This document shows positions 1-40,863 of a stretch of DNA of 40,863 nt, in pieces. The notes under the pieces are model-generated. The model made no database searches. It was not told the origin of the DNA and saw nothing but the letters and a program-made list of their open reading frames with translations. The translations under genes and the position numbers were made by a program. Source of the DNA: Cytophagales bacterium (GTDB taxonomy: Bacteria; Bacteroidota; Bacteroidia; Cytophagales; JAHDFW01); NCBI GenBank assembly GCA_020627945.1, contig JAHDFW010000011.1, positions 1-40,863 on the forward strand, written 5' to 3'. The first letter of the stretch is position 1; each line of letters starts with the position of its first letter.

Positions 1-2
1 GG

Positions 3-1079
3 CGTCCTCTTCCGAATTTTGCGGATGCAGATCAAATCGATTGGGACAACCAGAAAGAATTTGAATTTAGCTACGATGTTGGTTTGATTCCTGAATTTAA
101 GGTTGATGTAAACTCTAAAATTAAAGTAGAGAAGTTAGCCATTAAACTGGATAGCAAAGTAATTGACGAGACGATCGACAATATTGTTAATCAAAACGCT
201 ACTAGTCAGCAAGTTGAAGAGTCAAAAGAAGGTGATTTTATTGCTGGAAAGCTTTCAGGCGAAGGATTTGAAGAGAAGGATATCTTATTACCTACTAACC
301 AGATCGCGAAAGAAAAGAAGAAATTTGTAGGATTAAAATCTGGTGATAATCTGGAGTTCGATATTCAGAAAGTGTTTGATAAAGATGCTTCTAAAATTGG
401 TTACCTAACCGGTTTGAAGGCAGAAGAAGCGGAAGCGCTTAAAGGTAAATTTAGTTTTGCTATCGACTCTATAACTAGAAGTGTTCCAGCTGAATTGAAT
501 CAGGAGTTGTTCGATAAAACATTTGGACCTGAGGCAGTTAAAGACGAGAAAGAATTCCGTTCTAAATTGGAAGAGACTATTTCTCAAAACTACGACAGAG
601 AGTCTACAAACTTGATGCGTCGCGATTTGATTGATGAATTGGTTAACAAGTTTGACTTTAAATTATCAAGAGAGTTTGTGGAGAAGTTTATCCGTGCAAA
701 CAACGAAAATATTACTGACGAACAAATTGAATCTTCATTAGATGATTATATCCACGATCTTAAGTGGTCATTGATCCGAAATGAAATCAATCAAGATGAG
801 AAAATTGAGGTTCCTGCAGAAGAAGTAGTAAGTGCGGCAAGAGCTAGGTTAATGGCTCAGTTCAACTTGTCTACTATGACTCCTGAATTGGAGGAGCGTT
901 TTGCGCCAATAGTAGATAACTACTTGCGTGAGAACAATGGTCAAAATTACATGAACGAGTATGAAAACCTTTTAACAGGTAAGATTCTTGAGCAAGTTGA
1001 AGGTAAGGTGACCATCAAGGAGAAGAAAATTTCTGTAGAAGATTTTAACAAACAAGTTGAGAAGAGAAATAAGAAGTAA
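3..1079 (+). CDS. tig: Trigger factor (peptidyl-prolyl isomerase/chaperone), 5' truncated by window edge
   Basis: The track ORF begins at an internal TTG (84), but the frame is open back to nt 3 (RPLPNFADADQIDWDNQKEFEFSYDVGLIPEFK...). Trigger-factor ribosome-binding, PPIase and C-terminal helical layout; terminator follows. Confidence 0.85.
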   Translation, partial: RPLPNFADADQIDWDNQKEFEFSYDVGLIPEFKVDVNSKIKVEKLAIKLDSKVIDETIDNIVNQNATSQQVEESKEGDFIAGKLSGEGFEEKDILLPTNQIAKEKKKFVGLKSGDNLEFDIQKVFDKDASKIGYLTGLKAEEAEALKGKFSFAIDSITRSVPAELNQELFDKTFGPEAVKDEKEFRSKLEETISQNYDRESTNLMRRDLIDELVNKFDFKLSREFVEKFIRANNENITDEQIESSLDDYIHDLKWSLIRNEINQDEKIEVPAEEVVSAARARLMAQFNLSTMTPELEERFAPIVDNYLRENNGQNYMNEYENLLTGKILEQVEGKVTIKEKKISVEDFNKQVEKRNKK

Positions 1080-1106
1080 TCTTTTTTCTAAAAATCATAA
1101 AACTGA

Positions 1107-1139
1107 AAAGCCCTGACGATAATTGTCAGGGCTTTTTTT
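1107..1139 (+). terminator. Rho-independent terminator downstream of tig
   Basis: AAAGCCCTGAC-GATAATT-GTCAGGGCTTT followed by a T run. Confidence 0.85.
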
Positions 1140-1175
1140 ATATATTTATAACAACTATTGCGTTTAAGTTGAAAG

Positions 1176-2873
1176 ATGGAACAAGCTAAAGCACTGGAAA
1201 TATTAAAATCTGGCAGAAACGTATTTCTCACCGGTTCTGCAGGTGCTGGTAAAACATATGTTCTTAATCAATATATTCAGTATCTGAAAGAGCGCAAAGT
1301 TAAAGTTGCTATCACCGCATCTACTGGTATTGCTGCAACTCATATGAATGGGATGACGATTCATGCTTGGTCTGGAATTGGCATAAAGAACTATCTAGAT
1401 TCTTCTGACTTAAAAAGGATGAGGAACAAAAAATACCTGAAGGATAAAATTGAGGATGTCAAGGTCTTGATTATCGATGAGATTTCCATGTTGCACAAGA
1501 ACCAGTTTAACATGGTGCAGCAGGTTGTTCAATATTTTAAGAATAACTTAAGGGCTTTTGGGGGAATTCAAATAGTGGCGTCTGGAGATTTTTTTCAGCT
1601 ACCTCCAGTAGGTAACGAACATGAAACTAATCGGGATAAATTTGCATTCATGAGTCAGGCATGGTTGGATGCTAAATTCGAAATCTGTTATCTAACAGCT
1701 CAATTTAGACAGTCTGATACTAACTTGAATAAAATTCTCAATCAGATTCGAGCGCAAGATATTGATGAAGGTATTTATGAAGTTTTAGGTGAAACCAGAT
1801 GGAACGATTTAGGTGAAGATCCCACAAAGCTTTATACGCATAATCAAGATGTGGATTCTATCAACCAGGAGTTTTTGTCAGGTTTAGAATCGGAAGTTTA
1901 TAAATATGTAGCTAAGACCAAGGGTAATCCTACTTTGATCGAAATCCTTTCTAAGTCCGTTTTGACGGATACTGAATTGGAGTTAAAGGAAGGAGCGAGG
2001 GTAATGTTTATTAAAAATAATTACGAAGCTGGCTATATCAATGGTTCTGTAGGAGAAATTACTGGTTTCTATGATAACGAAGGTGTTACCTATCCCGTGG
2101 TAAAACTCCAACATGGGAAAGAGATTGAAGTAGTGCCTGAGACTTGGTCTATGGATGATGATCAAGGAAAACCTTTAGCTTCATTCGAACAAGTCCCACT
2201 TAGATTGGCTTGGGCAATTACGATTCATAAGAGTCAAGGAATGACGCTTGATGCAGCCGAAATAGACCTGTCACGGACTTTTGAAAAAGGTCAAGGTTAT
2301 GTGGCGCTTTCCCGACTTAAAAGTTTAGGAGGACTTAGGCTCAAAGGAGTCAACGAAGTGGCGCTTCAGGTAGATGATTTAGCAGCAAAGGCAGATTTTC
2401 GTTTTCAAGAACTTTCTCTTGATGCATCGGGATTGAATTCGGACGAGTTGGAAAAAGAAAGTAAAGATTTTATTCGAATATCTGGAGGTTTAACTAACCC
2501 TAAGGAAATAGAACAGCATAAAAAGAAGTCCAAGGAAAAACAGGATAAGGGGAGTAAGTCCACATATTTTATTACTAAAGAATATATTGAAGAGGGGATG
2601 AGTTTGGAAGAAATTTCTGATATTCGTGGAGTTGGTATAGGAACAGTTGTTGGGCACCTCCTTAAGGTTCGTGAAAAGTATCCAGAAGTGGATTTGGAAC
2701 GCTTTAAACCTGGTGAGCAACTTCTTAAGAATGTTTCAGTAGCAGTAGAGGAGATTCGAAAAGAGCAAAACGCAGAAGAAAAATCGGCTCCAATAAGTTT
2801 GAAACTGATGTATCAACAACTGGGTAAGAAAGTGAGTTATGAACAAATTAAGCTTGCTTTGATGTTTAGGTAA
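1176..2873 (+). CDS. PIF1/RecD-like superfamily 1 helicase with C-terminal helix-turn-helix (HTH_40/RQC-like) region
   Basis: Walker A GSAGAGKT, Walker B LIIDEISM, QFRQ, and late motifs TIHKSQGMTLDAAEIDLSRTFEKGQGYVALSRLKSL; C-terminal MSLEEISDIRGVGIGTVVGHLLKV. Confidence 0.85.
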   Translation: MEQAKALEILKSGRNVFLTGSAGAGKTYVLNQYIQYLKERKVKVAITASTGIAATHMNGMTIHAWSGIGIKNYLDSSDLKRMRNKKYLKDKIEDVKVLIIDEISMLHKNQFNMVQQVVQYFKNNLRAFGGIQIVASGDFFQLPPVGNEHETNRDKFAFMSQAWLDAKFEICYLTAQFRQSDTNLNKILNQIRAQDIDEGIYEVLGETRWNDLGEDPTKLYTHNQDVDSINQEFLSGLESEVYKYVAKTKGNPTLIEILSKSVLTDTELELKEGARVMFIKNNYEAGYINGSVGEITGFYDNEGVTYPVVKLQHGKEIEVVPETWSMDDDQGKPLASFEQVPLRLAWAITIHKSQGMTLDAAEIDLSRTFEKGQGYVALSRLKSLGGLRLKGVNEVALQVDDLAAKADFRFQELSLDASGLNSDELEKESKDFIRISGGLTNPKEIEQHKKKSKEKQDKGSKSTYFITKEYIEEGMSLEEISDIRGVGIGTVVGHLLKVREKYPEVDLERFKPGEQLLKNVSVAVEEIRKEQNAEEKSAPISLKLMYQQLGKKVSYEQIKLALMFR

Positions 2874-2926
2874 ATGTGGGTCTAAAACACAATTGATTAA
2901 TTTTGAAAAGTATTTAACTGAGAAAT

Positions 2927-3772
2927 ATGAAGCCTAATGTTGTAAAAGAGTTTATTAATAACTTTAAGTTGGAAGGTGAGTTTTCCATAGAATCTGTATT
3001 AGAGGAAACGAAAACATTTGTGAAAAGCAATTTTAGCGAATTGTTTTTAGACGGTAATAGTGTGCATGCGTGTCTGCCCTCTTATAATAAAGTGATGTTG
3101 GCACATTTAGTTCGAGAGTACGCTTCTTTTTCGCAAGTAGCGATTCATTTTCAGGTCGATGCAATGATTAGAAATCATGATTGGCCAGAACTATTTACGG
3201 AACTTCAAAAGAATCTGAATGATAAAAAAGGTGATGATTCTAAAGGGATTCCACATCTGGAAATAATGAGAGAAGGTTTTAGAAGAGATTTAGGTATTAA
3301 TGTGGATGTGAGGGTAATAGAGCCTTCCGCAGTTACTCAGACATTCCTGAAATCTATGCATCGTATTTTCAATAATGATGATAATGCGTATTCCGTAGGG
3401 GCATTGATAGCTTTTGAGGTCATCGCAAAAGAAGAATTTCATATTCTTAACAGCATCCTTAAAGAGTACCGTAAAAGAATAGGAAAGGATAAGAATGAGT
3501 TTAGTGCGTTTGAGAATACTCTTACTGCTTATTATTTTGATGAGCAGAAAAACTTAAACATTAGTCATGAACAGGAGTTGGTGGATGCTATTAGGTCCTA
3601 CATTGACGAGAAAAATTTCACCCAAATGATTCGTGGATATTTGTCCGTAGTTTTAACTATGAATAAGTGGTGGAACAATCTATATTCAGAATCGATTTAC
3701 CAAAGTGAATTCGATAATTTAGAGGACTTTACGCCGCTTATGACATCAGTGAGGAATAATATCTTAGGATAG
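2927..3772 (+). CDS. Uncharacterised helical protein, possibly heme-oxygenase-like fold
   Basis: 281-aa ORF with ATG. Weak resemblance to HO-like diiron oxidase families (NLNDKKGDDSKGIPHLEIM; YYFDEQKNLNISHEQEL). Confidence 0.6.
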   Translation: MKPNVVKEFINNFKLEGEFSIESVLEETKTFVKSNFSELFLDGNSVHACLPSYNKVMLAHLVREYASFSQVAIHFQVDAMIRNHDWPELFTELQKNLNDKKGDDSKGIPHLEIMREGFRRDLGINVDVRVIEPSAVTQTFLKSMHRIFNNDDNAYSVGALIAFEVIAKEEFHILNSILKEYRKRIGKDKNEFSAFENTLTAYYFDEQKNLNISHEQELVDAIRSYIDEKNFTQMIRGYLSVVLTMNKWWNNLYSESIYQSEFDNLEDFTPLMTSVRNNILG

Positions 3773-3778
3773 ATAAAT

Positions 3779-4360
3779 TCATAAGCCAATAGAGTTTTTA
3801 TCTGGGTCCACTGATTTCGTTTTTGGTTGAATAATAAATCCAAAAGCTGTGCCCAGTATTCCCCCTATGATGTGAGCAAATTGAGAAATGTTGTCTTCCG
3901 AAAAGGATGAAGCAACTTCTTTACCAAGAAATAAAATCATTACAAGAATGAGTGTGATTGGTATTTCACCTTGTTTCACATTGGTGAAAGAGACCATTAT
4001 AATGCTCATGAACACAATTCCGCTAAGTCCTATTAATGCAGAATTGAAGAACAGAATGTGTAATATTGCTGTGATCAGCGATGTGGCAATTATCATTAAG
4101 ATAAACCTTTTAGGACCATACTTTTCTTCCAGTATTGGTGCCACAATCAAAAATAAAGATAGATTTCCAACAATGTGATCACCAGATCCATGCGCAAATA
4201 TGTAAGAAAACATTCTTGGTATTTCTTTCCATCCAAAAATAGGTATTAAGCTAATTTGATCATTTACTTCTACGATAAATGAATTTAGGAGATAGCTTAG
4301 TACGCAAAGTCCACAAATTATAAGTACTACAGGAGAGTTGAATTTGATTTTCCAGTTCAT
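3779..4360 (-). CDS. Rhomboid-family intramembrane serine protease
   Basis: Multiple TM segments, HIVGN motif, GLSG catalytic Ser motif, FAHIIGG catalytic His motif. Confidence 0.8.
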   Translation of the reverse strand: MNWKIKFNSPVVLIICGLCVLSYLLNSFIVEVNDQISLIPIFGWKEIPRMFSYIFAHGSGDHIVGNLSLFLIVAPILEEKYGPKRFILMIIATSLITAILHILFFNSALIGLSGIVFMSIIMVSFTNVKQGEIPITLILVMILFLGKEVASSFSEDNISQFAHIIGGILGTAFGFIIQPKTKSVDPDKNSIGL

Positions 4361-4575
4361 GGCTCATAATTGAGGTGCTAATTTACCTTTTTTAAGGAAA
4401 TGGTATATAAACAATATCGTTTAATTGTTGGTTTTCAATATATTTTCGTACATTGTGGTAAGGGGTTCGGTATAAATGTGTTAGCAAACATTTTACTTCA
4501 TATTTGTTATTTTAGATTGACCAATGGCAGGTTTTTGTGATTTGAAAATTTGTTGGAGGTAGGGTTTTTGGTGTG

Positions 4576-4596
4576 TTATAGTGTTATACACTATAA
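4576..4596. promoter_or_regulatory. Inverted repeat in the 5' region of the giant gene
   Basis: TTATAGTG-TTATA-CACTATAA, perfect 8-bp arms. Confidence 0.4.
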
Positions 4597-4624
4597 GTCC
4601 AAGAAAAGTAATTTGTCATTTTGC

Positions 4625-4647
4625 AACAATTGAGCAGATCAATTGTT
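4625..4647. promoter_or_regulatory. Second inverted repeat about 50 nt upstream of the giant gene start
   Basis: AACAATTGA-GCAGA-TCAATTGTT, perfect 9-bp arms. Confidence 0.4.
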
Positions 4648-4696
4648 TAATGATCAATCAATTATGTTATTTTTGATATTCGGAAAAATGTTATCT

Positions 4697-7600
4697 ATGA
4701 AATATAATCGCGCAAATTCGTTGTTAAAATTAGGAGTGGCAATCTGCTGTTCTCTTTTTTCATTTCAAACCTATGCTCAGTTAACAGTACAGAGTGGATT
4801 TACGGCTCAACAGCTAGCTGAAAATTTAGCAGGAGAAAATATAACCATAACTAATGCTACCATTACAGGTGTGACAAATCAGCATGGTCAATTTTCTTGG
4901 TCAGGCAACGGATTTGATCTCAATTCGGGAATTATGCTGTCCACCGGTGATATCGTTGATGCGATAGGCCCTAATACTGGTACTGGAACTAGTACTGGAT
5001 TTGGACAGCCGGGTGAACCTTTACTAGATTCGCTTTCGGGACAAACCACCTTTGACGCGGTTGTTCTTGAATTTGACTTTGAGGTTCAATCAGATTATAT
5101 AGAATTTCAGTACATTTTTGCTTCCGAAGAATATAATGAGTGGGTTGGAAGCCCATACAATGATGCGTTTGCCTTTTTTATCAGTGGTCCTGGTATTGTA
5201 GGAGAAGAAAATTTAGCAGTTGTACCTAGTACATCTGACGCGATTACGATAAATAATATTAACAATGATAGCTACTGGCAGTACTATGTAGACAACGCAT
5301 CAGGTGGTACAAATATAGAGTTTGACGGTTATACCATTGAGATGACTGCAGCAAAAGGGAACCTAATCCCTTGTAATACTTACCATTTGAAACTTATGAT
5401 TGCAGATGGTTCTGATGACATTTTAGATGCAGCGGTATTTTTGAAAGAGAATTCTTTATTGCAAAGAGTACTTTCTGCAAGTCTTAACACACCAACCGTA
5501 GATGGTACAGCATTAGAAGGATGTATCAAAGCGAGTTTTACATTTAACCTTGATTCAGCTGCTTCTGAGGATATATTGGTTCCAATAGAAGTTTCGGGTA
5601 ATGCTACCAACGGTGTAGATTATGCTTTTATTGATAGTTTATTCATAATTCCAGCAGGTCAAACTTCGGCTTCCATAATTGTTGATGCATTGGCAGATGG
5701 TCTTCCAGAAGGACAAGAAGAAGTGGTAATAGCGTACCAACCACAACCATGTGCACCATGGGATACAGTTATATTATTGATTGATGATGCTCAACCCATC
5801 GAATATCAGACCAACGGATTTGATTTAGGCTGTGCTGGAGATACCTCAGGGCAAGTAACCTTAAATGTAACAGGTGGTACTTTCCCTTATTCTATTACAC
5901 TTACAGATACTACTACACTTGAATCTGTCACTTATCTGGATACTGTAATCAACGATTTAAATGCAGGAACATACTACGTAGACATTCAAGATGTGTTTGG
6001 ATGTGCGGGAGAAGATATTGTTTCGGGTGCTATTTATGATGCAGGACCGACTTTTATACCAGATGGAAAAGGTCAGTTTTATGAAACTACGTTGCCGATT
6101 TCTGGTTTTAATGGAGCAACATTACAAAGTGCAGATCAACTGCTTAATGTTTGTGCAGTATTGGAACACTCGTTTATGGGAGAACTTGAAATCTCGTTGA
6201 TTGCTCCAGGTGGACAAACTGTGATTTTGAAAGAACAACCAGGTGGGGCAACTACAAACCTTGGAGAACCTGTTGCAAAGGGACCAGTGGATGCAGTAAA
6301 CCCAGATACTTCTGCGGGAGTAGGATATGAGTATTGTTGGTCTGCCAACGCAACTTTTGGTTTAATTACCGATCCAGCATTCAATGATACATATACTTAT
6401 ACAACTACCGCTGGAGATGTTCAATCCGATAAATATATGCCAGCTGGTTCGTATACACCTTATGAAACTTTTGATAATTTAGTGGGTACACCTCTTGATG
6501 GAGATTGGACCATCAAAGTACAGGATAAAATACCTAATGATAACGGATGGATCTTTAGATGGAGTATTAGTTTAAATGCAGACCAGCCAGATTCTATTAT
6601 TACAATTAATGAACCTGTATTACCTTCAGTAGATGTGGTTACAACATTACCAGATTGTGGTGTGTCAAATGGAGCCATTAATATTACGATGGTAGGAGGT
6701 AATCCTCCTTTTACTTATTCATGGAGTAATGGAGCGAATTCCGAAGACTTAACCAATGTACCTGCAGGTGATTATATATTAAGTTATACAGACGGTACGG
6801 GATGTACTTATGATACTACCATTTTACTTATCAATAATGGTACATTAGCTTCTTCTTTTGTAACAACTGATGAAACCTGCGTTGGAGCAAATGATGGAGA
6901 AATTGATTTAACAATTAATGGAGGTACACTCCCTTACAACATTAGCTGGAGTAATGGAAGCAACCTTGAAGATATTACAAGTTTAGCACCAGGTGACTAC
7001 GTTGCTAATATTACTGATGGAGCAGGATGTGTAGGATTGGTGAATGCTACAGTTAATCCTGCTACTAACATTGTTATTGTTGGAAATGTAACCGATGAAA
7101 CATGCGGTAATGAAAATGGTATCATAGACCTTACGGTAGCAGGTGGAGTAGGTAATTATTCTTACTCTTGGAGTAATGCAGAAACTACTTCAAGGGTTGA
7201 GTTTTTGCAAGCGGGATCATACACCGTAACGGTGCAAGATTCAAATAATTGTAGCTCTAATGCAATGTTTGATGTGGTTAACTTGGTAGGAAACTGTATT
7301 CCAACATGTGATATTGCTATTGGGTCAGAAACGTTAACTAATGAGATTTGCGGAAATGGTTCTGGTTCTATTGTACTTACCGTTACAGGAGGAACTCAAC
7401 CTTATGAGTACTTATGGGACGATGGATTTACTCAAAAAGATCGTTCTAATCTGGCAGCTGGAACTTACTCTCTGACCATAACCGATGCAAATGACTGTCT
7501 GTTTGAGGCAGTTTATGTGATCAACAATGAGACGGGTACGCTTGGTCTTTCTTCTATAATAAGTGATGAGGTCTGTGGAGACGGCACAGGTGCAGTTGAT

Positions 7601-10600
7601 GTAACTGTAACAGGTGGAGCGCTACCTTATTTATATAGTTGGAACACTGGGGATAACACAGAGGATTTAATTAACCTAAATGCTGGTGATTACTCTATTT
7701 CTGTTACGGATGCAAATAACTGTGTAGTCAACGGCGATTATACTGTAGCCAATATTACTGGGTCACTAACACAAACATACGAAAGCGTGTTTGATGAGGT
7801 TTGTGGAGATAGTTCAGGTTCAATTGATATCACCATGACAGGTGGTTTAGGAGCGTTGACATACAGTTGGTCCAATGGAGAAGTTACAGAAGACCTTCGT
7901 GACATTACAAGTGGTGATTATTTCTGTGTAATTACAGATGGATCAGGATGTTCATATACAACACCAACTTATACGGTAAATAACCAAAGCAACGACATGC
8001 TTATCTTCGATATTGATATTTTTGATGAAACATGTTCAAATGGGTTAGGTAGATTGAATGTAGATGTTATTAATGGTACATTGCCATACTCATACTTGTG
8101 GAGTAATGCTGACACAAATCAAGTAGCGGACACTTTAAGTGAGGGTACATATAGTTGTATTATTACTGATTCTAATGGTTGTAGCGTAGAAACAGGAGAC
8201 TTAATTGTATTAAATACTTCTGGTACCTTAAACCTAGATAATATGGTCGTTACCGATGAAATATGCGGTAATGGAACAGGTAGTGTTGATTTAACAATTT
8301 CAGGTGAAGCAGTGCCATATACGTTTCTTTGGAGTAATGGAGCTTCTACCGAAGATCTGACTAACTTAACTGCGGGAACATATACTGCAACGGTAACAGA
8401 TACCAATGGATGTCAATTGAATATTAATGCCGTAGTTGGAAATAATCAGGGAACACTTGCATTACTAAATCAAGTAATTACCGATGAAGTTTGTGGAGAT
8501 AGTAATGGAGCAGTAAATCTTACCATATCAGGAGGTACCTTACCTTATCTTTTCAATTGGGATAATGGAGCAAATACAGAGGACCTAATGAATCTTAAAG
8601 CAGGTACTTTTAATGCAATTATTACAGATGCTTTCGGATGTGAAATTACTACTCAAGCAGTGGTTAATAATCAAACTGGGGACTTAAGTTTAGATAATAC
8701 CGTAATTACTAATGAAGTTTGTGGAAATACAAGTGGAGCTATTGATATAACTATAAGTGGAGGTACATTGCCTTATACCTTTGCATGGAGCAATGGAGCT
8801 AATTCGGAAGATTTGACTGGACTGGTTGCTGGTACTTATTCTTGCGTAATTACAGATGGTTTAGGATGTACTATTAATGTTGGTCCAATAACAATAAATA
8901 ACAGTTCACCAGGATTTACCATAACCTTGGACAGTACGGTAGAAGAAATTTGTGGAAATGGAGCAGGAGCAATCTATGTAACAACAGCAGGTGGAACGTT
9001 ACCTTACACTTTTGCTTGGAGCAGTGGTTCAAATTCAGAAGACCTTATTAACGTAGGAGCTGGGAATTACACTCTTACTGTTACGGATGGAAATGGATGT
9101 TCAACTCAAGCAAACTTTGACGTAATCAACAACGCTGGAACATTTAATCTAGTTAGTTCTATTATTACCAATGAAATTTGTGGAGATGGGTCTGGTGCTA
9201 TTGATATAACAACAGTAGGTGGTAATACACCAATAAGTTATAATTGGACAGGAGCAACTGGAAACTCCGAGGATCAAACAGGTCTGTCGGCTGGTATCTA
9301 TAGTGTTGAAATTACCGATCAAAATGGGTGTGTGCTAAACTCAGGTAACCTTAATGTAATTAACGATCCAGGAACACTTAGTTTAGATAATGTACAAACA
9401 ATCAATGAGCAATGTGCCGATGGAACTGGAAGTGTTAATCTAACCGTTTCAGGAGGAACTGCACCAATTGATTTTGCTTGGAGTAATTCCGATGTTACCG
9501 AAGATATTACTGGACTTTCTGCTGGAATTTATACTTGTGTAATTAGCGATCAAAACGGTTGTACGGTTAACGCAAATGCAGTAGTACAAAATGATCCAGG
9601 AACACTAGTGATTGTGGATGAAGTAATAACTTCAGAAACATGTGATCAAATGAATGGTGGGGTAGACTTAACCGTAGCTGGTGGTATTGCCCCTTATACA
9701 TTTGCTTGGAGTAATGGAGGTAATGGTGAAGATTTGATTAATGTGAGTGGAGGAAACTATAACCTTCTTATCACTGATAATATTGGATGTCAACTTACTT
9801 ATAATACAACTGTACCAACCGCTCCTAATGATTTAGCAATAGTAGGAGCAACTGTAATTGACGAAACTTGTGGTAATGTTGGAGGAGCAGTTTACCTGAA
9901 CGTTAATGGATCGCAAACTCCTATTATGTATAACTGGAGTGATGGAGGTGCAGTAGAAGATAATATTGGTCTTTCGGCTGGACAATACTTCGTGGATATT
10001 ACAGATAATGCAGGGTGTGCCATATCAGACACCTTTGTATTAGACAATGACACTTCTAACTGTAATTTCGTCATGTGTGGTTATACTGGATCTTCATTTG
10101 CGTCAGATACTATTCAAGATTCTGGTGCTGATGGAATCTATGGGCCTAATGAAAACTGTGGTTTCCTTATTAACCCTTTCTGTGCCGATAGTATTACATT
10201 AACATTCTTGGAAATGGATATTGATGCTTTTGGAGATTTTCTAGCGGTATATGATGGAACTAGTAATGCAGATCCGTTGATCGGATTTTATAACGGTACG
10301 TTCATTCCAGGACCAGCTGTAGCAACTAGTGGTTCTATGTATTTGGAGTTTAATTCAGATGGAGGAGTAGAAGGACAAGGGTTTACTGCGGTTTGGAATA
10401 CAACGTTTATTAATGACATTGTTACGGCCAATTTTACAGCCGATAATTTTAATCCAGCGTTTAACGCACCTGTTGCTTTTACGGACTTAAGTACTGGTAA
10501 CCCTACCGAATGGGAATGGGATTTTGGTGATGGAAATACATCTATTATTCAGAACCCTGTGTACAATTTCACTGGAACGGGTAGTTATAATGTAACACTG

Positions 10601-13600
10601 ATTGCATCCAGTTGTTTTATGTCAGACACTATTGTTCAAACGGTTAATGTTCAAGGACCTGGTGTTATTTCGGTGAACCCGACTGCGGTAAATGTAAACT
10701 TACTTTGTGGAGATTCAACTACTGCTCCAATTACTATTACCAACATTGGGACAGGAGACTTGGTAGTTGATGTGCCGGCCTTGGCTACCGTAACAGAGGA
10801 TCAAACGCAAAGCATTACTTTCTCAGGAGTTGACAATGTCTTTAGCTATGCTTTAAGTCCTTCACTTACCACTGTAAACCTAACCGTTACTATAAATGGT
10901 GATTATGATGCAACAACGGAATTTGCTGATCTAATTATTGAAGGTACATTTATCGAAACCATTGTTGATGGAGATGTAAGTAACGGAACCGATATTGTTA
11001 GTTCGTATACGTTCTCTGGAGTTCAATTAGCTACTTGGCTGGCAGATGGACAATTAGATGTTACGGTTGCCAACTCAGCAGCCGTAGACCCTGGAATAGG
11101 TGGTGGATTGGATCTTAATACAGTTGAGGTCGATTATCAAGCTAGTGGTTGGATAAGTGATCCATCGGTACAGAGTACAATATTACCTGGAGATTCTATC
11201 ACGATCTTATTGGACATTAATAGTTCTTCCATTAATGGAGGGGTGTTTAATGAATCAATTGTGATTAACTCGTCAGATACAGGTAATGCTCAGGTTATCG
11301 TTCCGGTAATTTTAACAGTCACTGGAACTCCAACATATGCTTACGGTGGCGGATGTATAGATTATGGAGTAGTATATCAGGGAGTTTCAGTTCTTGATTC
11401 AGCTCTTATTTATAATACAGGCTGTGACACTTTATTTCTAACTAGTATTACAACAGATAATGGTGATTTCACATCAACAGTAAGTTCAATGAGTGTAGCA
11501 CCATATGATAGCGCATATCTTTATGTTACTTTATTAGGAAATACACTAGGTGCAACTGCTGGTAACCTAAACCTTGTAACCAATGATGGAAATTATTCTA
11601 TTTGTTTAAATGCTACCATTCAAAGTCCTCCGATGATTGAGGTTACGCCAAATCCACTAAGTGTAATGCTAGATTGTGGAGATTCGACTACTAGTTCATT
11701 GGTCGTTAAAAACAATGGTGGATCGGATTTAATATTCTCGCCTTATGTAATGGGAGGAGATTTAGTGTCAGACACTATTCAACAATCAATAACTTTCACA
11801 GGACAAACTACAAACTTTGCGTTCTCAGTTCCTTCTTACTTACAAACATTAGATATAGAAGTAACGATTAATGGTGATTACGATGGTGGGACAGAGTCAG
11901 CTTCTTTAGTTATAGAAGGAACCTTGATTGAGACGATGCCAGATGGAAACCCATTTAATGGAACGGATATAGTTAACACATATACTTTTTCTGGAGCACA
12001 GCTTGCTAATTGGATAGCGGATGGAACATTGAACGTTGCGGTCCAAAACTCCGGAGATGTTAATCCAGGAATAGGTGGGCTTGATCTTAATACGGTTTCG
12101 CTTACTTATATGCAGAATGACTGGCTAATTATTTCTAATGCAACGGATACTATCCCTAGTGGAGATTCTATAATTGTCCCAATTGATATTAACGCTTCTA
12201 CTTTAGTTAATGGTGTTTACTTGGATTCAATAGCAGTGGTATCAAATGATCCTATTAATGGAATGGAGGTTGTTCAGGTTGATCTTACGGTCAATGGAAC
12301 GGCGACCTTAAGCGTTTCCGACAGTTGTTTGAATTTTGGAAACCATCTGGTAGGTACTTCGGTAAATGATACTTTAATTATCGATAACTTTGGATGTGAT
12401 ACTTTGTATGTAACTAGTATAATATCGAATGTTGCTGAGTTTGTACCGCAATTTGCAAGTGTAAATATTGCACCTTTTTCAAGTGTGGAACTTCCAGTGA
12501 CATTTAACGCGAATGCACTCGCTACTTACAATGGTCAATTAACGATTCTTTCAAGTGACATTGATACAACCATATGCTTAAGCGGTTCGGGATCCATTCC
12601 TCCTGCAATTAATGTTGTGCCTAATGCGATAAGTACAACTTTAAATTGTGGTGATATTCATGAAGATACTTTAGTAGTTTATAATACAGGTGGGGTAGAT
12701 CTAATAACTCAGTCTATCAATAATGTATTTGTTGATTCAATAGAAACTCAGAATGTACAGTATTTCGCCACAGATGCTTCGACAATATTTAATTTCAACA
12801 TACCTTCTAACGTTAATGAGGTAAGTGTTCAAGTGACCGTTAATGGTGATTTTGATGGAGGTACTGAATTTGCAGATGTGTACGTGGAAGGAACTTTCAT
12901 AGAAACGATTCTTGATGGCAATCCTACAAATGGTACTAACATTACCGCCAACTATGTATTTAATGGAGCGCAATTAGCGGCTTGGCTAGCTGATGGTGTT
13001 TTGAGTATAACTGTAGATAACTCACCAGCAGTTAATCCAAATATTGGCGGATTAGATCAAAAAACTGTTAGTGTTCAATATGCTACAGGATCTTGGTTAT
13101 TATTTACTGAATCTACAGATACAATTGTGGGAGGGGATTCATTATTGATTCCTATTACGATAGACCCATTTGGACTAACTCCAGGAGTTTATCAAGATTC
13201 CATTACCTTCTTAACTAATATAGATGGAGTAGATTCAGTTGTTCAAGTTCCAATAGACTTTACTTTAGTTGGTTCTGTCGCAATGGAACTTTCTGACTCT
13301 TGTTTAACCTTCCCAATAACTGTGGCAGGTGACTCTATTACGGATACCCTTACCATTTCAAATACGGGATGTGATACTTTGTATGTAACAAACATAAATT
13401 CAGATAATGCTGTTTTCTGGTCGGAATTAGGTAGTATAACTGTTCCTCCATTCTCAAATGTGATGGTCCCAATTGGATTCTCACCGAATACAACAGGAAT
13501 GCACAATGGTAACCTAATCATTAACTCAAACGATTACGATACTACGGTTTGTTTGAGTGGAGAAGGTGCACCGGCACCGGTAATAGTTGTAGTGCCAGAT

Positions 13601-16600
13601 ACTATTGATGTAGTTCTGGATTGTAATGACTCAACTCAGGTACCAGTTCAAGTTTACAATACTGGAGGTGTGGATCTGATTTACACACCTACCGATCTTA
13701 CATTTTATGATTCGACTGCAACGAATTTCTTCTTTGTAACCGATGCTACTACGGCTTTCTCATTTGATGGTATTGATCCTAACCTTACCGAAATAGAGAT
13801 GACCGTTACTATAAATGGTGACTATGATGGAGGAACCGAGACCGCTGATATAATCATCGAAGGAACATTTATTCAGACGATTACAACTTCACCTACAAAT
13901 GGAATTGATATTGTAGTAAATCTTACATTGAGTGGTGCTCAATTAGCAGGTTGGATCGCTGATGGAACATTAGATGTTCTAATTGACAATAGCCCAGCTG
14001 TAAACCCTAATATTGGAGCAGGTCAAGATTTCCACACTGTTCAGTTGACTACTGGAGGGGACAATTCTTGGTATGATTACTCAATGGTTACAAATACCAT
14101 TGCTCCAGGTGATTCAGCTTTATTATTAGTTGATCTTAATTCCACAGGTCTAATTGCTGGAAACTATACAACCACCATTGGGTTTGTAAGTAACGATCCA
14201 GTTAATAGTGTGTTGGAGGTACCTGTTAATATGGTAGTAAATGGATTACCAACTATGGACTTCTCAGCTCCTTGTATTCTGTATGCGGATACATATTTGG
14301 GGTTAATGATCACAGATTCTGTTGGGATAATTAACAACGGATGCGATACCTTATTTATCAATAATATCACGTCAAACAATGGTGATTTTGTACCTCAAAC
14401 AACGGTTGTTACACTTGCTCCAGGTGAGTCAACGAACGTGTTAGTGGACTTTACTCCAAGTTCTGTTGGTACGATTACTGGTGATCTTACGTTTAGTTCT
14501 AATATTGGGAATCAGAACGTATGTTTATCTGGAACGTCATTATTACCACCTGAGATAGATTTGACACCAACTCCACTTAACGTAAATGTGACATGTGGAA
14601 GTACAGTTCAAGTTCCGGTTACGGTTAAAAATGTTGGAGGTGGAGAATTAATATTCAATGCGATAAGTGAAGATACGGTTTCGATTATCGATACCAACTT
14701 ATTCTTCATAACAGACGCAACCACAGCATTTAGTTTCACTGGATTAGATCCAAACCTACCTTCAATGGATCTTACCATAACAATTAATGGTGATTTTGAT
14801 GGAGGTACTGAATCGGCTGACTTATATATAGAAGGAGCATACTTTGCACCTCTTCCAGATGGTGGGGTTACCAATGGTATAGATATCGTTAATACATTTA
14901 ACCTTTCTGGAGCGCAACTTACAACATGGTTAGCTGATGGTACACTTGATCTTGAGGTGAATAACACCGCAGCAGTAAATCCTAATATTGGAGCAGGTTT
15001 AGATTATCATATTGCAGAGATTTCTTATGCGAACAGTACTTGGATGTCTCATAGTACAGCTCAAGATACTGTAGTTGCTGGAGATTCTACTCAACTGTTA
15101 GTTACGATTGATGCTTCAAGTTTGATAGCTGGTGTTCATAATGGAAACATTGAATTCCTTTCCAATGACTTGACTGATCCATCTATGATCTTACCTGTTA
15201 ACGTTACGGTTACTGGAGGTCCTGAAATAGATGTGTCAGATTCTTGTATTGTGTTCCCAGACGTTTATATTGGATCATCCCTTAATGATACCTTAACTAT
15301 TCTTAATAATGGTTGTGACACACTGTATGTGACAAATATTGTATCAAATGAGATTCAAATTCAGCCTCAGTTTACAACAGCAACAATAGCTCCTTTCTCT
15401 CAAGTACAATTACCACTTACATTGAATGGACTAATAGTGGGAGCAATCAACGGTAACTTAAGCATCAGTTCTAACGACGTAAATATGGATGTCTGTCTAC
15501 AGGGTAATGTAGTGTTGCCACCAGTGATAGAAGTTACACCAGATACGTTACATGCTATTTTGAATTGTAACGATTCAAGTGAAGTGGATTTAGTAATTAA
15601 GAATATTGGAGGAGCCGATTTGATAACTTCAACTGCGTTAACTACGCCATTCAATTCAATAATTGATACGGTTGAGTTTACGTTAACAAGTCAAAACGTA
15701 TTGTTCGCATTCAATATTGATCCATCAACGGATACGGTTAATCTTACTGTTACAGTTAATGGTGATTACGATGGAACAACGGAGTTCGCTTCAGTATTTA
15801 TTGAAGGAACGGACATGGGTGATATAGGAGTTGGGACTCAACCATACAATTCGGATTTATCGCAATCTTATGTGCTTTTTGGTCCTCAGTTGGCAACATG
15901 GTTAGCTGATGGTGTGCTAAACGTAACTGTTGATAATTCTGCTGCGGTAAATGCGATTGGTAATGATCTGAACATTGTTGAAATTGGTTACCCAGAAGCA
16001 AACTGGTTAACTCAATATTCGGTTGTTTCACAAACCGTTCCGGCTGGAGACAGTTTGGCGGTACCAGTTATGATGAATTCAACAGGTCTTCCTGCAGGAA
16101 TATATAATGCAACAATAGCAGTATCTAGTAATGACCCTGCAAACGGTATCATATCTGTACCTGTAGTAATGGAAATCGTTGATGCGCCGCAGTTGGGTGT
16201 TCCAACAGCATGTGTTGATTTTGGTACAGTGAATTATTCTGGAACTGGAAATGGTTTTGCAACAATTACCAATGATGGTTGTGGCGATTTAACAGTTGCT
16301 AATTTATCCGTTGATAATGCTGAAGTAACAGTAGTTACTCCAACACCTTTTGTGATTCCTGTTGGAGGTAACGCAGTTGTTCAGTTAGCTTATACGCCAA
16401 TAACAAATGGCACACTAACAGGTAACTTGTTAGTTACTTCTAATGGAGGCGATAGTACTATTTGTATTACAGGAGTAGGTGCAGGAGTACCTTCCATTGC
16501 TTCGAACGGAGATACAATCTTTATGTCATTGGATAGTTGTTCATCTACCACGATCTCAGATCTTATTTTATACAATGAAGGTCAAGCCAACCTGATCTAT

Positions 16601-19405
16601 AATTTAGGAGCACCACCAGTTGCATGGTTAGCATATACTGCATCGTCTGGAACAATTGTGGCAGGAGATTCAGTGGTTACCACAATGACTGCTGACGGTT
16701 CAGGGTTGGCAGATGGTATTTATTATGCAAATATATTAGTTACGACTAACGACCCAGCAAACGCAACTTTGGCTGTTGTTGTGAGTTTTGAAGTTGGTAA
16801 TAAACCACTTGTTGCTGTTTCAAATACATGTGTTGATTTCGGAAATACCTATGTAGGTTATTCAGACACCTTATATTATCCAGTACATAACTACGGTTGT
16901 GACATTCTTACAGTAACCAATGTAACTTCTGATAACGGGGATTATACTCCGTTGCAAACTACTGCTACGATTTTAGTTGGAGATACAGCATGGTTACCAG
17001 TGGTATTTGATCCTTCTGTTGCAGGACCGATTAACGGAACCCTAACCGTATTTAATAATGATAAGGATACTACCGTGTGTCTTACAGGAGTAGGAGTGCT
17101 TGCACCTGAAATTCAGTTTAATTACGATACAATTGTAAATGTTAATTGTTCAGACATAGTTCAAAATACTCTTAACATAGGTAATATTGGGCTAGCAGGT
17201 CTTAATTATACAATTACGGAAGGTATGTCGTGGTTATCGATATCACCTACATCTGGTACAGTTGCACCTTCTGGATCAACAGATGTGACATTAACTTTTG
17301 ATGGAACTGGACTTATTCCTGGTAGTTACAGTGGATGGTTTACGATAACTTCAGACGATCCTTCAGATCCAGTACTAAATTTACCACTGGTTTTAGTATA
17401 TACTGAAACCAGTGATGCGAGTGTGTCTGATAGTTGCATTGATCTAGGAATAGTTGCCTTTGGTAATACTGCATCTGGTTCTACAATGTTATATAACACA
17501 GGGTGTACTGTACTTGATGTAACCAATATTACATCGGACAACCCTAATATTAATGTGACCACTAGTACTAACTTCTCACTTATGCCAGGAGATAGTTCAT
17601 TGGTAACGGTAAGTTATATGCCTGATTCCAATGGAATTCTTAATGGAAACATTCTAATCGAGAATAATGGAATGGACCAATTGGTTTGTGTAACGGCGGT
17701 TGGTACTGGAGTACCTGGTGTTACATTGTCTAACGATACTGTGGTAGCAGGAGTTGACAGTTGTAATAATATTACAACTTCTTCACTTACTTTATCGAAT
17801 ACAGGTGAGGGTACAATGACTTATACGCCATTAGCTTCGAATTATTCATGGTTAAGTTTTGCAACTGCTTCGGGTAATGTTACCGCTGGTAATAATGCTG
17901 TGCTACCATTGAATTTTGATGCGACCGGATTAACTCAAGGAACGTACTACGGTGAAATAAACTTGCTAACAAACGATCCGTTGAATGACACAATCACCGC
18001 AACAGTTCAATTTAATGTTGATAGAATTGCTGAGGTTATCGTACAAACTGAATGTGTCGTGTTTGATACGGTTCCACTTGGAAATACAGGTAATTCACAA
18101 ATGTGGATTTCGAACGCTGGTTGTGATACTCTGTTTGTAAATAACATTACTTCGTCGGATGTAACAGTTAGTGCAACTCAAACTAACTTCTTTATTCTAC
18201 CGGGTGATACAGCGTTTGTGCCTGTGACGTTCACGCCATCTGTAACAGGTGCTGTGAATGGTCAGTTCACCATAAACAATAGTGATATGACCACTACAAT
18301 TTGTTTTGAGGGATATGCAATTCTTGGTGCTCAATTTGGAGCTAACACTGATACTCTGAATTTTGCTGTTGATAACTGTGTCAATGAATTGGATTCTGAT
18401 ACTATTGTTATGAGTAATTCAGGAGCTGTTGATTTGACTTATTCGGTGGATCAAACAGCGTTATCCTCTTGGGTTACTGTATCTCCACTTATGGGAACAA
18501 TAGGAGGCTCTATGAGTGAAAATTTAGTAGTTGATGTAGATGGTACTGGACTACCTACGGGTCTTTATATAGATACTATTATGATATTAACTAATGATAT
18601 CAGCCAACCAATGGTGAGTATCCCAGTTTATTTTGATGTGGTGAATGAGGTTTGCGGCGACTTTGATTATGTGACTCAATTCTGCAATGGAACAGTAACA
18701 TTTACTGATCTTTCAGGTAATAGTCCAGATAGCTGGAATTGGGACTTTGGAGATGGTAATACATCAACTCAACAAAATCCAGTACATACGTACTTGACTT
18801 CAGGAACGTTCAATGTAACTCTGATAGCGTGTAACGGTTCTGCTTGTGATACAATAATTAAATCAGTTACTGTATCGTTCGTAGATGCAGCTTTCACAAT
18901 GAGTGCAGATACGGTTAATATTGGAGAAGATTTAGTATTGTTGGATGCTTCAACAGGAGCTACATCTTGGTTCTGGGATTTTGGAAATGGATCTACAACC
19001 AATGTTAGAAATGCAATTACATCGTATGGTGCTAGTGGAGATTATAAAATATTCCTAGAAGTAAGCAATGGTTCATGCAACGATTTTGCAGATGGTGTAG
19101 TTTATGTACGTCCTAAGCAAACGGGTATTTTAGATGATCGATTGGTTGACTTAAGTATAGCGCCAAACCCATATCGAGGTAAAACTAAAATTCAATTAAC
19201 GTTAGCAAACATGGCTCATGTTAAGATGAAAGTTTATAACACATTAGGTGAAGAGGTTGCAACACTTTGCGACGAGAAATTGCCGTCGAACACACATCAA
19301 TTTGAGTTCTCCGCTATGGAAATAGGAGCGGCTCAAGGAATGTATTATCTACAAGTGGATATAGATGGTAAAGTAAGCAACTACAAACTGATAGAAAAGC
19401 GTTAA
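4697..19405 (+). CDS. Giant multidomain secreted surface protein (about 4900 aa) with T9SS type A sorting domain
   Basis: Track ORF starts at 4643; the ATG at 4697 gives a clean signal peptide (MKYNRANSLLKLGVAICCSLFSFQTYAQ). Choice-of-anchor L-like, P-domain, SprB repeats, CUB, PKD, ASH-like modules, C-terminal SIAPNPYRGKTKIQL...YYLQVDIDGKVSNYKLIEKR. Confidence 0.93.
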   Translation: MKYNRANSLLKLGVAICCSLFSFQTYAQLTVQSGFTAQQLAENLAGENITITNATITGVTNQHGQFSWSGNGFDLNSGIMLSTGDIVDAIGPNTGTGTSTGFGQPGEPLLDSLSGQTTFDAVVLEFDFEVQSDYIEFQYIFASEEYNEWVGSPYNDAFAFFISGPGIVGEENLAVVPSTSDAITINNINNDSYWQYYVDNASGGTNIEFDGYTIEMTAAKGNLIPCNTYHLKLMIADGSDDILDAAVFLKENSLLQRVLSASLNTPTVDGTALEGCIKASFTFNLDSAASEDILVPIEVSGNATNGVDYAFIDSLFIIPAGQTSASIIVDALADGLPEGQEEVVIAYQPQPCAPWDTVILLIDDAQPIEYQTNGFDLGCAGDTSGQVTLNVTGGTFPYSITLTDTTTLESVTYLDTVINDLNAGTYYVDIQDVFGCAGEDIVSGAIYDAGPTFIPDGKGQFYETTLPISGFNGATLQSADQLLNVCAVLEHSFMGELEISLIAPGGQTVILKEQPGGATTNLGEPVAKGPVDAVNPDTSAGVGYEYCWSANATFGLITDPAFNDTYTYTTTAGDVQSDKYMPAGSYTPYETFDNLVGTPLDGDWTIKVQDKIPNDNGWIFRWSISLNADQPDSIITINEPVLPSVDVVTTLPDCGVSNGAINITMVGGNPPFTYSWSNGANSEDLTNVPAGDYILSYTDGTGCTYDTTILLINNGTLASSFVTTDETCVGANDGEIDLTINGGTLPYNISWSNGSNLEDITSLAPGDYVANITDGAGCVGLVNATVNPATNIVIVGNVTDETCGNENGIIDLTVAGGVGNYSYSWSNAETTSRVEFLQAGSYTVTVQDSNNCSSNAMFDVVNLVGNCIPTCDIAIGSETLTNEICGNGSGSIVLTVTGGTQPYEYLWDDGFTQKDRSNLAAGTYSLTITDANDCLFEAVYVINNETGTLGLSSIISDEVCGDGTGAVDVTVTGGALPYLYSWNTGDNTEDLINLNAGDYSISVTDANNCVVNGDYTVANITGSLTQTYESVFDEVCGDSSGSIDITMTGGLGALTYSWSNGEVTEDLRDITSGDYFCVITDGSGCSYTTPTYTVNNQSNDMLIFDIDIFDETCSNGLGRLNVDVINGTLPYSYLWSNADTNQVADTLSEGTYSCIITDSNGCSVETGDLIVLNTSGTLNLDNMVVTDEICGNGTGSVDLTISGEAVPYTFLWSNGASTEDLTNLTAGTYTATVTDTNGCQLNINAVVGNNQGTLALLNQVITDEVCGDSNGAVNLTISGGTLPYLFNWDNGANTEDLMNLKAGTFNAIITDAFGCEITTQAVVNNQTGDLSLDNTVITNEVCGNTSGAIDITISGGTLPYTFAWSNGANSEDLTGLVAGTYSCVITDGLGCTINVGPITINNSSPGFTITLDSTVEEICGNGAGAIYVTTAGGTLPYTFAWSSGSNSEDLINVGAGNYTLTVTDGNGCSTQANFDVINNAGTFNLVSSIITNEICGDGSGAIDITTVGGNTPISYNWTGATGNSEDQTGLSAGIYSVEITDQNGCVLNSGNLNVINDPGTLSLDNVQTINEQCADGTGSVNLTVSGGTAPIDFAWSNSDVTEDITGLSAGIYTCVISDQNGCTVNANAVVQNDPGTLVIVDEVITSETCDQMNGGVDLTVAGGIAPYTFAWSNGGNGEDLINVSGGNYNLLITDNIGCQLTYNTTVPTAPNDLAIVGATVIDETCGNVGGAVYLNVNGSQTPIMYNWSDGGAVEDNIGLSAGQYFVDITDNAGCAISDTFVLDNDTSNCNFVMCGYTGSSFASDTIQDSGADGIYGPNENCGFLINPFCADSITLTFLEMDIDAFGDFLAVYDGTSNADPLIGFYNGTFIPGPAVATSGSMYLEFNSDGGVEGQGFTAVWNTTFINDIVTANFTADNFNPAFNAPVAFTDLSTGNPTEWEWDFGDGNTSIIQNPVYNFTGTGSYNVTLIASSCFMSDTIVQTVNVQGPGVISVNPTAVNVNLLCGDSTTAPITITNIGTGDLVVDVPALATVTEDQTQSITFSGVDNVFSYALSPSLTTVNLTVTINGDYDATTEFADLIIEGTFIETIVDGDVSNGTDIVSSYTFSGVQLATWLADGQLDVTVANSAAVDPGIGGGLDLNTVEVDYQASGWISDPSVQSTILPGDSITILLDINSSSINGGVFNESIVINSSDTGNAQVIVPVILTVTGTPTYAYGGGCIDYGVVYQGVSVLDSALIYNTGCDTLFLTSITTDNGDFTSTVSSMSVAPYDSAYLYVTLLGNTLGATAGNLNLVTNDGNYSICLNATIQSPPMIEVTPNPLSVMLDCGDSTTSSLVVKNNGGSDLIFSPYVMGGDLVSDTIQQSITFTGQTTNFAFSVPSYLQTLDIEVTINGDYDGGTESASLVIEGTLIETMPDGNPFNGTDIVNTYTFSGAQLANWIADGTLNVAVQNSGDVNPGIGGLDLNTVSLTYMQNDWLIISNATDTIPSGDSIIVPIDINASTLVNGVYLDSIAVVSNDPINGMEVVQVDLTVNGTATLSVSDSCLNFGNHLVGTSVNDTLIIDNFGCDTLYVTSIISNVAEFVPQFASVNIAPFSSVELPVTFNANALATYNGQLTILSSDIDTTICLSGSGSIPPAINVVPNAISTTLNCGDIHEDTLVVYNTGGVDLITQSINNVFVDSIETQNVQYFATDASTIFNFNIPSNVNEVSVQVTVNGDFDGGTEFADVYVEGTFIETILDGNPTNGTNITANYVFNGAQLAAWLADGVLSITVDNSPAVNPNIGGLDQKTVSVQYATGSWLLFTESTDTIVGGDSLLIPITIDPFGLTPGVYQDSITFLTNIDGVDSVVQVPIDFTLVGSVAMELSDSCLTFPITVAGDSITDTLTISNTGCDTLYVTNINSDNAVFWSELGSITVPPFSNVMVPIGFSPNTTGMHNGNLIINSNDYDTTVCLSGEGAPAPVIVVVPDTIDVVLDCNDSTQVPVQVYNTGGVDLIYTPTDLTFYDSTATNFFFVTDATTAFSFDGIDPNLTEIEMTVTINGDYDGGTETADIIIEGTFIQTITTSPTNGIDIVVNLTLSGAQLAGWIADGTLDVLIDNSPAVNPNIGAGQDFHTVQLTTGGDNSWYDYSMVTNTIAPGDSALLLVDLNSTGLIAGNYTTTIGFVSNDPVNSVLEVPVNMVVNGLPTMDFSAPCILYADTYLGLMITDSVGIINNGCDTLFINNITSNNGDFVPQTTVVTLAPGESTNVLVDFTPSSVGTITGDLTFSSNIGNQNVCLSGTSLLPPEIDLTPTPLNVNVTCGSTVQVPVTVKNVGGGELIFNAISEDTVSIIDTNLFFITDATTAFSFTGLDPNLPSMDLTITINGDFDGGTESADLYIEGAYFAPLPDGGVTNGIDIVNTFNLSGAQLTTWLADGTLDLEVNNTAAVNPNIGAGLDYHIAEISYANSTWMSHSTAQDTVVAGDSTQLLVTIDASSLIAGVHNGNIEFLSNDLTDPSMILPVNVTVTGGPEIDVSDSCIVFPDVYIGSSLNDTLTILNNGCDTLYVTNIVSNEIQIQPQFTTATIAPFSQVQLPLTLNGLIVGAINGNLSISSNDVNMDVCLQGNVVLPPVIEVTPDTLHAILNCNDSSEVDLVIKNIGGADLITSTALTTPFNSIIDTVEFTLTSQNVLFAFNIDPSTDTVNLTVTVNGDYDGTTEFASVFIEGTDMGDIGVGTQPYNSDLSQSYVLFGPQLATWLADGVLNVTVDNSAAVNAIGNDLNIVEIGYPEANWLTQYSVVSQTVPAGDSLAVPVMMNSTGLPAGIYNATIAVSSNDPANGIISVPVVMEIVDAPQLGVPTACVDFGTVNYSGTGNGFATITNDGCGDLTVANLSVDNAEVTVVTPTPFVIPVGGNAVVQLAYTPITNGTLTGNLLVTSNGGDSTICITGVGAGVPSIASNGDTIFMSLDSCSSTTISDLILYNEGQANLIYNLGAPPVAWLAYTASSGTIVAGDSVVTTMTADGSGLADGIYYANILVTTNDPANATLAVVVSFEVGNKPLVAVSNTCVDFGNTYVGYSDTLYYPVHNYGCDILTVTNVTSDNGDYTPLQTTATILVGDTAWLPVVFDPSVAGPINGTLTVFNNDKDTTVCLTGVGVLAPEIQFNYDTIVNVNCSDIVQNTLNIGNIGLAGLNYTITEGMSWLSISPTSGTVAPSGSTDVTLTFDGTGLIPGSYSGWFTITSDDPSDPVLNLPLVLVYTETSDASVSDSCIDLGIVAFGNTASGSTMLYNTGCTVLDVTNITSDNPNINVTTSTNFSLMPGDSSLVTVSYMPDSNGILNGNILIENNGMDQLVCVTAVGTGVPGVTLSNDTVVAGVDSCNNITTSSLTLSNTGEGTMTYTPLASNYSWLSFATASGNVTAGNNAVLPLNFDATGLTQGTYYGEINLLTNDPLNDTITATVQFNVDRIAEVIVQTECVVFDTVPLGNTGNSQMWISNAGCDTLFVNNITSSDVTVSATQTNFFILPGDTAFVPVTFTPSVTGAVNGQFTINNSDMTTTICFEGYAILGAQFGANTDTLNFAVDNCVNELDSDTIVMSNSGAVDLTYSVDQTALSSWVTVSPLMGTIGGSMSENLVVDVDGTGLPTGLYIDTIMILTNDISQPMVSIPVYFDVVNEVCGDFDYVTQFCNGTVTFTDLSGNSPDSWNWDFGDGNTSTQQNPVHTYLTSGTFNVTLIACNGSACDTIIKSVTVSFVDAAFTMSADTVNIGEDLVLLDASTGATSWFWDFGNGSTTNVRNAITSYGASGDYKIFLEVSNGSCNDFADGVVYVRPKQTGILDDRLVDLSIAPNPYRGKTKIQLTLANMAHVKMKVYNTLGEEVATLCDEKLPSNTHQFEFSAMEIGAAQGMYYLQVDIDGKVSNYKLIEKR
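4778..5460 (+). other. Choice-of-anchor L-like domain within the giant protein
   Basis: LAENLAGENITITNATITG...GIMLSTGDI...FDFEVQSDYIEFQYIFASEEYNEWVGSPYNDAFAFFISGPGI. Confidence 0.75.
6040..6580 (+). other. Proprotein-convertase P-like domain within the giant protein
   Basis: LLNVCAVLEHSFMGELEISLIAPGGQTVIL...LVGTPLDGDWTIKVQDKIPNDNGWIFRWSISL. Confidence 0.7.
6620..10040 (+). repeat. 15 tandem SprB-type repeats (about 76 aa each)
   Basis: Recurring TDE(T/I/V)CGxxxGxxxLTVxGGTxPYxxxWSNGxxxEDLxxLxAGxYxxxITDxxGC. Cys codons of the ExCG motif at 6656, 6878, 7103, 7349, 7574, 7802, 8033, 8264, 8492, 8720, 8951, 9179, 9413, 9641, 9869. Confidence 0.9.
10076..10392 (+). other. CUB-like domain within the giant protein
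   Basis: CGYTGSSFASDTIQDSGADGIYGPNENCGFLINPFCADSITLTFLEMDIDAFGDFLAVYDGTSNADPLIGFYNG...MYLEFNSDGGVEGQGFTAVWN. Confidence 0.75.
10430..10660 (+). other. PKD domain within the giant protein
   Basis: VAFTDLSTGNPTEWEWDFGDGNTSIIQNPVYNFTGTGSYNVTLIAS. Confidence 0.85.
10665..16490 (+). repeat. Six long tandem modules (about 324 aa): ASH-like + T(I/V)NGD(Y/F)D beta domain + ASH-like
   Basis: The core AATGGT(GA) of the NGD(Y/F)D motif recurs at 10895, 11870, 12842, 13814, 14786, 15758, giving intervals of 975, 972, 972, 972, 972 nt. Confidence 0.9.
16493..18655 (+). repeat. About 3.5 short tandem modules (about 204 aa), same framework without the NGD(Y/F)D insert
   Basis: Equivalent N-terminal Cys codons at 16538, 17147, 17762, 18377 (609, 615, 615 nt); shared GxYxxxIxxxSNDP, DSCxxFG, GCDTLxVxNI motifs. 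Confidence 0.85.
18658..19110 (+). other. Two C-terminal PKD domains within the giant protein
   Basis: VTFTDLSGNSPDSWNWDFGDGNTSTQQNPVHTYLTSGTFNVTLIAC and LVLLDASTGATSWFWDFGNGSTTNVRNAITSYGASGDYKIFLEVSNG. Confidence 0.85.
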
Positions 19406-19428
19406 TCAATTAATAAGCGCAAAGTTTA

Positions 19429-19466
19429 AAACGGAACAGGTTCTTAAATCTGTTCCGTTTTTTTTA
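19429..19466 (+). terminator. Rho-independent terminator of the giant gene
   Basis: AAACGGAACAG-GTTCTTAAAT-CTGTTCCGTTT followed by a T run. Confidence 0.85.
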
Positions 19467-19638
19467 TTCTTCATAGTTAACGTGAATTCTTATCCCGAAC
19501 GGACGTTAGTTAAAGGATATGAACCAAAATAGACCTACGACTAAACCAACAGATTAGTAGAGTCTAATGCGTCTAGATAGATAAGGGTTTTGAAGGGGGA
19601 AAGCCCGATTTAGGCTTTAAAAGAGTCAAGAATAGAAA

Positions 19639-19926
19639 TTATTGATCAACCTTACTCCACTGTTTATTTTCGAAAACATAATAGGCTTCCTGTTCGTTTG
19701 ACGAGACTACACTCTTAAGAGAAGGATGCAATTGTAAAACCTTAGACATTTCTTCAATTAAAAAGGAATCCTGATCATCTAACTCTTTATCGGTTTCATT
19801 TCCTGAAAGGATAGTCCAACCACTGTCGTCTTCAGCTTCAGGAGCTTCTTTATAGGCAAGTGTTGGAACTTCGTTACCTTCCAATACACGTGTGCTAACG
19901 ATTACATAAGACTCGAAGATACTCAT
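19639..19926 (-). CDS. DUF2185 / Imm33-like small protein
   Basis: 95 aa; YVIVSTRVLEGNEVPTLAYKEAPEAEDDSGWTILSGNETDKELDDQDS resembles the DUF2185 pattern (V.eG..v..lyRe.p....DSGW.f.sGdE.de). ATG lies 2 bp after the stop of the nuclease gene. Confidence 0.7.
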   Translation of the reverse strand: MSIFESYVIVSTRVLEGNEVPTLAYKEAPEAEDDSGWTILSGNETDKELDDQDSFLIEEMSKVLQLHPSLKSVVSSNEQEAYYVFENKQWSKVDQ

Positions 19927-19928
19927 GA

Positions 19929-20990
19929 CTATTGGATTATAATTTTTTTAGAAGTCGCTCCAATTTTAGCAACGTATAATCCAGATCCAAAATTAGATAA
20001 ATTGATACTTACATTGCTGTTATAGATAGTTTCGGACATTATTTCTTGTCCCTGCAGATTGTACACAACCAGCTGTTCATTGGCCTGTCCATTAAGCATC
20101 TTAACACTTAAAGTGTTTTCATAAAAGTTTAGAGTAACCGATTCTTTAAGTTCCTCAATACCCATAGGAGGTGGGGGTGGAGGAGTTACTCCTTTCCAAA
20201 GAAAATCAACATACTCTGGATGATCTATAAAAGGATTTCTATTTTTCTGAACTACGTAAATTGCATCATTACGCATTCTTTCTTTTTGGTCTACCGTGTC
20301 TGCATCATGCCATTCGATAAGCATATCTAATGCCCAACTAGATAAAGTGTCTCCTGAGAACATAGGGCTGTTCCAACTCGAAATATTATTCTTGTAACGG
20401 GTAATAACATAGAAATATGTTCTTGCAAGATCTCCCTTATACTCATCAATTGGTTCGAATACGGTTCCTGAGTAACCAGGGTAATTACAATCACCAAGTT
20501 TACTTCCGTTTGTACTTGTCCAATCCGTAGTTCCTACTTCCCCATAGGGATGATTAGATCTTTTACCATTGACAAATCCATCGGTTGGATAAACGTGAAA
20601 TAGATCAGTATACATTGGGCCGCTTCCTCCAAACCAATTTTGCGGCACGCTATGCTCACGGTTGTAGCAATCACCTTCTTGACTGTATTGCCCACATTGA
20701 TCAGTGGAATACGTGTATATATACGAAGGTTGAGTGCCAGGTGTGTTGGAGTATATGTCTATGATTTTTCCAGAAGCATTTTTGTCAGTTCTGTTGAACC
20801 AATACCAAACGTCATCATAACTAATTACCGTATGTCCTGAAATTATACCGCTTAAAGCTGTTCTTAATTCTTCCCCACCTTTACCAGCAGCATTAGCGTA
20901 ATACCCTTGTGGGATTTGTGCTAAACTGATTGTGGCGCTAGCTAACAATGTTCCAACTCCGATTACTATTCCTTTTATATTCCTCATCAT
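19929..20990 (-). CDS. Endonuclease I (EndA-like) family secreted nuclease with T9SS type A sorting domain
   Basis: Signal peptide; CYNREHSVPQNWFGG...DLFHVYPTDGFVNGKRSNHPYGEVG; C-terminal LVVYNLQGQEIMSETIYNSNVSINLSNFGSGLYVAKIGATSKKIIIQ. Confidence 0.88.
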   Translation of the reverse strand: MMRNIKGIVIGVGTLLASATISLAQIPQGYYANAAGKGGEELRTALSGIISGHTVISYDDVWYWFNRTDKNASGKIIDIYSNTPGTQPSYIYTYSTDQCGQYSQEGDCYNREHSVPQNWFGGSGPMYTDLFHVYPTDGFVNGKRSNHPYGEVGTTDWTSTNGSKLGDCNYPGYSGTVFEPIDEYKGDLARTYFYVITRYKNNISSWNSPMFSGDTLSSWALDMLIEWHDADTVDQKERMRNDAIYVVQKNRNPFIDHPEYVDFLWKGVTPPPPPPMGIEELKESVTLNFYENTLSVKMLNGQANEQLVVYNLQGQEIMSETIYNSNVSINLSNFGSGLYVAKIGATSKKIIIQ

Positions 20991-21058
20991 ATTCCCTCGT
21001 ATATCTAACTGTAAAGATACAATAAAAACTTAATAGGCGAACAAGGCTGAAAGGAAAC

Positions 21059-21084
21059 AAAAAAGCCAACGTAAGTTGGCTTTT
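21059..21084 (-). terminator. Terminator of the mechanosensitive channel gene
   Basis: AAAAGCCAAC-GTAA-GTTGGCTTTT with T run on the minus strand. Confidence 0.75.
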
Positions 21085-21108
21085 AATACTAGATTTAATA
21101 AAACAACC

Positions 21109-22170
21109 TTATTGTTTTATATTGTATATTGTTTGAGTAGGGAAGGCCATTTCCAATCCTTTCTCATTAAACGTTTTAAGTATGTCTAAATTGATTTTTG
21201 TTTGAGTTTCAAGAATATCTACTCCTGGTTTTATGTAGTAGATAAATAATATTCCCAATGAGAAATCACCAAAACTGTTGAAGGATATAGGAGTGTTTTC
21301 TTCAATGTTTTCAGCGTGTCTTACTGCAATCTCCTTTAAAGATTCAAGGGCAACTTCCATTTGTTCAGGGCTAGTATCGTAGGTAAGACCCAGATTGAGA
21401 ACAACTTTTCGCGACGGTTCTGCCGTTACATTTTCAATAAAGCTGTCAGTGAACTTTGCATTAGGTATTGTAACAATTCTCCCTTCAAGAGTCTTCATTC
21501 GTGTACTACGAATTCCAATTTCTATGATGTTACCATCATAACCTCCAATTTTTACTCTTTCGCCAATCTTAAAAGGCTTATCGGTAAGAACAGTAAATCC
21601 TCCAAAGAAGTTAGAAACAGAATCCTTTGCAGCCATAGCAAAAGCCAGACCTCCAATTCCAAGTCCTGCTAATAATGCGGCAACATCATAACCAGCGTTA
21701 TTAAGAGCAAGTATGATTCCCAAAGTCCAAATGATAAATCTTATTCCCTTACGTACAATAGGCAGTACTTGGTCGTCCAATTCACTTTCAGATTTTTCAA
21801 CAAGGGGAGTGATGTATTCTTCAATAAAAGCATCAATTGTTCTTGCAATCAGCCAGGTTACATTGAGCGTAATAAGTACATGGAAGACTTTTTTGACCCA
21901 CTCATGAACGGTCAGAGATTCGAAATGGAGTTGTTCAAACCCAAGCCAAACACCAAATATAATAACAGCAAAAACGGCAGGTTCCTCAAGCATATCGATG
22001 AGCAAGTCGTCCAACCTTGTTTTGGTTTTCTTAGTTACCTGCTTAATTACTTTAGAGCTAAACCACGCTAGTATTTTACCCGCTACCGCAGCCAATACTA
22101 TAATGCCAAGCGCATAAAACCAATGTTTTAAATCGTTTCCGTAATATTGTTCTGTAAGTAAGTCTTCCAT
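21109..22170 (-). CDS. Mechanosensitive ion channel family protein (MscS-like)
   Basis: LAGLGIGGLAFAMAAKDSVSNFFGGFTVLTDKPFKIGERVKIGGYDGNIIEIGIRSTRMKTLEGRIVTIPNAKF. Confidence 0.92.
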   Translation of the reverse strand: MEDLLTEQYYGNDLKHWFYALGIIVLAAVAGKILAWFSSKVIKQVTKKTKTRLDDLLIDMLEEPAVFAVIIFGVWLGFEQLHFESLTVHEWVKKVFHVLITLNVTWLIARTIDAFIEEYITPLVEKSESELDDQVLPIVRKGIRFIIWTLGIILALNNAGYDVAALLAGLGIGGLAFAMAAKDSVSNFFGGFTVLTDKPFKIGERVKIGGYDGNIIEIGIRSTRMKTLEGRIVTIPNAKFTDSFIENVTAEPSRKVVLNLGLTYDTSPEQMEVALESLKEIAVRHAENIEENTPISFNSFGDFSLGILFIYYIKPGVDILETQTKINLDILKTFNEKGLEMAFPTQTIYNIKQ

Positions 22171-22318
22171 ACTTATTGTTGCTTAATTGTTTGTTGGTAC
22201 AAAATTAAAAAACGTGTGGTTATTTTGAACTTTAACCGTTAAAATTTGGTAGAGTAGAATATGAAAATCATATTTGGAGTAATAAATGTTTAAACAACTT
22301 AAGAAACTAACTATAGTT

Positions 22319-23170
22319 ATGAGAAAATTACAAAGTATATTTTTGGTAATCTGTACATTGATGGTGACCAACCTAATGGCACAAGAATTACCACAACCGA
22401 GTCCAGCTGCTTCATTTAAGCAAAGAGTAGGACTAACGGATATTTCAATGGAATATTCAAGACCAAGTGTAAAAGGAAGAACGATCTGGGGAGATCTTGT
22501 ACCGTACGACAAAGTATGGAGAGCTGGTGCTAACAAAAATACAATGATCACATTCTCTGATGATGTGAAAGTTGGAGGTAAAGAGCTTAAGGCTGGTACG
22601 TATTCAGTATTTATTACACCAAGTAAAGACAATTGGACTGTAGCGTTTAACACTAAAACTGACATGTGGGGAGCAGATGGGTATGATACCAAGAACGATG
22701 CAGCAAGTATTTCTGTTCGTGCAAAAGCTACTGAGAATGTTGAGTCATTGAAGTACAGTGTAGAAGATATTACTGATAATTCTGCGATGCTTGTGATGTC
22801 ATGGGAGAAAATTGCATTGCCTATTAAGATAGAAGTTGATGTTCAAAAGAAAGCTATGGCTAATATCGAAGAGGCGCTAAAAGATGATCGTTGGAGAGCT
22901 TATAGAAGTGCTGCAAACTATTTAGCAGACAATAAAATTGATATGGCAAAAGCTAAAGAGTACATAGCTAAGTCAATCGAATTGAAAGAAAACTGGTATA
23001 GTTACTGGGTACAAGCAGATATCCTTGCCGATAGTGGGGATAAGAAAGGTGCTATAAAAAGTGCAAAGAAATCAATCGAATTAGGAGAAGCTTCTTATAA
23101 AGAAAGCGGAAGAACGTTTAGCTACAAAAAAGATCTAGAAGAATCTATTGCAAAGTGGAGCAAGAAGTAG
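22319..23170 (+). CDS. DUF2911 domain-containing secreted protein
   Basis: ATG at 22319 gives a signal peptide (MRKLQSIFLVICTLMVTNLMAQ). SMEYSRPSVKGRTIWGDLVPYDKVWRAGANKNTMITFSDDVKVGGKELKAGTYSVF. Confidence 0.85.
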   Translation: MRKLQSIFLVICTLMVTNLMAQELPQPSPAASFKQRVGLTDISMEYSRPSVKGRTIWGDLVPYDKVWRAGANKNTMITFSDDVKVGGKELKAGTYSVFITPSKDNWTVAFNTKTDMWGADGYDTKNDAASISVRAKATENVESLKYSVEDITDNSAMLVMSWEKIALPIKIEVDVQKKAMANIEEALKDDRWRAYRSAANYLADNKIDMAKAKEYIAKSIELKENWYSYWVQADILADSGDKKGAIKSAKKSIELGEASYKESGRTFSYKKDLEESIAKWSKK

Positions 23171-23194
23171 GTTAAAGAACTTAATAAGTAACTA

Positions 23195-23225
23195 AAAAGG
23201 GCGATCAATTGATCGCCCTTTTTTT
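23195..23225 (+). terminator. Terminator, probably bidirectional between convergent genes
   Basis: AAAGGGCGATC-AATT-GATCGCCCTTT + T run. Confidence 0.85.
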
Positions 23226-24921
23226 ATGCTTCTTCTTTCGAACCTATAATTAATTGGATAATCATAGAGAGAAAGACTATTCCCAAACAACCCAATAGAT
23301 TCAAATATAAATAGGCAATGTCATCTTTGAAGAGGGCAAATATTATAATAATTACGGATTGAGTAATCAGCGCCGCGATAAATACCGCATTTCCTTTGAC
23401 AAATTTAATAAAGAAGGCTACTAAGAAGATTCCTAATATCGTTCCATAGAATATCGACCCAAGAATATTAACTGCTTCAATCAAGTTTTCTACCAAATGA
23501 GCAAAAAGAGCAAACCCAATGGCTATCAGCCCCCAACCTAATGTTAGTGCTTTGGAAACATTTAGATAATGTTTGTCTGATCCATCTTTCTTAATAACAC
23601 GTTTATAGAAATCAATAGTTGTAGTGGAGGAGAGGGCGTTTAATTCTCCAGAGGTCGAAGACATGGCTGCAGAGAAAATAACGGCTAGCAGCAGCCCAAC
23701 AATTCCTGTTGGTAAATACTTAATAATAAAGCTTAAGAATACATAATCAGAGTCTTTTGATTGAGTTCCTATATTATCGGCCAAAAGTGTTTTAGCTTCT
23801 CCACGAATACTTGTCAAATCTTGGTCTGCAGCAAACATGTTCGATTTTGCTAAATCAATCATTTCTGTATTTCCCTGATCTTTTATTTCTAGGTAGTGTG
23901 CAATTTGTCGCTTTTTTTCTTTGAATGCTTCATTATGTCGCACTTCAATAGCTTCTATTTCTGCTCTTACTTCAGAGTTTTTCAGAGCATCCATACTAGT
24001 TGGATTAAAAAGAACTGGATGATCTTGAAACTGGTAAAATACAAATACCATGATTCCCACCATTAGAATGAAGAATTGCATTGGGATTTTAAGCACAGCA
24101 TTGAAAAGTAGCCCCATTCTACTTTCGTATACAGATTTACCACCCAGATATCGCTGCACCTGAGATTGATCCGTTCCAAAGTAGGAGAGAGCCAGAAAAA
24201 AACCTCCTATTAGTCCACTCCATAGAGTATATCGTTCTGAAGGATCGAAGCTAAAATCAACAACTTCAAGTTTATCCATGGAACCCGCGATGTGCAGGGC
24301 ATCTGTAAAAGATACATATCCAGGTAGATTATAAATTACCATAAAGAAGGCAATAAACATCCCCAGCATGATAATGGTCATTTGCCACTTTTGTGTTAAA
24401 CTCACCGCTTTACTACCTCCACTTACAGTATATATTATTACGAGTACTCCAACTAAAAGAATAGTTAGGTTTAAATCCCATCCTAGTGCGGTCGAAAGAA
24501 TAATGGCAGGAGCATAAATGGTAATTCCAGCCGCTAATCCTCTTTGCACAAGAAATAAAAATGCCGCGAACATTCTGTTTTTAAGTCCAAAACGTGATTC
24601 CAAATACTCATATGCCGTATATACGTTGAGTTTGTAATATATCGGAATAAATACGGCGCAAACAACAATTAAGGCTAATGGAAGTCCAAAGTAGTTTTGA
24701 ACAAATCCCATACCTGAATCAAAGGCTTGCCCTGGTGTTGAAATAAATGTAATTGCACTTGCCTGTGTTGCCATTACAGAAAGACCAATTGTAGTCCATT
24801 TCATTTGGTTACCGCCTTTAAGGTAATCATCTATATTGGCATTTTTACGAGTTTTCCAAGCTCCATAAATCACTATAAAACCTAAAGTCCCAAATAGTAC
24901 GATCCAATCTAATATTCCCAT
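23224..24921 (-). CDS. Sodium:solute symporter (SSS family)
   Basis: Multi-TM; GGNQMKWTTIGLSVMATQASAITFISTPGQAFDSGMGFVQNYFGLPLALIV; AVIFSAAMSSTSGELNALSSTTTIDFYKR. Confidence 0.92.
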   Translation of the reverse strand: MGILDWIVLFGTLGFIVIYGAWKTRKNANIDDYLKGGNQMKWTTIGLSVMATQASAITFISTPGQAFDSGMGFVQNYFGLPLALIVVCAVFIPIYYKLNVYTAYEYLESRFGLKNRMFAAFLFLVQRGLAAGITIYAPAIILSTALGWDLNLTILLVGVLVIIYTVSGGSKAVSLTQKWQMTIIMLGMFIAFFMVIYNLPGYVSFTDALHIAGSMDKLEVVDFSFDPSERYTLWSGLIGGFFLALSYFGTDQSQVQRYLGGKSVYESRMGLLFNAVLKIPMQFFILMVGIMVFVFYQFQDHPVLFNPTSMDALKNSEVRAEIEAIEVRHNEAFKEKKRQIAHYLEIKDQGNTEMIDLAKSNMFAADQDLTSIRGEAKTLLADNIGTQSKDSDYVFLSFIIKYLPTGIVGLLLAVIFSAAMSSTSGELNALSSTTTIDFYKRVIKKDGSDKHYLNVSKALTLGWGLIAIGFALFAHLVENLIEAVNILGSIFYGTILGIFLVAFFIKFVKGNAVFIAALITQSVIIIIFALFKDDIAYLYLNLLGCLGIVFLSMIIQLIIGSKEEA

Positions 24922-24942
24922 AGCTGCTTCGGTTTTAAATGA

Positions 24943-25077
24943 TTAGTTAAAGTATTCCGTGAATGCCCAGAACAAGAGGATTAATGTAAACAGAAATCCA
25001 ATCACCCAATAATATAGCGAGGACCATTTTTTGAAGAATGGAGGTTTGCCTAGATTGTCTTTTTCTTCCGTACTCAT
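24943..25077 (-). CDS. Small single-TM membrane protein (44 aa), not in the supplied ORF track
   Basis: Manual translation: MSTEEKDNLGKPPFFKKWSSLYYWVIGFLFTLILLFWAFTEYFN*. Lies 7 nt after the PIG-L stop and 21 nt before the symporter ATG. Confidence 0.75.
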   Translation of the reverse strand: MSTEEKDNLGKPPFFKKWSSLYYWVIGFLFTLILLFWAFTEYFN

Positions 25078-25084
25078 AGTTGTT

Positions 25085-27580
25085 CTATTTTTTACCTAAT
25101 GAAAGAATATTAGCCATTAATCGATATGCTCCTGGAACTCCAGCAGGAAGCTCTCTAAAGAAAGAGATTCCAGTATAAACAAAATGCCCTTTTCCATATT
25201 CGGCTACTAACAGAGCTCCTTGTTTTTCGTCTTCTTCAGGATCATTCCAAGAGATAATAGGAGTGTAGCGCTCGTCCCATTCATTAGGGAAATATAATCC
25301 ACGTTCTTGTACCCAACCTTCAAAATCTTGCTGGGTGATTTTGTTTGGATAATTTAGTACTGGGTGCTCAGGGCTTATAAATGTAGCTTTTGCTTCTTCC
25401 ACAGTTACACGATCTCTTGAAAGTTTCATGTCGTAAGGACCAATTTCCTTTGTGACCAGACGATGACTTGTGTTGTACTGAACTACCAAATTTCCACCAT
25501 TCTCAACATAGTTCATTAATTCGGTCCTAGCACTTTTAAGGAATTGCTTAGTATTATAAGCTCTTACACCTGTCATGATTACATCGAATTTGGATAAGTC
25601 TAATGATCGAAAATTCTCTTCTGTAATTAATTCCACTTCATAACCCAATTGTTTCAAACTGGTAGGAACCTCGTCACCAGCTCCTTCAATGTACCCCACT
25701 TTTTTACCTTTTGAAGAAACATTTACTTTAACGATGGTTGAACGTGCCTGAGGAAGCAATACTTGTTTCGGGATATGATCATAATCAATTTCAATAAAGC
25801 TTCTAGCATTGTCTTTTATCCCATTTTGCCAAACCTCGACCGACATATGAGCGGTTTGTTGATCTTTTGGAGGTGTTACCTCAAAGTAGACCATTTTTTC
25901 TACATACTTACCGTCTATTTGATAATTGATGCTAGCAGGTTCTGACTTCCAACCATTAGGTAATTTTAGTTGAATCTTACCAGAAGCATTTTCTGAATTA
26001 GATCGTACCGTCACGCCAACCTGCTGAGGTTGATCCGATGCAAAAAGATATACAGGATCAGTAATATTTGCCGTAACAGGCGGTAGTACCACAAATTCAC
26101 GATAAATTTCGGCCTTTACAGGGTCCGTCCATTTATACATTAGTGGTCTTGTTATACTTAAATTAACCCCTTCAATAGTAATATCAAATTGCACTGGAAG
26201 AGCGTTGGAATTGGTTGGGATTCCGATTAGAGTAGGCTGTTCTACTTGAAACATACCTTCGTATGGGTCGTTTAACCAGTAAGGGTTGGTCGCAAAAAAT
26301 GTATGAAGAGATGTACTTGTCTTAAATGTGAATGGTTGATTGTTCTCAATTAGATTTCCAAGGGTTGTATCTTTACCAGCCATTGAAACCTTGTTAATCT
26401 TCATATTAAGATCACTTCTAATTAGACATTCAAGGCTAACATTAAATTCTTCTTTTGGTGTTGCTCCATAATCACCTGTGGTGGCTTCTAACCAAACCCC
26501 TGAACAAGCAACAATTAGTTTTTCAATTTGTTTTAGTTTGTACGTAGACCAATTAGACTCAGGTAGTTTTTTAACGGTATTATATAGTTTTATAAGACCT
26601 GCTACAGATGTCGAAGGAGAAGTTGGATCAAAATCCGCATACAACTTATCCGCCATTTTTTGAATTCCTTTCGAATTTTCTAGTCGGTTCCAATTTGTTT
26701 CTATACCATCAAAAATACTATTGGAGCTAGGAGTAGGACCCTGTTTAAGGGTTAGATATTCCGTTCTTGTTCCTCTTCTTTTACCAGATCCAAAGCCTTG
26801 ACTTTTATGCATAGATCTACTTTCTGATGCGATTTCCGAATACGATTTACCAAGAAGAGGGTTGAATTTTCCTATGTCCGCAGTAACTATAGAATCATTT
26901 CCTGCTGCTTTTGTAGCAAGCTCTTTATCCCACCAAGTACTTGAGTTGAAAAAATGCCTTTTTGCTTGCCATGGCGTTACGTACTTAAGTTGTTCAGGAA
27001 AAGCGGTGGGGTCTGCAGCCAATTCAAATGCTTCCGCAGCCAACATTGCTGAAGCAGTGTGGTGTCCATGTCCTGCACGACTATTTGGGGGAAACCTAGT
27101 TATGATAACATCTGGTTGAAATTTACGGATTCTCCATACAACATCCGCCAGTACTTGTTTTTTGTCCCATTTCGTAAATGTTTCTTCTGGGTTTTTAGAA
27201 TAACCAAAATCTACAGCGCGGGTAAAATATTGTTCACCGCCATCTATTTTTCGGGCTTCTAGTAATTCATGTGTACGCAAAAGTCCCATTAGAGCACCTT
27301 TTTCGGTTCCAATTAGGTTCTGACCTCCATCTCCACGAGTTAACGAAAGATATGCTGTGCGCGCTTTAGTATCATTGGCTAAGTAGGAAATTAACCTCGT
27401 ATTTTCGTCGTCGGGATGTGCCGCAACATAAAGTACACTTCCCAATGTTCTTAATTTGTCGAGTTCTAGTTTGATTTGTGAGGAATTCCAGTCTTTTTCT
27501 TGTGCAGAACTAATTCTTGGGAGCAAGCTTAAGAGTCCCATTAATCCAGATAGAAAGATGTGTTTTACCGATTTAGCCAT
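25085..27580 (-). CDS. PIG-L (LmbE-like) deacetylase family protein with C-terminal extension
   Basis: VLYVAAHPDDENTRLISYLAND...LSLTRGDGGQN...RTHELLEAR...VIITRFPPNSRAGHGHHTASA. Confidence 0.9.
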   Translation of the reverse strand: MAKSVKHIFLSGLMGLLSLLPRISSAQEKDWNSSQIKLELDKLRTLGSVLYVAAHPDDENTRLISYLANDTKARTAYLSLTRGDGGQNLIGTEKGALMGLLRTHELLEARKIDGGEQYFTRAVDFGYSKNPEETFTKWDKKQVLADVVWRIRKFQPDVIITRFPPNSRAGHGHHTASAMLAAEAFELAADPTAFPEQLKYVTPWQAKRHFFNSSTWWDKELATKAAGNDSIVTADIGKFNPLLGKSYSEIASESRSMHKSQGFGSGKRRGTRTEYLTLKQGPTPSSNSIFDGIETNWNRLENSKGIQKMADKLYADFDPTSPSTSVAGLIKLYNTVKKLPESNWSTYKLKQIEKLIVACSGVWLEATTGDYGATPKEEFNVSLECLIRSDLNMKINKVSMAGKDTTLGNLIENNQPFTFKTSTSLHTFFATNPYWLNDPYEGMFQVEQPTLIGIPTNSNALPVQFDITIEGVNLSITRPLMYKWTDPVKAEIYREFVVLPPVTANITDPVYLFASDQPQQVGVTVRSNSENASGKIQLKLPNGWKSEPASINYQIDGKYVEKMVYFEVTPPKDQQTAHMSVEVWQNGIKDNARSFIEIDYDHIPKQVLLPQARSTIVKVNVSSKGKKVGYIEGAGDEVPTSLKQLGYEVELITEENFRSLDLSKFDVIMTGVRAYNTKQFLKSARTELMNYVENGGNLVVQYNTSHRLVTKEIGPYDMKLSRDRVTVEEAKATFISPEHPVLNYPNKITQQDFEGWVQERGLYFPNEWDERYTPIISWNDPEEDEKQGALLVAEYGKGHFVYTGISFFRELPAGVPGAYRLMANILSLGKK

Positions 27581-27763
27581 TATAAAACTTTATTAATTTA
27601 GATAACTGTATAGGTATGTCGAAACAAGTTATTTGAGTTTCAGGTTCCAAAGATATAAGATAACCTGACTTGGTTCGTTATAAGTTAGTATTTCTCGTTG
27701 TTCCTGTTTATATAATAGAGGTTTAAACTATAAAGGAACTCCGATAAAAAAAAAGGTGTTTAC

Positions 27764-27795
27764 TTTGGTAAATAACGATAGTTATTCTATCATTG
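27764..27795 (+). promoter_or_regulatory. Bacteroidetes-type promoter candidate upstream of rho
   Basis: TTTG (27764-27767) - 20 nt - TATCATTG (27788-27795), close to TTTG-N19-TAnnTTTG. Confidence 0.45.
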
Positions 27796-27893
27796 CAACA
27801 TCAATGTACTAGGATTCCAACTCAGGAATCAATTTTCATTTTTTGATCAATCATTCTTTTTGATAAAAACCCATCTTATATTTTATTTGATTT

Positions 27894-29579
27894 ATGCATA
27901 GTGTTGAAGAGTTAGAGCTTATGCTCTTATCTGAGCTTCGTGCGGTAGCAGAAGAACAAGGAATTAAAAACGTTAACAAATTAAGAAAGCAAGAACTAGT
28001 AGATCTTCTTTCAGGTCAGATTGAGAAACCTCAAGCACAAAAGAAAAAGTCGGAGTTCGAATTAGATTTTAGTCTGAACGTCGATACCAATTTGGAAACG
28101 GAAGACAAGAAGGCAAAACCAGCAGCAAAGAAGCCTGAAGATAAGCCAAAGCCTAAAAGAGCACGTAAACCAGTTCCTAAAAAAGTTGAAAAACCAGTTG
28201 CAGAAGAAGTTAAAGTTGAAGAAGAAAAGTCAGCAAAACCTGTAGCGAAACCAGCGGCAAAACCTGCGGCAAAAGCAGTAGCAAAAAAGCCGGTTGAAAA
28301 AGTTGAAACTAAGGAAGTAAAGCCTGCTGATCCTAAGTCGGATAAAAACGATAACAAGGGGAAAGAGGAGCGAAACGATCGCAATGACCGTAACGATCGA
28401 AAGAACAACCATAACAATAATAACAACAACAATCAGAGAAAAGATAAAGATCTTTTTAAGGAATTTGATGGAACCATTACTAATGAAGGAGTATTGGATA
28501 TCATGCAAGATGGTTATGGTTTCCTTAGATCAGCTACTTATAATTACCTAGCTAGCCCAGACGATATTTATGTGTCGCCTTCTCAAATTAAGTTGATGGG
28601 ACTTAAAACTGGAGATACTGTAAAAGGTAAAATTCGTCCTCCGAAAGAAGGAGAGAAGTATTTTGCTTTGCTGCAAGTGGAGTCAGTAAATGGTAAAACA
28701 TCTCAAGAAATTAAAGACCGTGTTCCATTTGAGCACCTTACCCCATTATTCCCAGATGAAAAACTGCACTTAAGCCATAAGTCTGGTTCAATGTCAACTA
28801 GAGTAGTAGATTTATTTGCACCAATTGGAAAAGGTCAGCGTGGAATGATCGTTTCTCAGCCTAAATCAGGTAAATCTGTTTTGTTGAAAGAAGTTGCAAA
28901 TGCAATTACTAAAAACCACCCAGAAGTTCATTTGATTGTATTGCTTATTGATGAACGTCCTGAGGAAGTTACAGATATGGCTAGAAATGTAAATGCAGAA
29001 GTTATTGCGTCTACGTTTGATGAGACTGCCGAGAGACATGTTCGTGTTTCTAATATTATTCTTGAAAAAGCAAAAAGAATGGTAGAATGTGGTCATGATG
29101 TGGTAATCCTTATGGATTCACTTACTAGAATGGCTCGTGCACACAATACAACGGCTCCTTCTTCAGGTAAAATCTTAACGGGTGGTGTAGATGCCAATGC
29201 ATTACACAAACCAAAACGTTTCTTTGGAGCGGCAAGAAATATTGAAAATGGTGGTTCTCTTACCATCATTGCAACTGCGTTGATTGATACAGGTTCTAAA
29301 ATGGATGAAGTAATCTTTGAGGAATTCAAAGGTACGGGTAACATGGAATTAGTATTGGATCGTAAGTTGGCTAATAAGCGTATCTATCCTGCAATTGATG
29401 TACCAGCTTCTGGTACTCGTAGAGAAGATCTTTTGATGATGGATGAGGAATTGAAGAGAGTATGGATCTTACGTAAATTTATGGCAGATATGAACTCGGT
29501 AGAATCAATGAACTTCTTATTAGATCGTATGAAAGGTACGGAGGACAATCAAGAGTTTTTGTTGTCCATGAACGGATAA
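27894..29579 (+). CDS. rho: Transcription termination factor Rho with long low-complexity N-terminal insertion
   Basis: [14 protein letters not shown]-like motif ([35 protein letters not shown]), [77 protein letters not shown]. Confidence 0.97.
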
Positions 29580-29602
29580 TTTTTATTAGAATTTAATCTA
29601 TG

Positions 29603-29628
29603 AAAGCGACCAATAGGTCGCTTTTTTT
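29603..29628 (+). terminator. Rho-independent terminator downstream of rho
   Basis: AAAGCGACC-AATA-GGTCGCTTT followed by a T run. Confidence 0.8.
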
Positions 29629-29706
29629 ATGCCTGATTTTAAGTATTGGTATAAATGTTGTAGATTAGGAACAAATTGATTTAAGCAAAAACTAAGAAAA
29701 TTAGAT

Positions 29707-30384
29707 ATGAAAAAGATTTTTGGACTGGTTATAGCAGTGTTTGCGGTGCATGTTATGAGTGCTCAGACAGTTACGGTGCAACCAGTGGAGAGAGAAGTAG
29801 CAAAGGTGCCTCGTAAGGGATTAGGAGTAAACATAGAACTTGATTCTAAGTTTGTTGAGAAGCAATGGAAAAAGAAACTTAAGGATTTTGGAGGTAAATC
29901 TTCTTCCGAAAAGGGAGGAGTAACCAAAATTGAAGGTGCTACTATTACTGAACTGAGTTCATCTCCAGTACAGATGTGGACCAAAGTGGAAGGAGGTAAA
30001 GGTACTACAGAGGTTTGGTGGATCATCGACCTTGGTACGGAGTATGTAACTTCTGAAAGCAGCAGCTTTGGTACAGCTAAAAAGATATTACATGATTTTG
30101 GGGTAGAGTGCTACAGAGAGGATATCAACGATCAAATCGAGGAGGCAGAAAAAGAATATGAGAAGACGGTTAAAAACCTTGAAAAAGAGCAAAAAGAAGG
30201 GGAGAGTTTAGGCGGAAAAATAGAATCAAACAAAAGTACGATCGAGAAACTACAACAAGAGAATGTTGGATTAGAAAAGGAAGTTGATCAGAATAAGAAA
30301 GATCAGGAGCAGCTTACAAAGGATGTAGCTACCATGAAGAAGAAAGTCGAGGAGGTAAAAGCTAAATTGGATAAGGTTCGTTAA
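29707..30384 (+). CDS. Secreted protein with C-terminal coiled coil, function unknown
   Basis: Signal peptide MKKIFGLVIAVFAVHVMSAQ; C-terminal charged heptad-like region. Confidence 0.75.
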   Translation: MKKIFGLVIAVFAVHVMSAQTVTVQPVEREVAKVPRKGLGVNIELDSKFVEKQWKKKLKDFGGKSSSEKGGVTKIEGATITELSSSPVQMWTKVEGGKGTTEVWWIIDLGTEYVTSESSSFGTAKKILHDFGVECYREDINDQIEEAEKEYEKTVKNLEKEQKEGESLGGKIESNKSTIEKLQQENVGLEKEVDQNKKDQEQLTKDVATMKKKVEEVKAKLDKVR

Positions 30385-30409
30385 TCTTCTCCAAGTATTA
30401 TAAAAAGAA

Positions 30410-30444
30410 AAACGGGCTGCAAGATTGATTGCAGCCCGTTTTTT
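30410..30444 (+). terminator. Rho-independent terminator
   Basis: AAACGGGCTGC-AAGATTGATT-GCAGCCCGTTT + T run. Confidence 0.85.
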
Positions 30445-30467
30445 ATTTCTGATAGTTTTGTATTGAA

Positions 30468-31976
30468 CTAGAATCGGAATCTTAAGAATCCCGTGCTTAA
30501 AGATAGGGTTGGTCCATCGTTTCCAAACCAAGTATAAACATCACGAGAGGCAACTCCCATTTCGTAAGTCCCATTTCCAATATCTATAGTCACACCAGCA
30601 GGAATATTGAATCCGTAGTTTCCACCTAGTACCATTCCCGTAGATACGTTTAGCCATTTAAGGATACTGATATCACCACCAACTCCGACCATTGCATTTT
30701 GGTAGTTTCCTGCTACACCGTTAAGAGGAAGAATCACGTCTGCTCCAAATTCAACTTTACGATCTTCTCCTATTTTGTGAGTATAACTAATTCCTGCTCT
30801 ACCAACAGTAGGTAACTGAACTTTTTTAGATTGCAAAGGGGTCCAATCTACGATTCCGTTATCAGCTGTAAAAGTACTAGCTCCTTCAAAAAGATTATAA
30901 TTATCCAGTCCAGGACTACTCAGATCAACGAGTTGTACATCATTTACGGAATATACATTTCTTGTATAATTAATGCTTCCAATGTCCGTTACAGCAAACC
31001 CAATATCCCATTCACCTAAAAGAATGTTGAACCCCAAATCCGCTCCAATACCAGTACCAATAGCTTCTGGTAATACTCCAAAAAGTCCATCATTAATGGT
31101 GTCAATGTTTGCAACGTTATTGGTGCTTAGTCCTCCATAATTGATTGGTAAAAATGGGGAAGTAGCAGCATAAGATTCTACAAATTCTCCGTTTTGAGCA
31201 TTAATGTCAAGGCTAGCTACACCTTGCAAGTACTTTAATCCAATTCCTCCATAAAGTGTTAGATTCTCGTTTATTTCAAATCCTCTTGCGTAGGTAAGGT
31301 TGTATTCTTTATACCAGTTCATTGTCATTCGAGTACCGTCTAATACGTCTGAAAGCAAACTGCCTTGAAGAGAGTCTACATAACCTCTAACAATATCCTC
31401 TGGTGGAATGTTTAATGCTGCCAACGAATCAACAGGTATGTTACTTCCGTCTACTAGTTCATAGCGATCGAAATAACTTGCATTATATCCTTGGAACAAC
31501 ATCTCCGAGAAGTTTTGGTTAAATTCTGAATACCAAGAAATTCTATCTTTTACTGTAAATCCAATTCCACCAAATTTCTCGCCATAAACGGAGAAACCTA
31601 CTGTTAGAACATCTACATTCATAGCTAATGGTGAAGCTACAAATTCTGCTGCAGCCTGTGCCTTTTCTTCTGGAGTGAAGTCAGAGCTTGTACCATCAGC
31701 AAAACCAAATAACATACCTCGCAAGTCAGGCTTAGCAAGAGCTTCTGAATATACTGAAGCACCAAATTCGGTAAGTCCTAAAGAAACATTTTTTCCTTCA
31801 TATTTAGGAGCCATACCCAAGTTTGCAGGGTTTAGTCCTATTGCTTCATAATCAGATGCAAATGTTGTGGCAACTCCTCCACGACCAGTAGACGTAAAAG
31901 AACTTTGCTCGCCTTGGCCAAATGCAGAAGTCGTAATTACTCCGCAAACAAGAAAGCCTAAGTATAGTTTTTTCAT
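30468..31976 (-). CDS. Predicted outer-membrane beta-barrel-like protein (DUF5723-like)
   Basis: Signal peptide; TSTGRGGVATTFASDYEAIGLNPANLGM start; alternating beta pattern; C-terminal LSTGFLRFRF. Confidence 0.7.
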   Translation of the reverse strand: MKKLYLGFLVCGVITTSAFGQGEQSSFTSTGRGGVATTFASDYEAIGLNPANLGMAPKYEGKNVSLGLTEFGASVYSEALAKPDLRGMLFGFADGTSSDFTPEEKAQAAAEFVASPLAMNVDVLTVGFSVYGEKFGGIGFTVKDRISWYSEFNQNFSEMLFQGYNASYFDRYELVDGSNIPVDSLAALNIPPEDIVRGYVDSLQGSLLSDVLDGTRMTMNWYKEYNLTYARGFEINENLTLYGGIGLKYLQGVASLDINAQNGEFVESYAATSPFLPINYGGLSTNNVANIDTINDGLFGVLPEAIGTGIGADLGFNILLGEWDIGFAVTDIGSINYTRNVYSVNDVQLVDLSSPGLDNYNLFEGASTFTADNGIVDWTPLQSKKVQLPTVGRAGISYTHKIGEDRKVEFGADVILPLNGVAGNYQNAMVGVGGDISILKWLNVSTGMVLGGNYGFNIPAGVTIDIGNGTYEMGVASRDVYTWFGNDGPTLSLSTGFLRFRF

Positions 31977-32108
31977 AAGTTGTTATAGTTTGTTAACATC
32001 GTTAGGTTAGAAACGAAGTCAAAATGTACAAAAAAATAACGAATTATTGAGGTATTAATCAATCAATTAACATCAATAGCCGTTCTTAAAGAGCTCTTCC
32101 CTAAGAGA

Positions 32109-33845
32109 TTAAATCCCCAATTCCTTGCAAATACGATCAATCTTTTCTCCAAGTCGAGCGTCTATTGCATCAAACTCATCTCTTGAATTCATGGCTTCGT
32201 TTACACTGATGTAAAACTTGATCTTAGGTTCTGTTCCACTTGGACGTACCGATATTTCAGCGTTATCCTCAGTTTGATACTGAAGTACATTTGAAACAGG
32301 AAACCCTTCAAGTTTTGAAACATTACCTGAAGCTACATCAAGTATAGTTTGCTCTTGGTAATCGTAAATAGTATGTACGGTAGAACCATCAATTTGCTTA
32401 GGAGGATTGTTACGGAAGTTTACCATCATTTTGGCAATTTCTTCTGCTCCGGATCTTCCTTTTCGCACTAACGGAGTCATATGTTCTTTATAGAACCCGA
32501 TCTCCATATAGATGTCCATTAGTACATCGAACAAGGATTTGTTGTTTTCTGCAGCCCAGGCTGTCATTTCTGCTACAGCAGCACAAGAAGCGACACCGTC
32601 TTTGTCACGCGCATAATCGCCCAACATGTAACCATAGCTTTCTTCTCCTCCACAAACAAACTTCTCCACATCTTCTTTGTCACGGATTACCTTTGCGATG
32701 TGTTTAAAACCAGTTAATGTTTTGTAGAAACCAACTTTAAATCGTTCTGCAATTTTTTCCATGATAGGAGAAGTTACTATAGTAGAAACGATGTATTCGT
32801 TGCCTTTGAACCTATTGTTTTCTTCCCAAGCTTTAAGAATGTAATAGAATATAATTGCTCCAGTTTGGTTTCCGTTAAGCAAAACATATTCCCCTTTATG
32901 ATTTTTCATTCCAACTCCAACTCGATCTGCATCAGGATCCGTAGCCATGATTAAATCTGCATTGGTTTCTTGTCCCATAGCCAAAGCTTTGCTCATGGCT
33001 TCTCTTTCTTCTGGGTTAGGATATACTACCGTAGGGAAGTTTCCATCTGGTGTAGATTGTTCCTCAACCACATTAACGTTAGTAAAACCAAGAGTCTCCA
33101 ATGTTCTTGGAACCATAGTGATTCCTGTTCCATGGATAGGAGTATAAACGATGTTTACGTTGCTATTTTTTCTTATAATGTCTTTGTTGATAATTACATT
33201 TTCAACAGCCTTAATATATTCAGCATCAATTTCTTCTAGTACAGGTACGATTAGGTCATTGTTTCCTTCGAACTTAATGTCTGAAACATTTTCAATCGCG
33301 TTTACCTCATTAATAATATTCTTATCATGTGGAGTTAAAACTTGTGCTCCATCATCCCAATAAGCTTTATATCCGTTGTATTCACGAGGGTTGTGTGAAG
33401 CAGTAAGTACTACACCTGACTTACAACCATAATAACGAATTGCGAAAGATAATTCAGGGGTTGGTCTAAGTTCTTTAAAGAAGAATACTTTGATTCCATT
33501 AGCTGAAAATATATCTGTAACTATTTTAGCAAACTTTGAAGAGTTGTTTCTGCTATCATGAGCAACTGCAACCTTTATTTCTTCGTTTGGAAAAGATTTT
33601 AAGAGGTAGTTCGAAAGTCCTTGCGTTGCAGCTCCAACCGTGTATTTATTCATTCGGTTCGATCCAACTCCCATAATTCCACGAAGCCCTCCCGTACCAA
33701 ATTCTAAATCTTTATAAAAAGCGTCCGTTAATTCATCTTCTTTTTTCTCATCAATCATACTCTGTAATTCCGCACGAGTCTCTGCATCATATGAATTGCT
33801 AAGCCACAATTCAATCTTATCTTTTACTATTTGTTCCATCTCCAA
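32109..33845 (-). CDS. Phospho-sugar mutase (phosphoglucomutase/phosphomannomutase family)
   Basis: LEFGTGGLRGIMGVGSNRMN, VVLTASHNPREYNGYKAYWDDGAQV, ATDPDADRVGVG, CGGEESYGYMLGDYARDKDG, VRPSGTEPKIKFYIS. Confidence 0.95.
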   Translation of the reverse strand: MEMEQIVKDKIELWLSNSYDAETRAELQSMIDEKKEDELTDAFYKDLEFGTGGLRGIMGVGSNRMNKYTVGAATQGLSNYLLKSFPNEEIKVAVAHDSRNNSSKFAKIVTDIFSANGIKVFFFKELRPTPELSFAIRYYGCKSGVVLTASHNPREYNGYKAYWDDGAQVLTPHDKNIINEVNAIENVSDIKFEGNNDLIVPVLEEIDAEYIKAVENVIINKDIIRKNSNVNIVYTPIHGTGITMVPRTLETLGFTNVNVVEEQSTPDGNFPTVVYPNPEEREAMSKALAMGQETNADLIMATDPDADRVGVGMKNHKGEYVLLNGNQTGAIIFYYILKAWEENNRFKGNEYIVSTIVTSPIMEKIAERFKVGFYKTLTGFKHIAKVIRDKEDVEKFVCGGEESYGYMLGDYARDKDGVASCAAVAEMTAWAAENNKSLFDVLMDIYMEIGFYKEHMTPLVRKGRSGAEEIAKMMVNFRNNPPKQIDGSTVHTIYDYQEQTILDVASGNVSKLEGFPVSNVLQYQTEDNAEISVRPSGTEPKIKFYISVNEAMNSRDEFDAIDARLGEKIDRICKELGI

Positions 33846-34019
33846 AAATTTAAGGTTTCAAATATAAGGTTTTGTAGCATTCTATACTGGTAAAAATGAA
33901 TTTTGATTCTTCATTTTACAAAAAATAAAATTACCTTGCACAGAAGAGTGATGGATGATTCTGCGTGATTCTAAATCATCGTGTAAGGATTGTCAAGAAT
34001 ATTAAATTTAAGGATTGTA

Positions 34020-35171
34020 ATGGGGAAAATACTGGTAGTAGATGACGAAAAAAGTATTCGTAATACACTGAAGGATATTTTGGAACATGAGAACTACGAA
34101 GTGGATGTCGCGGAAGATGGCAAAGAAGCTTTAAAACTTCTCTTGGAAAAGGAGTATAATGTAGTTCTTTCGGATATAAAAATGCCTAAGATGGATGGAA
34201 TGGAGCTTTTGGAGGCCATTCAGGAGAAAGGTATAGAATCTTCGGTAATAATGTTGTCCGCACACGGCAATATTGAAATAGCAGTAGATGCTACTAAAAA
34301 AGGTGCGTATGATTTTTTGGAGAAACCACCAGATTTGAATCGTTTGCTGCTTACAGTTCGTAATGCTATGGACCGAACTGATTTGGTTACAGAAACAAAA
34401 GTTCTTAAGAAGAAGATAGGTAAGAAAAGTCAAATCGTGGGAGAGTCTCCTGAGATAAAGGATGTACTTGAACAAATTGAAAAGGTTGGGCCTTCCAATG
34501 CTAGAGTTCTTATTAATGGATCGAATGGTGTAGGAAAAGAACTTGTTGCGAGAGCATTACATTCAGCGTCTGATCGTTCAAAATCTAAAATAATAGAAGT
34601 TAATTGCGCGGCTATTCCCCAAGAATTAATTGAAAGTGAGCTATTTGGTCATGAAAAAGGAGCTTTTACCTCTGCTGTAAAACAGAGAATTGGGAAATTT
34701 GAATTGGCTAACGGAGGAACTTTATTCCTGGATGAGATAGGAGATATGAGTCTTTCTGCACAGGCAAAAGTACTTCGAGCTTTACAAGAAAATAGAATTA
34801 CTAGAGTAGGAGGAGATAAAGATATCAAAGTTGATGTAAGGATTTTAGCTGCAACGAACAAAGATCTTAAGAAGGAGATTGAAGAAAAACGTTTTAGAGA
34901 AGATTTATATCATCGTTTGAGTGTGATTGTGATTAAGGTGCCAGACCTTAAAGATCGTAAATCAGATATACCTTTGCTTGTAGATAAGTTTTTGTCAGAT
35001 ATCTGTAAGGATCATGGAATCCAAGTTAAGCCGATTGATAAAGCGGCAGTTGATCACCTTACGACAATGGAATGGACAGGTAATGTTCGAGAATTGCATA
35101 ACGTAGTTGAACGCCTAATTATTCTAAGTAATGAAAAGATTACGGTAGAAGATGCGAAGAAGTATACTTAG
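34020..35171 (+). CDS. NtrC-like response regulator (REC + AAA+), lacking Fis-type DNA-binding domain
   Basis: ATG at 34020 preferred over the track's TTG at 33990. ILVVDDEKSIRNTL...VVLSDIKMPKMDGMELL; INGSNGVGKELVARALH; GHEKGAFTSAVKQRIGKFELANGGTLFLDEIGDM; ends just after the AAA+ C-subdomain. Confidence 0.92.
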   Translation: MGKILVVDDEKSIRNTLKDILEHENYEVDVAEDGKEALKLLLEKEYNVVLSDIKMPKMDGMELLEAIQEKGIESSVIMLSAHGNIEIAVDATKKGAYDFLEKPPDLNRLLLTVRNAMDRTDLVTETKVLKKKIGKKSQIVGESPEIKDVLEQIEKVGPSNARVLINGSNGVGKELVARALHSASDRSKSKIIEVNCAAIPQELIESELFGHEKGAFTSAVKQRIGKFELANGGTLFLDEIGDMSLSAQAKVLRALQENRITRVGGDKDIKVDVRILAATNKDLKKEIEEKRFREDLYHRLSVIVIKVPDLKDRKSDIPLLVDKFLSDICKDHGIQVKPIDKAAVDHLTTMEWTGNVRELHNVVERLIILSNEKITVEDAKKYT

Positions 35172-35198
35172 TTAGTATAACTCCTGAAAGAAAGATAG

Positions 35199-35231
35199 CT
35201 GGTTATGAAGAAATTTATAACCAGTTTTTTT
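35199..35231 (+). terminator. Terminator downstream of the response regulator
   Basis: CTGGTTAT-GAAGAAATTT-ATAACCAG followed by a T run. Confidence 0.75.
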
Positions 35232-35394
35232 ATGTGTTTTTAGAATTTTTATAACTAAGCCACAAAAAAAAATCAAATCCCCAGATATTGAGATTGATCC
35301 TCAATTGGTCCAACTTTTGTACCTGAGTCATAGTTATCGGCACTTGATCCTGCACTTGCCACGCATTGCGTTAAATTAGCAGCGTATAAATGAC

Positions 35395-35427
35395 AAAAGC
35401 CGTTAGGATGTTCCTAACGGCTTTTTT
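35395..35427 (+). terminator. Second strong terminator in an intergenic region with no annotated + strand gene upstream
   Basis: AAAAGCCGTTAGG-ATGTT-CCTAACGGCTTTT followed by a T run. Confidence 0.75.
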
Positions 35428-35539
35428 AATACCTTTGTTTAAACGATGGTTAAGTACTTATTAGGTGTACCTTTACATCATGAGGCTTGAAATCATGTTT
35501 CAGGCCATCAAATTCGCTTTCAGTAAAACTAATGATTAA

Positions 35540-35695
35540 TTATACTCTTTCCGTCGCTTCTACCTGAGTATCGTCAATCTTTTCCATTTGCTTGTCATCG
35601 ATCTTCATGTATGTAGGACATGTGTATCCACCTGAACAAGAAGCGATTAGTAACACGCTAGCGGCTAAAGTTAATGTAATAATTACTCGTTTCAT
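35540..35695 (-). CDS. Small lipoprotein (51 aa), not in the supplied ORF track
   Basis: Manual translation: MKRVIITLTLAASVLLIASCSGGYTCPTYMKIDDKQMEKIDDTQVEATERV*; lipobox LIASC. Confidence 0.75.
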   Translation of the reverse strand: MKRVIITLTLAASVLLIASCSGGYTCPTYMKIDDKQMEKIDDTQVEATERV

Positions 35696-35816
35696 AAGTT
35701 TCAATTATTAGTTGTTGTTGCTTTGCAAATACAAAGAAGCAAAAATCCTTTATATAAAAAAAATATTTTTTTTGGAAGTTTTGTATGGACTCTATGATTT
35801 TTAAACCTTTATAACT

Positions 35817-35847
35817 CTTGCAAAATACTAAAAAAGCATTATTTTTG
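35817..35847 (+). promoter_or_regulatory. Bacteroidetes-type promoter upstream of the 483-aa ORF
   Basis: CTTG (35817-35820) - 19 nt - TATTTTTG (35840-35847); exact TAnnTTTG -7 box. Confidence 0.65.
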
Positions 35848-35878
35848 ATCTAATATTAAATTTGGACTTGTAAATTTT

Positions 35879-37330
35879 ATGTCTGGGAAAAGAGAATTTT
35901 TTGATGATTTTATTAACAATTTGTTTCAGGTTGAGCTAAAAATAGTGAAAAACCTGAAGCCTAAGTTGCATGAGTCTGAGCAAGAGATTTTTGATGATGT
36001 CTATAATCAGATTGCAACTAAGGGACATTTTGCTGAAGATAAGCCCTATGAGAAGAGGATAAAAAATCGACTAAAAAACAAGATTGTCAATTTTTTGGAT
36101 GGACTTGATATTGAGTTGCTTGATAAGGATTTAAGAAAGGATTTGGTTCAGGACATTAGTTTTTACAACATAAATTCCGTTAAAAAGAGACTTCGTCAGT
36201 TAATTAAGCGAAAGACCAATATTGATAATATTCACTCTTTTTTACTTCTAATGGATGAATTACGTAAGTTTTTCTATAAAGTTAAGGAGCAAAATGAGAT
36301 CAAGACATATTATGATGTGCTTGAAGACAATATGGATATGATCGATACCAATTTGGCAGCATCATACTTTTTGAGAGAGTTGGATTTGAATCGCTCTAAA
36401 AAGGATGGACTTTCTAGTATTGAGAAGAAAGTTCGCAAAATTCAAAATATGCTGGAAAACAATCTACTTATAGATGGTTATCGATTCCGACTTTCTAAAA
36501 TACTATGTGAACATAAAATAAATACGAAGGAATGGGAGGATGCGAAACAAATAGCATTGACCATGGAAAGAGATATTCAGCAAGGAAGGTATTATAGTAA
36601 GGAGAATATTGCTCGTTTATACTCCTTGTTGGTGCGGATCTATAATCAGACGTACGACGAACAACGTTATGAGTACTATCTGGAGGAATTGGGGAAAAGT
36701 AATGAGGATACAGGTTTCCTTGAGAAGCAAATTCTTAGCTTAAGTACCAAAATGAATAGCGGGAGTGGATTTGTATCCAAGGAGATGCTTGGTCAAGCTG
36801 AACGACTTTCACAGAATTCGGATTCTGAACGAATCAAAATTTTCCTTAGGATGGTTCGTACACAATACCATATCCAGAATAAAGAATTTGGTAAAGCTAA
36901 AAGTTACAACGATATATTCTTTGTAGATATTCATAATAGTCAGGTTCGCGAATTCTTAGATCAAATTTACATCCATCGTTTTATCATTTTATTTAACCAA
37001 AATAGATTTGATGATGTAGTAAACTTATTCAACAATAAAATTACGCAACGCCGCTTTTTAACCATTGAGCGTAAGGGGCAAATGCTTATTTACCCTTATA
37101 TCATTTACGATTTGTGCAGGTTTAAAGTGGGAGATCAGGATTTGGAAACTACTTTTAGCAATGTCTATAGAATGCTGGATTTTTATCAATACAGCAACTT
37201 CTTAGGGTGTTATGCAATCATTAGAGATTGTATAAGACTGATACTAGATAACGTTAAGCTTGAGGAACGTCAAGATCTTAAATTAAGACAGTTGAATAAG
37301 GTAGTAGAAGAGACGTTGGGGAATATGTAA
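35879..37330 (+). CDS. Hypothetical all-helical (TPR-like) protein
   Basis: 483-aa ORF with ATG and an upstream promoter; predominantly helical composition; no family recognised. Confidence 0.7.
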   Translation: MSGKREFFDDFINNLFQVELKIVKNLKPKLHESEQEIFDDVYNQIATKGHFAEDKPYEKRIKNRLKNKIVNFLDGLDIELLDKDLRKDLVQDISFYNINSVKKRLRQLIKRKTNIDNIHSFLLLMDELRKFFYKVKEQNEIKTYYDVLEDNMDMIDTNLAASYFLRELDLNRSKKDGLSSIEKKVRKIQNMLENNLLIDGYRFRLSKILCEHKINTKEWEDAKQIALTMERDIQQGRYYSKENIARLYSLLVRIYNQTYDEQRYEYYLEELGKSNEDTGFLEKQILSLSTKMNSGSGFVSKEMLGQAERLSQNSDSERIKIFLRMVRTQYHIQNKEFGKAKSYNDIFFVDIHNSQVREFLDQIYIHRFIILFNQNRFDDVVNLFNNKITQRRFLTIERKGQMLIYPYIIYDLCRFKVGDQDLETTFSNVYRMLDFYQYSNFLGCYAIIRDCIRLILDNVKLEERQDLKLRQLNKVVEETLGNM

Positions 37331-37361
37331 GTAAAAAGACGTTGTTGAATTTTAAGTTAGT

Positions 37362-38198
37362 TTAATCTTCATCTCCAACAGACTGCTTAAACTCAAAATG
37401 CATTTGATCTAGTAATTCTTTTCCCAAATACTTATCAATGTAGTTGTGTGCAAGGTATATTGCAGGTGTAAGAATTATGGCAACTGTTACTTTATAAATA
37501 TAGCCTATTGTTCCCCAACCTATAACAACACTAAGATTCTCATGTTTATAGCCCATAAGCATAGGAACCACGTAGAAGGCAACAATTACTACAATATAAC
37601 TATCGAAAACCTGTGATATAAAAGTAGACCCCGTTGCTCTGAGCCAAATGTATTTACCTTTGGTAAGTTTCTTAATCATTTGGAACAGTCGTGCATCCAA
37701 AAGCTGTCCCACTAAGAAAGCTAGTAATGAACCAATAATGATCCCAATTCCATTATTGAAAATCTTATTTACCCAATAACTTATATCTCCGAGATAAATC
37801 TTTTTGTCAGCGTCCTGATACATGTTGTTTTCAACCCAAGAATCTGGAGATGGTAAAAGCGCTGCAATAAAAAGAAAAAGGAATACAAATGAGATCATTA
37901 CGGCGGTTAACCAACTGATTTTCTTAACTCCCGCTTTACCAAAATACTCATTCATTATATCAGTAAAGATGAATACTACGGGCCACAAGATATATCCAGC
38001 GGGGAGACTAATGCTGTCCATGCTAAATAACGGGAGTGGGATTGGTTCAATACCAATAATTTTTTCAAAAGAAAAAGCTTTCACACCAATGATTTCGGCA
38101 GTAACCGCACTAGTAAGAAAGACTGCGGAAAGTACCAAATAAAGCGTTAAACGTTTGTCGTTAAAAAAGCCTTTAGGTTCGATAATTTTAAATTTCAA
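37362..38198 (-). CDS. Queuosine precursor transporter (YhhQ/VUT family)
   Basis: ILWPVVFIFTDIMNEYFGKAGVKK; IGSLLAFLVGQLLDARLFQMIKKLTKGKYIWLRATGSTFISQVFDS. Confidence 0.9.
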   Translation of the reverse strand: MKFKIIEPKGFFNDKRLTLYLVLSAVFLTSAVTAEIIGVKAFSFEKIIGIEPIPLPLFSMDSISLPAGYILWPVVFIFTDIMNEYFGKAGVKKISWLTAVMISFVFLFLFIAALLPSPDSWVENNMYQDADKKIYLGDISYWVNKIFNNGIGIIIGSLLAFLVGQLLDARLFQMIKKLTKGKYIWLRATGSTFISQVFDSYIVVIVAFYVVPMLMGYKHENLSVVIGWGTIGYIYKVTVAIILTPAIYLAHNYIDKYLGKELLDQMHFEFKQSVGDED

Positions 38199-39093
38199 AA
38201 GTTAGACCCTCTTGTGCCAAATAAGAATTGTTAAATTCTTTCTTTGATTCAGCTAATATAGGACTTAATTCTTTATAACGAGCAGAAAAATGTCCAATAA
38301 TTAGCTTTTTAATGCCAATCCGAGCTGCAATTTGGCCAGCTTCATGAGCTGTAGTATGATGAGTAGCTCGCGCACGCTCCACTTGATCGTGGGTAAATGT
38401 AGCTTCGTGATACATTACATCAACGGATTTAACATAGTCGAAGAACTCTTCAAAAGGCTGTGTGTCAGAGCAGAAGGCGTAACTTCTATTGTACTTTGGA
38501 GGGATAGTGAGTTCATCGTTTTTGTAAACCTTACCATCAACCTCCACGTCTTTCCCTTCGCGTAGAAGATCGTATTGATGTAATTCAAGATTTTTTGGTA
38601 GAGAAGCGCCATCTAGTTTTCTTTTCTTAGGTTTTTCTCTAAATAAGAATCCGCTGCATGGAATTCGATGATTTAATGGGATGGTTAAGACTTCGAGCTC
38701 ATTATTTTCGAACAAAACATATTGTCGTGTTGGGTCCGTTTCATGAAATATTATTTCGAACCTTAGAAAAGATAACGAATGTTTAAGTTGAACCGTAATT
38801 ATTTCATTTAACCCTTTCGGACCAAAGAGGTAGAGCGGTCGAGTTCGACCATTCAAGTGCATTGTAGAAATAAGTCCGATGAGACCAAAAAAATGATCTC
38901 CATGTAAGTGTGAGATGAAAATATGATTGATTTTACTCTTTTTGACTTTATACTTCTGGAGTTGTAGTTGAGTTCCTTCTCCACAGTCTATTAGGTACAA
39001 ACGCTCGTTGTGGTTGACCACTTGCGAGGTTTGCATTCTTCCAAACGCCGTAGTAGCGGAAGAAGTGCCTAATATCGTAACATCAAATCTCAT
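38188..39093 (-). CDS. rnz: Ribonuclease Z
   Basis: TILGTSSATTAFGRMQTSQVV, LIDCGEGTQLQL, FISHLHGDHFFGLIGLISTM, YHEATFTHDQVERARATHHTTAHEAGQIA, LIIGHFSARY. Confidence 0.95.
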   Translation of the reverse strand: MRFDVTILGTSSATTAFGRMQTSQVVNHNERLYLIDCGEGTQLQLQKYKVKKSKINHIFISHLHGDHFFGLIGLISTMHLNGRTRPLYLFGPKGLNEIITVQLKHSLSFLRFEIIFHETDPTRQYVLFENNELEVLTIPLNHRIPCSGFLFREKPKKRKLDGASLPKNLELHQYDLLREGKDVEVDGKVYKNDELTIPPKYNRSYAFCSDTQPFEEFFDYVKSVDVMYHEATFTHDQVERARATHHTTAHEAGQIAARIGIKKLIIGHFSARYKELSPILAESKKEFNNSYLAQEGLTFEI

Positions 39094-39152
39094 AGATCAA
39101 AAATGGTCTATCAAATATAGACCCAAACAGGCCGAAAACGACCTTCAAATTT

Positions 39153-39175
39153 AAAAAGGGGCAATAATGCCCCTT
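39153..39175 (-). terminator. Terminator of the STAS gene
   Basis: AAGGGGCA-ATAA-TGCCCCTT with A run on + strand (T run on minus strand). Confidence 0.7.
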
Positions 39176-39204
39176 GTTTTATTGTAATTGCTATTTAAGG
39201 AATA

Positions 39205-39588
39205 TTATTCCTTTGAATCTTCTGACTTAATATCAGATTCAAGTTCGTGCATGTAAATTGCTTCAGAAGCTTCCTCAACTGTAGGAAGAATGTTTAATAC
39301 CTCATCTAATTGAGAAATTTGGATGAGTTTTTTCACATGGTCGTTTAAACATGTGATCACCAATGCTCCATTATTGTTTCCACAAAGTCTGTTTGCAACC
39401 AAAATTGCGCTAAGACCTGAAGAATCCACGTATTTCACTGTAGATAAATCAAGGATCATATGTTTGGTACCTTCGTTGTTGAGGTTTATGAATTCAGTTT
39501 TGAGGTCAGGAGCCACAGTGGTGTCCAACTTCTCTACTTCCGGCTTTAAAATGGTGTATTTATCTCTTTTATCAACTGAATATTTCAT
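39205..39588 (-). CDS. STAS-domain anti-sigma factor antagonist-like protein
   Basis: MILDLSTVKYVDSSGLSAILVANRLCGNNNGALVITCLNDHVKKLIQISQLDEVLNI. Confidence 0.9.
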   Translation of the reverse strand: MKYSVDKRDKYTILKPEVEKLDTTVAPDLKTEFINLNNEGTKHMILDLSTVKYVDSSGLSAILVANRLCGNNNGALVITCLNDHVKKLIQISQLDEVLNILPTVEEASEAIYMHELESDIKSEDSKE

Positions 39589-39697
39589 ATCAAATGTTAT
39601 AAAAATTAGGTTCTGGCGAATATAACTTTTAATTCACCTATCCATCACAAAACTAATTTATTCTGGGTTAAGTTCCCACAAATTTGTATCATTTATA

Positions 39698-40645
39698 CTA
39701 CGAAACTGGGGTGTTCAGATAATCGATGATGTTTTTGTAAATATCGTCTTCAATATTATCTGTAGAACGAGGTTCAAATTTTTCACCCATTATGTTCTCG
39801 TAAAGCTCGATATATCGGCCAGAGATTTCTTTAAGTTTGTCGTCAGTCATTTCTGGAATTTGCTGTCCATCTTTGCCCTGAAAGTTGTTTTCAATTAGCC
39901 ATTGACGTACAAATTCCTTAGAAAGTTGTCGTTGAGGTTCACCCTTATCTTGCAATTCCTTATATGTATCGGCGTAGAAATAACGAGAGGAGTCAGGTGT
40001 GTGGATTTCGTCCATAAGTACGATTCGATTATTATGATTACCGAATTCATATTTCGTATCTACCAATATCAAACCTTGCTTAGCTGCTATTTCAGTACCT
40101 CTATTATACAATGCTAAAGTGTATTCCTCTAGCTGCTTGTAATCTTCTTCTGAGATAATTCCTTGCATAAGAATCTCTTCTCTGGAAATATCTTCATCAT
40201 GTCCTTCGGAAGCTTTGGTCGTAGGAGTAATGATCGGAGTAGGGAGCTTATCATTTTCGCTTAAGCCTTCTGGTAGCGCAACTCCGCAAAGCACTCTTTT
40301 TCCATCTCTGTAAGTTCTCCAAGCATGACCTGCTAGATAACCACGTACCACCATTTCGATAGGGTATGGTTCACATTTTAAACCGATGGCGACATTAGGG
40401 TCTGGTACTCCTTGAATCCAGTTAGGAACGATATCCTCTGTAGCCTTAAGAGATCGTTGGGCAATTTGGTTCAAAACCTGACCTTTAAAAGGAATTGCTC
40501 TTGGCAATACGACATCAAATGCGGAAATACGATCTGATGTTACCATTATAAGGTTTTCACCACAATAATATACGTCTCTTACTTTTCCTTTGTAGAACTT
40601 TTCTTGACCTGGTAGGTCGAAACGTGTTTCTTTAATAGCTTGCAC
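39698..40645 (-). CDS. purC: Phosphoribosylaminoimidazolesuccinocarboxamide synthase
   Basis: [86 protein letters not shown]. Confidence 0.95.
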
Positions 40646-40689
40646 GGTATGAAGGGTTAGATTGTCGGGCGAAATTCCGCAAATTCGAT

Positions 40690-40863
40690 TTATTTGACAA
40701 TTTTTTCCTTAACAATTTTTCCGTTCTTGTAGACAACGAATTTTTCTAGTTTACCAGTCTCAGAATAATAAGACCATTTCTTATTCATACGACCCATTAG
40801 ATATTCACCTTCAACTTCTTTGTTGCCATTGGCATAAAAGCTCTTGTAAGGTCCCATACGCTT
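40690..40863 (-). CDS. MORN/YwqK-like repeat protein, C-terminal fragment (truncated by window edge)
   Basis: Manual translation: [57 protein letters not shown]; repeat pattern G.yk.fY.nG.ke.eGeY..G...g.W.yy...G. Confidence 0.7.

What the first reader, a model, noticed from the sequence alone, without database searches (positions are those of the whole stretch)
19639..20990. T9SS-tailed endonuclease I translationally coupled to a DUF2185/Imm33-like gene: candidate effector-immunity pair
Seen in sequence: the nuclease stop (19929-19931) and the ATG of the 95-aa gene (19924-19926) are 2 bp apart on the same strand (TAG-TC-ATG). The nuclease has a signal peptide, an EndA-type REHSVPQNWF motif and a T9SS type A tail. 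The small protein has no signal peptide and resembles DUF2185, which I recall being linked to Imm33 of polymorphic toxin systems (needs verification). Inference: an exported DNase with a cognate cytoplasmic protector, or a DUF2185 protein co-expressed for another reason.
Basis: partly seen in the sequence, partly recalled or inferred. Interest (0 to 1): 0.65.

Follow-up and report, generated by a model that had tools for sequence, protein, structure and literature searches.

The report
Secreted DNase with putative inhibitor gene
This bacterium makes an exported DNA-cutting enzyme whose gene is followed, 2 bases later, by a small gene from a family of nuclease-immunity proteins that probably shields the cell from its own enzyme; no other sampled genome shows this exact pairing, so the link is a good guess rather than a proven system.

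Summary
A 353-aa endonuclease I (PF04231, E=2.5e-82) with a T9SS sorting tail ends 2 bp before a 95-aa gene that passes the Imm33/DUF2185 cut-off (58.3 vs 25.4 bits). The two genes look like their own two-gene transcription unit.

In samples of 391 (order), 396 (phylum) and 355 (class) genomes, and in 57 Imm33 relatives from GTDB genomes, no other EndA lies next to an Imm33. A second T9SS-tailed EndA in the same genome has none.

One further pattern favours the immunity reading. Where Imm33 genes elsewhere are linked to a toxin, that toxin is an HNH/GH-E nuclease (five loci read here; Zhang et al. 2012 list only HNH-fold partners). EndA belongs to the same His-Me-finger superfamily. Most Imm33 genes are nonetheless solitary.

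Best reading: an ordinary T9SS-exported extracellular DNase with an adjacent cytoplasmic Imm33-type inhibitor, working like NucA-NuiA or NucA-Nin (confidence 0.5). Inter-bacterial "effector" status is not supported. Rivals are an unrelated orphan immunity gene, or a DUF2185 housekeeping adaptor.

The parts
19929..20990 (-). T9SS-exported endonuclease I (EndA family), 353 aa: signal peptide, catalytic domain, Pro-rich linker, sorting tail
   Evidence: ORF; PF04231 2.5e-82, PF18962, TIGR04183
20214..20876 (-). Endonuclease_1 catalytic domain (residues 39-259)
   Evidence: PF04231 match
20652..20657 (-). E112-H113 (REHS), equivalent to Vvn Glu79-His80 (metal ligand, general base)
   Evidence: sequence; Vvn residues from PMC5758888
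20568..20570 (-). N141 in VNGKRSN, equivalent to Vvn Asn127 metal ligand
   Evidence: alignment to Vvn/EndA structures
19935..20117 (-). T9SS type A sorting domain (residues 292-352)
   Evidence: PF18962 and TIGR04183 above cut-off
19927..19928 (-). 2-bp junction TAG-TC-ATG between the two genes
19639..19926 (-). Imm33 (DUF2185) family protein, 95 aa, acidic (pI 4.1, net charge -13); putative inhibitor
   Evidence: PF09951 6.8e-16; charge; AlphaFold model pLDDT 88
21013..21044 (-). Bacteroidota-type promoter-like sequence TTG-N22-TATCTTT, about 22 bp before the nuclease start
   Evidence: pattern match (background 0.40 per kb per strand)
21061..21084 (-). intrinsic-terminator-like hairpin ending the upstream MscS-type gene, separating it from the nuclease unit

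Best explanation
A two-gene unit of a Bacteroidota bacterium. Gene 1 encodes an extracellular or surface DNase of the endonuclease I family, exported by Sec then T9SS, most likely for scavenging or clearing extracellular DNA. Gene 2, translated right after it, encodes a cytoplasmic acidic Imm33 protein that most likely binds the His-Me-finger (beta-beta-alpha-metal) active site of nuclease molecules that fold before export or re-enter, protecting the producer's DNA, as NuiA or Nin do for the NucA nucleases. Shown: families, active-site residues, export tail, T9SS core gene in the genome, gene order and spacing. Inferred: co-expression, DNase activity, binding and protection.
For: Family assignments above curated cut-offs. 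SprA, the T9SS translocon, is encoded in the same genome. A T9SS-dependent secreted 'Endonuclease I' is known from R. anatipestifer (PMC6549377). The 2-bp junction lies in an apparently independent unit. Imm33's published toxin partners are Tox-HNH, Tox-DHNNK and NGO1392-like, all HNH/EndoVII fold (PMC3482391). My own survey agrees: Imm33 directly after an HNH nuclease gene (L029, gap 2 bp), after Rhs proteins with GH-E nuclease C-termini (L072 gap 6, L119 gap 7), and in GH-E/ankyrin/DUF2185 clusters of Listeria and Paenibacillus plasmids. EndA/Vvn is also a His-Me-finger nuclease, and nucleases of that superfamily with an adjacent or cognate inhibitor exist (NucA-Nin, NucA-NuiA; PMC5758888).
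Against: The EndA-Imm33 adjacency was found in no other genome. 29 other EndA loci of the order lack it, and the genome's own second T9SS EndA lacks it, so the enzyme class does not need it. Most Imm33 genes are solitary and not beside toxins. Another Imm33 (L078) is equally tightly linked to a DEAD-box helicase. The window protein has lost near-invariant Imm33 residues (R26>K, R38>T). A Sec-exported enzyme crosses the cytoplasm unfolded, so protection may be unnecessary. No binding evidence.
Confidence: 0.5

Rival explanations
1. The Imm33 gene is an orphan (polyimmunity-type) immunity gene against incoming HNH/GH-E nuclease toxins of competitors, and lies behind the nuclease only by chance insertion or operon hitch-hiking; the nuclease is an ordinary DNase.
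For: Most Imm33 genes sampled are not next to a toxin; some sit next to SUKH immunity genes (L007, L011; Vibrio plasmid L137), i.e. polyimmunity contexts as described in PMC3482391. EndA relatives have no Imm33.
Against: A 2-bp junction to a His-Me-finger nuclease specifically is unlikely by chance; gene composition is native (GC 0.375, GC3 0.31, as neighbours); no mobile element or other immunity gene was recognised beside it.
Confidence: 0.28
2. The DUF2185 protein is a cellular adaptor or regulatory protein unrelated to immunity, like P. aeruginosa PA2504 (DUF2314-DUF2185), co-transcribed with the nuclease for no nuclease-related reason.
For: PA2504 is a cytoplasmic dimer found as a partner of RppH, with transcriptome effects and no toxin (PMC8466066). 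Neisseria keeps a solitary DUF2185 gene in a similar place (L063-L071). L078 is linked to a DEAD-box helicase.
Against: Sparse, patchy distribution (5 of 396 genomes in the phylum sample; 28 of 391 in the order sample) and repeated links to HNH/GH-E toxins fit immunity better than a core function.
Confidence: 0.17
3. The pair is a true antibacterial effector-immunity module: the T9SS nuclease kills competitors and Imm33 protects kin.
For: Adjacent immunity-family gene; TANFOR polymorphic toxins of Bacteroidetes are hypothesised T9SS substrates with downstream immunity genes (PMC7073777).
Against: No polymorphic-toxin architecture: the nuclease is a stand-alone enzyme with a sorting tail at the C-terminus and no recognised cell-entry domain; the same enzyme class is widespread without immunity genes.
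Confidence: 0.05

Closest known systems
NucA-Nin (Bacillus) and NucA-NuiA (Anabaena) nuclease-inhibitor pairs
   Same: Non-specific His-Me/beta-beta-alpha-family nuclease with a dedicated small inhibitor; in Bacillus the two genes are adjacent (PMC5758888)
   Different: Nuclease is EndA family with a T9SS tail; the partner is Imm33, with no sequence or detectable fold match to solved proteins; inhibition untested here
Polymorphic toxin systems with Imm33 (Rhs/LXG GH-E or HNH nuclease plus DUF2185; Zhang et al. 2012)
   Same: Imm33 gene directly downstream of a His-Me-finger nuclease gene, gap 2-7 bp in L029, L072, L119
   Different: Those nucleases are toxin domains (Rhs in L072 and L119; HNH-ended protein in L029) and not EndA; here a stand-alone EndA with T9SS sorting tail
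T9SS-secreted endonuclease I (R. anatipestifer AS87_RS02625)
   Same: Endonuclease I annotated with a T9SS tail, about 40 kDa, secretion reduced in a gldM mutant (PMC6549377)
   Different: No Imm33 partner reported in the passage read
PA2504 (DUF2314-DUF2185) of Pseudomonas aeruginosa
   Same: Contains DUF2185; cytoplasmic
   Different: Two-domain protein, partner of RppH, not linked to a DNase

Membership tests
Endonuclease I (PF04231, His-Me finger) | Full-length catalytic domain above curated cut-off | tested here: met
   276.6 bits vs 25; residues 39-259 cover profile 2-235
Endonuclease I (PF04231, His-Me finger) | Glu-His and Asn active-site residues | tested here: met
   E112-H113 by motif and N141 by alignment to EndA structures; Vvn residues from PMC5758888
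Endonuclease I (PF04231, His-Me finger) | DNase activity | not testable with these tools
   needs assay
T9SS type A substrates | C-terminal sorting domain above cut-off | tested here: met
   PF18962 28.8/27; TIGR04183 32/23
T9SS type A substrates | T9SS machinery in the genome | tested here: met
   SprA fragment at contig end, 991 bits
Imm33 (PF09951, DUF2185) | Profile match above curated cut-off | tested here: met
   58.3 vs 25.4 bits, profile 1-86 of 87
Imm33 (PF09951, DUF2185) | Conserved Trp of the family | tested here: met
   W37 invariant with D34, G36, G42, E44; near-invariant R26 and R38 are not kept
Polymorphic toxin-immunity system | Multidomain toxin with delivery part and variable C-terminal toxin domain | tested here: not met
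   stand-alone EndA; C-terminus is the sorting tail
Polymorphic toxin-immunity system | Immunity-family gene directly downstream | tested here: met
   2-bp gap
Polymorphic toxin-immunity system | Recurrent linkage of the two families | tested here: not met
Secreted nuclease with dedicated inhibitor (NucA-NuiA/Nin type) | Partner inhibits the nuclease | not testable with these tools
   needs co-expression or binding assay

The most novel reading that the evidence does not exclude
Imm33 proteins are general inhibitors of the beta-beta-alpha-metal nuclease core, and this bacterium has recruited one as a dedicated inhibitor of a T9SS-exported EndA, giving an EndA-family enzyme with a genetically coupled inhibitor, which I did not find described.
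Probability: 0.33. Interest if true: 0.55.

Novelty: new variant of a known kind. Interest (0 to 1): 0.38.

Why it matters
If true, it would link the poorly understood Imm33/DUF2185 family, whose sampled members are mostly solitary and have no solved structure by sequence or fold search here, to a clear biochemical target: the His-Me-finger nuclease active site. It would also give a small, testable nuclease-inhibitor pair, and suggest that some T9SS cargo enzymes need cytoplasmic protection.

Tried and rejected
Close Imm33 relatives by single-sequence scan of GTDB contigs and IMG/VR: none. No solved structure by sequence or profile or by fold (best E 0.48). Horizontal-acquisition signal in composition: none. 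Tree of 87 Imm33 domains: the window protein is a long branch (2.7) grouping loosely (96/71) with other Bacteroidota, so its placement is uninformative. I first thought that tightly linked Imm33 genes always follow a nuclease; rejected after finding L078 (DEAD-box helicase) and L131/L132 (160-aa protein without Pfam match). Some collection 'plasmid' hits (Neisseria) are chromosome-sized records labelled plasmids; used only as Imm33 examples.

Full report
What is there. On the minus strand, 20990-19929 encodes a 353-aa protein and 19926-19639 a 95-aa protein, joined as TAG-TC-ATG. Pfam gives Endonuclease_1 (PF04231, 2.5e-82) plus a T9SS sorting tail for the first, and Imm33 (PF09951, formerly DUF2185; 6.8e-16, 58.3 bits against a cut-off of 25.4) for the second; NCBIfam confirms the type A tail (TIGR04183). 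The active-site pattern of the family is kept: E112-H113 in NREHSVPQNWF and N141 in VNGKRSN, the latter aligned with EndA structures; the corresponding Vvn residues are Glu79, His80 and Asn127 (PMC5758888). The genome has no other member of its own family among the held relatives; I infer a Cytophagales-like Bacteroidota from the relatives' genes and sizes. It encodes SprA, the T9SS translocon.

Transcription unit. The MscS-type gene upstream ends in a terminator-like hairpin (21084-21061), and a Bacteroidota-type promoter-like sequence lies just before the nuclease (21044-21013; background 0.40 per kb per strand, so only suggestive). No Bacteroidota-type match with both elements lies between the nuclease start and the Imm33 start. 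In this window only 2 of 10 co-directional neighbour pairs are closer than 50 bp, this one and 38188/38198. Base composition of the Imm33 gene equals that of its neighbours. The pair therefore looks like one bicistron, but expression was not observed.

Is the pair conserved? I tested both sides. In 391 genomes of the order, 28 hold an Imm33 (27 above cut-off) and 119 hold a match to the nuclease query, some only to the tail. The listed places of the two fall next to each other only in the window's own genome. The 29 other nuclease loci fetched carry no Imm33 within 1.5 kb. Of 57 Imm33 relatives from GTDB genomes of several phyla, with up to 4 kb on each side, none carries an EndA. Phylum (396) and class (355) samples add 4 and 10 further genomes with Imm33 (one shared), none beside EndA. 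The window's own genome holds a second T9SS-tailed EndA (1174 aa, 52% identity in the catalytic domain) with no Imm33; its downstream neighbour is convergent. So the pairing is, in these samples, unique, and the enzyme class does not require it. The limits are sampling, patterns biased to the DSGW motif, and the absence of close relatives.

What Imm33 genes do elsewhere. Most are solitary. In 84 distinct loci including the window, I found five with an upstream gene within -8 to 12 bp: the window, L029 (HNH nuclease C-terminus, gap 2; its Imm33 match is 23.2 bits, just under cut-off), L072 and L119 (Rhs proteins ending in a GH-E HNH/EndoVII nuclease, gaps 6 and 7), and L078 (DEAD-box helicase, gap 4). 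Among further loci, L131/L132 follow a 160-aa protein without a Pfam match, and plasmids of Listeria and Paenibacillus carry GH-E nuclease, ankyrin protein and DUF2185 in a row. SUKH immunity genes adjoin L007, L011 and a Vibrio plasmid gene. Zhang et al. 2012 list only HNH-fold toxins as Imm33 partners: Tox-HNH, Tox-DHNNK and NGO1392-like (PMC3482391). EndA/Vvn belongs to the His-Me-finger superfamily that includes the HNH colicin nucleases (PMC5758888). So the toxin-type partners of Imm33 and the window nuclease share a catalytic core. It is circumstantial and was noticed after the fact.

Structure. AlphaFold2 with 44 relatives gives a confident alpha/beta model (pLDDT 88, pTM 0.81) with no significant PDB match (none by profile). 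This agrees with the statement for PA2504 that the DUF2185 part may be a new fold (PMC8466066). The protein is acidic (net -13 over 95 aa), but Imm33 domains generally are, so this adds little. It lacks near-invariant R26 and R38 and is a long branch in the tree.

Interpretation. T9SS-exported endonuclease I is a known cargo: R. anatipestifer secretes one, less so in a gldM mutant (PMC6549377). The best-supported mechanism for the pair is self-protection: an exported DNase plus a cytoplasmic inhibitor translated right after it, as for NucA-Nin and NucA-NuiA (PMC5758888). I put this at 0.5. The main rivals are a coincidentally placed orphan immunity gene (0.28) and an adaptor function as in PA2504 (0.17). 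A real antibacterial effector-immunity module is least likely (0.05): no delivery or variable toxin architecture is seen, and to my knowledge T9SS delivers to the surface or medium, not into other cells.

Verdict. Observation confirmed; interpretation partly supported; at most a new variant of a known kind of nuclease-inhibitor pair; moderate interest because it is directly testable with a two-plasmid rescue assay.

Noticed in passing
4643-19405 (+): A single 4920-aa ORF with many tandem repeats and, by eye, a T9SS-like C-terminal tail: a giant surface protein facing the nuclease unit convergently.
   Followed up: no
L029:248-1746: A same-order genome has an HNH nuclease-ended 404-aa protein followed 2 bp later by a divergent Imm33-like gene (23.2 bits, just under cut-off): a likely toxin-immunity pair.
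   Followed up: partly
L129, L131, L132 (loci of one family in the class sample): Imm33 genes closely follow a 160-aa acidic protein without Pfam match; possibly a two-gene immunity or regulatory unit.
   Followed up: partly
L063-L071 (Neisseria): A solitary DUF2185 gene sits in a similar place (near rnc/era-like and ribH-like genes by eye) in several Neisseria species, with no toxin recognised beside it; no gene is listed there in the PLSDB gonococcal records.
   Followed up: no
G000:C79 (L127:1972-5496): The second EndA of the genome is a 1174-aa T9SS protein with Ig-like, lamin-tail-like and repeated 'CGSYTWNG' modules.
   Followed up: partly
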